A DNA stretch of 64,000 nt from Acidobacteriota bacterium (lineage in GTDB: Bacteria; Acidobacteriota; UBA6911). Both the position numbers and the translations under genes were made by a program. The notes under the pieces were generated by a model. That model worked only from the letters and a program-made list of their open reading frames with translations, searched no databases and was not told the DNA's origin. The stretch lies in assembly GCA_012719455.1 (NCBI GenBank), contig JAAYAJ010000065.1, positions 19,366 to 83,365 on the forward strand. Direction: 5' to 3'. Positions 1 through 64,000 of the stretch are shown here, one piece after another; position 1 is the first letter of the stretch; every line of letters starts with the position of its first letter.

Positions 1-301
1 GCGCGCTTTCGACCTTCGGCAGGCACACGCCGTGCGGCCGGGCGGCGACAACCGCCTCGAGGTCCCGGCGCCCGGTCGCGGTTTCGGGCGGGTTGATCCT
101 CACCACTACCTCGCGGGACCCGAAATCGATGTCCCCCAGGGCGCGGACGACGTTACCCCTGGCCTCTTCCTTCATGGCGGCGGCGATCCCGTCCTCGAGG
201 TTGAGCAGAAGCAGGTCGGCGGCGGTGGATGCCGACTTTTCGAGCATCTTCCGGCTGTCGCCGGGGACATAGAGCAGGCTGCGGCGCATTTTCGTTTTCA
301 T
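1..301 (-). CDS. HpcH/HpaI aldolase / citrate lyase beta-subunit (CitE-like) family protein, 3' part cut by window edge
   Basis: Reverse-strand translation MKTKMRRSLLYVPGDSRKMLEKSASTAADLLLLNLEDGIAAAMKEEARGNVVRALGDIDFGSREVVVRINPPETATGRRDLEAVVAARPHGVCLPKVESA; typical CitE N-terminus. Not in the supplied ORF list because it is truncated. Confidence 0.8.
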   Translation of the reverse strand, partial: MKTKMRRSLLYVPGDSRKMLEKSASTAADLLLLNLEDGIAAAMKEEARGNVVRALGDIDFGSREVVVRINPPETATGRRDLEAVVAARPHGVCLPKVESA

Positions 302-366
302 TCCCGGACTCCTTCCGGGCACATTATCAGGGGGCGCGGGTGAAAGTACAACAGGGAGGAGGAAGG

Positions 367-852
367 TCAGGCCGGACCGCCGGGAGCCGCCGCGAAGAGC
401 AGGTAGACATGGTAACAGGAAAGGAGAAGGTAGGCCCCGAGGCAGAGGCGCGCGGCATAACGGCCCAAAGCCCATTCCTTGTGGATGAGGATCAGAGCCA
501 TCGGGATGACGGTCATGGCCAGTTTCACCGCGAAGAAGGAGGCCATCCCCGCCTCGCTGATCACCGCGTTCATCAGGGGGTTCCACTCCTGGGCCGAACC
601 GCGCACCAGGTGCATCCGGGTGAGCAGGGCGTCGACGAGGGAAAGGACGCAGACGGACAGGGCGATGCCCCAGGTCCTGGAATCGTAGTGATCGACGTAC
701 CCCCCCCGGTCGGTCGCGCGCCGGCCGCCGCTCCTTCTCCTACGGTCTTTCGCCTGCAGCAGCGCCCTGAGCGACGGGGCGGCACGCCGGTCGAGCCCCG
801 ACCGCCGTTCCGGCTTCCTCTTTCCCGTGGCGGGATCGATGAATTCCCTCAC
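367..852 (-). CDS. Small membrane protein, DUF5658-like
   Basis: Likely GTG start within ORF 367..1020; three to four hydrophobic segments (WGIALSVCVLSLVDALLTRMHL..., MASFFAVKLAMTVIPMALILI). Confidence 0.55.
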   Translation of the reverse strand: MREFIDPATGKRKPERRSGLDRRAAPSLRALLQAKDRRRRSGGRRATDRGGYVDHYDSRTWGIALSVCVLSLVDALLTRMHLVRGSAQEWNPLMNAVISEAGMASFFAVKLAMTVIPMALILIHKEWALGRYAARLCLGAYLLLSCYHVYLLFAAAPGGPA

Positions 853-920
853 CCCCGTACCTCCCCCGGCGGAACAGGCCCGCCCGTCGCCTCCCCTATC
901 GGCAAAAAGCGCGTCCGGGT

Positions 921-2030
921 TCACCCCCGGCCGGCAAGCGCCATCCCGATCTCCCCGGACACCTCCGGGTCCCGCTCGCGGTCCCGGGCCGCCTCCAGCA
1001 GCCGTTGCGCTTCCGCGCACGGGAGCCGTCCCAGGGCCCAGGCGGCGTGCGCTCTTACCAGCGCGCTCCGGTCCTTGAGGGCCGCCCCGAGAGGGGCCGC
1101 GGCGCCGGCGGAGCCCGAATTGCCGAGGGCGACGACGGCGTTGCGCACCAGGCGGTCGCGCCCGATCCTCACGATAGGACTCCGCCCGAAGCGGGCGGCA
1201 AACTCCTCCTCCGTCAGGGCGGCCAGGCCCGGGAGGTCAAAACCCTCTTCCGCCCCGTCCGACCGACCGACGAGGGAGTTCCGGGGGCAGGCTTCCTGGC
1301 AGGCGTCACAGCCGAAGACCCGGTTGCCCAAAAACGGCCTCAACGGGTGCGGGATGGCACCGCGCAGTTCGATCGTGAGATAGGAAAGGCAGCGCCGGGC
1401 ATCGAGCACCCGGGGCGCGACGATGGCCCCGGTCGGGCAGGCGTCGATGCAGCGGGCGCAGTCGCCGCAGCCGTCCGCTTCCGGGGGGTCGGCTTCAAGC
1501 TCGATGTCGACAAGGAGAACGCCGAGGTTGAACCACGACCCTCCCTCCCGGGTGACGAGGAGCGTATGTTTCCCGATCCAGCCCAGGCCCGCGCGCCCTC
1601 CCCAGGGCTTTTCCAGGACCGGCCCGGCGTCCACGCACCCCTTCCCCCGGGCGGAAGGAACTTCCTTCCGGATGAAATCGAGGAGGCGCACGATCCGGTC
1701 CTCGATGACCTTGTGGTAATCCTCCCCGAGGGCGTAGCGGGCGATCCGGCCCCGGAGCGGCCCCCGGTCCGCGTAGCGGGGCGCAGGATAAGCCATCGCC
1801 GCCACGATTACGCTGCGGGCGCCGGGAAGAACGAGGCGCGGGTCTAGCCGCTCCGCCCGGCGGCGCTCGAGGTAGCGCATGCCGCCGTGGAATCCCCGGT
1901 GGAGCCAGGCACGAAAGTGGTCTTCGTGGGGAGCTTCACCCGCGCGCGCGATCCCGGTCCGGAAAAAGCCGAGAGCCCCTGCCTTTGCCCGGATCCGGGC
2001 TGTCAGAGCGGATGGGTTCGATGGAGACAT
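921..2030 (-). CDS. queG: Epoxyqueuosine reductase
   Basis: Two 4Fe-4S motifs (CGDCARCIDACPTGAI, CDACQEACPRN), QueG core, C-terminal HEAT-like repeats. Confidence 0.92.
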   Translation of the reverse strand: MSPSNPSALTARIRAKAGALGFFRTGIARAGEAPHEDHFRAWLHRGFHGGMRYLERRRAERLDPRLVLPGARSVIVAAMAYPAPRYADRGPLRGRIARYALGEDYHKVIEDRIVRLLDFIRKEVPSARGKGCVDAGPVLEKPWGGRAGLGWIGKHTLLVTREGGSWFNLGVLLVDIELEADPPEADGCGDCARCIDACPTGAIVAPRVLDARRCLSYLTIELRGAIPHPLRPFLGNRVFGCDACQEACPRNSLVGRSDGAEEGFDLPGLAALTEEEFAARFGRSPIVRIGRDRLVRNAVVALGNSGSAGAAAPLGAALKDRSALVRAHAAWALGRLPCAEAQRLLEAARDRERDPEVSGEIGMALAGRG

Positions 2031-2053
2031 GGTCCCCCCGCCGGATCGGCCGG

Positions 2054-2365
2054 CTACTCCGCTTCCAGTTCGACCTCGATCCGGATCGCCCCCTCCGGGT
2101 CGGTCATTTTCAGGTGGCGGATCATCCCGCGCAGGGTGTCGAGAATGATGACGCGCGAAAAACCCTGGCTCATTTCTTTCAGCGGGACTTCCGTCCGGTT
2201 GACCTCGATCCGGACCGACTCCCCCTCAAGTTCGTACGTGAAGGTCCGCACCGGCAGCGGCGTTTTAAGCGCGGAAATGATGGCGTGGCAGACATTGGCC
2301 ACGAACTTGCCGATGAAGGGGGTCAGGGGCGCCTCGATTCCATTGCTCGTCATCCTGATTTTCAT
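2054..2365 (-). CDS. Hypothetical protein (~103 aa)
   Basis: ORF between queG and tsaD on the same strand, start at MKIRMTSNGIEAPL; no family recognised. Confidence 0.55.
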   Translation of the reverse strand: MKIRMTSNGIEAPLTPFIGKFVANVCHAIISALKTPLPVRTFTYELEGESVRIEVNRTEVPLKEMSQGFSRVIILDTLRGMIRHLKMTDPEGAIRIEVELEAE

Positions 2366-2466
2366 AAGGGGAGAGTGTACCACAGGAGCCGGCGCTTCCT
2401 GTCGCCATGGCCGGGTTTTTTAGCCTGGAATCACGATCGACGGCAGGGGTGCGGCCTTCCGGGCGT

Positions 2467-3498
2467 TCAGCCGCCCAGGGGCAGGCTGGCCGAGGCGTTG
2501 AGTGCAAGGTCGAGGGCCGGGGAGCGGCCGAAGCGCGGGGTCGCCGCGGCCGCGATCATGGCGGCATTGTCGGTGGTATAGGCCGGGCTGGGGATGTAGA
2601 CACGGACAGGCCGCTCGCGGGACTCGAACGTCTTCCGGAACGACTCCCGCAGGAGGCTGTTGCAGGCCACCCCCCCCACCAGCAGGAGCGAGCGGGGCAT
2701 GAGCCGGGCCTCCGCCTTTTTCACCTGGCCGATCAGGGTATCAACGATGGCCCGCTGGTAGCTCGCGACCAGGTCGAGGACCACCCGGGGCGCCGGGGCT
2801 CCCGGCCGAACCGGCCGGATGCCCGCCTCCGCGATGTGGCGCAGCGCCGCCGTCTTGAATCCGCTGAAGCTGAAATCGAGCCGCCCGTCGCTGATCTTGG
2901 GGATGGAAAAGGGGAAGCGCCGGGGATCCCCGTCCCGTGCCAGGCGGTCGATGACGGGTCCGCCCGGGTACCCCAGGCCGAGGAACTTGGCGATCTTGTC
3001 GAGCGCTTCTCCGGCGGCGTCGTCGCGCGTACGCCCGATGATCTCGTATTCCCCCGGCCGCGGGGCATGGATCATCGAGGTGTGCCCGCCCGACACCGTG
3101 AGCGCAAGCAGCGGGTACTCGATCCCCGGGTTCTCGATGAAGGCCGAGAAGATGTGCCCCTCGACATGGTGGACGGGGACAAGGGGTTTGCCGCTCGCCC
3201 AAGCCATCGCCTTGGCGTAGGACACGCCGACCAGGAGCGATCCGATCAGGCCGGGGCCCTGGGTGACCGCGATCCCGTCGACCTCCCCAAGGGTGCACCC
3301 CCCCTCGCGCAAGGCCTGGCGCACCACGTAACCGATGTTGCGCAGGTGCTCCCGGCTGGCCAGTTCGGGGACCACCCCGCCGAAGGCGCGATGGGTCGCA
3401 ACCTGCGATGCGACCACGTTGGAGAGCACCTCGCGCCCGTCGCGCACCAGGGCGGCGGCGGTCTCGTCGCAGGAGGATTCGATTCCCAGTACCAGCAT
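2467..3498 (-). CDS. tsaD: tRNA N6-adenosine threonylcarbamoyltransferase
   Basis: MLVLGIESSCDETAAALV start, GGVVPELASREHL, HHVEGHI, VSGGHTS motifs. Confidence 0.97.
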   Translation of the reverse strand: MLVLGIESSCDETAAALVRDGREVLSNVVASQVATHRAFGGVVPELASREHLRNIGYVVRQALREGGCTLGEVDGIAVTQGPGLIGSLLVGVSYAKAMAWASGKPLVPVHHVEGHIFSAFIENPGIEYPLLALTVSGGHTSMIHAPRPGEYEIIGRTRDDAAGEALDKIAKFLGLGYPGGPVIDRLARDGDPRRFPFSIPKISDGRLDFSFSGFKTAALRHIAEAGIRPVRPGAPAPRVVLDLVASYQRAIVDTLIGQVKKAEARLMPRSLLLVGGVACNSLLRESFRKTFESRERPVRVYIPSPAYTTDNAAMIAAAATPRFGRSPALDLALNASASLPLGG

Positions 3499-3653
3499 AA
3501 ACCCCTTTCTCCGGCGCCCAGGCCGGACCGCCGGGATTATATCATCGCCGCAAAGCCCCCGGACAAAAGGGAATCGAAAGCGGCGCCCCTATATTCTTGT
3601 AATCCCGGCCGCCTGCGCTAGACTTCTTCTTTTCAAGGGGGGCCGAAATCACG

Positions 3654-4706
<1,053 letters not shown>

Positions 4707-4760
4707 TTCTTTTGACAAACCGGGAGGGTTGGGTAACAATTCGCCTTTATCATACGTTCT

Positions 4761-4965
4761 CTGAAATGTGACAGGGGTGCCCCGCACGAGGGTAAAAGGG
4801 AAGTGGGTGAGAGTCCCACGTGGTCCCGCCACTGTGATCGGAAAGCCGGCATCTGCGGCCAAGCAGATCCATAGCGCCCGCCACTCGTTGACGTCAAACG
4901 GGGAAGGCGAGATGCCCGGCGTCGACCCGAAAGCCAGGAAACCTGCCCCGTCACCTGTTTCAGCC
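4761..4965 (+). promoter_or_regulatory. Cobalamin riboswitch aptamer upstream of btuF
   Basis: Conserved core GGGTAAAAGGGAAGTGGGTGAGAGTCCCAC...CCGCCACTGTGA and B12 box AAAGCCAGGAAACCTGCC; long P1 pairing 4761-4777 with 4946-4963; directly upstream of B12 uptake genes. Confidence 0.95.
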
Positions 4966-4991
4966 CGCTCTTCGCGAGAAAGAGACCTGAA

Positions 4992-5966
4992 ATGTCCCGG
5001 AATTCCGATCCGTGTCATTCCCCGTTGCCGGTGCGCGCGTGCATCGTCGCGGCCCTTCTGGTCCTGCTCGCCTTCGCCGCAGGCTGCGCCCCCCGCCCCG
5101 CTGACGGGCCGGGAGAAGAGGGCGTGGGGATGACGACGGAACCGGGCATGGAACGGGTGGAGGTCACCGATGGGACCGGGCGGCGCGTCAGCCTCCCCCG
5201 GCGCCCACGGCGCATCATCTCGCTCGCGCCCAACGTCACCGAGACCCTCTTCATGCTCGGGGCCCAGGACCGCCTGATCGGGGTGACCACCCTGTGCACC
5301 TGGCCGGAAGCGGCACGCGCGCTCCCCAAGATCGGCGACCTCCTTAATCCCAACAACGAGGTGATCCTGGCCGCCCGGCCGGACCTCGTCATCGGTTCGA
5401 CAGCCGGGAACGACCGGGGGGCCATAACGAAGCTCATCGGCCTGGGGCTCCCGGTCTATGTCGACGCCCCCCGTTCGGTGGAGGACATCTTCCGCTCCGT
5501 GGAGGAGATCGGCCGCATCACCGATTGCGCCGGGGAGGGGGGCCTTCTGGCGGCGCGGATGAGAGAGCGGCTGGACAACGTCCGGCGCCGGATCGAGGGA
5601 CTCCCCCCGGTGCGCGCCTTTTTCATCACCTGGTTCAATCCGCTCCTGGCCCCGGGCAAAAACACCTTTGAAAACGACGTCCTGGCGCTGGCCGGCGTGG
5701 CTTCGATCTCCGCGGACATCCCGCAGTACTATCCGCGCTACAGCCTGGAACAGGTCCTGGTAAGCGACCCTGACGCCATCCTCACCATCGAACACGACGG
5801 GGACCCGCTGCCGCGCTTCGGCCGCACCCCCGGCTGGAAGGAGCTGCGCGCCGTCCGGGAGGGACGGGTCTATTACCTGAGCGAGTACCTGCAGCACCCC
5901 TCGCCTCTGTTCGTGGACGGCGTGGAGGACCTGGCGCGGCAGCTCTACCCGGAGAGGTTCCGATGA
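4992..5966 (+). CDS. btuF: Cobalamin ABC transporter substrate-binding protein
   Basis: Lipoprotein-like signal (VLLAFAAGCAPRP), PRRIISLAPNVTETLFMLGAQDRLIGVT; downstream of B12 riboswitch. Confidence 0.9.
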   Translation: MSRNSDPCHSPLPVRACIVAALLVLLAFAAGCAPRPADGPGEEGVGMTTEPGMERVEVTDGTGRRVSLPRRPRRIISLAPNVTETLFMLGAQDRLIGVTTLCTWPEAARALPKIGDLLNPNNEVILAARPDLVIGSTAGNDRGAITKLIGLGLPVYVDAPRSVEDIFRSVEEIGRITDCAGEGGLLAARMRERLDNVRRRIEGLPPVRAFFITWFNPLLAPGKNTFENDVLALAGVASISADIPQYYPRYSLEQVLVSDPDAILTIEHDGDPLPRFGRTPGWKELRAVREGRVYYLSEYLQHPSPLFVDGVEDLARQLYPERFR

Positions 5967-7012
5967 ACCGTCTATCAGGCGCCAGGATCGCGATGGTCAG
6001 CCTTGTCCTCGCCGGGGTCTGGGCCCTGGCGGTGATCCTGTCGCTCAACATCGGCAGCGTCCCGATCCCGGTCCGGACTTCGCTCGGCCTCCTGGCCGAC
6101 CGACTGGCGGGAGTTTCGAGCGGGGACCCCCTCGAGGCGGTCCTCTTCTCCGTCCGGCTCCCCCGGGTGCTTTTGGGATCGCTGGTGGGGGCCGCCCTGG
6201 CGGCGGCGGGGACCGCGTTCCAGTCGCTGCTGCGCAATCCCCTGGCCGACCCCTATGTCTTGGGGGTGTCCACGGGCGCCTCCCTGGGCACCATCATCTA
6301 CTCCATCGTCATCGCCGGAACCGGGTTCGCAACCATGGGCGGGGGCCTTGCCTTCGGCCGGCCGCTGGCCGCCTTTTTGGGGGCCGCTTTCACAGTCGGC
6401 GCAGTCTACCTGACCGCCAGCGGCGGCCGGAAGGCGGCCGACAACTCCCAGCGGCTGCTCCTGGCTGGCATAGTCCTGGCCTCCTTTCTCTCCTCCATCA
6501 ACGTGTTCCTGCTGACGAGCATCAACCAGGCGGACCTGCGCGGGATCTTCTACTGGCTCATCGGCGATCTCAGCCGGCAGGTGGACGCCTCCATCTACCC
6601 CGTGACGGCGCTGGTATTCGCGGGGGTCGGCATCCTCTACATCTTCTCCCACAGCCTGAACCTGATCGCCACGGGGGAGGAGGACGCCCTGATTCTGGGG
6701 GTGGAGGTGAAGCGGGTCAAGACCGCCGTCTACATCATCGCCTCCCTGATCACCGGGGCCGTGGTCTCCATCAGCGGCCCGATCGCCTACATCGGCCTCA
6801 TCTGCCCCCACATGGGGCGCATGCTCTTCGGCAGCGACAACCGCATCCTGATCCCCACCGTCTTCCTCTTCGGCGCGATCTTCACCCTGCTGGCCGACAC
6901 CCTGGCCCGGACCATCCTCTCCCCGGCCGAACTCCCGGTGGGGATCGTCACCGCGCTGTGCGGAGCCCCGCTCTTCATCTATCTCCTGCATCGCAAGGGG
7001 AGGGACAAATGA
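5963..7012 (+). CDS. btuC: Cobalamin/iron-siderophore ABC transporter permease (FecCD family)
   Basis: RLPRVLLGSLVGAALAAAGTAFQSLLRNPLADPYVLGVSTGASLG; overlaps btuF stop. Confidence 0.92.
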   Translation: MNRLSGARIAMVSLVLAGVWALAVILSLNIGSVPIPVRTSLGLLADRLAGVSSGDPLEAVLFSVRLPRVLLGSLVGAALAAAGTAFQSLLRNPLADPYVLGVSTGASLGTIIYSIVIAGTGFATMGGGLAFGRPLAAFLGAAFTVGAVYLTASGGRKAADNSQRLLLAGIVLASFLSSINVFLLTSINQADLRGIFYWLIGDLSRQVDASIYPVTALVFAGVGILYIFSHSLNLIATGEEDALILGVEVKRVKTAVYIIASLITGAVVSISGPIAYIGLICPHMGRMLFGSDNRILIPTVFLFGAIFTLLADTLARTILSPAELPVGIVTALCGAPLFIYLLHRKGRDK

Positions 7013-7818
7013 GCGGAGACTTCATCCTGGAGGCGCGCAACCTCGACTTCGATTACCGCAAGCCGATCGTGCGCGACATCTCCTTCGGCCTGCGCCCCGG
7101 GACCTTCACGGGCATCGTCGGGCCCAACGGCTGCGGCAAGACCACCGTCCTGCGGCTGCTCGACGGGATCATCCGGCCGCTCGCGGGGGAAGTGCTCGTC
7201 GACGGGGGACGCCCACTGTCGCGGATGAGGCGCAGGGAGATCGCGCGCCTCATCGCCATGGTCCCCCAGAACGGCGGGCTCGACCCGTACCAGACGGTGC
7301 TGCAGTTCGCCATGCTGGGGCGGGCGCCGTACCTGTCGCGGTTCGGATTCGAAAACCAAAAGGACGAGGCCGTCACCCTGGAGGCGCTGGAGATGACGCA
7401 GATGACGCGCTACCTCCACGCGCGCGTCACGGAGATCTCGGGAGGGGAAAAGCAGCGGCTGCTGCTCGCGCGCGCGCTGGCGCAGCGGACACCGATCCTG
7501 CTCCTGGACGAGGTCACGGCGAACCTGGACATCAACTACCAGGTCGAACTGATGCGCCTCGTACGACGCATCACCCGCGAGCAGAACCTCGCCACCCTGG
7601 TGGTGTCGCACGAAATCAACATACTGGGCGCCTTCTGCGACCGCATCATCCTGATGTCCGGCGGGAGGATCCGCTTCCAGGGGAGCGTCGGCGAAACGCT
7701 GACGCGGGAACATCTAAAACAAATCTTCGGCCTGGACTTTTCGATCCGCCGCCTGCCGGGCGCCGGGGTCGAGGTCCTCCCCGTCATTCACGAGGAAACA
7801 TCCCATGTATCGGAATAG
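7009..7818 (+). CDS. btuD: Cobalamin ABC transporter ATP-binding protein
   Basis: Walker A GPNGCGKTT, signature SGGEKQRLLLARAL, Walker B ILLLDEVTANLD; ATGA overlap with btuC. Confidence 0.92.
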   Translation: MSGDFILEARNLDFDYRKPIVRDISFGLRPGTFTGIVGPNGCGKTTVLRLLDGIIRPLAGEVLVDGGRPLSRMRRREIARLIAMVPQNGGLDPYQTVLQFAMLGRAPYLSRFGFENQKDEAVTLEALEMTQMTRYLHARVTEISGGEKQRLLLARALAQRTPILLLDEVTANLDINYQVELMRLVRRITREQNLATLVVSHEINILGAFCDRIILMSGGRIRFQGSVGETLTREHLKQIFGLDFSIRRLPGAGVEVLPVIHEETSHVSE

Positions 7819-10027
7819 ATTGCTCTTCATTTACATCCTGATCGCCCTGGCGCTGCCGGTTGCCACGCTGGCGGGAACCCTCACGGGCGTAGTCACCGAT
7901 CCCGAGGGGAAAGCCGTGCCCAACGCCCGGGTCCTCCTGCTCCGCTCCCTCGTCGTCGTCGGGGAGCGGCAGACGGACGTCGAGGGAGCCTACCGGTTCG
8001 AGGAGCTTCCCGACGGGAATTACCGGCTGACGGCCGAAGCCCCCGGGCTGGCCGCGGACCAGGTCGAGGCGGCCGTGACCGGCGGCGGAACCGAAACCAG
8101 GGACCTCCAGCTCAAGCTCAGCGCCATGACAACCCAGGTGGTGGTCTCTTCCAGCCTCGGGGGCGCGCTGATTCCCCAGGTCGGCGCCTCGGTCAGCCTG
8201 GTGACCGGAGAGGACCTGGAGGACCGGGCGGCGCAGAACGCCTATGAAAGCCTGCGCGGCATCCCCGGGGTCGAGGTCAACCAGAGCGGCCGCCGCGGCG
8301 GCGTGACCGGCGTGTTCATCCGCGGGGGGGAATCCAAGTACAACGCGGTGATGGTGGACGGCGTCGCGATGAACGATTTCGGGGGGGGAATGGACATGGC
8401 GTCCCTGCCGGCCGACGGGATCGAGCGCGTGGAGGTCACCCGCGGCCCCCAGAGCGCCCTGTACGGCTCCAACGCCGTCACGGGCGTCATCAATATCGTC
8501 AGCCGCCGCGGGGAGGGACCGCCTGAATTCACCGCCCTGGCCGAAGGGGGGAGCTACTCCACCCGCCGCTTCGCCACCGGCGGCAGCGGTCTCAGCCGCG
8601 GGTTCAGTTGGGCCTACAACCTCTCCCGGCTCGATTCCGACGGGGTGGTCGCCAACGACCGTTACCGCAACCAGAGCGCCTTCCTCAACCTGGGCTACCG
8701 GCATCGCAACCGGCGGCAGCTCGAATTCAGCTTTTTCGGCAACGCCAACGACGCCGGCGCCCCGGGCGCCTACGGCAGCGACCCCGGCGGAACCAACCCC
8801 GGCCACACGGTGGACACGATCTCGCGCGGGAAGCAGAACCTGTTCGGGTACCGGCTGGGCTACACCGAACAGTTCTCTTCCCGCGTGCGCCAGGTCACGA
8901 GCGCCAGCCTCACCACCAACGACCTGTCTTACATCTCCACCTGGGGCGATTACTTCGCCGAGCACCTGCGCGGCCTGTTCAACACCCGCACCGAGATCGC
9001 GCTCACGGACACGGCTTCCCTGGCGGCGGGTTTCGAGTTCAACCGGGAGCAGACGAAACACACCTACATCACCGACGAGCAGTTCGCCCCCTTCCTCCTG
9101 CCCCGCACCAGCCTGGCCTACTTCGCCGAAGCGCGCTACAGTCCGTCCGACCGGCTGCACCTGATCGGGGGGATACGCGTCGATCACCTGCGGACCGGCC
9201 GGATCCCGTCGGACGGCTGGACCCGTCCCGTCATCCCCGCCTCCACTGTGGTCCAGGCCAACCCGCGCCTGTCGGCCGCCTACATCGCCCGCGAGGACAG
9301 GGGGAGCGGCGCCTTCGGCTCCACGAGGATTCACGGAAGCTTCGGCACCGGGATCCGGCCGCCCGACGGGTTCGAACTCGCCTTCACCGACAACCCGGAG
9401 CTCAAGCCCGAGCGCAACATCAGCTTCGACGCCGGGGTGGAACAGACGCTCTTCGGTTCCAGGGCGATCGTGGACGTCACTTATTTCCTGAACCGGTTCC
9501 GGGACCAGATCGTCACCCTGGGCGGGTCGGTGGCCAACCTGAGCGAATACTCCTCGGACAACCTGAAAAATTCCCGCGCGCAGGGACTCGAGTTCACCCT
9601 GCGCCTGCGCCCGGTCCAGTCGCTCGAACTCACCGGGGCCTACACCTTCCTGGACACCGATATCCTGGCCCTGGACGGGAGCTCGGAGGCCAACGCCCCC
9701 TACTCCGTGGGACAGTGGCTGCTCCGCCGCCCGCGCCACTCCGGGAGCTACGGCGTCACCTGGAATCACCGGCGCCTGACGCTGAACACCACCGCCTACA
9801 TCCGCGGGGAAACGCTCGACGTGGAACCCGCCTTCGGGCAGCCCTTTTTCACCAATCCCGGCTATGTGCGGGCCGACGCGGGCTTCGCCTACCGCCTCTC
9901 CCGGGGAGTGGAGATCTACGGCAGGATTAACAACCTGCTGAACCGGAAGTACGAGGAAACCCTGGGCTATCCCGCCCTGCGGCTGAATTTCATGGCGGGC
10001 ATGAGGTTCAGGTTCCCGTCGGAGTAG
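7805..10027 (+). CDS. btuB: TonB-dependent receptor with N-terminal carboxypeptidase-regulatory-like domain, probable BtuB
   Basis: Signal peptide, GTLTGVVTDPEGKAVPNARV domain, plug domain (LRGIPGVEVNQSGRRGGVTGVFIRGGESKYNAVMVDGV), beta-barrel, C-terminal F-rich end; in B12 operon. Confidence 0.88.
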   Translation: MYRNRLLFIYILIALALPVATLAGTLTGVVTDPEGKAVPNARVLLLRSLVVVGERQTDVEGAYRFEELPDGNYRLTAEAPGLAADQVEAAVTGGGTETRDLQLKLSAMTTQVVVSSSLGGALIPQVGASVSLVTGEDLEDRAAQNAYESLRGIPGVEVNQSGRRGGVTGVFIRGGESKYNAVMVDGVAMNDFGGGMDMASLPADGIERVEVTRGPQSALYGSNAVTGVINIVSRRGEGPPEFTALAEGGSYSTRRFATGGSGLSRGFSWAYNLSRLDSDGVVANDRYRNQSAFLNLGYRHRNRRQLEFSFFGNANDAGAPGAYGSDPGGTNPGHTVDTISRGKQNLFGYRLGYTEQFSSRVRQVTSASLTTNDLSYISTWGDYFAEHLRGLFNTRTEIALTDTASLAAGFEFNREQTKHTYITDEQFAPFLLPRTSLAYFAEARYSPSDRLHLIGGIRVDHLRTGRIPSDGWTRPVIPASTVVQANPRLSAAYIAREDRGSGAFGSTRIHGSFGTGIRPPDGFELAFTDNPELKPERNISFDAGVEQTLFGSRAIVDVTYFLNRFRDQIVTLGGSVANLSEYSSDNLKNSRAQGLEFTLRLRPVQSLELTGAYTFLDTDILALDGSSEANAPYSVGQWLLRRPRHSGSYGVTWNHRRLTLNTTAYIRGETLDVEPAFGQPFFTNPGYVRADAGFAYRLSRGVEIYGRINNLLNRKYEETLGYPALRLNFMAGMRFRFPSE

Positions 10028-10040
10028 CCCGGGTGGAGGG

Positions 10041-10066
10041 GCGGGGGACCCTCATGGTTCCCCCGC
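10041..10066. terminator. Hairpin between convergent btuB and DUF4388 gene
   Basis: GCGGGGGACC-CTCAT-GGTTCCCCCGC stem with one bulge; no strong U-tract. Confidence 0.5.
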
Positions 10067-10073
10067 GCGCTTC

Positions 10074-11177
10074 CTACCTGAGCTCAATCAGCCCCAGCTT
10101 GAGCATGCGATTGAGAGCCTCGAGGATCTCGATCTCCCGCAGGGGGGAAAGCATCACGATCGACTTGACGTCCCACGTCCCGTTGATGCGGGAGGCGATG
10201 AACCCCTCCTCGTGGGAGAGGTTGTAGCGGACCAGGGAATCCTCCGGCACCAGGAAGCAGGGGACCTTGGCGGGGGACAAGACGGTCTGGTAATACTCGC
10301 GGCAGAGGGCGGCCTCCGCCCGCTCGATCTGCTCCGAGGCCCAGCCGTTCTGCGGGTCGAGCCGGAGCACCTCCTGGAAGGCGGTGACCGCCTCGCGGAA
10401 TTTCCCGCCCTGCATCAGTTCCAGGCCCCGGTTGAAAAGCTGGGCGGGGCTCTCCACCTCCACGGGGGCCGGGGCCGCCTCCAGCACCTCCACGATCCCC
10501 TTCTCGTAGAGCTGGAACAGTTCGAAGTTGACCAGGAAATCGGAACCGTGCAGCTCCAGGATGATCTCCGAAATCGGCTTCTTCAGGGTCAGGAGGTAGG
10601 CCAGCTTCTTCTGCAGGGGGGTGAGGTTCTGGGCCTTCAGGTCCACCCCGGCGCGCAGTGCCAGGACGATGTGGTTGCCGGGAAACACCGAGCGGATGCG
10701 CGCCCACTCGTCCTTGCGCCGGATCCCCTCGAACATGAGGGCGTTGATGTCCACCTTGATCTGGACCAGCCGGTCGAGGTTGTACTCCCCCGAAGAGAAG
10801 TGGAAATGCCCCTCTTCCCAGAGGAAGAGGTCGTAGATCACCTCGGCCGTCCGCGCTTTCAGGGCCGCCTCGATGTCCGCCTGCGACACGAGGTTCTCCT
10901 GGACCAGGACCTTGCCCAGCACGACGCGGGAGCGCAAGTGCAGCTCGAACGCCCGCTTGAGGTCCGACTCGGTCACCTTCCCCTGGAAGAGCAAAAACTG
11001 CCCGAGCTGCTTGGTGGGATCGTTGGAACTCGAGGAGATGATGCTCCCGTCCCGGAAATAGATGTAGACCTTGGTCTTGTCCCTCACCAGGGAGAGGGTG
11101 CCCGTCTTTCGGCCGACCGCCACCCATTGCAGCACCTCGGGCAGGTCCATCGTTTTCAGTCTTCCGGACAGCGACAT
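10074..11177 (-). CDS. DUF4388 (PATAN-like) domain protein with TPR segment
   Basis: MSLSGRLKTMDLPEVLQWVAVGRKTGTLSLVRDKTKVYIYFRDGSIISSSS; C-terminal FNRGLELMQGGKFREAVTAFQEVLRLDPQN TPR-like. Confidence 0.8.
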   Translation of the reverse strand: MSLSGRLKTMDLPEVLQWVAVGRKTGTLSLVRDKTKVYIYFRDGSIISSSSNDPTKQLGQFLLFQGKVTESDLKRAFELHLRSRVVLGKVLVQENLVSQADIEAALKARTAEVIYDLFLWEEGHFHFSSGEYNLDRLVQIKVDINALMFEGIRRKDEWARIRSVFPGNHIVLALRAGVDLKAQNLTPLQKKLAYLLTLKKPISEIILELHGSDFLVNFELFQLYEKGIVEVLEAAPAPVEVESPAQLFNRGLELMQGGKFREAVTAFQEVLRLDPQNGWASEQIERAEAALCREYYQTVLSPAKVPCFLVPEDSLVRYNLSHEEGFIASRINGTWDVKSIVMLSPLREIEILEALNRMLKLGLIELR

Positions 11178-11246
11178 CGCTCTTCCTCCCCTGTGCTTAT
11201 CGGCCGCCGGCGGCATCCATTCAACAATTGGCGCGATCCCCGCCAA

Positions 11247-11264
11247 GCAAGCGTGCAATGATCC
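11247..11264 (+). repeat. Left copy of 18-nt direct repeat flanking folP
   Basis: gcaagcgtgcaatgatcc; 17/18 identical to 12421-12438. Confidence 0.85.
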
Positions 11265-11366
11265 AGCCTTAAACAGGCCGATTTTCCGTCCTACCTGATG
11301 GGGAGCGCCTCACGGCTGCATTCCCGCACCTTCTTGAACAATCTTGAAAGGTGTCCCGATCTTCAC

Positions 11367-12347
11367 TCACCTTTTCTTCGCTTCGTACTGCTTCAGATGG
11401 ACATCTTCGATCTTGGCGGCAGTCCGCACGGCATGGCCGATCTTTGCATGCATCTTGTGCCCGGCGATCATGTGGATTCTGACGACATCGGCCCCCAACG
11501 CGGTCGCAATCGCCGTGAGCGCGGCCGAGCCTTCGTCCCGATTCTTATGACCTTCTTCCGTTTCCGGATCCAGGTTGAAACCGGCGTCCTCCAGGATGTT
11601 AACCACAAAGCGCTTTCTGGATACGCCTACAAAGCTAAGGCAACCCATCTGATTTAAAACGTGGAGATCTCGGATCAACAGGAGATTTTCCTTCTTCGTC
11701 AAGCCGAACCCGATACCCGGGTCCAGCATAATGCGCTCGGCTTCAATCCCGGCCTCGCGAGCAATCCGGATGCAGCGCTTCAAATAGAAGACCATGGCAT
11801 CTTGTATGTCCATGGCTTCCATCTTCTTGATCTCTTCCCCGCTAAAGGCCGTTGCTCCGCCAAAAGAAGGAAAGATCCTGGAGCCGGGATGATCGGGCCT
11901 GGCGATGACGGGATTGAACATCAGGACGGCTCCCGCTTTGGACGCTCCAACGACCCCCGCCATGTCGGGATCGCCCAAAAAGCCCGTAATATCATTAACG
12001 ATGTCCGCTCCCGCCTCAATAACCGCCCTGGCCACCGGAGCCTTCCATGTGTCCACCGACAGGGGCACGTCCGTGCGCTTTTTTAATTCACGGATGACCG
12101 GCGTGATGCGGCCAATCTCCTCTTGAACCTCAACCGGCGTGCTGCCCGGCCTGGTGGATTCGCCGCCGATGTCCAGCATCCCCGCCCCTTGCGCAACGAG
12201 ATCCATTGCCCGGGCTACAGCCTTGTCCGTGGAAAACCAACGTCCGCCGTCCGAAAAGGAATCCGGCGTGACATTGACGATGCCGCAAAGGATGGCTCCC
12301 CTGTCGCCGACAATCGTTTTATCGTTGCATTTGAATATTCTGTTCAT
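11367..12347 (-). CDS. folP: Dihydropteroate synthase
   Basis: GIVNVTPDSFSDGG, GAGMLDIGGESTRPG, DVPLSVDTWKAPVARAVIEAGADIVNDITG, LDPGIGFGLTKKENL, GVSRKRFV. Lower GC than its surroundings. Confidence 0.93.
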   Translation of the reverse strand: MNRIFKCNDKTIVGDRGAILCGIVNVTPDSFSDGGRWFSTDKAVARAMDLVAQGAGMLDIGGESTRPGSTPVEVQEEIGRITPVIRELKKRTDVPLSVDTWKAPVARAVIEAGADIVNDITGFLGDPDMAGVVGASKAGAVLMFNPVIARPDHPGSRIFPSFGGATAFSGEEIKKMEAMDIQDAMVFYLKRCIRIAREAGIEAERIMLDPGIGFGLTKKENLLLIRDLHVLNQMGCLSFVGVSRKRFVVNILEDAGFNLDPETEEGHKNRDEGSAALTAIATALGADVVRIHMIAGHKMHAKIGHAVRTAAKIEDVHLKQYEAKKR

Positions 12348-12420
12348 TCTTTGTCCCTATACGGGTTGCTTTGACTTCCCAGCCGACCAGGCGGCGTCCT
12401 TGACGATGGGGTATTGTAAC

Positions 12421-12438
12421 GCAAGCGTGCAAGGATCC
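12421..12438 (+). repeat. Right copy of 18-nt direct repeat flanking folP
   Basis: gcaagcgtgcaaggatcc. Confidence 0.85.
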
Positions 12439-12633
12439 CCACATCCCCAAGGGCCCGGCGGCGGCCCGTTGAAGCCTTCAAAGAGCGGCCCGACAAGACC
12501 GTCCGGCGCCGGGACGGCGAAAGTGAAGCCGCCGCAACCATCCCGTGTGGAAAAAACGACGACTACCCTGTTAAGATAGAGCGGCACCCGGGCACGCCCG
12601 AGGGAGGAACCGTTCGTTCAAAGGAGTCCGCGC

Positions 12634-13227
12634 TTGCGTCTGACCTACGCCAACCAGCTGACCATTCTGAGGATGCTCTTCGTCCCCTGTTTCGTCATCC
12701 TGCTGATTTACAACTACCCGAAGGCGGCCACCGCGGTTTTCGTCCTGGCCGCCGTCTCCGACGGGCTGGACGGGTTGCTGGCCCGGAAACTCCAGCAGAA
12801 AACGGTCCTGGGCTCCTTCCTGGACCCCATGGCGGACAAGATCCTGCTGACGGCCGCCTTCATAACGCTCACGATCCCCTCGATGCCGCTCGCGCTGCAC
12901 ATCCCGGCCTGGCTGACGGTCCTGACCATCAGCCGCGATCTGATCATCGCCGTTTCGGTGCTGGTCATCCACATGCAGACGGGCCATTCCCGGTTCCCGC
13001 CCAGCTTCCTCGGCAAATGCACCACCGCGGTCCAGCTCCTGGTCGTGGCCGTCTGCCTGCTGGCCAATTTCGACCTGCGCCCCGCCGCCGCGGCATTCCC
13101 CCTGGTGGTGTACGCCACGCTGGCCTTCACGGTCGCCTCGGGGCTGCACTACGCCTCCAAATCGATCAGGATCATCGCCTCCTACCAGGAAACCGACGAT
13201 GAAGGCTCAGGGCGTCAGGATTCTTGA
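12634..13227 (+). CDS. pgsA: CDP-diacylglycerol-glycerol-3-phosphate 3-phosphatidyltransferase-like (CDP-alcohol phosphatidyltransferase)
   Basis: CDP-OH-P motif SDGLDGLLARKLQQKTVLGSFLDPMADK. Confidence 0.88.
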   Translation: MRLTYANQLTILRMLFVPCFVILLIYNYPKAATAVFVLAAVSDGLDGLLARKLQQKTVLGSFLDPMADKILLTAAFITLTIPSMPLALHIPAWLTVLTISRDLIIAVSVLVIHMQTGHSRFPPSFLGKCTTAVQLLVVAVCLLANFDLRPAAAAFPLVVYATLAFTVASGLHYASKSIRIIASYQETDDEGSGRQDS

Positions 13228-14527
13228 GGTAGCCCGCGGGTCGGCCGCGGAAGACGCGGGGCTCGAGCCGGGGGACCGGATCCTGGCCGTGGACGGCCAT
13301 GAAACACCCGATGAGCTCGCCCTCAGGTTCCATCTCGCCGGGGAGGGCACCGAACTGTGCGTCATGAACCCCCGGGGGGATCGGCGCCGCCTCGCCCTCG
13401 ACCTGGAGGCCGATTTCATCCTGGGCCTCACCCTCGAGGAATTCACAACCCGCACCTGCCATAACGCCTGCCTGTTCTGCTTCGTCGACCAACTCCCCCC
13501 CGGGGCCCGGCCGGCGCTGCGGGTCAAAGACGACGACTACCGGCTCTCCTTCCTGTATGGCAACTACGTTACCCTGACCAACACGACGCGGCGGGACCTC
13601 GACCGCATCATCGAAGAGCGGCTGTCCCCCCTGTACGTCTCCGTGCACGCCGCCGATCCGCTCCTGCGGGCCCGGATCCTGGGGAGAAAGCGGCCGGACG
13701 ACCTTTTCGGAAAGCTGCGCCGCCTCGTCCGGGGCGGCATCCGGATCCACGCCCAGATCGTCCTCATGCCCGGGATCAACGACGGCCCCCGGCTGGAGCA
13801 GACGGTGTCGGCCCTCGGCGCCCTCCACCCGGGGGTACGTTCCGTGGCCATCGTCCCGGTGGGACTGTCCGACCACGGCCCCCCTCGCACCCGCCTGACC
13901 GCAGTGACACCCGAGTACGCCCGCTCCGTGATCAGCGAGGTTTCCGGATGGCAGGAGTGTTTTTACACCCGGGCCGGGGACGCGTTCGCCTTCCTTGCCG
14001 ATGAATTCTACCTCCAGGGGGGAACGCCCGTGCCCGAGGCGGGGCATTACGGCGACTTCGCACAGATCGAGGACGGCATCGGGATGGTCCGCTCCTTCCT
14101 CGACGATTTCGAGGCCGCCATGGCACGCAGGCGCCGCCCGGCGCCCCCGCTTCGCGGCACCCTGGTGACGGGCAGCCTCTTCCTCCCCCTCCTCGAGCGG
14201 TGCATCCGGCGCTGGAACCGCCGCTCCGGGATGAAGCTCCGGGTGGTCGGCGCCCCGAACCGCCACTTGGGAAGCCGGATCACCGTCGCCGGGCTGCTCG
14301 CCGGGCGGGACATCCTGGAGGCCCTGGCGGGCCGGAATCCGGGCGATTTCGTGATCATCCCCGGGGAGGCGCTCTCCTCCCCCGGCGGGGTCCTGCTCGA
14401 CGACCTGACAGTGCGGGGCCTGTCGGCCCGCCTCGGCCGGCCTGTATATTCCGGCGGCCGCAAAGTCAGCGATTTCTTCGCGCTGCTCGGGAGACTGGGA
14501 CGCCGGAAGGCGGGTTTGGGCTTGTAA
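13199..14527 (+). CDS. DUF512 family protein (PDZ + radical-SAM-like CxxxCxxC)
   Basis: PDZ-like N-terminus (GVRILEVARGSAAEDAGLEPGDRILAVDG), TCHNACLFCFVDQLPPGARPALRVKDDDYRLSFLYGNYVTLTN. Confidence 0.85.
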   Translation: MKAQGVRILEVARGSAAEDAGLEPGDRILAVDGHETPDELALRFHLAGEGTELCVMNPRGDRRRLALDLEADFILGLTLEEFTTRTCHNACLFCFVDQLPPGARPALRVKDDDYRLSFLYGNYVTLTNTTRRDLDRIIEERLSPLYVSVHAADPLLRARILGRKRPDDLFGKLRRLVRGGIRIHAQIVLMPGINDGPRLEQTVSALGALHPGVRSVAIVPVGLSDHGPPRTRLTAVTPEYARSVISEVSGWQECFYTRAGDAFAFLADEFYLQGGTPVPEAGHYGDFAQIEDGIGMVRSFLDDFEAAMARRRRPAPPLRGTLVTGSLFLPLLERCIRRWNRRSGMKLRVVGAPNRHLGSRITVAGLLAGRDILEALAGRNPGDFVIIPGEALSSPGGVLLDDLTVRGLSARLGRPVYSGGRKVSDFFALLGRLGRRKAGLGL

Positions 14528-14627
14528 TCACCCGCTCTCTCTTGCAGAATTGAATCCCTCGGCCGCAACCGGCACGGATGGCGTGTGCCCGACCGCGGCT
14601 TATCCTAAGACAACGGAGACAACGGCA

Positions 14628-15092
14628 ATGGCCAGAATCATCCAGGGAACACTCGACGCAAAAGGAAGCCGTTTTGCGGTGGTAATCAGCCGCTTCAATT
14701 CTTTCATCAGCGACCGGCTGCTTTCGGGCGCGCTTGACGCCCTCGAGCGCCACGGGGCCGCGACCGACGACATCAGCGTGGTCTGGGTCCCGGGGAGCTT
14801 CGAAGTCCCCCCGGTCGCCCGGAGGCTGGCCCTTTCCGGCAAATTCGACGCCGTGATCTGCCTTGGCGCCCTGCTGCGGGGGGAAACCCCGCACTTCGAC
14901 CACCTCTCGTCGACGGTCACCAAGGAGCTGGGCTCCATCGGGCTGGAAGCAGAAATCCCGGTGATCAACGGGATCCTGACCTGCAACACGATGGAGCAGG
15001 CGGTGGACCGGGCCGGGCTGAAAACCGGAAACAAGGGGTTCGACGCGGCCGTGACCGCAATCGAGATGGTCCAGGTTCTGAAACAGCTGTAG
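14628..15092 (+). CDS. ribH: 6,7-dimethyl-8-ribityllumazine synthase
   Basis: VVISRFNSFISDRLLSGALDALERHG, VWVPGSFEVPPVARRLA, CLGALLRGETPHFDHLSS. Confidence 0.95.
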   Translation: MARIIQGTLDAKGSRFAVVISRFNSFISDRLLSGALDALERHGAATDDISVVWVPGSFEVPPVARRLALSGKFDAVICLGALLRGETPHFDHLSSTVTKELGSIGLEAEIPVINGILTCNTMEQAVDRAGLKTGNKGFDAAVTAIEMVQVLKQL

Positions 15093-15131
15093 CCGCGGGC
15101 GGAGCGGCGATTTCCCCCGGGCGGTGGGTTC

Positions 15132-15569
15132 ATGGGACATCGGAGAGTGGCGCGCGAATGTGCGCTTCAGATGCTTTACGAGCGGGATATCGGCCGGCAT
15201 GCCCCGGCGGAGATCCTGCGCAGCTACTGGACGATGAACGACCACCCGAAAAAGGTGCGCGATTTCGCCGAACAGCTGTTTACGGGGACCCTCAGCCGGG
15301 TGGCCGAAATCGACGGCGTGATCCAGGACCACGCCAAGAACTGGCGCCTGGTGCGGATGGCCGCCGTCGACCGGAACGTCCTGCGGCTGGCGGTGTACGA
15401 ATTCCTCTCGGGCGGCAATACCCCGAACACGGTCATCATCAACGAGGCGCTGGAAATCGCCAAGAAGTATTCGACCCATGAATCCGCCCAGTTTGTGAAC
15501 GGGATCCTCGACAGCATCAAGAACCAACTACACACCAAGGGGCAGGCCGACCATGGACGACCAGACTAA
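15132..15569 (+). CDS. nusB: Transcription antitermination factor NusB
   Basis: [68 protein letters not shown]. Confidence 0.95.
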
Positions 15570-17058
15570 TTTCCTCGAACAGCGCCGCTTCAAGCTGGCC
15601 GAGCTCCAGCGCCTGGGTCACGACCCCTATCCGCGCCGGTTCGACTACACCCACACCCTTGGGCAACTGCGCGCGGCCTTCGACCCCCTGGATGCCGCCA
15701 CGCTCGAGGACCGGAAAGAGACGGCCCGGATCTGCGGCCGCATCCTGTCGCTGCGCCCGCACGGCAAGGCCGGGTTCCTGGACCTCGCCGACGGCGAGGG
15801 GCGCGTGCAGGTGTACGTCCGTCGCGACACGGTGGGGGAAGAAATGTTCGAGCTCTTCCGGCTGTTCGACCTGGGCGACATCATCGGGGCGGAGGGAACC
15901 ATCTTCCGCACTCGCACGGGCGAACTGACGCTGCTCGCCACCAAGGTGCACCACCTGTCCAAGAACCTCCAGCCCCTGCCGGAAAAGTGGCACGGGCTGA
16001 CCGACGTGGAAACCCGGTTCCGCCAGCGCTACGTCGACCTCATTATGAACCCCGGGGTCCGCGAGGTTTTCGTCAAGCGCGGCGCCATCATCCGCGAGAT
16101 CCGCCGGTACCTCGACCAGCGGGGATACCTGGAGGTGGAAACGCCGGTGCTGCAGACCATCGCGGGGGGGGCGCTGGCGCGCCCCTTCCGGACGCATCAC
16201 AACGCGCTGGACATCGACCTCTACCTCCGCATCGCCCTGGAGCTCTACCTCAAGCGCCTCATCGTGGGGGGGATCCCCAGGGTCTACGAAATGAGCCGGA
16301 TCTTCCGCAACGAGGGGATCTCCTCGCACCACAACCCCGAGTTCACGATGCTGGAGTTCTACCAGGCCTACAGCGACTACAACGACCTGATGGACATGTC
16401 CGAGGAGATGATCACCCGGATCGCCGAAACCGTGACCGGCTCGCGCCAGGTGCCCTACGGGGAACACGTGCTCGATTTCGATCACTGGCAGCGGCTGACG
16501 ATGAAGGAAGCGATCTTCCGGTTCTGGCCCGCCTCCCTCCCCCCCCCCGCCGAGGGCGACCTTCAGTCGGTCGACAGGCTGCGGACGCTCGCGGAAGCGG
16601 TCGGCGCTCGGTACGCCCCCGCCGACGGCCCGGGAAAACTAATGTCACTGCTGTTCGAAACGGTGGCGGAGGAACATCTGGTCCAGCCGACGATCGTCTA
16701 CGATCACCCCGCGGAGGTCTCCCCGCTGGCGAAGACCAAACCGGGCGACCCCGCCACCGCCGAGCGCTTCGAGCTCTATATCGCCGGCATGGAGATCGCC
16801 AACGCATACTCGGAGCTGAACGACCCGGCCGAACAGAAGGCGCGGTTCGAGGAACAACTGCGGGCGCGCGACCGCGGCGACGAGGAGGCCCACGGCATGG
16901 ACCAGGACTACATCCGCGCCCTGCGCTACGGGATGCCCCCGACCGCGGGGGAAGGGATCGGCATCGACCGCCTGACCATGGTGCTGACCGATTCCCCGTC
17001 GATCCGCGACGTCATCCTGTTCCCGCTCCTGAGACCCGAACCGGAGGCCGGCGAGTGA
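15553..17058 (+). CDS. lysS: Lysyl-tRNA synthetase (class II)
   Basis: LysRS motifs: [80 protein letters not shown]; overlaps nusB by 17 nt. Confidence 0.96.
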
Positions 17059-17103
17059 CGGCGTGCGGATGACAATGGGACGGCGGGCGTCCGCCACGAC
17101 CCG

Positions 17104-18372
17104 ATGGCGCGGCCTATGAAATTCGAACTGTTCATCGCCCTGCGGTACCTGAGGGAAAAGCGGAAGCAGACGATGATCTCCGTCATCTCCATCCTTTCCG
17201 TGGCGGGGATCGCGGCGGGCGTCATGGCCCTCGTCATCGCCCTGGCCCTCTCCACCGGGTTCAAGGAAGACATCCAGAAGAAGATCCTGGGCGCCACCCC
17301 GGCCGTCAACCTCTTCCGGATCGACGGCGCGCCCGTGGCCGACCCCGACGCCCTGCTCGGCCGGATCGGCCGTGTCGACGGGGTGACCGCAAGCGCCCCA
17401 GCCATCCTCAGGCAGGTCCTGGTCTCGAGCGCCTATTCCAACCAGGGGGCGGCTCTCAAAGGGGTCGATCCCGCCCGGGAGGCCGCCGTCTCCGATTTCT
17501 TCGCCCGCATCGTCGGGGGCGACCTGCATGTCCTGGACCGCCCGCCGGCCTCCCCCGGCGACCCCGGGCCGCCCCCGCCGGACCGGATCCTGATCGGCAG
17601 GGAAATGGCGCGCACGCTCCAGGTGGGGGTCGGAGACACCCTGCGCGTCTTCAACCCCCTGGGACGGCTGACCCCGTTCGGGATGACCGTTTCCGAAAAG
17701 ACCGTGAGGGTGGCCGGGGTCTTCGATTCCGGTCTCTGGGACATCGACGCCAACTGGGCCTACATCCACATCGACGCCGCGCGCAGGCTGTTCGCCCATC
17801 CCGCCCGGTCGGCCCTCCTCCTGCAGTTCGGAATCGCCGACCTCGACGCCGCCGAAGCGATGGCGGACGCGATCCGCGCCCGGGCGGGGGGCGACTACGC
17901 GACATCCACCTGGATCGAGCTCAACCGGCCGCTCTTTTCCGCTCTCAAGCTGGAAAAGATCGTCCTGTTCATCACCATCGGGTTGATCGTGTTCGTCGCC
18001 TCGCTCAACATCGTGACCACCCTCATCATGATGGTGCTGGAAAAACAGCGCGACATCGCCATCCTCGCCGCCATGGGAGCGACGGCCGACAACATCCGGC
18101 GCGTTTTCCGCTTCCAGGGCCTCATCATCGGGGTGGCCGGTACCGCCCTGGGGAGCATGCTGGGGGTTCTTACGAGCTGGACACTCGACCATTTCCAGCT
18201 GATTCGGCTGGAAGCCGCCATCTACAGCATCCCCTACGTCCCCTTTCACGTCCGGGCATGGGACGTCGTGCTGGTTTCGGCCACCGCCATATTGATCAGC
18301 CTCCTGGCAACCATCTACCCCTCCCGCAGCGCGTCGAAAATGGACCCGGTGGAGGCGCTGCGCTATGAATAG
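17104..18372 (+). CDS. lolC: Lipoprotein-releasing ABC transporter permease (LolC/LolE family)
   Basis: N-terminal FIALRYLREKRKQTMISVISILSVAGIAAGVMALVIALALSTGF; C-terminal FtsX-like TM segments. Confidence 0.88.
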   Translation: MARPMKFELFIALRYLREKRKQTMISVISILSVAGIAAGVMALVIALALSTGFKEDIQKKILGATPAVNLFRIDGAPVADPDALLGRIGRVDGVTASAPAILRQVLVSSAYSNQGAALKGVDPAREAAVSDFFARIVGGDLHVLDRPPASPGDPGPPPPDRILIGREMARTLQVGVGDTLRVFNPLGRLTPFGMTVSEKTVRVAGVFDSGLWDIDANWAYIHIDAARRLFAHPARSALLLQFGIADLDAAEAMADAIRARAGGDYATSTWIELNRPLFSALKLEKIVLFITIGLIVFVASLNIVTTLIMMVLEKQRDIAILAAMGATADNIRRVFRFQGLIIGVAGTALGSMLGVLTSWTLDHFQLIRLEAAIYSIPYVPFHVRAWDVVLVSATAILISLLATIYPSRSASKMDPVEALRYE

Positions 18373-19042
18373 ACTGCTCGAGGCGCGCGACCTCTGTAAG
18401 AGCTATCCCTCGGGCGCGGGGCGCCTGGAAATCCTGTCAGGCCTCTCCCTGACGGTGGAGGCGGGGGAGATGGTGGCCGTAACCGGGGCCTCCGGGTCGG
18501 GCAAGAGCACCCTGCTGCATCTCGTAGGGGGGATGGACCGCCCGGACCGCGGGACGGTCCGGGTCCTGGACAGCGAGATCACCAGCCTCGGCGCGCGGGA
18601 ACTGGCGGCCTTCAGGAACCGGACCATCGGCTTCGTGTTCCAGTTTCACCACCTCCTGCCCGAATTCACGGCTCTCGAAAACGTCTCCATGCCGCTCTTG
18701 CTCCGGGGCACGCCCCTGGGGGAAGCAACGGGCATCGCCGGGGAACTGCTCGGGGAGGTGGGACTCGGGGAGCGCCGCCGCCACCGCCCGGGAGAACTCT
18801 CCGGGGGGGAGCAGCAACGGGTGGCGCTGGCGCGCGCCCTCGTCGGCCGTCCGCGGCTGCTGCTGGCCGACGAGCCGACGGGAAACCTGGACCCCCACAC
18901 CGGCCGGACGATGGCCGATCTCCTGCTGGCGCTTCATGAAACGCACGGGCTGACCTCCATCATCGTCACCCACAACGAACGCCTGGCCGACATTTGCACC
19001 CGCCGCTGCCGCCTGGAAAACGGCGTATTGACCGACGGTTAG
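18365..19042 (+). CDS. lolD: Lipoprotein-releasing ABC transporter ATP-binding protein
   Basis: GASGSGKSTLLHLVGGMD, LSGGEQQRVALARAL, LLADEPTGNLD; overlaps permease. Confidence 0.9.
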   Translation: MNRLLEARDLCKSYPSGAGRLEILSGLSLTVEAGEMVAVTGASGSGKSTLLHLVGGMDRPDRGTVRVLDSEITSLGARELAAFRNRTIGFVFQFHHLLPEFTALENVSMPLLLRGTPLGEATGIAGELLGEVGLGERRRHRPGELSGGEQQRVALARALVGRPRLLLADEPTGNLDPHTGRTMADLLLALHETHGLTSIIVTHNERLADICTRRCRLENGVLTDG

Positions 19043-19268
19043 GGCTCCCGCCGGCCATCCCGCAGCCGCCGGCGTGATATTCTAAAGCAGCCGAACCAAA
19101 AATATTTGAACGCCCGGCCGCAAGTGGAGTCTATATACAGGGATCCGGCCCGCAACCGGATTCGTGCGGCAAACGGGGGCCGGCGGCACTGACACTGGAT
19201 TTTAGCGGCCGTTTTATCTAAGATGGGTGGCTTGAACACACGAGGGACTTCCACGCGTCGGAGGATGG

Positions 19269-21857
19269 ATGGCTAGAACGGCTAAGTGCGGGATCTGCAT
19301 CATCGGATTCCTTTTATTGGGTCTTGCGGCTTACGCCCAGCAGACGGCCGGCGCCACGACGGTCGAACGGGTGGACATCCGGGGGAACCGGCGGATTCCC
19401 GAGGACACCATCCGCGCCTCGATCATCCAAACCCGGCCCGGCGAACCCTTCGACGTGGTGCGCGTGGAGTTCGACCTGCGCTCCCTGTACCGGACCAATT
19501 ACTTCGAAAACCTGGAAGTACAGGAAAAGGACGGCGACATCGGGAAGATCGTCACCTTCATCGTCAAGGAAAAACCGCTCATCCGCTCCATCGAGTACTC
19601 AGGCAACAAGTCCTTCACCGAATCGGACATCCTGGAGGTCTACAAGGAAAAGAAGCTCGGGTTCACGGTGGACAGCCAGTACGACCCCGTCAAGATCAAG
19701 ATGGCCGAACGCGTCCTGCGGGACCTGCTGCTGCAAAACGGCAAGCCGCTGGGTACGGTCCGCTCCGAGGTCGAGAACATCCCCCCCTACAGCGTGCGGG
19801 TGCGCTTCACGGTCGACGAGGGAGCCAACGTCCGCATCGGCCAGATCCGCTTCACGGGGCACAAGGTCTTCAGCGACAAGACTCTCAAAAACGCCCTGTC
19901 GCTCACCAAGGAGCGCAACGTATTCACCATTTTCAAGGGGACGGACAAGTACCACCGGGAAAAGCTGGAATACGACATCGAGACCAACCTGAAGGCGTTC
20001 TACAAGCAGCACGGATACATGCAGGTCCAGGTAGGCACCCCGATCGTCCGGATCTTCGAGGGTCCCCGCGGCGTCATCCCGATGCTGAGAAAAACGCGTG
20101 AGCAGTTTTTCATCGAGATCCCCATCGACGCCGGCGACCAGTACCGGCTGGGCAAGCTCGAACTGAAGGAATGCGGCATCCTGAACTGCGAGGCGCTCGC
20201 GCGCGCCTTCGAAATCAAGCCCGGCGACGTCGTCAACTTCAAGCGGATCCAGGACACGCTGGAGGAGATCAAGAAGTTGTACGGCAACCTCGGGCACATC
20301 AATTTTTCCTACCTCCCCGAACAGAACATCGACTTTGAGAAAAAGACCTACGACCTGACCCTGACCATGCAGCCCGACAAGAGCTTCTTCGTCCGGCGCA
20401 TCAACTTTCTCGGCAACACGAAGACTCGGGACAAGGTCATGCGCCGCGAATTCATCCTGGAGGAGGGGAAGGTCTTCAGCAGCGCCGCCCTGGACAATTC
20501 GGTCCTCCGCCTGAACCAGCTGGGATTCTTCGACCGGATCGAGGAGAGCGACTACCAGGTCAAACCGGACGAAAAGGCCGGTTCCGTCGACGTCGACGTG
20601 ACAGTCAAGGAAAAGAGCCAGCAGTCGATCGGGTTCACCGGCGGCGTCAGCGGCATCTCCGGCAGTTTCATCGGGCTGAACTACTCGACCAACAATTTCC
20701 TCGGGCGGGGGGAATCGCTGGAAGTCAGCATCATGGGAGGGACGCGCCAGACCAACTTCATCGTGTCCTTCATGGAGCCCTACCTCCTGGACACCCGCTG
20801 GAGGATGGGCGTATCGGTTTTCAACCAGCGCTACCGCTACGACACCTATTCCACCTTCGGGCTTACCGACTACTCCGGGAAAGCCCATGAACTCTTCACC
20901 CAGCGCATGGCCGGCGCCACGATCTCCCTGGACCGGAGGCTCTCCCACTCGTTCTGGACCGTGGGGACCAGTTACACCTACCAAAAGATCGGGGTCAGCA
21001 ACATCGCGCCCGGCTTCGAGACCTTCGCGTTGGGACAGTTCACGGGATTTTCCTCGAAGGACGCCAGCGACGCGCTCGAGGGCATCATCCGCAGCGAGAT
21101 CTCCCCCTACGTGCGCTACAGTTCCGTCAACGCCTATTTCAACGCCACGCGCGGCACCGAACTCCGGCTGTCCGCATCGGTGGCCGGGGGCGCCATGGGA
21201 GGGGATTTCAACATGATCCGCCCCGTGGTGGAATACCGGCGCTTCATAACCGACCGGTGGCTGAGCGGCGGGCGCAACGTCTTCGCCTTCAACGTCCAGT
21301 TCCAGTACATCCAGTCATACGGCAACTCGAGCGTCCCGTTCTTCGACCGTTTCTTCATCGGCGGGGAGAACACCATCCGCGGCTTCGACATCCGCTCGAT
21401 CAGCCCCATCGCCGTCACTTCGACCCGGCTGTTCGACCCGATGGGAAACCCGATCATCGACCTGAACACGGGGCTGCCTCAAACGGTCCAGTCGCAGCCT
21501 TTCGCCGTGGGCGGTGACACGGTCGGCATCCTGAACTTCGAGTACCGGATCCCGGTCGCCGGACCCCTGTCGATCGCGGCCTTCTACGACCTGGGGCTGG
21601 CCCGGGCCAGCCGCAAGGAGTCGCTCGGGGACTTCGGCACCAGCAGCGTGGACATCCTCGAATCGACCAACAACACGCTGCGCGGGTCGACCGGGCTGGA
21701 GCTGCAGTTCATCCTCCCTGTGGTCAGCGCCCCGTTCCGGCTGATCTTTGCCTATAACCCACAGCGGCTCGACGACTCGATTACCACGACCAACGGCACG
21801 TACCACATCAATGAACCGAAAAAAGACATCAAGTTCACCATAGGCCGCAGCTTCTGA
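19269..21857 (+). CDS. bamA: Outer membrane protein assembly factor BamA
   Basis: Signal peptide, multiple POTRA repeats, C-terminal Omp85 barrel with GGENTIRGF motif. Confidence 0.95.
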   Translation: MARTAKCGICIIGFLLLGLAAYAQQTAGATTVERVDIRGNRRIPEDTIRASIIQTRPGEPFDVVRVEFDLRSLYRTNYFENLEVQEKDGDIGKIVTFIVKEKPLIRSIEYSGNKSFTESDILEVYKEKKLGFTVDSQYDPVKIKMAERVLRDLLLQNGKPLGTVRSEVENIPPYSVRVRFTVDEGANVRIGQIRFTGHKVFSDKTLKNALSLTKERNVFTIFKGTDKYHREKLEYDIETNLKAFYKQHGYMQVQVGTPIVRIFEGPRGVIPMLRKTREQFFIEIPIDAGDQYRLGKLELKECGILNCEALARAFEIKPGDVVNFKRIQDTLEEIKKLYGNLGHINFSYLPEQNIDFEKKTYDLTLTMQPDKSFFVRRINFLGNTKTRDKVMRREFILEEGKVFSSAALDNSVLRLNQLGFFDRIEESDYQVKPDEKAGSVDVDVTVKEKSQQSIGFTGGVSGISGSFIGLNYSTNNFLGRGESLEVSIMGGTRQTNFIVSFMEPYLLDTRWRMGVSVFNQRYRYDTYSTFGLTDYSGKAHELFTQRMAGATISLDRRLSHSFWTVGTSYTYQKIGVSNIAPGFETFALGQFTGFSSKDASDALEGIIRSEISPYVRYSSVNAYFNATRGTELRLSASVAGGAMGGDFNMIRPVVEYRRFITDRWLSGGRNVFAFNVQFQYIQSYGNSSVPFFDRFFIGGENTIRGFDIRSISPIAVTSTRLFDPMGNPIIDLNTGLPQTVQSQPFAVGGDTVGILNFEYRIPVAGPLSIAAFYDLGLARASRKESLGDFGTSSVDILESTNNTLRGSTGLELQFILPVVSAPFRLIFAYNPQRLDDSITTTNGTYHINEPKKDIKFTIGRSF

Positions 21858-21979
21858 TTCCGCTTTGCCGCCGACGGGAACTGTAGTACATTGCCACTTT
21901 TCCGCCCGGAATCATTATTAGGGACATTCAAACCATTCACCGGGGCCTCCCGGCTGAATGACAAAGGAGAACAGATTCG

Positions 21980-22561
21980 ATGAACCGATCAATACTGAAA
22001 ATCCTTTTTGCCGCACTCCTGCTGCCGACGCTGGGCGCGGCCCAGACCCCCGCGCCTGCGGCCGCGGGAGCCCCGGTGAAGATCGCCTGGGTCAACATGG
22101 ACCAGGCTATCCTCACCTGCGATGAAGGCGCCAAGATGTACGCCGAGATCCAGCAGTTCATCGAGGCGAAAAACGTCGAGCTGGACAACCTGCGCAAGGA
22201 GGCCGAAAACCTCAGGACCAAGCTGAGCGTTCAAGGTTCCAAGCTGACCGACGAGGCACGGATGGACCTGGAACAGCAGGCCGAGATCAAGGACACCGAC
22301 CTGCAGCGTTTCCAGCAGGACACGCAGCGGGACATCAACGGGCGCCGTGATCGCATGACCAACACCATCGGCAAGCGGATGATGCCCGTCGTCGAACAGG
22401 TGGCCAAGGCCAAGGCGCTCGACGCGATTCTCCTCTACAACCCCGCACGCGACCTCTGGATCAACGACGACAACCCGGCGTTGAACGTCACCGAAGACAT
22501 CGTCAAGGCCTACAACCAGGCCTACCCGTCAAGTGCACCCAAGGTTTCCGCCAAGCCGTAG
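21980..22561 (+). CDS. skp: OmpH/Skp family periplasmic chaperone
   Basis: Signal peptide; VKIAWVNMDQAILTCDEGAKMYAEIQQFIEAKNVELDNLRKEAENLRTKL coiled coil; follows bamA. Confidence 0.85.
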   Translation: MNRSILKILFAALLLPTLGAAQTPAPAAAGAPVKIAWVNMDQAILTCDEGAKMYAEIQQFIEAKNVELDNLRKEAENLRTKLSVQGSKLTDEARMDLEQQAEIKDTDLQRFQQDTQRDINGRRDRMTNTIGKRMMPVVEQVAKAKALDAILLYNPARDLWINDDNPALNVTEDIVKAYNQAYPSSAPKVSAKP

Positions 22562-22581
22562 GGGCGCGTCAGGCGCAGGAA

Positions 22582-22630
22582 GGAGCCTGTTTCCGGCTCC
22601 GGCCCCCTGCAGGCGGCCGGAGCCGCCTGC
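22582..22630 (+). other. Tandem GC-rich hairpins with an alternative mutually exclusive pairing (skp-fabZ intergenic)
   Basis: GGAGCC(22582-22587)/GGCTCC(22595-22600); GCAGGCGGC(22609-22617)/GCCGCCTGC(22622-22630); alternative GGCTCCGGCC(22595-22604)/GGCCGGAGCC(22615-22624). Confidence 0.6.
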
Positions 22631-22663
22631 GGGAACCGGGCCGCGGACCGATCGGAGAGTGCC

Positions 22664-23116
22664 ATGAACAGCAGAGGCCCGGCCAGGGATATTCAAGAAA
22701 TCCTCAAGGTTCTGCCCCAGCGCTACCCCTTTCTGCTGGTCGACCGGATCCTGGAAACGGACGGGACCACCTACATGGTGGGACTCAAAAACGTCACCAT
22801 CAACGAACCCTTCTTCCAGGGACACTTTCCGGAGCATCCCGTCATGCCCGGGGTCCTGCTGGTGGAGGCACTCGCGCAGGTCGGGGTTGCGCTCCTGCTG
22901 GGCGGACGCCCGGACCGGGAGTCCCGGCTGGTGTACTTTTCGGGAATCGACAAGTGCCGGTTCCGTCATCCCGTCGTTCCGGGAGACCAACTCAGGATGG
23001 AGGTGAAAGTCCTCAAGCAGAGGGACCGCTACTACAGGATGAAGGGGCAGGCGTACGTCGGCGGCGACCTGGCGGTCGAGGCGGAACTCTCCTGCTCCCT
23101 GGTGGACCGCACCTGA
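22664..23116 (+). CDS. fabZ: 3-hydroxyacyl-[ACP] dehydratase
   Basis: ILKVLPQRYPFLLVDRILE, NEPFFQGHFPEHPVMPGVLLVEALAQ. Confidence 0.96.
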   Translation: MNSRGPARDIQEILKVLPQRYPFLLVDRILETDGTTYMVGLKNVTINEPFFQGHFPEHPVMPGVLLVEALAQVGVALLLGGRPDRESRLVYFSGIDKCRFRHPVVPGDQLRMEVKVLKQRDRYYRMKGQAYVGGDLAVEAELSCSLVDRT

Positions 23117-23181
23117 TCCCGTGCGCGGGTTTTCTGTTCGCCGCCGGGCCGGAAGGGTCCGGAGCCTCTTGTCGAAATCCC

Positions 23182-23961
23182 ATGCCCATACACCCGACAG
23201 CCATCGTTGATCCTTCGTGCGACATCGCCCCCGACGTCCACATCGGTCCCTATTGCGTCATCGGTCCCAGGACGCGCTTGGGGGCCGGCTGCGTCCTGGA
23301 CGCCCACGTCGTCATCCACGGCCATTCGATCGTAGGGGAAAGGTGTCGCTTCTACAGCCATTGCTCGGTCGGCGCCGACCCCCAGGACCTGAAGTACCGG
23401 GGGGAGGAAACCTTCCTCCGGATCGGGGACAACAACGTCTTCCGCGAATTCGTCAGCCTCCACCGGGGGACGCAAGGGGGGAACGGCGCCACGGTGATCG
23501 GGAGCGGGAATTTCATCATGGCCTACAGCCACGTGGCGCACGACTGCGTGGTGGGGGACGGGGTCATCATGGCCAACGCCGCCACCCTGGCCGGCCATGT
23601 CACCGTCGGCGACGGCGCCACGGTAGGCGCCTTTTCGGCCGTACACCAGTTCTGTCGGGTGGGTCCCCACGCCTTCATCGGGGGCTTCTCGGTCATTACC
23701 CGCGACGCCCTCCCCTACATCAAGACGGTGGGCCAACGTAACCACGCGCGGATCTACGGGATCAACACCCTTGGGCTCGAGCGCAAGGGTTTTTCTGCGG
23801 AAACCATCGGCGAACTCAAGCGCGCCTACCGCGTCTGTTTCCGCTCGCGGCTGAACACGGGGGACGCACTGGCACGATTGCGGGAACAGGGGCCGCCGGC
23901 GCCGGAGGTGGCGCTGCTGGTCGCCTTCATCGAAAGCTCCGAGCGGGGATTCATCCGCTGA
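23182..23961 (+). CDS. lpxA: UDP-N-acetylglucosamine acyltransferase
   Basis: Hexapeptide repeats; IHPTAIVDPSCDIAPDVHIGPYCVIGP, MAYSHVAHDCVVGDGVIMANAATLAGHVTVGDGA. Confidence 0.95.
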   Translation: MPIHPTAIVDPSCDIAPDVHIGPYCVIGPRTRLGAGCVLDAHVVIHGHSIVGERCRFYSHCSVGADPQDLKYRGEETFLRIGDNNVFREFVSLHRGTQGGNGATVIGSGNFIMAYSHVAHDCVVGDGVIMANAATLAGHVTVGDGATVGAFSAVHQFCRVGPHAFIGGFSVITRDALPYIKTVGQRNHARIYGINTLGLERKGFSAETIGELKRAYRVCFRSRLNTGDALARLREQGPPAPEVALLVAFIESSERGFIR

Positions 23962-23984
23962 GGCCTTCGCGACAGGACGCTCCT

Positions 23985-24812
23985 TTGACAAACGGCGAGG
24001 ATAAATTCGGACTGATCGCGGGAAATGGCAGCTTCCCCTTCCTCGTCGTGGAGTCGGCCAAGCGGCAGAACCTGGACCTGGTCATCGCCGCCATCCGGGA
24101 GGAAACCGACCCGAAGATCGCATCGTGCGGGTACCCTGTCTACTGGCTGGGTCTGGGGCAGCTGGGCAAACTCATCCGGATATTCAGGAAATCCGGGGTC
24201 CGCAAGGCCATCATGGCCGGCCAGGTCAAGCACGTGAGCATCTTCGGTTCTTCCTTCCCGGACCTGACCATGATCCGTATGCTCGCCGGCCTGCAGCAAA
24301 AAAACACCGACTCCCTGATCGGGGGGGTCGCCAATGTGCTCGAGGAGGCCGGGATCACCCTCGTCAACAGTGCGGCGCTGCTCAAACCCTACCTCCCCGC
24401 CCCCGGAACGCTTACGTCGCGGGGGCTCGATGCCTCGGAACAGGCGGACGTGGATTACGGCCGTCCCCTGGCGCGGCAGATCGCCGCCATGGATATCGGC
24501 CAGACCATCGTGGTCCGGGACCGGGCCGTGGTCGCAGTGGAGGCCATGGAGGGGACGGATGCGGCCATCCAGCGGGCGGGTGCTCTGGGAAACCGGAGGA
24601 ACCTGACCATAATCAAGGTCAGCAAGCCCCGGCAGGACATGCGCTTCGACATTCCCGTCGTCGGACTCGAGACCATCAGGAACATGATCGAGTGCGGCGC
24701 CACGGCCCTGTGCATCGATGCCGGGCTCACCCTGCTGTTCGACCGGGAGGAGGTCGTGGCCACCGCGGACCGGCACGGTATCGCCATCGTCGCCCTCCCG
24801 GAGGCGGACTGA
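23985..24812 (+). CDS. lpxI: UDP-2,3-diacylglucosamine pyrophosphatase LpxI (DUF1009)
   Basis: FGLIAGNGSFPFLVVESAKRQNLDLVIAAIREETDP, AIMAGQVKHVSIF; directly after lpxA. Confidence 0.9.
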   Translation: MTNGEDKFGLIAGNGSFPFLVVESAKRQNLDLVIAAIREETDPKIASCGYPVYWLGLGQLGKLIRIFRKSGVRKAIMAGQVKHVSIFGSSFPDLTMIRMLAGLQQKNTDSLIGGVANVLEEAGITLVNSAALLKPYLPAPGTLTSRGLDASEQADVDYGRPLARQIAAMDIGQTIVVRDRAVVAVEAMEGTDAAIQRAGALGNRRNLTIIKVSKPRQDMRFDIPVVGLETIRNMIECGATALCIDAGLTLLFDREEVVATADRHGIAIVALPEAD

Positions 24813-24861
24813 AAGGGGTCGGGCGCAACCATCGGCCCATCCCATTGCCAGGAGTGTTTTC

Positions 24862-25821
24862 ATGGACAGGATTCGGGTAGGAGTTGTGGGAGTCGGGGCT
24901 CTGGGGCAGCACCATGCCAGAGTCTATGCCTCGCTCCCAGAAGCGGATCTGGTGGGAGTCGTCGACCCCCACCCGGGCCGGGCGGAAGCGGTCGCCCACC
25001 CCCTGGGAACCGCGGTTTTCCCCCACCATCGCGACCTTTTCGGCAAGGTGGATGCCGTGAGCATCGCCACCCCTACGACGCTTCACGCCGAAATCGGCGC
25101 CGAATTCCTGCGGGAGGGGGTGCATGTCCTGGTGGAGAAACCGATCGCGCCTTCGCTCGAGGCAGCCGACCTGCTCATCCGGACGGCGGAACGGAACGGC
25201 CGGGTCCTGCAGGTCGGTCACCTGGAGCGCTTCAACCCGGCGGTGATCGAGCTGCGCAAGGTCGTGCACAACCCGCGGTTCTTCGAAGCCCACCGCATGG
25301 GGCTGTTTTCGCCGCGCAGTCTCGACATCGACGTCATCCTCGACCTGATGATCCATGACCTGGACATCATCGGACTGCTGGTCCCCTCCCCCGTGGCGGA
25401 GGTCAGCGCGGTGGGGATTGCCATCCTGAGCCGCAGGATCGACATCGCCAATACCCGCCTCCGGTTCGAGAACGGCTGCGTCGCCAATATCACCGCCAGC
25501 CGGGTGTCGATGGAGAAAATCCGCAAGCTGCGCCTCTTTCAGCGGCAGGAATACATCTCGCTTGATTACACCCGCCAGGACCTTTCGGTGTTCCAGCTCG
25601 ACCACAAGGGCGGGGCGGCCATCCCGGAAATCGCGGGGCGGACAATCACCCCGGAACGCCAGGAACCGCTGCAGCTGGAACTCCGCTCCTTTCTCCACGC
25701 CGCCCGGGGGCTAGGCCCGGTGGAATGCGGCGGCCCGGAAGGACGCAAGGCGCTCGCCCTGGCGCTGATGATTCTCGAAAAAGCCGAAAAGGCCCAGGCC
25801 CTCGAATTTGACAGGGCTTAG
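24862..25821 (+). CDS. Gfo/Idh/MocA family oxidoreductase
   Basis: MDRIRVGVVGVGALGQHHARVYASLPEADLVGVVDPHPGRAEAVA; EKPIAPS motif. Confidence 0.92.
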   Translation: MDRIRVGVVGVGALGQHHARVYASLPEADLVGVVDPHPGRAEAVAHPLGTAVFPHHRDLFGKVDAVSIATPTTLHAEIGAEFLREGVHVLVEKPIAPSLEAADLLIRTAERNGRVLQVGHLERFNPAVIELRKVVHNPRFFEAHRMGLFSPRSLDIDVILDLMIHDLDIIGLLVPSPVAEVSAVGIAILSRRIDIANTRLRFENGCVANITASRVSMEKIRKLRLFQRQEYISLDYTRQDLSVFQLDHKGGAAIPEIAGRTITPERQEPLQLELRSFLHAARGLGPVECGGPEGRKALALALMILEKAEKAQALEFDRA

Positions 25822-25859
25822 GACCCTTTCCTATACTGCACCGCGGGCGGAACGATCCG

Positions 25860-26837
25860 ATGTTCGATGATGTCACAGCCATAAGCCGGAAGGGAGCACC
25901 CAGCAGGCGGACCCTCGCCGCGGCGCTCTCGAGTGTCTTGATGCACGGCCTGCTGCTTTTGCTCCTCATCGAGTTCCCGCAGATCCTCCAGGGGGGACAG
26001 GGGACGCCGTTCCGCGTCCTCCTGGGCCTGTCGGAACCCGATCTGGAGGAACGGGAATGGCGCACGGTCACGCTCCTCGAAAGCCCCGCGCGCATGCAGA
26101 TGCCCTCGGCGGACACGCTCAGGCGCAATCTTCCCGATTGGGACCGCAAGGGGACCGGCGCCCCCCCCATCCGGGTCCGGTTCGGGGACCCGAACGCCGC
26201 CCTGGTCGACCTGCCCCCCATGCCGAAAGTGCCCGACGAGGGGCCCAAGCCGAAGGTTTCCCTGCCGGAAAACCCGGTCCTGTCCGGAACCATCGCCTCC
26301 CGGACCACGGGCGAAAATCTCCGGGGCACCGAGACGGAGGCCGGCAGGCCTGACGCCGACGACTCCAGGATGGCCGACCGCCCCCCCCGCAGGGAACCGG
26401 CCGTGGTCCCCGACCCTGACCGGGCCCCGAGCCGGATCCCCGATTCGCTCCCGCCCCCCGGCCCATCCCGGATTGCCAAGCTTCCCGACGGCGTCTTCGA
26501 GGACGAAGCCAGCGCCCTCAAAAGCCCCGGCGTCGGCCTGTTCGACACCAAGGGTTTTCCGCTCGGAAACTACAAGGACATCATCGTGGAGCGGGTCAAG
26601 GGTAGATGGTTCATCCCCTCCAACCTCAAGAGCTCCCAGGGACAGACGACCATCGTGTTTTACATCGACCGGGATGGGCATTTCGCCGATGCCCGCATCG
26701 TGGCCTCCTCCGGAAACAATTCCCTCAACCTGGCGGCCCTGAACGCCGTCATCGAATCCAATCCGTTCCCCCCGCTGCCCAAGGGTTTTCCGGGGGAGCG
26801 CATCGGGGTCAAGTTGGTTCTCATCGTCGATCCATGA
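25860..26837 (+). CDS. TonB-like energy transducer (C-terminal TonB domain)
   Basis: N-terminal TM (LSSVLMHGLLLLLLIEF), Pro-rich linker, C-terminal GQTTIVFYIDRDGHFADARIVASSGNNSLNLAALNAVIESNPFPPLP. Confidence 0.85.
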   Translation: MFDDVTAISRKGAPSRRTLAAALSSVLMHGLLLLLLIEFPQILQGGQGTPFRVLLGLSEPDLEEREWRTVTLLESPARMQMPSADTLRRNLPDWDRKGTGAPPIRVRFGDPNAALVDLPPMPKVPDEGPKPKVSLPENPVLSGTIASRTTGENLRGTETEAGRPDADDSRMADRPPRREPAVVPDPDRAPSRIPDSLPPPGPSRIAKLPDGVFEDEASALKSPGVGLFDTKGFPLGNYKDIIVERVKGRWFIPSNLKSSQGQTTIVFYIDRDGHFADARIVASSGNNSLNLAALNAVIESNPFPPLPKGFPGERIGVKLVLIVDP

Positions 26838-29293
26838 TCCAGGGTTCGCTTTCAAGGAGTTGGTCTTTGCGCTTTTCCAGCTTTCCCTCCCCTTTCCCCG
26901 GAAAACTCCCCTGCTTCCTGCTGCTCCTGCTAGCAGCCGGCTGCGGAGGGCCGAAAACCACCGTAAAATCGCCTCAGCCCCCCCCATCCCGCCCGGCTCC
27001 CTCCACGCCGCGGCCCAAGGCGCAGCCTGAGGCGAAGGCCCCCCGGACGCAACCGCCCGCGGCGGTCCCTCCCGCGCCCTCCTCCCCGGAGGCGGCCGCC
27101 ATCGTGCCGCCGACAGAGGAAACGGCGCCGGGACCCATGATCCGCATCGGCCTCAAAACGGGGGCGCGGGAGGTGCGCATCTCCTCCTCGGCCGAGTTCC
27201 ACCTGATGGAGAAAACACCCGAGGCGCCCCGCTGGCGGGTCGACGGCGAGGTGCGCATCCGGATCGAGCCGGGATCCGCCCCCACGCCCGCCGCCTACCA
27301 AGTCCAGGTGGCCTCCCTGTCCAATCCCGACCGGGCGGCCGAGCTCGGCGCCCGGCTCGAGCGTGATTTCGGGGCACCCGTGGCGGTCTACCTCAACGAG
27401 GCCATGGGCACCCACCAGGTGCGCATCGGCTCCTTCGCCGACCGGGAGGAAGCCCGGGACCTGCTTGGTCAGCTGGCAAGCGCGGGATACCCGGACGCAT
27501 TTCTGACCCGTGCCGAAGCCCGGGAAGAAAGCGGGGGCGCCCGCCCCGGGGTGGAACTGTTCCTATCGGGCCCCGACCAACTGTCCCAGCCAAGCCGGGC
27601 CGGGTTCTTCATCACCCCCTCGTCGGGGTCCGATTTTCTCAGCGTGGACGGCAAACCGTATCGCGGCGCCCTGGACATCATCCCCGACAGCGGCGGCCGG
27701 ATGACCGTCGTCAACCAGCTGGGGCTGGAGGAGTACCTCTTCGGAGTCGTCCCGGCCGAGATGAACCCCGCGACCTACCCCGAACCGGCCGCCCTGGCCG
27801 CCCAGGCGGTCGCCGCCAGGACCTACGCCCTGAAGAACATGGGCCGTTACCGCTCCCAGGGGTTCGATCTCACCAATGACACCCGGACCCAGGTCTACAA
27901 CGGGGTCAACGGCGAGCGGGAGATCACCAACGATATCGTGCGCGGAACCGCGGGGATCGCCATCTATTACGAGGACGAGCTGATCGACGCCATGTTCATG
28001 TCCACCTGCGGCGGCCGCACCGAGGACGCCTCCCTGGTCTACGGTTCCTCGCCCGTCCCTTACCTGAAAAGCGTCGTCTGCGCGGTCGAGAGCGGCACGG
28101 GAGAGGGCGAACTCGTGCTCGAGGGACACCACGGGCTGGAGGAACCGTTCCTGGCCGACGACGGGAACCTGGCCAACCGCAACCTGGAACTGGCACGACT
28201 CCTCGGCATCGGGCCGTCGGGACCGAACGCCCGCTCGCCCGGTTACTTCGCCGCCCCCGCCACCCCGGGCGAGACAAGGGAATGGGTCCGGGCGGCCGCC
28301 CTCATCGTGCACGGGGCCCCGCCGGAAAACCCGCCGCGCGGCGTCGATCCCACCACCCGCGGCGGCTTTATCCTCTACGCGGCCGAGGTGCTGTTCGGTC
28401 CCGGGACCCTCTCCCGGCGGATTTCGACGGGGGACACCGAGTACTACATGGCCAACATCAAGGACGGGGACCGGGTGCCCGAATCCCTGCGCCGCGTCCT
28501 CAGCTACCTGATGCAGCAGGGACTGTGGCGCCCCAACGCGGACAACAGCGTGCGGCCGGAAGACCGACTCCGGCGGGGGGACGCGCTCTCCCTGCTGCTG
28601 CGCTGGACCGAGGCGGCGCGCCCCGGGACTCTGCGCCAGGGGGTCTTTGCCGAACTGCGCCGGGGGGACGGGGACGACTCCGTCATCGCGATCCGCTCCG
28701 GAAACCGGACCCACGAATTCCGGCTGGCACCGGAACCTGCCCTGTTCCGGATAGACCAGGGCCAGGCGACGCCCATCCACAGCATCCGCCTGATCGGGTC
28801 TGAAAAGATCACGTTCCGCGTCGGACCGTCGGATCGGATCGATTTCCTCGAAATCGAGCTGAGCCCGTCGGGCGCCTCGAGCGACCGCCATTCCCCTGCG
28901 GCGACGTGGCAAACAGATGCAACCCGGTCGGAGGTGGCGGCCAAGTTGCGCCCGCTCACGGGCGATATCGGGACCTTTTTGGATCTCGAGCCGCATCGCA
29001 CCGGGGAATCGGGGCGGGTGGTGGAGATCCGGGCCGTCGGGAGCCGTAAATCGGTACTGCTCAACGGCTACAAAGTTCGAAATGCCCTGGGCCTCAAGGA
29101 CACGTTGTTCACGCTCGGGCGCACCTTCGGAGCCGACGGGCAGGTAGAGCGCTTCACCTTCAACGGACGGGGATACGGCCACGGGATCGGCCTGTGCCAA
29201 ACCGGGGCCTACGGCATGGCCCGGGCGGGCCGAAGCTACGAGGACATCCTCAGGACCTATTACACCGGAGTGGACATCCGGAAGGCGTACTAG
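26834..29293 (+). CDS. SPOR domain plus split SpoIID/LytB domain lipoprotein
   Basis: Lipobox LLAAGCGG; SPOR-like YQVQVASLSNPDRAAELGARLERDFG...; SpoIID core YLFGVVPAEMNP...AVAARTYAL and C-terminal FNGRGYGHGIGLCQTGAYGMARAGRSYEDILRTYYTG. Confidence 0.85.
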   Translation: MIQGSLSRSWSLRFSSFPSPFPGKLPCFLLLLLAAGCGGPKTTVKSPQPPPSRPAPSTPRPKAQPEAKAPRTQPPAAVPPAPSSPEAAAIVPPTEETAPGPMIRIGLKTGAREVRISSSAEFHLMEKTPEAPRWRVDGEVRIRIEPGSAPTPAAYQVQVASLSNPDRAAELGARLERDFGAPVAVYLNEAMGTHQVRIGSFADREEARDLLGQLASAGYPDAFLTRAEAREESGGARPGVELFLSGPDQLSQPSRAGFFITPSSGSDFLSVDGKPYRGALDIIPDSGGRMTVVNQLGLEEYLFGVVPAEMNPATYPEPAALAAQAVAARTYALKNMGRYRSQGFDLTNDTRTQVYNGVNGEREITNDIVRGTAGIAIYYEDELIDAMFMSTCGGRTEDASLVYGSSPVPYLKSVVCAVESGTGEGELVLEGHHGLEEPFLADDGNLANRNLELARLLGIGPSGPNARSPGYFAAPATPGETREWVRAAALIVHGAPPENPPRGVDPTTRGGFILYAAEVLFGPGTLSRRISTGDTEYYMANIKDGDRVPESLRRVLSYLMQQGLWRPNADNSVRPEDRLRRGDALSLLLRWTEAARPGTLRQGVFAELRRGDGDDSVIAIRSGNRTHEFRLAPEPALFRIDQGQATPIHSIRLIGSEKITFRVGPSDRIDFLEIELSPSGASSDRHSPAATWQTDATRSEVAAKLRPLTGDIGTFLDLEPHRTGESGRVVEIRAVGSRKSVLLNGYKVRNALGLKDTLFTLGRTFGADGQVERFTFNGRGYGHGIGLCQTGAYGMARAGRSYEDILRTYYTGVDIRKAY

Positions 29294-29296
29294 ATC

Positions 29297-29392
29297 ATGC
29301 AGCGCATGCGTTCGCAGATGCGGGGGATCCTGGCCCTGGCCCTACTCCTCCTCCTGCTCGCCTCCCTCCGCTATTACCTCAAACTCGGGTGA
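29297..29392 (+). CDS. Possible 31-aa single-pass membrane microprotein
   Basis: MQRMRSQMRGILALALLLLLLASLRYYLKLG: basic N-terminus plus one hydrophobic helix; sits 3 nt after spoIID stop and 3 nt before miaA start. Confidence 0.35.
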   Translation: MQRMRSQMRGILALALLLLLLASLRYYLKLG

Positions 29393-29395
29393 GGT

Positions 29396-30334
29396 GTGTC
29401 AGACAAGGATCCGGTCATCGCCGTAGTCGGCCCCACCGCCGCGGGGAAAAGCGACCTGGCGCTCGAGCTGGCGCTCCGGTTCGGAGGGGAGATCGTCGGC
29501 TGCGACGCCCTGCAGGTCTACAGGCACATGGACGTCGGCACCGCCAAGGTCCCGTCCGCCGCCCGGCGCGGGGTGCCCCACCACCTCGTCGACGTCCGGG
29601 AACCGCAGGAGGATTTTTCCGCCGGGGATTACCAGCGCCTGGCCCGCAAGGCGATCCGGGAGATCCATCTCCGGGGAAACCTCCCCGTGGTCGTCGGGGG
29701 AACGGGGTTCTACCTGCGGGCCCTCCTGGAGGGGCTCTTCGAAGGACCGGAAAGAAGCGCCCCCCTGCGCCGACGCATGAAAGGCATCATCGCCCGCAAG
29801 GGGCCGGAGGTCCTCCACCGCGCGCTCGCCCGTATCGACCCGGAATCGGCCGCGCGGATCGGCGCGCGGGACGCCGGCCGGATCATCCGCGCCTACGAGC
29901 TGTACCTGTCGAGCGGCAGGACGATGACATGGTGGCGCGCCCAGCCGAAAAACGCCTTCGCCGGGGTCCGCTGGCTCAAGATCGGCATCGACCTGCCCCG
30001 GGAACAGCTCTACGCCCGGATCGACCGGCGCGTGGAGCGGATGTTCACAAGCGGCCTCCTCGAGGAGGTCCGCGCGCTTCTGGACCGCTGCCCCCCATCC
30101 TGCCAAGCCTTCCAGGCGATCGGGTACCGGCAGGCGGCGGACGTCCTCGGGGGACGGATGGAGCTCGCCCGGGCCATCGAGTCCACGCAACAGGAGAGCC
30201 GCCGCTACGCCAAGCGGCAACTCTCCTGGTTTCGGGCCGACCGGGACATTCTCTGGATGGACGGCGGGGAGGGAGAAGGACAACTTGCGGATCGAGCGGC
30301 GGAGGAGGTCTCCCGGTTTCTGCGCGAGGGATAG
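29396..30334 (+). CDS. miaA: tRNA dimethylallyltransferase
   Basis: VIAVVGPTAAGKSDLALELALRFGGEIVGCDALQVYRHMDVGTAKV; GTG start. Confidence 0.95.
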   Translation: MSDKDPVIAVVGPTAAGKSDLALELALRFGGEIVGCDALQVYRHMDVGTAKVPSAARRGVPHHLVDVREPQEDFSAGDYQRLARKAIREIHLRGNLPVVVGGTGFYLRALLEGLFEGPERSAPLRRRMKGIIARKGPEVLHRALARIDPESAARIGARDAGRIIRAYELYLSSGRTMTWWRAQPKNAFAGVRWLKIGIDLPREQLYARIDRRVERMFTSGLLEEVRALLDRCPPSCQAFQAIGYRQAADVLGGRMELARAIESTQQESRRYAKRQLSWFRADRDILWMDGGEGEGQLADRAAEEVSRFLREG

Positions 30335-30656
30335 GGGAGATCGAAGCGCCGCCCCCACACCGGTATCCGGCTTGCCCTCGAATTACGTTTACCCCTGCCG
30401 CCCCGGCCCGAGAGCGACGCTTCACCCCGGCTACAGGCATTTCCCGTGCCCATGGGTCGCCACCCCAATGATTTGCTCCCGTTTTATTGCATTTCACTTA
30501 CTTGCAGGACTTCCGTCCCAGCGACCCGGAAGCCGGGAAGAGCCGGTAGTGATCGCGCGGGCTCATTATTTATGCGCTCGAACCCATTTTTTCAGATTCC
30601 GGGGCGCCCAGCCATGGGGACTCCCGTTTCCGCGGCTCTCGTAATATAATGCGGCC

Positions 30657-32135
30657 ATGACATTCGAACCCGCAATCGGACTTGAAGTACACGCGCAATT
30701 ACTGACCGGGAGCAAGCTGTTCTGCGGCTGCAGCACGCGGTTCGGCGCCCCTCCCAACTCCCAGACCTGCCCCGTCTGCCTGGGACTTCCCGGCGCGCTC
30801 CCGGCGATCAACCGGCAGGCCGTCACCATGGCGGTGAAGGCGGCCCTGGCCCTGGGATGCCGCGTCAATCCGGTCTCGGTTTTCGCGCGCAAGAACTATT
30901 TCTATCCCGACATGCCCAGGGGGTACCAGATTTCGCAGTTCGACCTCCCGCTGGGGGAGCACGGAAGCATCGCTGTCTTCTCCGGGGAGCGGACCGACGG
31001 GGGGAAAATCGTCAACCGCCGCGAAAAGACGTTCGGCATCACACGGTTGCACATGGAGGACGACGCGGGCAAATCGATCCACGACGGGCTCCCGGAGACG
31101 GAGACCAAGAGCTATGTCAACCTGAACCGTACCGGGGTGCCGCTGGTGGAGATCGTCAGCGCACCCGATTTCCGCAGCAGCCAGGAGGCGTACGATTTCG
31201 TGGTCCACCTGCGCAAGACCCTCCTCTACCTGGGGGTGTGTGACGGCAACATGGAGGAGGGGAGCCTGCGGTGCGATGCCAACGTGTCGGTCCGACCGAA
31301 GGGGACCGCCGCCCTGGGCACCAAGGTGGAGATCAAAAACCTCAATTCCTTCCGCTTCATGCAGCGGGCGCTCGACTACGAAATCGAGCGCCAGAAACGG
31401 GTCCTGTCCGGGGGGGGGCGCGTCGTCCAGGAAACCCGCCTGTGGGATGAATCCGAGGGGCGCACCTTCTCCATGCGCAGCAAGGAAGAGGCGCACGACT
31501 ACCGGTATTTCCCGGAACCGGACCTGCCGCCGCTCCGGCTCGACCCGGAGTGGATCGCGGGCGTCGCAGCGGAACTTCCGGAACTCCCGGGCGCCCGGAT
31601 GAAGCGCTTCATGTCCGATTACGCCCTCGGGGCCGACGACGCCCTGTTGCTGACCTCCACGGCGGCGACGGCCGCCTACTTCGAGGAGTGTGCGCGGGAA
31701 TCCGCCAACCCGCGGGCGGCGGCCAACTGGGTCATGGGCGACCTCGCCCGTGCCCTGAAAAACTCGGGTGGGGAGATCGAGGAGAGCCCGGTCACCGCCC
31801 GGGAACTGGCGGCGCTGATCCGGACCATCGATTCGGGGGAGATCTCGGGGAAGATCGCCAAGACCGTCTTCGAGGAGATGGTCCGGACGGGGGAGCCCGC
31901 CGTGGACCTCATCGGCCGCATGGGACTCCGCCAGGTCAGCGACGAGGCCAGCCTTGTCGCGGTCATCGACAAGGTGATCGCCGCCAATCCGAAACAGCTC
32001 GAGGAGTACCGCTCCGGGAAAACCAGGGTCATCGCCTATTTCGTCGGGCAGGTGATGAAGGAAACCCGCGGCCAGGCCAACCCCCGCATGGTCAACGAAC
32101 TGCTGGAGCGGAAGCTCGCGGGCGGAAGCACATGA
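30657..32135 (+). CDS. gatB: Aspartyl/glutamyl-tRNA amidotransferase subunit B
   Basis: PAIGLEVHAQLLTGSKLFCGCSTRFGAPPNSQTCPVCLGLPGALPAIN; C-terminal GatB/YqeY domain. Confidence 0.97.
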   Translation: MTFEPAIGLEVHAQLLTGSKLFCGCSTRFGAPPNSQTCPVCLGLPGALPAINRQAVTMAVKAALALGCRVNPVSVFARKNYFYPDMPRGYQISQFDLPLGEHGSIAVFSGERTDGGKIVNRREKTFGITRLHMEDDAGKSIHDGLPETETKSYVNLNRTGVPLVEIVSAPDFRSSQEAYDFVVHLRKTLLYLGVCDGNMEEGSLRCDANVSVRPKGTAALGTKVEIKNLNSFRFMQRALDYEIERQKRVLSGGGRVVQETRLWDESEGRTFSMRSKEEAHDYRYFPEPDLPPLRLDPEWIAGVAAELPELPGARMKRFMSDYALGADDALLLTSTAATAAYFEECARESANPRAAANWVMGDLARALKNSGGEIEESPVTARELAALIRTIDSGEISGKIAKTVFEEMVRTGEPAVDLIGRMGLRQVSDEASLVAVIDKVIAANPKQLEEYRSGKTRVIAYFVGQVMKETRGQANPRMVNELLERKLAGGST

Positions 32136-32145
32136 TGGGGAGCCT

Positions 32146-32712
32146 ATGAAAATCCTCCGGTTTTGTTGCGCGCTTCTGTGCTCGGCGGGCTTATTGCTCG
32201 AGGCCGCGTCGGCCCAGACGCCGGGCGCCACCCCGAGTTCCGCCGCGCCGGCGGGGGTGCCGATCGCCGGCATCCTGGAATGCGGCGAAGGCTACACTTC
32301 GCACGAACTGTACGACGTGACGATCACGCTCGAGGAGGTGCTCCGGGGGGACGAAGCCCTACGCCGCCTGCGGGCGGCTGCCCCCCACACCCCGGAGGCG
32401 CCGCCGGGGCTCGATTACGTCCTGGCCCGCGTCCGCTTCGAATACCGGGCGCGGGGGTTTCCGGGCACCTGCGTCCACCCGCTCGCGCCCGAGCAGTTCA
32501 CCGCCTATTCGCGGGAGGGAGAGGCTTACGCGGCCGCACCAGTCCCCCCCCCGGAACCTGGGATGCGCCGGGAGATGAAAACGGGGGACGCGGTCACAGG
32601 CTGGCTCGCCTACCTGGTTGCAGAAACCGACCGCTCACCGCTGCTTTCGTTTGCGGCCGACCGCGGAGGCGCGGTCCAGCATGGAGAGCCCAAATGGTTC
32701 CTGCTCCGTTGA
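32146..32712 (+). CDS. Secreted hypothetical protein
   Basis: Signal peptide MKILRFCCALLCSAGLLLEAASAQ; no family recognised. Confidence 0.65.
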   Translation: MKILRFCCALLCSAGLLLEAASAQTPGATPSSAAPAGVPIAGILECGEGYTSHELYDVTITLEEVLRGDEALRRLRAAAPHTPEAPPGLDYVLARVRFEYRARGFPGTCVHPLAPEQFTAYSREGEAYAAAPVPPPEPGMRREMKTGDAVTGWLAYLVAETDRSPLLSFAADRGGAVQHGEPKWFLLR

Positions 32713-32749
32713 CCCCCCGGGGCGCCTCCCCCGGGCGCCGGCCCGGCAG

Positions 32750-34963
32750 ATGCTGACCGCGGAACAGAAGGACCGGGTTCTCCGCTTCATCCAGAACCTG
32801 GATGCAAAGGCCTCGGAGGAATTCACCTTCCGGGACGTTGTCCGGGCGCTCGACCTGGACAGCGACGACCGCCGCGCCCTCCAGCGGTTCCTCGACTGGT
32901 TGGACGCCGAGGGGGTGATCCGCCGCGTTCGGCGGAGACGATACTCCATCGCGGAGCGGAAGACCCACGTGTCCGGGATTCTCAACCGCCACCGGGACGG
33001 GTACGGCTTCGTGCTTGCAGACGACCGCTCGCGTTACGCGGAGGATATCTTCATCCCGGCGCGGAACATGGAGGACGCCCTGCACGAAGACCGGGTCCTG
33101 GCGGAGGTCCGGCACAAGCCGCTCGCCCCGCCCCGGGGGCGCCGCGCGGCGCGCAGGGCCGGCGGCGCCCGCACGGAAAACGGGGAGGACCGGAAGAGGC
33201 TGGAGGGGCGCGTCATCCGGGTGCTGGAGCGCAAACACCCCGTCGTCGTCGGCCGTTACCGGGCCCATTCCCGGTTCCCTTGTGTCCAGCCGCTCGACGC
33301 CCGGATATCGGACGACATCCGGGTCTCCCCCAAGGAGGGAATGGAACCCCGGGACGGCCAGATCGTCGCCGCCGCCATCACCCTTCCGCCGGGGCGTAAC
33401 CGCCTCCCGCAGGGAAAGATCCTGGAAATCCTGGGCGATCCCGGCGAGGCGGGGATCGAGTACCGGATCGTCGAGCACAAATACGGACTCCCGGTCGCAT
33501 TCCCCCCGGAGGCGCTCGAGGAGGCCGAAGCGCTCCCGGACCGGGTCCGGGAGGAGGAGTGCCGGGACCGGGAGGATTTCCGCGCAGAGTCCGCCGTCAC
33601 CATCGACGGGGAGAGCGCGCACGATTTCGACGACGCCGTCAGCCTGCGCAAACTGGAGTCGGGCAACTGGCTCCTCGGCGTGCACATCGCGGACGTGTCG
33701 CACTACGTCCGCGAGGGCTCGGAACTGGACGCGGCCGCCTATGCCCGGGGCACTTCGGTCTATTTCCCCGATCGTTCGATCCCGATGCTCCCCCCGAAGC
33801 TTTCGAGCGGGATCTGCAGCCTGAAGCCGGACGTGGACCGGCTCGTGCTGTCGGCCCTGGTGGAGGTCACACCCCGCGGCCGCGTCGTCGCCCGGCGCTT
33901 CACCCGGGGGGTGATCCATAGCCGCGCCCGGTTGACCTATACCACCGTGGCCGCGATCCTCCGCGACCGGGATCCCGCCCTGAGGGCGCACCACGCCGGG
34001 CTGGTCCCCATGCTGGAGGACATGCTGCAGGTGTGCCGTGCCCTGGAGCGGAAACGGCACGCCCGGGGGGCGGTCGATTTCGACCTGCCGGAAGCCGATA
34101 TCCGGTTCGACGCCGACGGCCGGATGACGGACATCGTCCCCTCCGAGCGCACCCTCGCCCACCGCATCATCGAGGAGTTCATGCTGCTGGCCAACGAGTG
34201 CGTCGCCCGGGAGCTGACCGCCTCGGGAGGGCCGGCGCTCTACCGCATCCATGAAAAGCCCGACCCGCGCAAGGTCGAGGAATTCGCCGAGTTCGCCCAG
34301 GCCCTGGGACACCGGCTGGAGAGGAGTGGTAAGGAATACACCCCCGGGGATTTCCAGCAATTCGTCCGGGGGCTCCGGGGGAGAGCGGAACAGAAATTCC
34401 TGATCCACCTCATGCTGCGCTCCTTCATGCAGGCGCGCTACGCTCCCGAAAACGCGGGCCATTTCGGCCTGGCACTGGAAGTGTACACCCACTTCACTTC
34501 CCCGATCCGGCGATACCCCGACCTGCTCGTACACCGGTTACTCAAACGGATCCTCGACCGCAAGGAGTCCGAGGGGTGGAACGAGCGCCTCGCCCGGCGC
34601 CTCCCCGAAATCGCGCGGCATGCCTCCGAGCGTGAGCGGAACGCCGACGAGGCCGAACGGGAAATCGAGCGGATCAAGAAGACGCAGTTCATGGCCGAAA
34701 GGGTGGGCGAGGAGTTCGACGCCGTGGTCTCCTCCCCCTCCAGCCAGGGGTTTTTCGTGGAACTCCTCGATCCCTTCGTGGAGGGGTTCGTGCCGGCCGA
34801 AACCCTGATCGACGACCGCTACCGCTACCTGCAGAAAACGCGCGCCCACGTCGGGGAGCGGCGCCGGCGCCGCTATGAGCTCGGTTCCCGCGTCAGGGTC
34901 CGGCTCGACCACGCCGATCTCGAGACCTCCCGGCTTACCTTTTCCGTGACCGGCTTCCGTTAG
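32750..34963 (+). CDS. rnr: Ribonuclease R
   Basis: RNB domain (AVTIDGESAHDFDDAVSL, HIADVSHYVREGSELDAAAYARGTSVYFPDRSIPMLP), C-terminal S1 domain. Confidence 0.95.
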   Translation: MLTAEQKDRVLRFIQNLDAKASEEFTFRDVVRALDLDSDDRRALQRFLDWLDAEGVIRRVRRRRYSIAERKTHVSGILNRHRDGYGFVLADDRSRYAEDIFIPARNMEDALHEDRVLAEVRHKPLAPPRGRRAARRAGGARTENGEDRKRLEGRVIRVLERKHPVVVGRYRAHSRFPCVQPLDARISDDIRVSPKEGMEPRDGQIVAAAITLPPGRNRLPQGKILEILGDPGEAGIEYRIVEHKYGLPVAFPPEALEEAEALPDRVREEECRDREDFRAESAVTIDGESAHDFDDAVSLRKLESGNWLLGVHIADVSHYVREGSELDAAAYARGTSVYFPDRSIPMLPPKLSSGICSLKPDVDRLVLSALVEVTPRGRVVARRFTRGVIHSRARLTYTTVAAILRDRDPALRAHHAGLVPMLEDMLQVCRALERKRHARGAVDFDLPEADIRFDADGRMTDIVPSERTLAHRIIEEFMLLANECVARELTASGGPALYRIHEKPDPRKVEEFAEFAQALGHRLERSGKEYTPGDFQQFVRGLRGRAEQKFLIHLMLRSFMQARYAPENAGHFGLALEVYTHFTSPIRRYPDLLVHRLLKRILDRKESEGWNERLARRLPEIARHASERERNADEAEREIERIKKTQFMAERVGEEFDAVVSSPSSQGFFVELLDPFVEGFVPAETLIDDRYRYLQKTRAHVGERRRRRYELGSRVRVRLDHADLETSRLTFSVTGFR

Positions 34964-34968
34964 CCTCC

Positions 34969-36396
34969 CTACGTTCCGGTTTCGCGCGCAAAACCGGGGG
35001 AGACCACCCCGAGGAGGCTTTCGGCCAGGACCTGCTCATCGGCCGGGAGCACGGTGCGCAGATCGACCAGCGCCCGGTCTTCCTCGACCCTGATGATCAC
35101 GGGGGGATCGAGCGCGCGCAGCCGCGATTCGATAACGGCCGGACGGACCGATTCCGACTCCAGGGAGAGCAGGGTCGAAGGGAGCAGGCTTTCGGGACAG
35201 GACCCGCCCCCGACCACCGATTGCCCCTTTACGAGGCGCACAGCCGCTCCTTCGGGGAGGCGGGGCCGCAGCCGGCGTGCAAAGCGGCGGGCGCGCCGCC
35301 CCGTTTCCTCGCGGGACATGGCGATCATGCGCACCACGGGAATCTCCCCGGCCGCCCGCCCGAACCGGTAGCTGCGGAGGGTGGCCTCCAGGGCGCCGTA
35401 GACAAGCTTGTCCACCCGGTAGGTCCGCATCAGGGGGTTTTTGCGGATCGGCGCCACCAGGGCGCGCGCTCCGGCGATGATCCCGGCCTGCGGACCACCC
35501 AGCAGCTTGTCCCCGCTGAAGCAGATGAGATCGACCCCCGCGGCCAAGCTCGCCTGGACCGTCGGTTCATCCGAGATCCCGAAGGGCCGGAGGTCCACCA
35601 GGCAGCCGCTGCCGATATCCTCGACCAGGGGGATGCGGTGGCGCCGGGCCAGATCGACCAGCGCCGCGAGCGCCGGCCTTTCGGTGAACCCGCGGATCCG
35701 GTAGTTGCTGGGGTGAACCCGCAGCAGCAGGGCGGTGCGCTCGTTGACGGCCGCCTCGTAGTCCTCGAGCCGGGTCTTGTTGGTGGTCCCCACCTCGCAC
35801 AGGTGGGCGCCGCTGCGGGCCATGATTTCCGGGACCCGGAAGGATCCGCCGATCTCCACCAGTTCCCCCCGGCTGACGACAACCTCCCGGCCGGAGGCGA
35901 GCGTATTCAGGATGAGGTAGACGGCGGCGGCGTTGTTGTTGACGACCGCGGCGTCCTCGCACCCGAGCACCTCCCTGAGCAGGGGCTGGACCAGCAGGTC
36001 CCTCTGGGACCGCTTCCCCTCGGAAATATCGTATTCCAAGTTGGTGTAACCGGCCGCAAGTGCCGATATATTCTCAAGGGCCGCAGTCGACAGCGGCGCC
36101 CGTCCCAGGTTGGTATGCAGGATGACGCCGGACGCGTTGATCACCCGGCCGAGCCCCGGACGCAGGCACCGCTCCAGCCGCCGGGCGAGCGTCGCCTCCA
36201 GCAGTTCGGGGGTGACCACGGCACCGGTGGCGTCAGCAAGCACCGCCGCACGGGTTTCGGCAAGCAGGCTCTGGATTTCAGCCACGACGAAATCGTGGCC
36301 GGTGGACTCCACCCAAGCGGCGATCACCGGGCGCAGGAGCAACTGGTCGACGGCCGGAATCCGGCGGAGCAGTTCTTGTGGGGGCGTGTTTGTCAT
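34969..36396 (-). CDS. selA: L-seryl-tRNA(Sec) selenium transferase
   Basis: RVINASGVILHTNLGRAPLSTAAL, VEIGGSFRVPEIMARSGAHLCEVGTTNKT, ICFSGDKLLGGPQAGIIAG. Confidence 0.95.
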   Translation of the reverse strand: MTNTPPQELLRRIPAVDQLLLRPVIAAWVESTGHDFVVAEIQSLLAETRAAVLADATGAVVTPELLEATLARRLERCLRPGLGRVINASGVILHTNLGRAPLSTAALENISALAAGYTNLEYDISEGKRSQRDLLVQPLLREVLGCEDAAVVNNNAAAVYLILNTLASGREVVVSRGELVEIGGSFRVPEIMARSGAHLCEVGTTNKTRLEDYEAAVNERTALLLRVHPSNYRIRGFTERPALAALVDLARRHRIPLVEDIGSGCLVDLRPFGISDEPTVQASLAAGVDLICFSGDKLLGGPQAGIIAGARALVAPIRKNPLMRTYRVDKLVYGALEATLRSYRFGRAAGEIPVVRMIAMSREETGRRARRFARRLRPRLPEGAAVRLVKGQSVVGGGSCPESLLPSTLLSLESESVRPAVIESRLRALDPPVIIRVEEDRALVDLRTVLPADEQVLAESLLGVVSPGFARETGT

Positions 36397-36468
36397 GGGC
36401 GCATTTCAGCATAGGCGGGGAAGGCTGTCAATCGGCGATTGCGTCCGCGGGAAAGGGGGGTGAGGGGG

Positions 36469-37032
36469 ATGCGTGACGAGGAACTGAACAGCCTGGACGA
36501 GGGGCTGAGGCGACTGAAAATCGAGTACCACATCTTCTTTCACGGGAACCAGGCCAAGGCGCCCGATGAGCTGCGCCTGCGCATCGAGAGGCTGGTCAAG
36601 AAACTGTCGGAAAGCTCGGACCTCTCCTTTTCCCAGCGCTTCCGGTTCAACACCCTCGTGGCCCGCTACTATGTCTACCGCGACCTCTGGCGGCGCACCC
36701 AGCAGGAGCGCGAGATGGGGGCGGCGGGCGCAGCAAGCGCCGGCGCCTCCAGGGGCGCCGCACCCCGGGCGACGGAGCCGGAGCTCCGGGTTCTCATCTC
36801 CGACCCGGAGGCCGAAGCGGACAAGGTGAAGAAACTGTATGACGCGCTGGTGGCGGCAGGAAGGACGGAGCCGGGGAAGACACAAATTTCCTACCCGCAA
36901 TTCGCCAAGCTCGTGGCCACCCGAACCCGGAGCATCCGCAAGCAGCATGGCTGCTCCCGAGTAGCCTTCACCCTTGCGCTCAAAGAAGAGTCTATCCGGT
37001 TCACCGCCACGGCGGAAACCGTCGAAACCTGA
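36469..37032 (+). CDS. MXAN_5187-like C-terminal domain protein
   Basis: MRDEELNSLDEGLRRLKIEYHIFFHGNQAKAPDELRLRIERLVKKL; resembles the MXAN_5187 C-terminal family. Confidence 0.65.
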   Translation: MRDEELNSLDEGLRRLKIEYHIFFHGNQAKAPDELRLRIERLVKKLSESSDLSFSQRFRFNTLVARYYVYRDLWRRTQQEREMGAAGAASAGASRGAAPRATEPELRVLISDPEAEADKVKKLYDALVAAGRTEPGKTQISYPQFAKLVATRTRSIRKQHGCSRVAFTLALKEESIRFTATAETVET

Positions 37033-37046
37033 TCCCGTCGGGATTT

Positions 37047-37280
37047 CTAGATGACGGACTGCTCCGGCTGCGGCTCGAGCCTCACCACGTGTTCAGCCTG
37101 CGGCCCGCGGGGACCCATCTTGACATCAAACTCCACCTGCTCCCCTTCACGCAGGGTGCGGTATCCCTCTTCCTGTATGGAGCTGTAGTGCACGAACACG
37201 TCCACCCCGGTAGGCTGGGAGATGAAACCATATCCCTTGGTGTTGTTGAACCACTTCACGGTACCCGTAACCCTGCTCAT
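37047..37280 (-). CDS. Cold-shock domain protein
   Basis: [53 protein letters not shown]. Confidence 0.95.
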
Positions 37281-37407
37281 AGAACATCCCCTAAAAAGCC
37301 CGGAACACTCCGCGCACATCTTGAAACCGGGCGCAACTCCGCCCAAAATGCAATGATGTCCAAGCCCCCGTTAAACCCAACAAACTACTAGAGATTTAAT
37401 TGCACCG

Positions 37408-37437
37408 AGCGTAATCGACCCGATTATTTTTTGTCAA
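37408..37437 (-). promoter_or_regulatory. Sigma70-like promoter of the cold-shock gene
   Basis: Reverse strand TTGACA (37437-37432), 18-nt spacer, TACGCT (37413-37408); leaves a ~120-nt leader. Confidence 0.4.
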
Positions 37438-37535
37438 GCGGAAAATGGCGGCGCGCGGGCGCAATCTTCGGCTGGCGCCGCGGGGGGGATCGCGTATACT
37501 GTTGTTTTGTTTTCTTCGACACCAGGAGGTGGACC

Positions 37536-39101
37536 TTGATCCGCATACAGCGTGCCTTGATCAGTGTTTCCGACAAGAGCGGCCTGGCCGAACTTTCCGG
37601 GCGCCTTCATGAGATGGGGGTCGAACTGCTCTCGACCGGGGGCACAGCCGCTTTCCTGCGGGAGAGGAAGATCCCCGTCGTCGAGGTATCCGACTATACC
37701 GGGTTCCCCGAAATCATGGACGGCAGGGTCAAGACCCTGCATCCCAAAATTCACGGCGGGCTGCTGGCGCTGAGAAACAAGGAGTCTCACCTTTCCCAGA
37801 TGGAGGCCCAGGGGATCCGGCCGATCGACATGGTCGTCGTCAACCTCTACCCGTTCCGGGAAACCGCGGCGCGGGAAGGGATCACCTATCCCGAGGTCAT
37901 CGAGCAGATCGACATCGGCGGGCCCAGCATGATCCGCTCGGCGGCCAAAAACCACGCGGGGGTAGCCGTCCTCACCGACCCCGCCGACTACGCCTGGGTG
38001 CTCCAGGAACTGGAACTCCATCACGGGGCCCTCGGCGCCGGGACCCGCTTCCGGCTGGCGCAGAAGGCCTTTGCGGCCACCGCCTCCTACGACAGCGCCA
38101 TCGCCGCGTGGTTCTCCGACCGGACCTGGTCGGGAGAGGGGGCCGAGAAGCGGGAAGAAACCCTCCCCTCCACCGAGGTAATGGCGCTCGACAAGATCGG
38201 CGACCTGAGGTACGGAGAAAACCCGCACCAGCGCGCGGCGCTCTACCGACGGTCGGGGGACCCCGCGTTTGGGGTGGCGGGGGCCGGGGTGCTCCACGGG
38301 AAGGAACTCAGTTACAACAACCTGCTCGATTCGGACGCGGCCTGGAACCTGGTCATGGAATTCGACCGCCCCGCGGCCGCCGTCATCAAGCACACCAATC
38401 CCTGCGGCGTGGCCCAGGCCGACACGCTCGCGGAAGCCTACGCGCTGGCGCGGGACAGCGACCCGCTTTCGGCTTTCGGCTCGGTGGTGGCGCTCAACCG
38501 CCCGGTGGACCGGGACACGGCCGACGAGATCCAGAAGACCTTCGTGGAGGTCGTGCTCGCCCCCGATTTCGCCGCGGACGCGCTCGCCGTCCTGAGGCAG
38601 AAGAAAAACCTCCGCCTGCTGCGGGTAAGCGCCCTCGCCCCGGTCGCGCGGCAGCACCGCCAGATCAGCGGCGGCTTTCTCGTGCAGGACAAGGACACCT
38701 ATTTCCTCGGCCCCGACGAGCTCAAGACCGTCACCCGGCGCGCTCCCTCCCGCGAGGAACTCGAGGCGCTGCTCTTCGGCTGGCGCGTCGTCAAGCACGT
38801 CAAGAGCAACGCCATCGTCTTCTCCAGCCCGAACCGGATGCTGGGGATCGGCGCCGGCCAGACCAGCCGGGTGGACGCGGTGAAGTGGGGGGCGATGAAG
38901 GCCACTCTCCCGCTCGAAGGATGCGCCCTGGCCTCCGATGCCTTTTTCCCGTTCCCCGACGGGCTGCTGGCCGCCGCCGAATACGGAGTCAGGGCCGTCA
39001 TCCAGCCGGGCGGTTCGGTGCGCGACGCCGAAGTCATTGAAGCCGCCGACAGCCGGGGGATCGCCATGGTCTTCACCGGCATCCGGCATTTCAAGCACTG
39101 A
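37536..39101 (+). CDS. purH: Bifunctional AICAR transformylase / IMP cyclohydrolase
   Basis: RALISVSDKSGLAELSGRL, MDGRVKTLHPKIHGGLLA, KHTNPCGVAQA, SDAFFPFPDGL; AGGAGG before TTG start. Confidence 0.95.
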   Translation: MIRIQRALISVSDKSGLAELSGRLHEMGVELLSTGGTAAFLRERKIPVVEVSDYTGFPEIMDGRVKTLHPKIHGGLLALRNKESHLSQMEAQGIRPIDMVVVNLYPFRETAAREGITYPEVIEQIDIGGPSMIRSAAKNHAGVAVLTDPADYAWVLQELELHHGALGAGTRFRLAQKAFAATASYDSAIAAWFSDRTWSGEGAEKREETLPSTEVMALDKIGDLRYGENPHQRAALYRRSGDPAFGVAGAGVLHGKELSYNNLLDSDAAWNLVMEFDRPAAAVIKHTNPCGVAQADTLAEAYALARDSDPLSAFGSVVALNRPVDRDTADEIQKTFVEVVLAPDFAADALAVLRQKKNLRLLRVSALAPVARQHRQISGGFLVQDKDTYFLGPDELKTVTRRAPSREELEALLFGWRVVKHVKSNAIVFSSPNRMLGIGAGQTSRVDAVKWGAMKATLPLEGCALASDAFFPFPDGLLAAAEYGVRAVIQPGGSVRDAEVIEAADSRGIAMVFTGIRHFKH

Positions 39102-39110
39102 ACTTTCACG

Positions 39111-39149
39111 GCGCGGACGGATCCTCCCCCGGGGAGGATCCGTCCGTGC
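39111..39149. terminator. 19-bp near-perfect inverted repeat downstream of purH
   Basis: gcgcggacggatcctcccc-c-ggggaggatccgtccgtgc; one G-U pair; no U-tract. Confidence 0.55.
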
Positions 39150-39166
39150 GCCCTGTTCGGCAAACC

Positions 39167-40282
39167 ATGCATACCTCCCTCCCCTCTCCCCGCAAAGCCG
39201 CGCGGCCGCTCGCGGCCCTGGTCCGCCGCTATGAAAAATATTCGGGTCCCGTCCTTTTCGGCGCCGGGTTCCTCTGGGATTCACTGACCCTGACCCGCAT
39301 CGACAACCTCCTGGACAACGCGCTCCTTCTAACCTACCTGGCCGTTGCAGGGGGACTGATCATCCTCACCCTCAGGAGCCAGGAGGGGGCCCCCCTCCCC
39401 GGACCGGTCCGAAGGGTGCGCCCCTACTTCCCCTGGGTCCTGCAGTTCCTGTTCGGGGGACTGTTTTCAAGCTATGTCATTTTTTACTTCAAGAGCGCGT
39501 CCTTCACCCGGACACAGCTCTTCTTCCTGATTCTCGTCGCCCTCCTGGTCGGCAACGAATTCCTGCACGACCGGCTCGAGGACAGGCGGTTGCTCGCCGT
39601 TCTCTACAGCTTCTGCCTCCTCTCCTTCTTCGCCTTCTTCCTGCCGGTGGTCCTGGCGAAGGTCAACGGGGCCATCTTCGCCCTGGCGGGTGTCGTCAGC
39701 CTGGGGGCCAGCCTCCTGGTTTTCTCCCTGGGGCTGGCGCGCGCCGGCGTCCCCCGGCGCCAGGCGCTGCGGCCCGTGGCCCCCTGGATCGCACTCACAC
39801 TCCTGGCGGTGAACCTCCTCTATGTCGCCAACCTCGTCCCCCCGGTCCCGCTGGCGCTGAAGTCAGCCGGGATCTACCACCACGTGGCGCGCACCGAGCA
39901 CGGGTACGAGGTACAATACGTCCCCGGTCCGTCCTACCGGTTCTGGAAAAAATGGGACGACCCCTTCCTCCTCTCACCCGGGGAAAGCGTCTACTGCTAT
40001 ACCGCCGTTTTCGCCCCCCCGCGCTTCCGGGTCCCCGTGAGCCACGTCTGGAGCCGGAAAAGCGCCGGGCGGGGATGGGTGCAGACCGACCGGATCCGGT
40101 TTCAGGTCAGGGGGGGGCGGGAACAGGGTTTCCGGGGGTACACCCGCAAACAGGGGATCGGGCCGGGACGGTGGCGGGTGGAGGTGGAAACCGAATCGGG
40201 CCAGATCCTCGGCAGGATCGATTTCACCGTAAAGGAGAGTCCCGCTTCCCGGCCCCCGCTGCAGAGCAAGTTGCTCCCCTGA
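39167..40282 (+). CDS. DUF2914-domain membrane protein
   Basis: About seven TM segments, then periplasmic domain with VYCYTAVFAPPRFRVPVSHVWSRKSAGRGWVQTDRIRFQVRGGREQGFRGYTRKQGIGPGRWRVEVETESGQILGRIDFTV. Confidence 0.75.
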   Translation: MHTSLPSPRKAARPLAALVRRYEKYSGPVLFGAGFLWDSLTLTRIDNLLDNALLLTYLAVAGGLIILTLRSQEGAPLPGPVRRVRPYFPWVLQFLFGGLFSSYVIFYFKSASFTRTQLFFLILVALLVGNEFLHDRLEDRRLLAVLYSFCLLSFFAFFLPVVLAKVNGAIFALAGVVSLGASLLVFSLGLARAGVPRRQALRPVAPWIALTLLAVNLLYVANLVPPVPLALKSAGIYHHVARTEHGYEVQYVPGPSYRFWKKWDDPFLLSPGESVYCYTAVFAPPRFRVPVSHVWSRKSAGRGWVQTDRIRFQVRGGREQGFRGYTRKQGIGPGRWRVEVETESGQILGRIDFTVKESPASRPPLQSKLLP

Positions 40283-40341
40283 AGCTCCCGCTCCCCCTGA
40301 TCCCGTTTTTATGGCACAATCTCTTTTTCCGGTTGCCGAGG

Positions 40342-41076
40342 ATGAACTACTACAATTATTTCACCGAAATCGAGGAACATTTCGTGCGACGGCGGGGCCG
40401 GCACCTGCTGATCTCCCCGAACGACTGGAACCTGATCGCCGCCTGGCGCGAGGCCGGCATTCCCCTGCATATCGCGCTGCGCGGCATCGATATCGCCATG
40501 GAGAGCTTCCAGGCGCGCCGGGGGCGCGGCCAGTCCAAGGTCAACAGCCTCTGCTACTGCCACGACGCGGTAATGGAGGCCTACGCCGATTACACGGAAG
40601 CCCATGTAGGGGAGGACGCCGCCGCAGAGGACCCGGCGCCGTCCGGTCTGAAGGGGGGAGAAGATTCCGGGGGGGACGATCCCGGGGCGAGCGAGATCGC
40701 CGCGTTCCTGGCGGCGAGAATCGATGAAATAAACGCGCTCGCGGCGAAACAATACCCGGGAGGCGTCCCCGAAGGGCTGGAGCGGGTGCAGGCCCGGCTC
40801 GAGGAGATCGCCCGCTTCCACCGCGCGGACGAACGGATGGACATGGAAGCGCTCGAGCGCGATCTCCGGATTCTCGACGATCTCCTGATGGACGAACTCG
40901 GCGGCCTCGTCCCGGCCGGGGAAAGGGCCGATTGGGAACGGGACGCCGCCAAGGAACTCAAGGAATACCGGAAGAGGCTGCCGAAGGAGACCTTCGAGCG
41001 GATTCGCGAAAACTTCATGTGCGATCGGATCCGGGAGAAGTTCAGGATCGGGGAGCTCAGCCTGTTCCGGCTCTGA
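40342..41076 (+). CDS. Conserved-looking hypothetical protein
   Basis: MNYYNYFTEIEEHFVRRRGRHLLISPNDWNLIAAWREAGIPLHIALRGIDIAMESF; good coding continuity. Confidence 0.7.
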   Translation: MNYYNYFTEIEEHFVRRRGRHLLISPNDWNLIAAWREAGIPLHIALRGIDIAMESFQARRGRGQSKVNSLCYCHDAVMEAYADYTEAHVGEDAAAEDPAPSGLKGGEDSGGDDPGASEIAAFLAARIDEINALAAKQYPGGVPEGLERVQARLEEIARFHRADERMDMEALERDLRILDDLLMDELGGLVPAGERADWERDAAKELKEYRKRLPKETFERIRENFMCDRIREKFRIGELSLFRL

Positions 41077-41126
41077 TCCTTTTCGATCGGCGGGCCGAAC
41101 GGCCATCGTTCCTGGACAAGAAAGAC

Positions 41127-42296
41127 GTGCCCGACACTCTCACCATCACGATCGAACGGCTGGTCTACGGCGGCGCCGGCCTGGGCCGGCACGGGGGAAA
41201 GGTGGTCTTCGTCCCCTTTTCGGTCCCGGGGGACACGCTGCTGGTGCAGCCGGTCGATGAGAAAAAGAACTTTATCCGCGCCGCCCCCCTGCAGGTCCTG
41301 GAGCCGGGACCGGGGCGGATCGATCCCGCATGCCCCCATTTCGGCGTTTGCGGAGGGTGTCACTGGCAGCAGATCGACTATGCGCGGCAGGTGGAAACCA
41401 AGCGCCTCATCCTCGAGGAAATCCTGCGTCACAAGTTCCCGGAAACCGCACCCCTCCCGGTCACCATGATTCCTTCCCCCCGGCCGTTCGGCTACCGTTC
41501 CCGGGCCCGGATGCAGTTCGCGGGCGCCGGGGCCGGCGCCGTCGTCGGCTTCTTCCGGGGCCGATCGCACGCGATCCTGGATATCGAGCACTGCCCGCTC
41601 TTCCGGCCCTCTCTGAACGAGGCCCTCAAGGCGCTGCGCCTGAGCCGCCAGGGCCCCGACGCCGGGGGGGAGCCCGGGGAGATCGACATCGCCTGCTCCG
41701 AAGAGGAGGGCGCCTGGGCCGCCGGCCCCGGCGGGGTGCTCAGGAGAAAGGTCGGCGGGTTCACCTACCGGCTGACTCCCGACGTCTTCTTTCAAGCCAA
41801 CGATTTCCTGGTGGAGGAATTGGTCGGGCTGGTGGACGCCGTCGCCCGGGATTGCGATCCGGACTCCGCTCTCGATCTCTACGCCGGGGTCGGCCTCTTC
41901 TCGCTCCCCCTGGCGCGCAGGTTCCGGAAGGTGATCGCGGTCGAAAGTTCCTCCTCGGCATGCCGGCTGCAGCGATCCAACGCTTCCGAGGGGGGCCTCG
42001 GGCACCTCCGCACCGTGTGCACCGAAGTCGCCGAATGGATGGAAGGGGCGAAGGCGCACGATTTCAGCCTGGTCGTCCTCGACCCCCCGCGCACCGGATC
42101 CGGCAACCGGGTGATGGAACAGCTCCGCCGGTGGCGCCCCGGCACGATCGTGGTCGTCTCCTGCGACCCCCAGACTCTCTGCCGTGACCTGGCCCGCCTC
42201 GTACCCGATCACTACCGGATCGATTCGGTGGTCGGGCTCGACCTGTTCCCCCAGAGTTACCATTTCGAGACAGTGGTCCGCCTTGCGAGGACATAG
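41127..42296 (+). CDS. 23S rRNA / tRNA (uracil-5-)-methyltransferase, RumA/TrmA family
   Basis: TRAM-like N-terminus, CPHFGVCGGCHWQQIDYARQVETK, DLYAGVGLFSLPLA, VVLDPPRTGSG, VVSCDPQTLCRDL. Confidence 0.92.
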   Translation: MPDTLTITIERLVYGGAGLGRHGGKVVFVPFSVPGDTLLVQPVDEKKNFIRAAPLQVLEPGPGRIDPACPHFGVCGGCHWQQIDYARQVETKRLILEEILRHKFPETAPLPVTMIPSPRPFGYRSRARMQFAGAGAGAVVGFFRGRSHAILDIEHCPLFRPSLNEALKALRLSRQGPDAGGEPGEIDIACSEEEGAWAAGPGGVLRRKVGGFTYRLTPDVFFQANDFLVEELVGLVDAVARDCDPDSALDLYAGVGLFSLPLARRFRKVIAVESSSSACRLQRSNASEGGLGHLRTVCTEVAEWMEGAKAHDFSLVVLDPPRTGSGNRVMEQLRRWRPGTIVVVSCDPQTLCRDLARLVPDHYRIDSVVGLDLFPQSYHFETVVRLART

Positions 42297-42367
42297 CCAC
42301 GCCGGACACCCAGCCCCAGAGGGCCGCCCCCCTCGCCCCAGTCCTCCGTTCCCACTCGACGCGCCCC

Positions 42368-45025
42368 ATGGCGGCGGTGGCCCTTTCCTTTTCCCTCGGG
42401 ATCCTCCTGGCCCGGCTCTTCACAACATACGCCTTCGCCGGATTAATCGCGGCGGCACTTCTCCTGCTGGCCGCATCCGGCCTGGCTCTCCACCGCAACC
42501 TGGAGGGCCGGTCACTGGCGCTCGGGCTGGCCGCCCTGGCGGCGGCCGGATTCCTGACAGCCGCGGCGCAGCGGGACGGAGTAGGCCGCGACCATCTCCG
42601 GCATGCCCTGCCCCTAGGGGAGTTTCCGCTGGACGTCCCCTCCGCCTTCGACGCCTGCGTCGCCGACGACGGCCAGGTCAGGGGAGGGGAAAGCGTGCAC
42701 ACCCTCCGGCTCCTTGCCCGGCGCCGGGGAGAAGAATGGAGCGCGTGCCATGGAATGGGGATTCTGCGCGTCACCCTCCCCACTGTGCCCGACCATGGCC
42801 GGGAAGAGCCCCCGCTCACACGGGGGGACCGGGTCAGGGGATGGGCCGTCTGGCACCGGCCCCGCAATTTCGAAAACCCGGGATCGGAGGACAGGGTCGC
42901 CCGGCTTGCCCGGCGCGGGGTCTGGATCGAGGGGAGGACGAAGTCGGTCCGGCTGCTGGAAATCGAACCGGGGGGGTGTGCCGGCCCCCTGACCGGCCCC
43001 GTCGCGGCTGCGCGCACCCGCGTCCGCGAAGCCTTCCGCCCCCTCGCCGAGCGGGGGAAGCGGGTAGAGGCCGCCGTCCTGGCCAGCCTGACCATAGGAG
43101 ACTACTCGGACCTCACCGATCCGGTCCTCGGGGCTTTCCGGAACTCGGGAACGCTCCACGTCCTCGTAGTGTCCGGGTTACACGTCGCCTGGATCGCCGG
43201 GCTCCTCCTGGGCCTGGCCAGGCGCGCCCGGCTTCCGGAGCGCCTCCGCTACCTGGTGGCGGGGACAGCCATCCTGGCCTACACTTGCGTCGTCGGCTTC
43301 CAGGCGAGTATCACTCGCTGTTTCTGGGTGTTCACCCTCTACCTGCTCGGGCGCATGATCTTCCGTCACGCCGATCCGATCAACCTCCTTTTCGCCGCGG
43401 CCCTCATCCTGCTGGCCGCCCATCCGGGCTGGCTGTTCGAAATCGGGTTCCAGCTCTCCTTCCTATCCGTCCTGGCGATCGTGATGACCGCGTCCCCTCT
43501 CATCGAGGAGTACTGGGACCCCGTCTGCGCGCCCACTCGGCACGCGGGAGACGCGGACCGGCTCTTCCTCCGGCCGGGACGGTGGCACCGCCTCGGCCGC
43601 CGCCTGCGCTTCGGAATCGAAATCATCGCCGAGGGGATCGGCGACCGGGTTTCCCCCGCCTGCGCGCGGGCGCTGCAATGGACCTGCCGGCGCACGGCGG
43701 GCGCCGTGGGGGCGGCCGGGAGCATGGTTCTCCTCTCGCTCGCGGTCGAGCTGTGGATCGGTCCCCTGCTGGCCCGCAGCTACAACCGCATCTGCTGGAT
43801 CGGACCGCTGGCCAATGTCGGCATCGTTCCGCTCTCCTCCCTCACGCTGGCCGCCGGCCTCGGGGCGGCCCTGGCCCCCGGCGTCCTCGGGGACGCCATC
43901 GTCCCCGTGGCCGGGAAAAGCGCCACCCTCCTCATCGCCGGCGCTCGGGCGGCGGCCGCCCTCCCAGGCGCCTGGCAGCGGTGTCCCACCCCGCCGGCCG
44001 CCTGGGTCTGGGGGGGAATCGGCCTCCTCTTCCTCTGGTCCTTCCTGAAGTGGCGCCGGCGCTGGATCCCCCCGGCCCTCGTCACCGCTACCCTCCTGCT
44101 CCTGGCCGCAGCCCCGAGCCCTCTTCTCCAGTCCGCCCTCGCCCGGTTCCGGCCGCGGGCACCCCTGGTCCAACCGGGCGCGCGGGGGGCCCCCCCTACC
44201 CTGAGTTTCTCCTTCCTGGATGTCGGCGAGGGGGACGCCATCGTCATCCGCTTCCCTGACGACGGCCTATGGCTTTTGGACGCCGGGGGTCTCGTCCTTC
44301 CCCCGGCGGAGGAGGAGAGTGGCGCGGGATTCGATATCGGCGAGGCTGTCGTGAGCCGCTATCTGTGGCACCAATGGCTGCTCCGGCCCGACAGGGTGAT
44401 CCTGTCGCACGCGGACATGGACCATGCCGGGGGGGTGCCCGCCGTCCTCGCCAACTTCCCGGTCGACGCCTTCGGCTACGCCCCGGCGGGGGCGGACGCG
44501 CGCATCCTGGAGAAAATCCTGGCGACCGCCGCCAGCCGGGGGAGCCGGGTCATCCACGTGAGCCGGGGGGTGAAACTCGACCGGGGCCCGGTCCGCGTCC
44601 GTGTCCTGCACCCCGGCCCGGAGTCCGTGCAGGCTGGGGCCAACGACCGTTCGCTCGTGATCCGGTTCGACTTCGGGCGCTTTTCGGCGCTGCTCGCGGG
44701 TGACCTCGAAAAGAGGGGAGAACGGGAACTCCTGGCGCACGGCTTCCACCTCCAAAGCGGGCTGCTCAAGGTCGCGCACCACGGGAGCCGGTCGGCCACC
44801 TCCGACGCGTTCCTCGATGCCGCCGCACCGCGCTGGGCCGTCATCTCCGCCGGGCACCGCAACCCGTTCGGCCACCCCTCACCGGAGGTGCTGCAGCGCC
44901 TCGAACGGCACCGCGCCCGGACCTTCGTCACCGCGGAACTGGGCGCCGTCACCTTCGAAACCGACGGCACCCGCTACGCGATCTCGAGCCACCTCCGCGG
45001 GGTCCTGGAACGGGGCACGCTGTGA
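42368..45025 (+). CDS. comEC: ComEC/Rec2 DNA internalization protein with metallo-beta-lactamase domain
   Basis: LHVLVVSGLHVAWIAGLLL, C-terminal FLDVGEGDAIVIRFPDDGLWLLDAGG, HADMDHAGG, LKVAHHGS. Confidence 0.92.
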   Translation: MAAVALSFSLGILLARLFTTYAFAGLIAAALLLLAASGLALHRNLEGRSLALGLAALAAAGFLTAAAQRDGVGRDHLRHALPLGEFPLDVPSAFDACVADDGQVRGGESVHTLRLLARRRGEEWSACHGMGILRVTLPTVPDHGREEPPLTRGDRVRGWAVWHRPRNFENPGSEDRVARLARRGVWIEGRTKSVRLLEIEPGGCAGPLTGPVAAARTRVREAFRPLAERGKRVEAAVLASLTIGDYSDLTDPVLGAFRNSGTLHVLVVSGLHVAWIAGLLLGLARRARLPERLRYLVAGTAILAYTCVVGFQASITRCFWVFTLYLLGRMIFRHADPINLLFAAALILLAAHPGWLFEIGFQLSFLSVLAIVMTASPLIEEYWDPVCAPTRHAGDADRLFLRPGRWHRLGRRLRFGIEIIAEGIGDRVSPACARALQWTCRRTAGAVGAAGSMVLLSLAVELWIGPLLARSYNRICWIGPLANVGIVPLSSLTLAAGLGAALAPGVLGDAIVPVAGKSATLLIAGARAAAALPGAWQRCPTPPAAWVWGGIGLLFLWSFLKWRRRWIPPALVTATLLLLAAAPSPLLQSALARFRPRAPLVQPGARGAPPTLSFSFLDVGEGDAIVIRFPDDGLWLLDAGGLVLPPAEEESGAGFDIGEAVVSRYLWHQWLLRPDRVILSHADMDHAGGVPAVLANFPVDAFGYAPAGADARILEKILATAASRGSRVIHVSRGVKLDRGPVRVRVLHPGPESVQAGANDRSLVIRFDFGRFSALLAGDLEKRGERELLAHGFHLQSGLLKVAHHGSRSATSDAFLDAAAPRWAVISAGHRNPFGHPSPEVLQRLERHRARTFVTAELGAVTFETDGTRYAISSHLRGVLERGTL

Positions 45026-45269
45026 GGCGCCGCGCGCATGCGCGCCCCGGTCCCGATACACCCTCACGGATACCGCTCGGCCCGGGCCACCCCTTCGTCA
45101 GCGCATTAGTGGCGCCGGCAACCGAGCTTGTCGCACACCCGCGGCATGTTCCCGGTCCTCCGGAAGAATTCCGTCGTAGACGCGCGTGAGCTTCTCCACG
45201 CGCCTGGGAATCTGCGGCGCCCGCATTTACCGGTTGATTCTGCCCCCCACCTCGGTAAGAATATCGCCC

Positions 45270-48185
45270 ATGGATGCTGCGATCATAGGTAGAATTGCCC
45301 TGGAAACCGCGATACCCGAAGCTTCCGTTTCGGCCGTCGTCAACCTTCTGAAAAACGGATCCACCGGTCCCTTCATTGTCCGCTACCGCAAGGAAGCGAC
45401 CGGGGGAATGGACGAGGAGAAGGTCCGAGCCATCCAGGACCGCATGGCCCACTACCGCAGGGTGCTCAATCAGCGGGCGATCCTGGTGAAGAGCCTCTTG
45501 GAACAGGGGCGGCTGACAGACGAACTCCGGGCGCAAATCGAGGGCTCCTTTTCCAGGACCGAACTGGCCGATCTGGAGCACCAGTTCCGCCCGCGGAAGA
45601 AGACACGGGCCATGGAAGCGATCGAAAAAGGGCTCCAGCCCCTGGCCGAATTCTTCTGGAACCAGGAGGCCGACGCCTGGAGCGCGGAAGAGCGCATCGA
45701 CGTCTTTGTCGATCCATCCAAGGGCGTCCTCAACCGCGAACAGGCGCTCGAGGGGGTCGTGGACATCCTCGCGGAATACGTAGCGGAAAACTTCGAGCAC
45801 CGCAAAAAGCTGCGGGAAATGCTCTGGAGCGAGGGACGGCTGGTCTCCTCCGTGGTCCCCGCCAAGGTCGGGCAAAAGACCAAGTACACGATGTATTACG
45901 ACCGGAAGGAAGCGGTCACCACGATTCCGTGCCACCGGGTGTTGGCCATCCGCAGGGGGTGCAAGGAGGGGGTGCTCATCTCCTCCATAGAGGGGGACAA
46001 CGCCAAGGCCATCGAATTCCTGGTGTCGGCCGTCCTCCGGGACCGGGAGTCGCTGTTCGCCCCGGTGATCGAAGCGGCCGTCCGTGAAAGCTACAACCGC
46101 ATCCTGCGGCCGATGATCGAGTCGGAGGTCCGGACCGAACTCAAGGAACGCGCCGACCGGGAGGCCATCCGGATATTCCAGGAAAACCTGGCCAACCTGC
46201 TGCTCTCCCCGCCGGCCGGCCCCATCGTTGCCATGGGGGTCGATTGGGGCAAGGGGAACGAATGCAGCGTGGCCGTCATCGATGAAACCGGCAGGTTTCT
46301 CGAGGGAGCCAGGGTGCGCTTCAGCCCCGTAGCGACGGCCACCACCGCAGGAGCCGCACCCGCAGCCCCCAAAGCCGCGGCCACCGAAACCGCAGCTCCC
46401 GAAGCCGATGCCACCGAAGCCGCAACTCCCGGGGCCGAAGCCACCGAAACCGCAGCTCCCGGGGCCGAAGCCTCCGAAGCCGCAACTCCCGGGGCCGAGG
46501 CCACCGAAACCGCAGCTCCCGAAGCCGATGCCACCGAAGCCGCAACTCCCGAAGCCGATGCCACCGAAACCACAGCTCCCGAAGCCGATGCCTCCGAAGC
46601 CGCAACTCCCGAAGCCGATGCCTCCGAAGCCGCAACTCCCGGGGCTGAAACCACCGGAACCACGCTCCCCAAGGCCGCAGCTACAATCACCGAGACCCTG
46701 CAAACGGCCGCCCTCGAAGTAGCGGCAAGTGACGACCCGGCCCGGGAATCTCCGGCGCCCGAGGCGTCCACCCCTGAAACAAAGGCTCGGGAAACGGCAG
46801 CTCCGGTGCAGGATGCCGGCGCCATCATCAGGGACCTGATCACCCGGCACAAGGTGCGCGCGGTCGCGTTCGGGACCGGGGCCAAGGCGCGGCAGTTGGA
46901 AAGCATCCTGAGGCAAATCGTTTCCGAGGCGGGCTTGGACGACATCATGATCGCCGGCGTGAACGACGCCGGCATGGCCATCTATGCATCCTCCCGCATC
47001 GCCCGGGAGGAATTGCCCGATTCCGGGGCATCACTGCGCTGTGCCTGCAGCCTCGCGCGGAGACTGCAGGACCCGCTCGCCGAACTTGTGAAGATCGATC
47101 CGAAGCTCATCGGCGTCGGCCAGTACCAGCATGACGTGGACCAGAAGGAGCTGCACCGCGGGCTGATCCAGACAGTCCAGTACTGCGTCAACAGCGTGGG
47201 AGTCAATCCGAACACGGCTGGCGTGGCGCTCCTGCGCTACGTGTCGGGCCTCAACGACAAGCTTGCCCGCAAGATCGTGGATTTCCGGAATTCCCAGGAT
47301 TCCTTCAGGTCGCGTGCGGGCCTCAAGACCGCGATCGGACTCGAAGACTCCATTTACCGACAGGCGGCCGGTTTCCTGCGCATCCCGGACGGGGACCACC
47401 CCCTGGACCAGACCGCCATTCACCCCGAGGCCTATCCGGTGGTGGAAAAAATAGCCGCGGCCCTGGGCTTGGAAGTCCGGGAACTCCTGGGGAACCGGGA
47501 AAGAGTGACCGAGCTGAAGATCGAGGATTTCGCAACCGAAGAGGTCGGACTCCCCACCCTCGACGACATCAGGCAAGAACTCCTGCACCCCGGCCGGGAC
47601 CCTAGAAAGTCGTTTCGGGTTCCCAAATTCCGGCCCGATGTCAGGCAGATGTCCGATCTCCAGCCGGGCATGACGCTGGAAGGGACGGTGACCAACGTCA
47701 CCAATTTCGGGGCCTTCGTCGACATCGGGGTCCATCAGGACGGGCTGGTGCACCTCAGCCAGATGTCCAACCGGTTCATCCGCAATCCGCGCGAGGCGGT
47801 GAAGGTGGGCGACATCGTGCAGGTCAAGGTCCTGTCGGTCGAAATGGATACCCAGAGAATAGGGCTGTCGATGAAGGCGTTGCTCCAGGAAGGCCGCCGC
47901 AGGCAGAAGCCGAAGCGACGCCCCCGGAAGGCGAATGCAACGTCCGACCCGGACGCCCGGAACGCCCCCCGCCCGGACAGGTCCAAGTCCGGCCGTCCGC
48001 GCGAAGCCTCCGGTCGCAGACGGGGTCTGCAAAAACCGGAGGGCTCCCGCAGACCCGAGGACGCCCGGAAGCCGGAGCGTGCCCCTCTGGCGGAACGGAA
48101 GGAAGATCCCGTTCCCGACGGGCCGCAGCCCACGCTTCAGGAAAAGATCGCCATTCTTCAGTCCAAATTCCGTGGAATCCACTGA
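45270..48185 (+). CDS. tex: Tex-family S1 RNA-binding transcription accessory protein with repeat insertion and basic tail
   Basis: FIVRYRKEATGGMDEEKVRAIQDRM, RGCKEGVLIS, RLQDPLAELVKIDPKLIGVGQYQHDV, HhH, S1 domain (GMTLEGTVTNVTNFGAFVDIGVHQDGLVHLSQM). Confidence 0.93.
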   Translation: MDAAIIGRIALETAIPEASVSAVVNLLKNGSTGPFIVRYRKEATGGMDEEKVRAIQDRMAHYRRVLNQRAILVKSLLEQGRLTDELRAQIEGSFSRTELADLEHQFRPRKKTRAMEAIEKGLQPLAEFFWNQEADAWSAEERIDVFVDPSKGVLNREQALEGVVDILAEYVAENFEHRKKLREMLWSEGRLVSSVVPAKVGQKTKYTMYYDRKEAVTTIPCHRVLAIRRGCKEGVLISSIEGDNAKAIEFLVSAVLRDRESLFAPVIEAAVRESYNRILRPMIESEVRTELKERADREAIRIFQENLANLLLSPPAGPIVAMGVDWGKGNECSVAVIDETGRFLEGARVRFSPVATATTAGAAPAAPKAAATETAAPEADATEAATPGAEATETAAPGAEASEAATPGAEATETAAPEADATEAATPEADATETTAPEADASEAATPEADASEAATPGAETTGTTLPKAAATITETLQTAALEVAASDDPARESPAPEASTPETKARETAAPVQDAGAIIRDLITRHKVRAVAFGTGAKARQLESILRQIVSEAGLDDIMIAGVNDAGMAIYASSRIAREELPDSGASLRCACSLARRLQDPLAELVKIDPKLIGVGQYQHDVDQKELHRGLIQTVQYCVNSVGVNPNTAGVALLRYVSGLNDKLARKIVDFRNSQDSFRSRAGLKTAIGLEDSIYRQAAGFLRIPDGDHPLDQTAIHPEAYPVVEKIAAALGLEVRELLGNRERVTELKIEDFATEEVGLPTLDDIRQELLHPGRDPRKSFRVPKFRPDVRQMSDLQPGMTLEGTVTNVTNFGAFVDIGVHQDGLVHLSQMSNRFIRNPREAVKVGDIVQVKVLSVEMDTQRIGLSMKALLQEGRRRQKPKRRPRKANATSDPDARNAPRPDRSKSGRPREASGRRRGLQKPEGSRRPEDARKPERAPLAERKEDPVPDGPQPTLQEKIAILQSKFRGIH
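46351..46680 (+). repeat. 30-nt tandem repeat (60-nt higher-order period) in tex
   Basis: Nine strong units from 46381 (ccaccgaaaccgcagctcccgaagccgatg / ccaccgaagccgcaactcccggggccgaag ...) plus a degenerate unit at each end. Confidence 0.95.
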
Positions 48186-48252
48186 ACCGGTCCGCGGCGC
48201 TTCGGCGCCCGGAGCCGGGGACGACCCAAAAGCGGCAGGGGAGCATCGTGGC

Positions 48253-48945
48253 ATGCGCCAGAGCGACTATCTGGATCTTTTCTGCAATACGGCCGACGGC
48301 GTCTTCATCACCGATGCCCATAAACGCATCGTTCGCTGGAACCAGGGGGCCGAAAGGATTCTAGGCTATCCCGAGTCGGAAGCCCTGGACCGGAGCTGTT
48401 TCCAGGTGCTTTGCGGGAAACCGCCCGGCGGGGCGTTTCCCTGCGGCCAGAATTGCACCATCCACCGGAGCGGCCTGGAGGGGGCGCCGCGGGGCAATTT
48501 CGACCTCGAAGCCATCGACCGCGCCGGTCGGCCGGTCTGGATCAATGTCACTCTCCTGTCGAGCACCACTTCCGAGCCCCCCTTCGTCACACACATCCTG
48601 CGCGACGTGACCCGGGACCGGAAGAGGACGCTCGCCCTGGAGCGCTTTCTTGCGGAACTGCAATCTCCCGGGGCTGAGCGTAGCACCGCAGAGGGCCCCT
48701 CGATGCCCCTCCCCGGCGGCAGGGCAGGAAACCCGCGGAACCGGCCGAAGGTTCCCTCGCTGTCCGCGCGCGAGATCGAAGTGCTGACCCTGCTAGCCGA
48801 GGGTCTGCCCACCAAGGCGCTGGCCCGCAAGCTCGGCATCAGCCCTTTCACGGCCAGAAACCACATCCAGAACATCCTGGTGAAACTCGGCCTGCACAGC
48901 AAGGCCCAGGCTGTATCTTTTGCCTTCAAGCAGGGAATCCTGTAA
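48253..48945 (+). CDS. PAS-LuxR family transcriptional regulator
   Basis: PAS: ADGVFITDAHKRIVRWNQGAERILGYPESEALDRSC; HTH: LSAREIEVLTLLAEGLPTKALARKLGISPFTARNHIQNILVKLGLHSKAQAVSFAF. Confidence 0.9.
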   Translation: MRQSDYLDLFCNTADGVFITDAHKRIVRWNQGAERILGYPESEALDRSCFQVLCGKPPGGAFPCGQNCTIHRSGLEGAPRGNFDLEAIDRAGRPVWINVTLLSSTTSEPPFVTHILRDVTRDRKRTLALERFLAELQSPGAERSTAEGPSMPLPGGRAGNPRNRPKVPSLSAREIEVLTLLAEGLPTKALARKLGISPFTARNHIQNILVKLGLHSKAQAVSFAFKQGIL

Positions 48946-48959
48946 GCTCCGGACCTGAC

Positions 48960-51209
48960 ATGCGGCGCACGACTTACAAAAACCTCTTATCGGAATTGCC
49001 CCGGACGGTGTCCTGGCCCCCGGACGGGTCTCGGACCCCGGTCGAGCACCTGGTGGAATTCCTCCTGACCGGGCAGGAAGCCGACGGGCGCTCCGGGAAC
49101 CTGGAAAAACGGGCCGAGGAAGTGCTCCGGTTCAACCCGCAGCAGACGCGCGTCGTGGTCCTGGGAGGAGGAACGGGGTTGTCCACGATCGTGGGGGGGA
49201 ACTCCAAGACAGCGGACTGGCCCGCGCAGCCCCATGTGGGCCTGAAGCAGCTCTTCCCGCACCTCACCGCCATCGTCTGCACCACTGACGACGGTGGATC
49301 GACGGGACGGCTGTTGCAGGAGCTCCCCGTGATCGGCGTGGGAGACATCCGAAAGCTGCTGATTTCCTATATCCTGCCCCAGAATCTCGAACGCGCCTAC
49401 GCGCTCTCCGCCGAGGAGACGCAAACGCTCATCCGACTGCTGCACCGCCTGATGAACCACCGCTTTGACGAGCGCCGGCGCAACCGGCGCCAGGCGGCCG
49501 ACCCCCTCCTGCTCCTCCCCCGCGCCCTGCGCTTTGCGTGTCCCCAGGTCCTCGCGGATGCCCTGACCGCCCTGGGCGCCTACGCCTCCGCTCCCCCCCC
49601 GGGACTAGACATCTCCCCCGCCGGTCACGCCATGGGGAACCTGCTGATCGCGGCGGCCATCTTCCGCGCGGCCGGGGGAAGGACCGACCGGCCGCCGGGC
49701 CTGAGGGAGGTCCAGCGGGGGATCGACCACATCGCCTCCCTGATCGGGGCCCCGCCGGGAAAGATCCTTCCGGCCACCGCAACGCCGGGACAGCTGGTAT
49801 TCCGCTATGCCAACGGGGTGGCGGTTTACGGGCAGAGCAAGTCGGCTTCCGCCCGCCGGGACACCCCGGTGGACCGGGTGACCGCCCTGTTCACGCGCCG
49901 GCCCGTTGTCGGCGCCGGCGTGACGAGGGCGATCCGGGAGGCGGACCTGATCGTGTTCGCGCCGGGAAGCTTGTACACCAGCATCATCCCCATCCTGCAA
50001 CTGGAGCCGATCACCGCTGCCATCCGCGCCAACCGCCGCGCCCTGAAGATCCTGGCCGCCAACTCCTGGGTCCAGGAGGGGGAAACGGACATCTCCCTGA
50101 AAAACCAGGGGCGGGGATTCCTGGTCTCGGAACTGGTCGAGGCCTATGACCGCAACGTGCCACAGGGGATCGGGGGGTTGTTCGACGTCGTACTGAGCGC
50201 CAACCTGGAGCATATCCCGGGGAATATCCTGCGCAATTACGCCCTCGAAGGGAAGAGTCCCATACATCTCGACCGCGCCGCGGTGGAGGCGATGGGGGTC
50301 CACCCGGTCGAAGCCACCCTGTTTTCCCAGGACCGGCCTGTCACCACGCGGGCCATTCATCACGACCCGGGCAGGTTCGCCCTGGCCATCCGCACCCTGC
50401 TCTACGCCGACGCCCACCTGCGGGGGGAACCGGGGTGGGGCCTCCGCAACGGGAACGCCCCCCGCCCACGGGAGAAGGAACGGGCGGGCCCGGCCCCCGG
50501 CAGCCGGGCCCCGCTGCTGTGCCGCCACCTCGACTCCATAAGAGACGCCCTCGACGGCAAGGTCTTCCGCCCGGCATGGCTGCGGGACCTGCTCCTGGAG
50601 ATCGCATGGGACAACCGTGACATCCGCGCCCACCACCTGGAGTTCTTCCGGGGGGTGCGACTCCTGCCCGCCGGGGAGTGGGGCCGAAGCACCGAGTGGG
50701 ACAACGTGCTGGGATATTTCAGCCCGGAGAACCGCTTTCTCAACCTGCACGAGGATCTGTGCTCCCGCCCCTCCAAGCTCAGGGAAGACCTCCTGGTGGC
50801 GCTGGGAGAGTCGCTGCTGGGCGACTATATCGAGCAGCGCCGCTGGATCCGCCAGAACGGCGCCCGCCGCTATGAAATCGTCCTCAGGCCGGTCCGCGAA
50901 CGCCGGAGCTACCTCTCCGACGACAGGCTGCGGACCTACCTCCGCCTGGCCCGGATGGTGCCCGACCGGTCCGACACCAAGGTATTCGGCATCACGATCA
51001 ACGAGGACGGCGGATTTCTCCCCCCAGGGCTCCTGTTCGGCCTGCTCTTCTGCTGGTACCTCACCGGGAAGGGGCTGACAATGGAATATGAAATGACGCT
51101 GCTGCGGTGGCCGCTGAAGAGCCTGATCCCCCTGCACGCCGCGGACCGCCGGCGCAAGGAGGCCCTCGTCCGCTTTTTCCGCACGGAGATCTTCGGGCAT
51201 CAGGACTGA
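48960..51209 (+). CDS. YvcK/CofD-like protein with long C-terminal extension
   Basis: VVVLGGGTGLSTIVGG, TAIVCTTDDGGSTGRLLQELPVIGVGDIRKLL, APGSLYTSIIPIL; about 280 aa beyond the core. Confidence 0.82.
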   Translation: MRRTTYKNLLSELPRTVSWPPDGSRTPVEHLVEFLLTGQEADGRSGNLEKRAEEVLRFNPQQTRVVVLGGGTGLSTIVGGNSKTADWPAQPHVGLKQLFPHLTAIVCTTDDGGSTGRLLQELPVIGVGDIRKLLISYILPQNLERAYALSAEETQTLIRLLHRLMNHRFDERRRNRRQAADPLLLLPRALRFACPQVLADALTALGAYASAPPPGLDISPAGHAMGNLLIAAAIFRAAGGRTDRPPGLREVQRGIDHIASLIGAPPGKILPATATPGQLVFRYANGVAVYGQSKSASARRDTPVDRVTALFTRRPVVGAGVTRAIREADLIVFAPGSLYTSIIPILQLEPITAAIRANRRALKILAANSWVQEGETDISLKNQGRGFLVSELVEAYDRNVPQGIGGLFDVVLSANLEHIPGNILRNYALEGKSPIHLDRAAVEAMGVHPVEATLFSQDRPVTTRAIHHDPGRFALAIRTLLYADAHLRGEPGWGLRNGNAPRPREKERAGPAPGSRAPLLCRHLDSIRDALDGKVFRPAWLRDLLLEIAWDNRDIRAHHLEFFRGVRLLPAGEWGRSTEWDNVLGYFSPENRFLNLHEDLCSRPSKLREDLLVALGESLLGDYIEQRRWIRQNGARRYEIVLRPVRERRSYLSDDRLRTYLRLARMVPDRSDTKVFGITINEDGGFLPPGLLFGLLFCWYLTGKGLTMEYEMTLLRWPLKSLIPLHAADRRRKEALVRFFRTEIFGHQD

Positions 51210-51240
51210 CCCGCCGCGAACGGGGAATATTTTCCGGCGT

Positions 51241-51269
51241 TTGACTCCCGCACGCCCCGGTATTATCTT
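51241..51269 (+). promoter_or_regulatory. Sigma70-like promoter upstream of FmdB-type gene
   Basis: TTGACT (51241-51246), 17-nt spacer, TATCTT (51264-51269). Confidence 0.45.
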
Positions 51270-51303
51270 TGAAACGGCAATCATGACATAGGGAGGTTGG
51301 GCT

Positions 51304-51591
51304 GTGCCTATCTACGAGTACCAGTGCACCAAATGCGGCGAGATTTTCGAGGCTTTCCAGAAGATTTCGGATGATCCGCTCAGCGAATGCAGGTTCTGCG
51401 GATCGAAGGTCGAGAAACTGATCAGCCATTCGAGCTTCCAGCTGAAGGGGAGCGGATGGTATCTCACCGACTACGCCCGCCGCTCATCCTCCGGGCCGGC
51501 AACGGAAACACCCACGAACGGCGGGGCTTCGGCCAAGCCCGCCGATTCCGCAACCGTAACCGGGAGTACTGCGTCCGACAGCAAGGTCTGA
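51304..51591 (+). CDS. FmdB-type zinc ribbon protein
   Basis: MPIYEYQCTKCGEIFEAFQKISDDPLSECRFCGSKVEKLIS; GTG start preceded by GGGAGG. Confidence 0.92.
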   Translation: MPIYEYQCTKCGEIFEAFQKISDDPLSECRFCGSKVEKLISHSSFQLKGSGWYLTDYARRSSSGPATETPTNGGASAKPADSATVTGSTASDSKV

Positions 51592-51607
51592 CCTCCAAGG
51601 GGGGATC

Positions 51608-52093
51608 ATGCTCTTTTCGCATCCGCAGAGAAGCCTCCTCGTCGAGGCTCTGAACGAAGCGGAAGAACGCGCGATGGGGTATTACTGCATCCCCCCCTTC
51701 CGCCGGGAACAGCTGCGCTACGACCTGCTGACCCGGAAGGACAGCGAATGGGAACCCCTGCCCGACCCGGTGCTGGCTCGCGTCCGCCCGGTGCAGCAGG
51801 CTCACCGCAACCGCCTGTTCGATTTTTACCGCATCGAGCTCAACGATCCCGGCATCCTGGCCGCCGCCAGGCGGGAACGGCTCATCGACCATCTCTACCA
51901 CTTCTTCGTCTACATCCTGACCCACGAAATCGTGCACCTGGTCCGGCTGAGCAGCATCCTCAAGGATGAAGCCGGGAACCTCCCCCGGCGCGACGAAGCC
52001 GAGGAGCTCCGGGTCGAGGAGATCTCCCGCAGGATCCTGGCCGGCTCCGATTTCGAGCCCGTACTCAGGAGGTTCTGCCCGTTCCCGCTTTGA
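51608..52093 (+). CDS. Hypothetical protein with HExxH motif
   Basis: YILTHEIVHLVRLSSILKDEAGNLPRRDEAEELRVEEISRRIL. Confidence 0.75.
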   Translation: MLFSHPQRSLLVEALNEAEERAMGYYCIPPFRREQLRYDLLTRKDSEWEPLPDPVLARVRPVQQAHRNRLFDFYRIELNDPGILAAARRERLIDHLYHFFVYILTHEIVHLVRLSSILKDEAGNLPRRDEAEELRVEEISRRILAGSDFEPVLRRFCPFPL

Positions 52094-52145
52094 AAAAGGG
52101 GCCGGGCGTGGCATCATGCCCCCTTTAGGGAGGTCCTCGAGAGCC

Positions 52146-52673
52146 ATGACGAAACCAAAGCTGGCGGACTCTGCGGCGGATCATAAAAAGCACGCGCACA
52201 TCCGCGCCGGGGTCGCGATCGTGACCCTTTCCTCCTCCCGATCCCTGGCCACCGACAAGTCGGGCGACGTGATCCAGGAACTGATCTTGAGCCACGGCCA
52301 CGAGGTGGCGGCGAGACAAGTCCTCCCCGACGACCGCCGGCGCCTGCGCGCGGCGGTACGCGCGCTGGTTAAAAACGAAAAGGTCCGGGCCATCGTCACC
52401 ACGGGCGGGACCGGCCTTGCGCCGAGCGACGTCACGATCGAATCCGTCAGGGACCTGCTCGACAAGGAACTCCCGGGGTTCAACGCGCTCTTCATGTCCC
52501 TAAGCTACCCGCAGGTGGGGAGCGCGGCCATGCTGTCGCGCGCCCTGGCCGGCACTATCGAGGGGAAGCTCCTCTTCTGCCTGCCCGGCAGCCCCCGGGC
52601 CTGCCGGCTTGCAATGGAATCGCTCATCCTGCCCGAACTTGCGCACGCACTGTCGATGCTCGAGAGCCGATAG
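52146..52673 (+). CDS. moaB: Molybdenum cofactor biosynthesis protein, MoaB/MogA family
   Basis: VAIVTLSSSRSLATDKSGDVIQELI, AIVTTGGTGLAPSDVTIESV, LLFCLPGSPRACRLAMESLILPEL. Confidence 0.9.
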   Translation: MTKPKLADSAADHKKHAHIRAGVAIVTLSSSRSLATDKSGDVIQELILSHGHEVAARQVLPDDRRRLRAAVRALVKNEKVRAIVTTGGTGLAPSDVTIESVRDLLDKELPGFNALFMSLSYPQVGSAAMLSRALAGTIEGKLLFCLPGSPRACRLAMESLILPELAHALSMLESR

Positions 52674-53351
52674 ATGCCGACGCGTGAATCCTGCCGCCTC
52701 TTCCTCTTCGATCTCGATGGAACCCTGATCGATTCGCAGCAGGACATCGTGCAGTCGCTGAACCTCGCCCTCGGCCGCATGCGGCTGCCCGCGCTCTCAC
52801 CCGCCCGGATCAGGGCCTTCGTCGGGGACGGGGTCCAGGTGCTCATTGAACGGGCGCTGGCCGCAGCGACCGGACGGAGTCCCGACCCGGAAGAGACCGC
52901 GCTCGGCTTGGAACTGTTCCGGGAGGAATACGGCCGCCACCTCCTGGATCACACCCGCCTCTATCCCGGCGTCGGCGCGGCGCTCGGGCGCCTGCGCTGG
53001 GCCCGCTGCGCCGTGGTGTCGAACAAGCCCGCCGATTTCTGCCGGCGCATTCTCGCGGGGCTGGGGATTGCCGGGCGCTTCGAGATCATCCTGGGGGGGG
53101 ACAGCACCCGGCACCGGAAGCCCGATCCCGAACCGCTGCTGGAGGCGATGCGTTTCTGCCGGGTCCCCGCCGCCGAAGTGGTCATGGTGGGCGACAGCCG
53201 GGTGGATATCGACGCCGGCCGCGCGGCCGGTGTCTTCACCTGCGGCGTCCTGGGGGGCTTCCGGACGGAAGCGGAGCTCGCATCGTGCGGGTGCGACCTG
53301 CTGATCCGAAGCGTGGCCGAGCTGCCGGACCATTTCCGTCCGCCCGAGTGA
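52674..53351 (+). CDS. gph: HAD-family phosphoglycolate phosphatase-like hydrolase
   Basis: LFLFDLDGTLIDSQQDIVQSLN, VVSNKPADFCRRIL, MVGDSRVDIDAGRAAGVFTCGVLGGF. Confidence 0.88.
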   Translation: MPTRESCRLFLFDLDGTLIDSQQDIVQSLNLALGRMRLPALSPARIRAFVGDGVQVLIERALAAATGRSPDPEETALGLELFREEYGRHLLDHTRLYPGVGAALGRLRWARCAVVSNKPADFCRRILAGLGIAGRFEIILGGDSTRHRKPDPEPLLEAMRFCRVPAAEVVMVGDSRVDIDAGRAAGVFTCGVLGGFRTEAELASCGCDLLIRSVAELPDHFRPPE

Positions 53352-53527
53352 CCCCGGCGGGCCGGGGGAATTGGGGAGGATCGGGGGAGAGGACTCCAAT
53401 ACATGCGGCGCCGGCGCGGGACGGTCGCCCGCCGTATCGGCGCCGAGTCGCTCGGAATCCGCATCATCTGCCGGTCGGGGTTCGAGGAGAGGGAGCAGGG
53501 GCGGCGATGCCGCCGGCAGCGGCGGCG

Positions 53528-54640
53528 TCAGAGCAGCTGGTCGCCCGCGTTCCGGGTATCGTAGCCTCCCAAACCCTCGAGTTCCCTGCGGAAGGCCGTG
53601 CGCCTCAGGGTGTCGAGCAGGACCTGCACCGCAGGGTGGCCGAGGTTCTGGTTCCCGATCACCAGGTCGTAGCGCTCGCTCTCCAGGGGAATGAAATCGA
53701 GACCGAACACGCAGGCGGCCGTTTTGGTTGCCAGGCAGCAGTCGACCTGCCCGCTCTTGACCTGCCAGGCGGCCCGCAGGTGCCCCCGGGCGATCTCCCC
53801 GTAGCCGAGGACGCTTTCCGGCGGGACGCCCCCCTGCCGCAGCTGATTGTCAAGCATGAGGCGGGTGCCTGAACCGGGCTCGCGATTGACGATGGTCACG
53901 TCCGCCCGCGCCATGTCCTCGATTCTTTGGATCCTTTTGGGGTTTCCACGGGCCACCACGATCCCCTGCTCCCAGACGGCGTAGGAGAAGACCGCGACCG
54001 AACCCTTGGGAAACTGCTTGCGGACGGCGGGAAGGTTGGATTCCCCCGTCGCCGCGTCCCGGAGATGGGAACCGGCGACATGGATCAGGGACCGCTTCAG
54101 CAGATCCAAGGACTGCGAACTGTTCCGCGAGGCGACGACGGCTTCCACCCCCTCCCGCTGCAGGTGGCGCAGGAGGACGGAGATGCCCGGATCACACCCG
54201 GTGATCAGCAGACGCTTGCGATACTGCGGGTCCTCGTGAAAAAGCCGGACCCGGGCCCGGCTGCGCCGTTTCCCGGGATCGAGGAGCACGGCGTCGGCCG
54301 GGGGCAGGCTCCAGGCGGCAGGCGCCGGCAAAACGGCGACCAGCCGGTCGTCGACGTCGCACAACTGCACCGGCATCCCCGGCTGCGCCTCCTGCCCGGA
54401 GGGGAGCAGCTCGGCCGTCTCCGCGTGCACCGGGGCTTCGGCGCTCTCCAGCCGGAAGAGGTCTTCCACCCGCACCTGGAGCACCCGCGCCAGTTTCAGC
54501 GCCACCAGCGTGTTCGGTACGTAGGTGCCGGCCTCCATCGCGTAGATGGTCTGGCGGCTCACGTCGACCTCCCGGGCGAGTTCGATCGCCGACAGGCCGC
54601 GCTTTTTCCGGTACCGCGCAAGATTGTTCTCGATGGGCAT
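53528..54640 (-). CDS. XRE-type HTH regulator fused to PBP-like (molybdate-binding-like) domain
   Basis: NNLARYRKKRGLSAIELAREVDVSRQTIYAMEAGTYVPNTLVALKLARVL; C-terminal COG1910-like EPGSGTRLMLDNQLRQGG...GYGEIARGHLRAAWQVKSGQVDCCLATK; divergent from modABC. Confidence 0.88.
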   Translation of the reverse strand: MPIENNLARYRKKRGLSAIELAREVDVSRQTIYAMEAGTYVPNTLVALKLARVLQVRVEDLFRLESAEAPVHAETAELLPSGQEAQPGMPVQLCDVDDRLVAVLPAPAAWSLPPADAVLLDPGKRRSRARVRLFHEDPQYRKRLLITGCDPGISVLLRHLQREGVEAVVASRNSSQSLDLLKRSLIHVAGSHLRDAATGESNLPAVRKQFPKGSVAVFSYAVWEQGIVVARGNPKRIQRIEDMARADVTIVNREPGSGTRLMLDNQLRQGGVPPESVLGYGEIARGHLRAAWQVKSGQVDCCLATKTAACVFGLDFIPLESERYDLVIGNQNLGHPAVQVLLDTLRRTAFRRELEGLGGYDTRNAGDQLL

Positions 54641-54797
54641 TTCCACCTCTTTCGCTCCGGGCCCCGGAAGGCCCCCCATACACTTTATCACGGCGGCCCT
54701 CGCGGTGTCAGCCCTCTCCTCCCTCCCCCGTCCGGGGAGGCCGGCCCCATCTCCGGGTGGGCGAATCGCGCTTCCCCCGGGCCCCCTTTTGTTTTAC

Positions 54798-54819
54798 ACT
54801 GTCCTGTTCACAAGACAGT
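54798..54819. promoter_or_regulatory. Candidate operator in modA leader
   Basis: ACTGTC-N10-GACAGT inverted repeat, 24 nt upstream of the modA start codon. Confidence 0.35.
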
Positions 54820-54842
54820 CCACTGACAAAATGGAGGTGTGC

Positions 54843-55631
54843 ATGAAACCAGGACGCTGGATCCCAGCCGCGGCGCTGTCAGCTGCCCTTCTGCTGTTTT
54901 CCGCGTGCGGGCGCCCCCCCGCGCAACCAAAGGAGATCATCGTTTCCGCCGCCGTCAGCCTGAAGAACGCCTTCGAGGAAATCGGCCTGATCTTCGAACG
55001 CCAGACGGGCGTGCAGGTCCGCTTCAACCTGGGCGCCTCCGGGCTGCTGCAGCGGCAGATCGAGGCGGGGGCCCCCGCGGACGTATTCGCCAGCGCCTCG
55101 GCCCGGCAGATGAACGCGCTCGAATCCCGGGGACTGGTCCTCGAGGGGAGCCGGAGGGAGTTGGCCCGCAACGAGCTTGTCCTGGTCGCCCCGCTCGGCG
55201 CCCAGCCGTCCCCGCTCCAGGTCTTCACTGACATCGGTCAGCCCGGGATCACGAGAATCGCCGTGGGCAACCCCAAGACGGTCCCTGCGGGCCAATACGC
55301 CCAGGAGGCGCTCGAGAACCTCGAACTATGGAGCCCGCTCCAGCCCCGGCTCATCCTGGCTGAGAACGTGCGCCAGGTGCTCGATTACGTAGTCCGCGGC
55401 GAGGTGGACGCGGGCCTGGTCTACGCCTCCGATGTCGCCGTCGCCCAGGAAAAAGTCCGGGTCGTGGCTCCGGCCCCCCCCGGCACGCATGCGCCCATCG
55501 TCTACCCGATCGCCGCCCTCCGGGGGAGCGGCGCCCCCGATGCCGCCCGCCGCTTCATCGACCTGGCCACGAGCCCGGAGGGGCAGGCCATCCTCCGCAA
55601 ATACGGATTCGCGCAAACGTCCCAGCCATGA
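54843..55631 (+). CDS. modA: Molybdate ABC transporter substrate-binding protein
   Basis: Lipobox FSACGRPP; IIVSAAVSLKNAFEEIGLIFERQTGVQVRFNLGASGLLQRQIEAGAPADVFASAS. Confidence 0.95.
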   Translation: MKPGRWIPAAALSAALLLFSACGRPPAQPKEIIVSAAVSLKNAFEEIGLIFERQTGVQVRFNLGASGLLQRQIEAGAPADVFASASARQMNALESRGLVLEGSRRELARNELVLVAPLGAQPSPLQVFTDIGQPGITRIAVGNPKTVPAGQYAQEALENLELWSPLQPRLILAENVRQVLDYVVRGEVDAGLVYASDVAVAQEKVRVVAPAPPGTHAPIVYPIAALRGSGAPDAARRFIDLATSPEGQAILRKYGFAQTSQP

Positions 55632-56290
55632 TCCTGCAATCGCTCCGGCTCTCCCTCCTGGTCGTCTCGATCACGACGGTCGTCATCGCCGTCGCCGGCA
55701 CCGCCTTCGCCTACCTGCTGGCCAAGCGCCGGTTCCGCGGGAGGGAGATGCTCGATGCCCTCCTCACCCTGCCGATGGTGCTGCCTCCGACCGTGACCGG
55801 GTATTACCTGATCCTGCTGCTGGGACGGCGCGGGGTGCTGGGGGAACCGCTGTACGCCCTGACCGGATGGACGGTGACCTTCACCTGGGTCGCCGCGGTC
55901 ATCGCCTCGACCGTAGTGGCGCTTCCCCTGATGATCAAGTCCGCTCGGGCGGCGATCGAGAGCGTCGACCCCGAGTACGAAACCGCCTCCCTGCTGATGG
56001 GGAAGAGCGAAATCGAAACCTTCTTCCGCATCACGATCCCGCTGGCGAGCAAGGGAATCCTGGCGGGCGTCATCCTCAGCTTCGCGCGCGCCTTCGGGGA
56101 GTTCGGCGCGACCCTGATGCTGGCGGGCAACATCCCGGGAGAAACCCAGACGATGCCGCTGGCCATCTACGAGGCCGTGGCGGGGGGGGAGGACGCCACC
56201 GCGAGATGGCTGGCGCTGATCCTGACGGGGATATCGGTCACCGTCGTCTACCTCACCAACCGGCTTTCGCGCCCAACGCCGGGGAGATGA
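55628..56290 (+). CDS. modB: Molybdate ABC transporter permease
   Basis: TLPMVLPPTVTGYYLILLLGRRGVLG, ARAFGEFGATLMLAGNIPGETQTMPLAIYEAV. Confidence 0.95.
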   Translation: MILQSLRLSLLVVSITTVVIAVAGTAFAYLLAKRRFRGREMLDALLTLPMVLPPTVTGYYLILLLGRRGVLGEPLYALTGWTVTFTWVAAVIASTVVALPLMIKSARAAIESVDPEYETASLLMGKSEIETFFRITIPLASKGILAGVILSFARAFGEFGATLMLAGNIPGETQTMPLAIYEAVAGGEDATARWLALILTGISVTVVYLTNRLSRPTPGR

Positions 56291-57378
56291 CCATGCTGGA
56301 CGCGCGCATACGGAAACAGTTCGGCTCCCGCGACGGCGGGGGGCCGACCATCGACGTTCATTTCCGGGCCACGGAAGGGATCACGGTGCTCTTCGGCGCC
56401 TCGGGCGCGGGAAAAACCAGCATCCTGCACGCCATCGCGGGGATCATCGACCCCGACCAGGGAAGGATCTCCCTGGGGGACACCCTCTTTTTCGACTCCG
56501 CCTCGGGCTGCCGCCTGCCGATGCGGAAGCGGCGGGTAGGGTACGTGTTTCAGAACCACCGGCTGTTCCCCCACCTTTCCGCCCTGCACAACGTCCTCTA
56601 CGGCGCCCGGCCGGACGCGGGACGTGCGCCCCGGGAGCGCGCGCGGGAACTCCTCGCGCTGCTGGGGATCGAGAAGACGGCCGACCGGCGCCCCGACCAG
56701 CTGTCGGGGGGGGAGCAGCAGCGGGTGGCGCTCGCGCGCGCCCTGGCGGCCGATCCCGCGATCATGCTCCTCGACGAGCCCCTGTCGGCCGTGGATGTCG
56801 CCACCCGCTCGCTCCTGATCGAGGAGATCGCGGCGATCCAGGAAAAGTCCGGCATCCCGTTTGTATACGTCACCCACAACCACACCGAGGCGCTCCGGCT
56901 GGGAAGGCGGATGCTGGTGATCGACGAGGGGAGGATCGTCCAGGAAGGCCCGCCGCTGGAAATCTTCAATGCCCCCCGAACGGCGCCGGTGGCGCGGGTC
57001 GTGGGCGCGGAAAACATCTTTGTCGGCCGGATCCTCGAACACCATCCCGAGGACGGCATCACCACCATCGACCTGGGCTCTTGCCTGATAGAGGCGGCCT
57101 ACAACGGCCTTCCGCCGGGGAGACGGGTGACCCTCGGCATCCGCTCGGAAGACATCCTGCTCGCGCGCGAGCGCATCACCCGGACCAGCGCCCGTAACGT
57201 GTTACGGGGGACGGTCCAAAGAGTCATGCGGGAGATGGACCGGGCGGAACTCGTCGTCTCAGCCGGGGTGGATTTCAAGGTCAGCGTCACCCCGGCCGCG
57301 GTGCGCATCCTCGAACTCGAGCCGGGCCGGGAGGTGTACCTCCTCTTCAAGGCCAGGGCGCTGCACCTGCTGGCGTGA
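56287..57378 (+). CDS. modC: Molybdate ABC transporter ATP-binding protein with TOBE domain
   Basis: LFGASGAGKTSILHAIAGI, LSGGEQQRVALARAL, MLLDEPLSAVD; C-terminal TOBE; ATGA overlap with modB. Confidence 0.95.
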   Translation: MTMLDARIRKQFGSRDGGGPTIDVHFRATEGITVLFGASGAGKTSILHAIAGIIDPDQGRISLGDTLFFDSASGCRLPMRKRRVGYVFQNHRLFPHLSALHNVLYGARPDAGRAPRERARELLALLGIEKTADRRPDQLSGGEQQRVALARALAADPAIMLLDEPLSAVDVATRSLLIEEIAAIQEKSGIPFVYVTHNHTEALRLGRRMLVIDEGRIVQEGPPLEIFNAPRTAPVARVVGAENIFVGRILEHHPEDGITTIDLGSCLIEAAYNGLPPGRRVTLGIRSEDILLARERITRTSARNVLRGTVQRVMREMDRAELVVSAGVDFKVSVTPAAVRILELEPGREVYLLFKARALHLLA

Positions 57379-57538
57379 CCACCCCCGGAACCTCCTCCCA
57401 TAATCGCCGGAAGCGGCCGCGGGCGCCGGGGCGGAAAACGGCGGGCCAAAATGGGACTGGCCCCGGCACCGGTTATGATGTAAAGAATAGGGACTCCTCC
57501 GGCACGGGAGGCAACGAGGATCAAGGGGAGCGGCTATT

Positions 57539-58624
57539 ATGTATGATCAGGTCAAGCAGCGGCTGGAAGCGGGGGAAACAATCGCGGTCACCACGATCGT
57601 GTCCACCTTCGGCTCCACTCCGAGGGAGATCGGGGCCAAGATGGTAGTCACCGCCTCCGGCGACATCATGGGAACCATCGGAGGCGGGTGCGGGGAGGCG
57701 GAGGTCCGCCGCGAGGCGATCCAGGCGATCCGCACCCGGAAGCCCGCGCTCGTGAAGGTGGAACTCCTGGACGACATCGAATCGAACAGCCCCGCCGTAT
57801 GCGGCGGGGTGCTCGACGCCTTCATCGACCCCTGGAACCTGGCGGATGGGAAGTGCGGGGAGCTGGCGGGCCCGCTGGCGGAAATCTCGGTCCGGGGGGA
57901 GAGCGCGGTGCTGGCGACCCTGCTCGGGGCCGAAGGGATCGAGGGCGTGGCCCCGGGCGACAAATGCCTGATCCGCAACGGGTCCTTGCTGGCCGGAAAC
58001 ATCGCCCACCCGCAACTGCTCCAGGGCGTTTTGAAGGAAGCGGCGGCCAGGCTCGAACTGGAACAGAGCCGGAGGGTCGCTGTCGAGCTCGGAGAATCGC
58101 GGGGACGCGCCGACCTCTTCTTCGACGTCATCACGGCCACGCGCCGGGCCATCATCGTCGGCGCCGGGCACCTGGCAATCCCGCTGGTGCGGTTCGCCAA
58201 GATCCTGGGCTTCCACGTCACCGTTCTTGATGACCGGGTCGTCTACGCCAACCGCGAACGCTTCCCTGAAGCCGACGCCGTCCTGGCCGGGGACATGGCC
58301 GAAACGCTCGGGAACATGGAAATCACTCCCCAGACCTACATCGTGCTGATCACCCGGGGGCACCAGTACGACGAACCCTGCCTCCGGAAGGTGCTCGACA
58401 GCCCGGCCAAGTATATCGGGATGATCGGGAGCCGGCGGCGGATCAAGGCCTGTTTCCTCCGCTTCCGCGACGAGGAGGGGGTCCCGGAGGCACTGCTCAA
58501 GAGGGTGCACGCCCCCATCGGCCTGGATATCGGCTCGGAATCGCCCGAAGAGATCGCGCTGGCCATCGCCGCGGAGATGGTCAAGGTGCGCCGCGGGGGC
58601 GGCGCCCGCTCGCTGAGCGACTAG
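57539..58624 (+). CDS. xdhC: XdhC/CoxI family protein
   Basis: TIVSTFGSTPREIGAKMVVTASGDIMGTIGGGCGEAEVRREA; Rossmann RAIIVGAGHLAIPLVRFAKILGFHVTVLDDR; IGMIGSRRRIKA. Confidence 0.92.
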   Translation: MYDQVKQRLEAGETIAVTTIVSTFGSTPREIGAKMVVTASGDIMGTIGGGCGEAEVRREAIQAIRTRKPALVKVELLDDIESNSPAVCGGVLDAFIDPWNLADGKCGELAGPLAEISVRGESAVLATLLGAEGIEGVAPGDKCLIRNGSLLAGNIAHPQLLQGVLKEAAARLELEQSRRVAVELGESRGRADLFFDVITATRRAIIVGAGHLAIPLVRFAKILGFHVTVLDDRVVYANRERFPEADAVLAGDMAETLGNMEITPQTYIVLITRGHQYDEPCLRKVLDSPAKYIGMIGSRRRIKACFLRFRDEEGVPEALLKRVHAPIGLDIGSESPEEIALAIAAEMVKVRRGGGARSLSD

Positions 58625-58695
58625 GAGCCTGCCCGAATATTGGGGTGCGCGGCGTTCGGAACGCCGCCTATCCGAATTCTCGGAGAACCTCCTAG
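58621..58695. terminator. Symmetric inverted-repeat structure at convergent xdhC / transporter junction
   Basis: Outer CTAGGAG (58621-58627)/CTCCTAG (58689-58695), inner GCGGCGTT-CGG-AACGCCGC (58649-58667). Confidence 0.6.
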
Positions 58696-60080
58696 AGCAC
58701 ACCGATCAGCTTCCAGTACCCGAAGCTGAGCACCAGCGCCACGAGGACCATCACACCGTAGACGCTGGCCAGGCGTGCGCGCTGACCGGCGCTGAACGCC
58801 TGGCCCGAAGTCATTCCCTCTCCCATCGCCACCCAGAAATTCTGGTGGGAGAGCCAGAAAGGGGAGGTCGCCAGCAGGAGCGGGGCGACCAGCACGAGGG
58901 GGGGGATGACGTCGGCGCCGATGACCTCCGCAACGGGCAGGAAGAGAACGGGAATCGCGATGAAGCCCGTCGGGTCGAAAAAGCGCAGCAGCAGGAAGGC
59001 GAGAGCCGCCACCAGCAGCACGACCAGCGGGCTCCCCGCCAGGGCTTCCGCCACCGGAACGATGTAGCCGGTCAGCCAGTCGGTAATCCGGTATTCCTGG
59101 ATGATGTTGGCCAGCCCGAAGATCCCCCCGAGAAACAGGAGCATCGTCCAGGAGACCCCGCCGCCGATGTCCTCGTCCCTCAGGATCCCGGCCAGCGCGA
59201 GAACGGCCATCCCGAACATCCCGGCCAGGAAACTGGGCATGTGGTGTACTCGGTCGCTGGCCCAGAAAACGATGGACAGGACAACCACGGCGGCCGTGAC
59301 CCATTCCGCGCGCGAGACCGGGCCGAGAGCCTTGAGCCGATCCCGGGCAAAGGAAGGGGATGCCTCGAGGCGCTTTTCGGGACGAAGCACCAGCGGGTTG
59401 ACCACCAGCACCAGGCCGCACAGCAGGAGCGTCGGGACCGCCATCACCCGGGCGTATTCGAGAAACACCATCGGGATCTGCCGGGTCTGGAAAACCGATT
59501 CCACGAAAGGCCCGAACAGGGACCCGTAAAGGAGGGCGGTCCCCGGGATGACGGCCATTTCGATCGCCGTCAGCATGATCAGGGCACAGCCGCGGCTGCG
59601 GGGCGCGATTCCGAGCGACTGCACCAGTGCCCACGCGATCGGCACCATGATGGCCGTGCGCACGGTCATCGAGGGGATGCCCAGGGCCAGGAGCGACCCG
59701 ATGACGAAAAGGGCCGCCAGGATCCCGGGATAGGTTCCCGGGAAGAGGGTCAGCACGTAATAGGAGAGCCTCTCGGCCAGCCCCGTCCGCTGCATGGCGC
59801 ACCCGTAGTAAAGGACGCAGAGAAGGATCCAGAACTGGGGGCTGGAGAAACCGCTCAAGACCAGCTGCGGCTGCACCCCGACGGTCACCATGAGTCCCAT
59901 CATGAGGACAGAGGCGACGCCGTTGTTCATGGACTGGAAAAGCCAGAGGGCGATCGCCAGGGCGGCGACGGCCAGCACCGATTGGGCGGCGGCGCCCAGG
60001 CCGGCGGGCGTGGGAAGGAAGACGATAACGAGGGCCAATGCGACGGCCACGGCGATGCCGATCCACCGGGAAGGATTCAT
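58692..60080 (-). CDS. SLC13/DASS-type anion permease
   Basis: Polytopic; VSWTMLLFLGGIFGLANIIQEYRITDWLTGYIVP, VIGSLLALGIPSMTVRTAIMVPIAWALV. Confidence 0.8.
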   Translation of the reverse strand: MNPSRWIGIAVAVALALVIVFLPTPAGLGAAAQSVLAVAALAIALWLFQSMNNGVASVLMMGLMVTVGVQPQLVLSGFSSPQFWILLCVLYYGCAMQRTGLAERLSYYVLTLFPGTYPGILAALFVIGSLLALGIPSMTVRTAIMVPIAWALVQSLGIAPRSRGCALIMLTAIEMAVIPGTALLYGSLFGPFVESVFQTRQIPMVFLEYARVMAVPTLLLCGLVLVVNPLVLRPEKRLEASPSFARDRLKALGPVSRAEWVTAAVVVLSIVFWASDRVHHMPSFLAGMFGMAVLALAGILRDEDIGGGVSWTMLLFLGGIFGLANIIQEYRITDWLTGYIVPVAEALAGSPLVVLLVAALAFLLLRFFDPTGFIAIPVLFLPVAEVIGADVIPPLVLVAPLLLATSPFWLSHQNFWVAMGEGMTSGQAFSAGQRARLASVYGVMVLVALVLSFGYWKLIGVL

Positions 60081-60203
60081 TGCGGTCCTTTCAAGAAAAA
60101 TCATGACTATAAATTTTGCGCTCGGTCCTTGTCAAGGAAGCCGCCGCGGCCGACAATGGATCCATTGCAGCCGGCGCCGGACGCGCCGCCGGGGAGGAAC
60201 GGG

Positions 60204-60755
60204 ATGGGAGAGGGGCGCAACATCGTTCTCTGCGGGTTCATGGCGACGGGAAAAACGTCGGTGGGGCGGCGTCTGGCGCAGTTGGCCGGGTACCGCTTCC
60301 TCGATCTCGACGCGGAGATCGAGAAGGAGGAGGGGATGGGCATCCCCGATATTTTCGCCACCCGCGGGGAGCCGGCGTTCCGCGTCCTGGAAACGGCCAT
60401 GGTGGAGCGCGTCGCGGGGGAGACCGGCCTCGTCATCGCCACGGGCGGGGGCACCATCGTCAACCCGCATAACCTCGATCGGCTCCGGCGCTCGGGGGTG
60501 ATCGTCACCCTGACAGCCGATGTCCCGACCATCCTGGAGCGTGCCGGGAGCGGGGACGACCGGCCGATGCTGCGGGCCGAGGACCGGGAGCAACGGGTCC
60601 GGGCACTGCTCGCCGAGCGGGCCCCGGCATACGCGCGGGCCGACATCACCCTGGACACCTCGCAGACGGGGATCGAGGAAACGGCGCGGCGCCTTCTGGA
60701 CCTGCTGCGGGAGCGGGGCCTCCCGCAGCCGGAACCGGGGGAACCTCAGGACTGA
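60204..60755 (+). CDS. aroK: Shikimate kinase
   Basis: [70 protein letters not shown]. Confidence 0.93.
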
Positions 60756-61213
60756 CCGCCCTCCCCCTCACGCCGGTCCGCGAGCAGGCCGAGCAGGGCA
60801 TCGAGGGCGGCAACGTAGCCGCGCCACCCCAGCCCCGCGACCGTGCCCGTCACCACCGGCGCGATCACGGAAATCCTGCGGAATTCCTCCCGCGCGTGCA
60901 CGTTGGAAAGATGCACCTCGACGGCCGGCAGCCGGACGGCGGCCAGGGCGTCGCGCAGGGCATAGGAATAATGGGTATAAGCCCCCGGGTTGATGACGAT
61001 GCCGTCAGCCCAGAGCCGGGCGTCGTGGATCGCGTCGATCAGCGCCCCCTCGCTGTTCGACTGCAGCGTCCGCACTTCGGCCCCCCGCTCCCCGGCGAGG
61101 CGTTCCATCCGCGCGTTGATCTCCTCGAGCTTCACGTTTCCATAGTAAGCCGGCTCCCGGTCCCCGAGCAGGTTCAGGTTCGGGCCGTGGATCAGCAGTA
61201 TCCGGTACGCCAC
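60746..61213 (-). CDS. aroQ: 3-dehydroquinate dehydratase, type II
   Basis: [79 protein letters not shown] start. Confidence 0.95.
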
Positions 61214-61235
61214 TGTGCCTCCTTCCCCCATGGCC

Positions 61236-62231
61236 CTATTCCATCCCGACCAGGATCTTCCCTTCGTGACCCGAAGCCGCCAGCCGGAGCGCATCCCCGA
61301 GCGACGCGAAAGGGAAGGTCTGCGTGACGACGCGGGCCGGGTTCAGGGCACCGGAAGCGACCCGCTCGATCGCGTGCCGAAAATCCCCGGGATGATCGTA
61401 AATCATCGAGGTCAGCACCTGGATCCCTTCCCGTACCAGCCGCATCGGGGAAAAACTCGCCGGCTTGGAAGAGAGCCCGAGCAGGACCGCCACGGACCCC
61501 CGCGGCGCCGCGGCAAGCGCCAGTTCCACCGTCGCGGCCGCTCCCGCGCACTCGAACACGGCCGTGACCCCCTCACGCTCCCAGAGCGCGGCGGCATCCT
61601 CGCCCCCGGAGGCGACGGCGGCTCCCATCCCCAGGGCCATCTCGCGTTTGTGCGGAATCCGGTCGTGGGCGATGACCCTGATCCCCTCTGCCACGGCAGA
61701 GTGGATCAGGAGCAAGCCGACCACACCGCACCCAATCACGGCCACCGTGTCCCCTTTCCCCGCGCCCGACCGGAGCAGGCCGTGAAGCGACACGGTCAGG
61801 GGCTCGATCGTGACCGCGTCCCGGTCGGAGACCCCGTCGGGGACCCTCCAGACGAACTCCGCGGGAGCCGTGGCGAATTCCGAAAAACAGCCCGGCAGGT
61901 TCACCCCCATGCTCCCCTTGTAGGCGCAAACAGCCCCTCGTCCCCGACGGCACAGGGCGCACTCGCCGCAGGGATAGTTGGGCTCGACGATCACCCGGTC
62001 CCCGACCTGCAAATTCGCGACCCCGGCGCCTACGGCCGCCACCCGGCCCATGACTTCGTGCCCGAGGATGAATGGGTAGGGCGCCGGGCGGCGCCCCTGG
62101 AAAATGGAAATGTCCGTCCCGCACACACCGGCCAGCGCAGTGCGTATCCGCACCTCTCCGTGCGCGAGCGGCGGCGGGTCGACCTCCCGGATCTCGATCT
62201 GCTCCGGACTCACCAAAAGGGCCGCCTTCAT
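61236..62231 (-). CDS. Zinc-dependent medium-chain alcohol/polyol dehydrogenase
   Basis: [64 protein letters not shown]. Confidence 0.92.
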
Positions 62232-62433
62232 GAGCTTTCTCCAGGCTGAAATTCCACCTTCCAGCCTACCACAGGGGCGGGATTTTCCCCATCCTCGAAT
62301 TGGCGCCCGCAGTAGACACATACGCTTGAGCCGTGGGAGGAGGGGGGAAAAATATGCGGCGTGCTCCGCCGATCCATGCTACTATGATGCCGGTTTTGAC
62401 AGAGACAGTTCTATCGCTGGAGGATGACAAGCA

Positions 62434-62667
62434 ATGGCTCTAAAGATTACGGATTCCTGTATCAGCTGCGGCGCATGCCAGCCGGAATGCCCCAACGAGG
62501 CGATTTTCGCGGGCGGCGATGATTATGAATTCGAGGGCAAGACGATTCCGGCCCTTTCCCAGGACTTCTACTACATCGCTCCGGAAAAGTGTACCGAATG
62601 CAAGGGCGTCCATGACGAACCGATGTGCGCGTCGGTATGTCCGACCGATTCCTGCGTGAAGGAATAG
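62434..62667 (+). CDS. 2x[4Fe-4S] ferredoxin (YfhL-like)
   Basis: MALKITDSCISCGACQPECPNEAI...KCTECKGVHDEPMCASVCPTDSC. Confidence 0.95.
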   Translation: MALKITDSCISCGACQPECPNEAIFAGGDDYEFEGKTIPALSQDFYYIAPEKCTECKGVHDEPMCASVCPTDSCVKE

Positions 62668-62672
62668 GCGGC

Positions 62673-62707
62673 CCCGGGCCGGGCCCTGGTAGTCAGGGAG
62701 GCCCGGG
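62673..62707. terminator. Long hairpin downstream of ferredoxin
   Basis: CCCGGGCC(62673-62680)...CCCTG-GTAGT-CAGGG...GGCCCGGG(62700-62707). Confidence 0.55.
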
Positions 62708-62726
62708 AATCTACGGATCGGCATGA

Positions 62727-62773
62727 GCCCGCGGCATCAGCCCCAAGCTTGGCGCCGCGGGCCATCTTTTTAT
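62727..62773 (+). terminator. Rho-independent terminator
   Basis: GCCCGCGGC(62727-62735)/GCCGCGGGC(62754-62762) stem followed by CATCTTTTTAT. Confidence 0.7.
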
Positions 62774-62783
62774 CCCCCCCCCC

Positions 62784-62940
62784 AACGCCCGGAACACCGC
62801 GGCGCCTTTTTCTTCACCCTTCCCGGAAGCCGTGCCGATAGGTACTAATACGTGGGCCCCCATGGCCATTGTTGTGCATACGGCATCGAGTGTTTTGATG
62901 GATGGATCGCGGGGCCGAAGAGACGTTGCATAGGCATGGG
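62784..62940 (-). pseudogene. Degraded C-terminal fragment of a PIN-domain (VapC-like) protein
   Basis: Reverse reading LRPRDPSIKTLDAVCTTMAMGAHVLVPIGTASGKGEEKGAAVFRALG resembles the PIN tail (IRTLDAxHLATAxxLGAxVLVTYDxxLxEgAekaG...) with internal damage and no start. Confidence 0.35.
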
Positions 62941-63019
62941 ATCGGACAAGCGGGGCGGAGTTCCCCGCTCCGGGATTCAGTCTAAAATCGCCCATCGACC
63001 GGCGGGAAAGAGAGGGGAC

Positions 63020-63199
63020 ATGATCAACTGCAGCTTCCACGACCTGGTGCTTCTGCTCGACCGCAAACTGGACCTCGACAAGCAACTGGAAGTCCTGGAA
63101 CATCTGGACCGGTGCTCCATCTGCCGCGACGCTGTCTACCAGATCACGCGCGACCGGAAAACAGGGACGTCCCACACGTTTCCCATTTTCGCTGCATAG
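63020..63199 (+). CDS. Small zinc-finger (zf-HC2/anti-sigma-like) protein
   Basis: MINCSFHDLVLLLDRKLDLDKQLEVLEHLDRCSICRDAVYQITRDRK: H-x3-C-x2-C arrangement. Confidence 0.6.
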   Translation: MINCSFHDLVLLLDRKLDLDKQLEVLEHLDRCSICRDAVYQITRDRKTGTSHTFPIFAA

Positions 63200-63294
63200 C
63201 AAAGATTCGCCCTGTATTTGCTGCCGGCGGAAAACGGGTGGGCTGCAAGATCGGCACGGATGCAGCCGCGGCGGACGCGCAAGATCCGCGCACG

Positions 63295-64000
63295 TCACTC
63301 CTCAGAATCCTCCTTCTTGCAGCAATCGTTCAGGACGCTCCATGAAGCCCCGGTTTTCCGGCTATCTCCCCCGGATTGTCTCGTGGGCCGTCCTCTTCTC
63401 CGCGGGAAGAGAATGCGCCCCGTCATCCGCTCCAGCTCTCTGATGTAAGCCTCGTCTCCACAGGGCCGACCGCTCTTGGTGCAATCGCGGAGTAATTTCA
63501 GCTCGTTCCGGTCAACCCCGGCCTGGAGCCACAGGGACCAGTCCGCAGTGGACGGAGCCCCGTCCGGGAGCGGCGAAAGGATCGGATCCTCGCACAAGCC
63601 GCAATGGGCCCGAGCGCTGGACCAGGGATACTCCTCCGCCTTCGTCACCATTCCCGCGCGCACCGGGTTGAGCTCCACGTATCGCAGTGCGGTCCAGAAA
63701 TGAGACGGGCTCAGAACCGCCGAATAATAGCGCCCTTGCCACAAACGGCCGCTCAACCCGTACTTTCCGTTGAAATAGGCGGCATAGGGACCAAGCAGGT
63801 CGCGCATGGCCAGCGCCAGCGAGGCCTCCTCCATTGGTATGCACAACTGGTGTTCGTGATTGGTCATGAGGTTGTAGCCCAGGTGCAGCAGACCATGCCG
63901 CTCTGAAACCTGTGCCAGCATGCGGAGAAACACCCGCCGGTCATCGTCGTCAAGAAAGACGTTCATGCGATGGTTGCCGCGTTGAATGACATGGTGCGGC
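63295..64000 (-). mobile_element. REP-associated tyrosine transposase (RAYT, Y1_Tnp), N-terminus beyond window edge
   Basis: Reverse strand PHHVIQRGNHRMNVFLDDDDRRVFLRML...GYNLMTNHEHQLCIP...RLWQGRYYSAVLSPSHFWTALRYVELNPVRAGMV...YPWSSARAH. Confidence 0.88.

Follow-up and report, generated by a model that had tools for sequence, protein, structure and literature searches.

The window analysed here, 64,000 nucleotides of DNA from an Acidobacteriota MAG (G000; 97.4% complete, 107 contigs, of which C3, C25, C29, C65 and C74 are named below), contains two 18-bp repeats in direct orientation (GCAAGCGTGCAATGATCC and GCAAGCGTGCAAGGATCC; Table 1) that agree at 17 of 18 positions. As the first-pass annotation had described, folP is the sole gene between them. 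With up to three mismatches allowed, the 18-mer consensus occurs twice in the window against 0.13 copies expected, a count reached in 1 of 100 shuffles. A search of the host genome returned the two window copies, one copy on C29 with one mismatch, one on C74 with two, and otherwise matches with three mismatches, so the 18-mer is no widespread motif scattered through this genome.

The folP product scores as a dihydropteroate synthase (DHPS; TIGR01496, 240.5 bits against a cut-off of 162.6; PF00809, 236.6 bits) and carries the DHPS motifs NVTPDSFSDGG, LDPGIGFG and SRK. Its gene is poor in GC, as first reported, with 56.6% compared with 66.3% for the window, a value as low in only 0.3% of 981-bp windows, all overlapping the segment, and with a GC3 of 0.69 compared with 0.87–0.90 in the nearby pgsA, DUF512 and lysS genes. 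Judged from translations only, window positions 4992–10027 hold an apparent vitamin B12/iron-type uptake cluster comprising a periplasmic binding protein, a permease, an ATPase and a TonB-dependent receptor.

An insertion with IS66 ends

Two genomes of the same genus as the host, G004 and G006 (DUF512 protein 85% identical), align to the window on both flanks at 87–89% DNA identity and skip one block. The two BLAST pieces meet at the empty site (9-bp overlap in G006, 2-bp overlap in G004), where a single 8-mer, CCTG(C/A)TAA, runs into GATAGG (CCTGATAA in G004, CCTGCTAA in G006). In the window, the left edge reads CCCGCCAA followed by GCAAGCG, and on the right GACGACTAC is followed by CCTGTTAA and GATAGAG. 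The 8-mer is therefore present once in the empty sites and twice, in decayed form, around the element, as an 8-bp target-site duplication (TSD) whose copies share 5/8 positions with each other, and 6/8 (left) and 7/8 (right) with the empty site of G006. This duplication points to insertion by transposition, and its length is that reported for the IS66 elements ISPpa5a and ISPpa7 (PMC3281130). Two further genomes, G009 and G003, also lack the block, their flanking pieces lying ~0.2 kb apart compared with ~1.45 kb in the window, and the arrangement is missing from relatives without this folP. Of the segment originally delimited, 11247–12438, the left edge stands and the right edge does not, as the insertion runs 128 bp further.

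Table 1 Features of the inserted element and its edges, in window coordinates
Feature	Position	Strand	Basis
Left TSD copy, 8 bp, decayed, CCCGCCAA	11239–11246		Aligns to the single empty-site CCTGCTAA (G006) / CCTGATAA (G004)
Whole inserted element, 1320 bp	11247–12566		G004 and G006 lack it; their sequence is continuous here
Outer IS66-type left terminal repeat IRL1, GCAAGCGTGCAATGATCC	11247–11264	+	17/18 to C29:7619–7636, GTAAGCGTGCAATGATCC
102-bp spacer downstream of folP, geneless, 54% GC	11265–11366		Gene map, composition
Passenger gene folP, for a 326-aa dihydropteroate synthase of Streptococcus/Lentisphaeria type	11367–12347	-	TIGR01496, PF00809, identity, tree
73-bp spacer upstream of folP	12348–12420		No sigma-70-type promoter match
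Internal IS66 left terminal repeat IRL2, GCAAGCGTGCAAGGATCC	12421–12438	+	Repeat match
IS66 left end and subterminal sequence	12423–12458	+	89% over 36 bp to C29:7621–7656
Remnant of IS66 tnpA-region coding sequence	12457–12504	+	84% to C29:7732–7781
Remnant of IS66 tnpC 3' end with outer right terminal repeat (inward: GTAGTCGTCG...CCACACGGGATGG)	12519–12566	+	~81–84% to C29:8363–8410
Right TSD copy, 8 bp, CCTGTTAA	12567–12574		7/8 to G006 CCTGCTAA

The 18-mers had been taken for a target duplication or a site-specific recombination site, and both possibilities were ruled out. The C29 copy, which has the canonical IS66 left end, opens a 792-bp element (C29:7619–8410) that closes with an inverted GTAAGCG repeat (the end of C29:8363–8410 reads GTAAGCGTCAATTCTTGCACACGGGATGG) and whose open reading frame matches the IS66 transposase families PF03050 and PF13817. 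GTAAGCG termini have been published for IS66 elements such as ISPsko1 and ISPa75 (PMC12888890). Because the C29 copy opens an element with IS66 transposase sequence and such termini are known from this family, the 18-mer is identified as an IS66 left end; on sequence grounds, both window copies represent the left terminal repeat of an element of the IS66 family, and the real TSD is the 8-bp one around the whole block. The sequence that follows the C29 18-mer, CCACATTCCCAAGG, also continues the right window copy (CCACATCCCCAAGG). The right end of the window element matches IS66 right ends on C29, C3 and C65, three contigs on which IS66 transposase sequence is present. Its terminal repeat (IRR) is degraded, with GTAGTC in place of GTAAGC, and its homologues on C29 and C3 are intact GTAAGCG ends. 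The C29 element (locus L071) is itself an IS66 deletion derivative with both ends, in which a tnpA-like N-terminal sequence is fused to the C terminus of tnpC; its edges show no target duplication.

With a left end, a tnpA-region fragment and a tnpC tail following one another within 12421–12566, the second 18-mer starts an internal IS66 deletion derivative. The segment had been described as free of transposase; the true insertion contains transposase debris in this interval. Intact tnpA, tnpB and tnpC are lacking and only fragments of ~50 bp are left, so we regard the element as a non-autonomous derivative and not as an insertion sequence, with one non-transposition gene, folP, between its outer ends. 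The divergence of the TSD copies, the degraded right end and a folP GC content (~57%) that falls between those of the Lentisphaeria gene (49%, locus L081) and the host (66%) indicate that the insertion is old and that this inactive, IS66-derived element is probably immobile now.

A foreign folP and the loss of the native gene

Phylogenetic analysis places the window DHPS outside the lineage of its host, in agreement with the original proposal that folP was acquired horizontally within a small mobile segment. In a maximum-likelihood tree it groups with proteins from Lentisphaeria (support 100/98) and Streptococcus (99/92), far from a clade of ten native folP products of the same family as the host (100/99). 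A protein of this type was found in 1 of 396 genomes of the phylum and in none of the other 395 sampled. The closest match among solved structures is the Streptococcus pneumoniae enzyme (PDB 2VEF; E 1.1e-111, nearly full length), with which it shares the FNPV-ARP-HP-S-IFP loop and a long C terminus, and the initial impression of a Firmicutes-type DHPS is thus borne out. Whereas the S. massiliensis protein is 53% identical to it, its nearest kin are Lentisphaeria proteins at 73–76% identity, present in 4 of the 199 genomes of that class (best 76%, UBA1407). The same folP on plasmids was ruled out, the best matches there being below 60% identity. Relative to the Lentisphaeria gene, dN/dS is ~0.11 with dS at ~1.55, which is near saturation, so that the ratio reflects long-term constraint and not specifically selection after the transfer. 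No consensus sigma-70-type promoter was matched in the 73 bp upstream of the gene.

The Streptococcus-type genes of Lentisphaeria (loci L081 and L114–L116) are possibly themselves a transfer from Bacillota; in L081 the gene lies away from ftsH and cdaA. In the stretches compared around the Lentisphaeria genes, the window element is matched by folP alone, and the C29 IS66 element has no match. Across the 199 genomes of the class, no matching IS66 left end was found beyond scattered matches with two mismatches, while a left end of the window subtype is present in the host relative G006. A Lentisphaeria donor of the IS66 sequence was ruled out on these grounds, and the IS66 component appears to belong to the host's own lineage.

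All 31 native folP loci surveyed in relatives adjoin ftsH and/or cdaA, 27 of them both, and contig ends truncate three of the remaining four loci. G006 has the order tilS-ftsH-folP-cdaA, which G004 shares from ftsH onwards, and both retain an intact native folP. The host genome keeps ftsH and cdaA on C25 at 82–88% identity, and all that is left of folP between them is roughly the first 26 codons, fused to the last few (MPEPCSRRTVTLELGKRTPAMGILDVLHADDVTDA...), a 66-aa open frame without the catalytic core (C25:435–635; loci L117/L097). The element had been thought to bring in a second folP. No second folP was found in this genome: besides the stub, its two other PF00809 proteins are methyltetrahydrofolate:corrinoid methyltransferases, and the element gene is the only DHPS found in this 97.4%-complete assembly of 107 contigs, in which a gap could hide another. 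As folK is retained, the pathway still needs a DHPS, and to judge from the assembly the element folP is the only one found for it. With a foreign gene as sole DHPS found and a native copy reduced to a stub, the locus is best described as an IS66-borne xenologous replacement.

Routes of assembly and alternative readings

We consider it very likely, with a probability of about 0.86, that at positions 11247–12566 a non-autonomous transposon derived from IS66, with a foreign folP as its passenger, inserted long ago and that the native folP was lost afterwards. The outer ends (left at 11247, right at 12566) are oriented as used by the IS66 transposase TnpC, which another copy of IS66 would have provided in trans. 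The internal left repeat and the transposase debris next to it indicate that IS66 parts went into the building of the unit, which may have been a composite whose left copy became reduced, or may have arisen when folP was captured next to a left end. A further route to the double left end would be integration at the 18-mer once an IS66 was already in place. Once expressed, the imported gene would have supplied a working dihydropteroate synthase and made the native folP redundant, and the latter would then have been lost by internal deletion between ftsH and cdaA, gain presumably preceding loss. The same folP-IS66 structure was not found elsewhere, so the case for transposition of the complete unit is made by the outer ends and the TSD.

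How the unit arose can be read in several ways. That two direct IS66 derivatives once flanked folP, the left one being later deleted down to its terminal repeat, is a serious candidate with somewhat less than even odds. The correctly oriented IRL1 and IRR bear the TSD and the internal copy can be recognised as a deletion derivative of IS66, yet only an 18-bp end is left of the left copy, so that a deletion would need to have stopped exactly at the repeat, and IRL1 lacks the subterminal CCCACATTCCCAAGG found after the left ends on C29 and in G006. It is rather unlikely that an IS66 deletion derivative with both ends inserted first, creating the TSD, and that folP DNA with a left end then integrated at the left end through the 18-bp repeat, by homologous or TnpC-driven recombination, duplicating the repeat, in which case IRL1-folP-IRR never moved as a unit. 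A Campbell-type integration would leave folP exactly framed by direct copies of one repeat, as is seen. Both window left ends also start with GCAAGCG, where other copies of the subtype start with GTAAGCG; this unusual start hints that one derives from the other, and two GC-ward mutations might also produce it. On the other hand, 18 bp offers little length for homologous recombination, a donor, circular or otherwise, was not seen, and a single insertion of an assembled unit gives the same layout.

Two further readings concern folP itself. A chance or regulatory repeat around a vertically inherited folP of odd composition would accord with the shortness of the repeat and nothing else, and it is refuted by the foreign phylogeny together with the empty site, the TSD and the homology of both ends to IS66. 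A Sul-like sulfonamide-resistance gene selected by drug is very improbable. A DHPS on a transposon does recall sul1–4, and the protein has a weak similarity to the Sul4 profile (169.6 bits), but against a cut-off of 600, and it scores far under the cut-offs of all Sul models. A Phe-Gly insertion is needed for Sul-type resistance (PMC10328974). This hallmark of Sul1–3, located in the pABA-site helix, is missing from the window protein, which reads LDPGIGFGLT with no insertion relative to the native DHPS. The age of the insertion, with decayed TSD and ends and partly ameliorated GC, also speaks against drug selection, and the carrier differs from that of sul1–sul3. Drug resistance is therefore not indicated: the suggestion that the acquired gene could alter drug sensitivity finds no support in the sequence, which gives no ground for calling it a resistance gene.

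Relation to known elements

IS66-family insertion sequences with passenger genes are already known as tIS66, for example ISPa75-fosZ (PMC12888890). The window element resembles it in ends of the GTAAGCG type, a passenger inside the ends and a target duplication (PMC12888890), but it lacks intact tnpA, tnpB and tnpC, its passenger lies between two left ends and not between tnpC and the right end, and its cargo is a housekeeping enzyme replacing the host's own gene. With the classical elements ISPpa5a and ISPpa7 it shares the 8-bp duplication and a related origin of the transposase genes (PMC3281130); it differs in being a non-autonomous unit of 1320 bp with transposase-gene fragments only. In titles and abstracts of the openly searchable literature, we recognised no report that combines IS66 with folP, nor one of folP cargo with replacement of the native gene.

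When foreign homologues replace core metabolic genes, the event is usually deduced from phylogeny and nothing else. In this genome and its close relatives one can see the vehicle (IS66 ends and TSD) as well as the empty site, the imported gene and the scar that marks the lost native gene. Insertion-sequence cargo is thus not limited to accessory or resistance genes: a folate gene that is normally needed is now supplied, as far as found in this genome, only by transposon cargo. The locus is therefore a concrete case in which to test how the dependence of a housekeeping gene on a transposon copy arises. We suggest, as a doubtful generalization, that in this group of IS66 elements chromosomal genes might be caught between two left ends in direct repeat, a general route by which small transposons could bring housekeeping genes from one phylum into another and displace essential genes of the host. 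A comparable double left end exists in G006 (C51:58771–58880; locus L107), where two IS66 left ends of the same subtype lie in direct orientation 92 bp apart, amid debris of IS66 and an aldehyde dehydrogenase gene, in a layout like that around folP.
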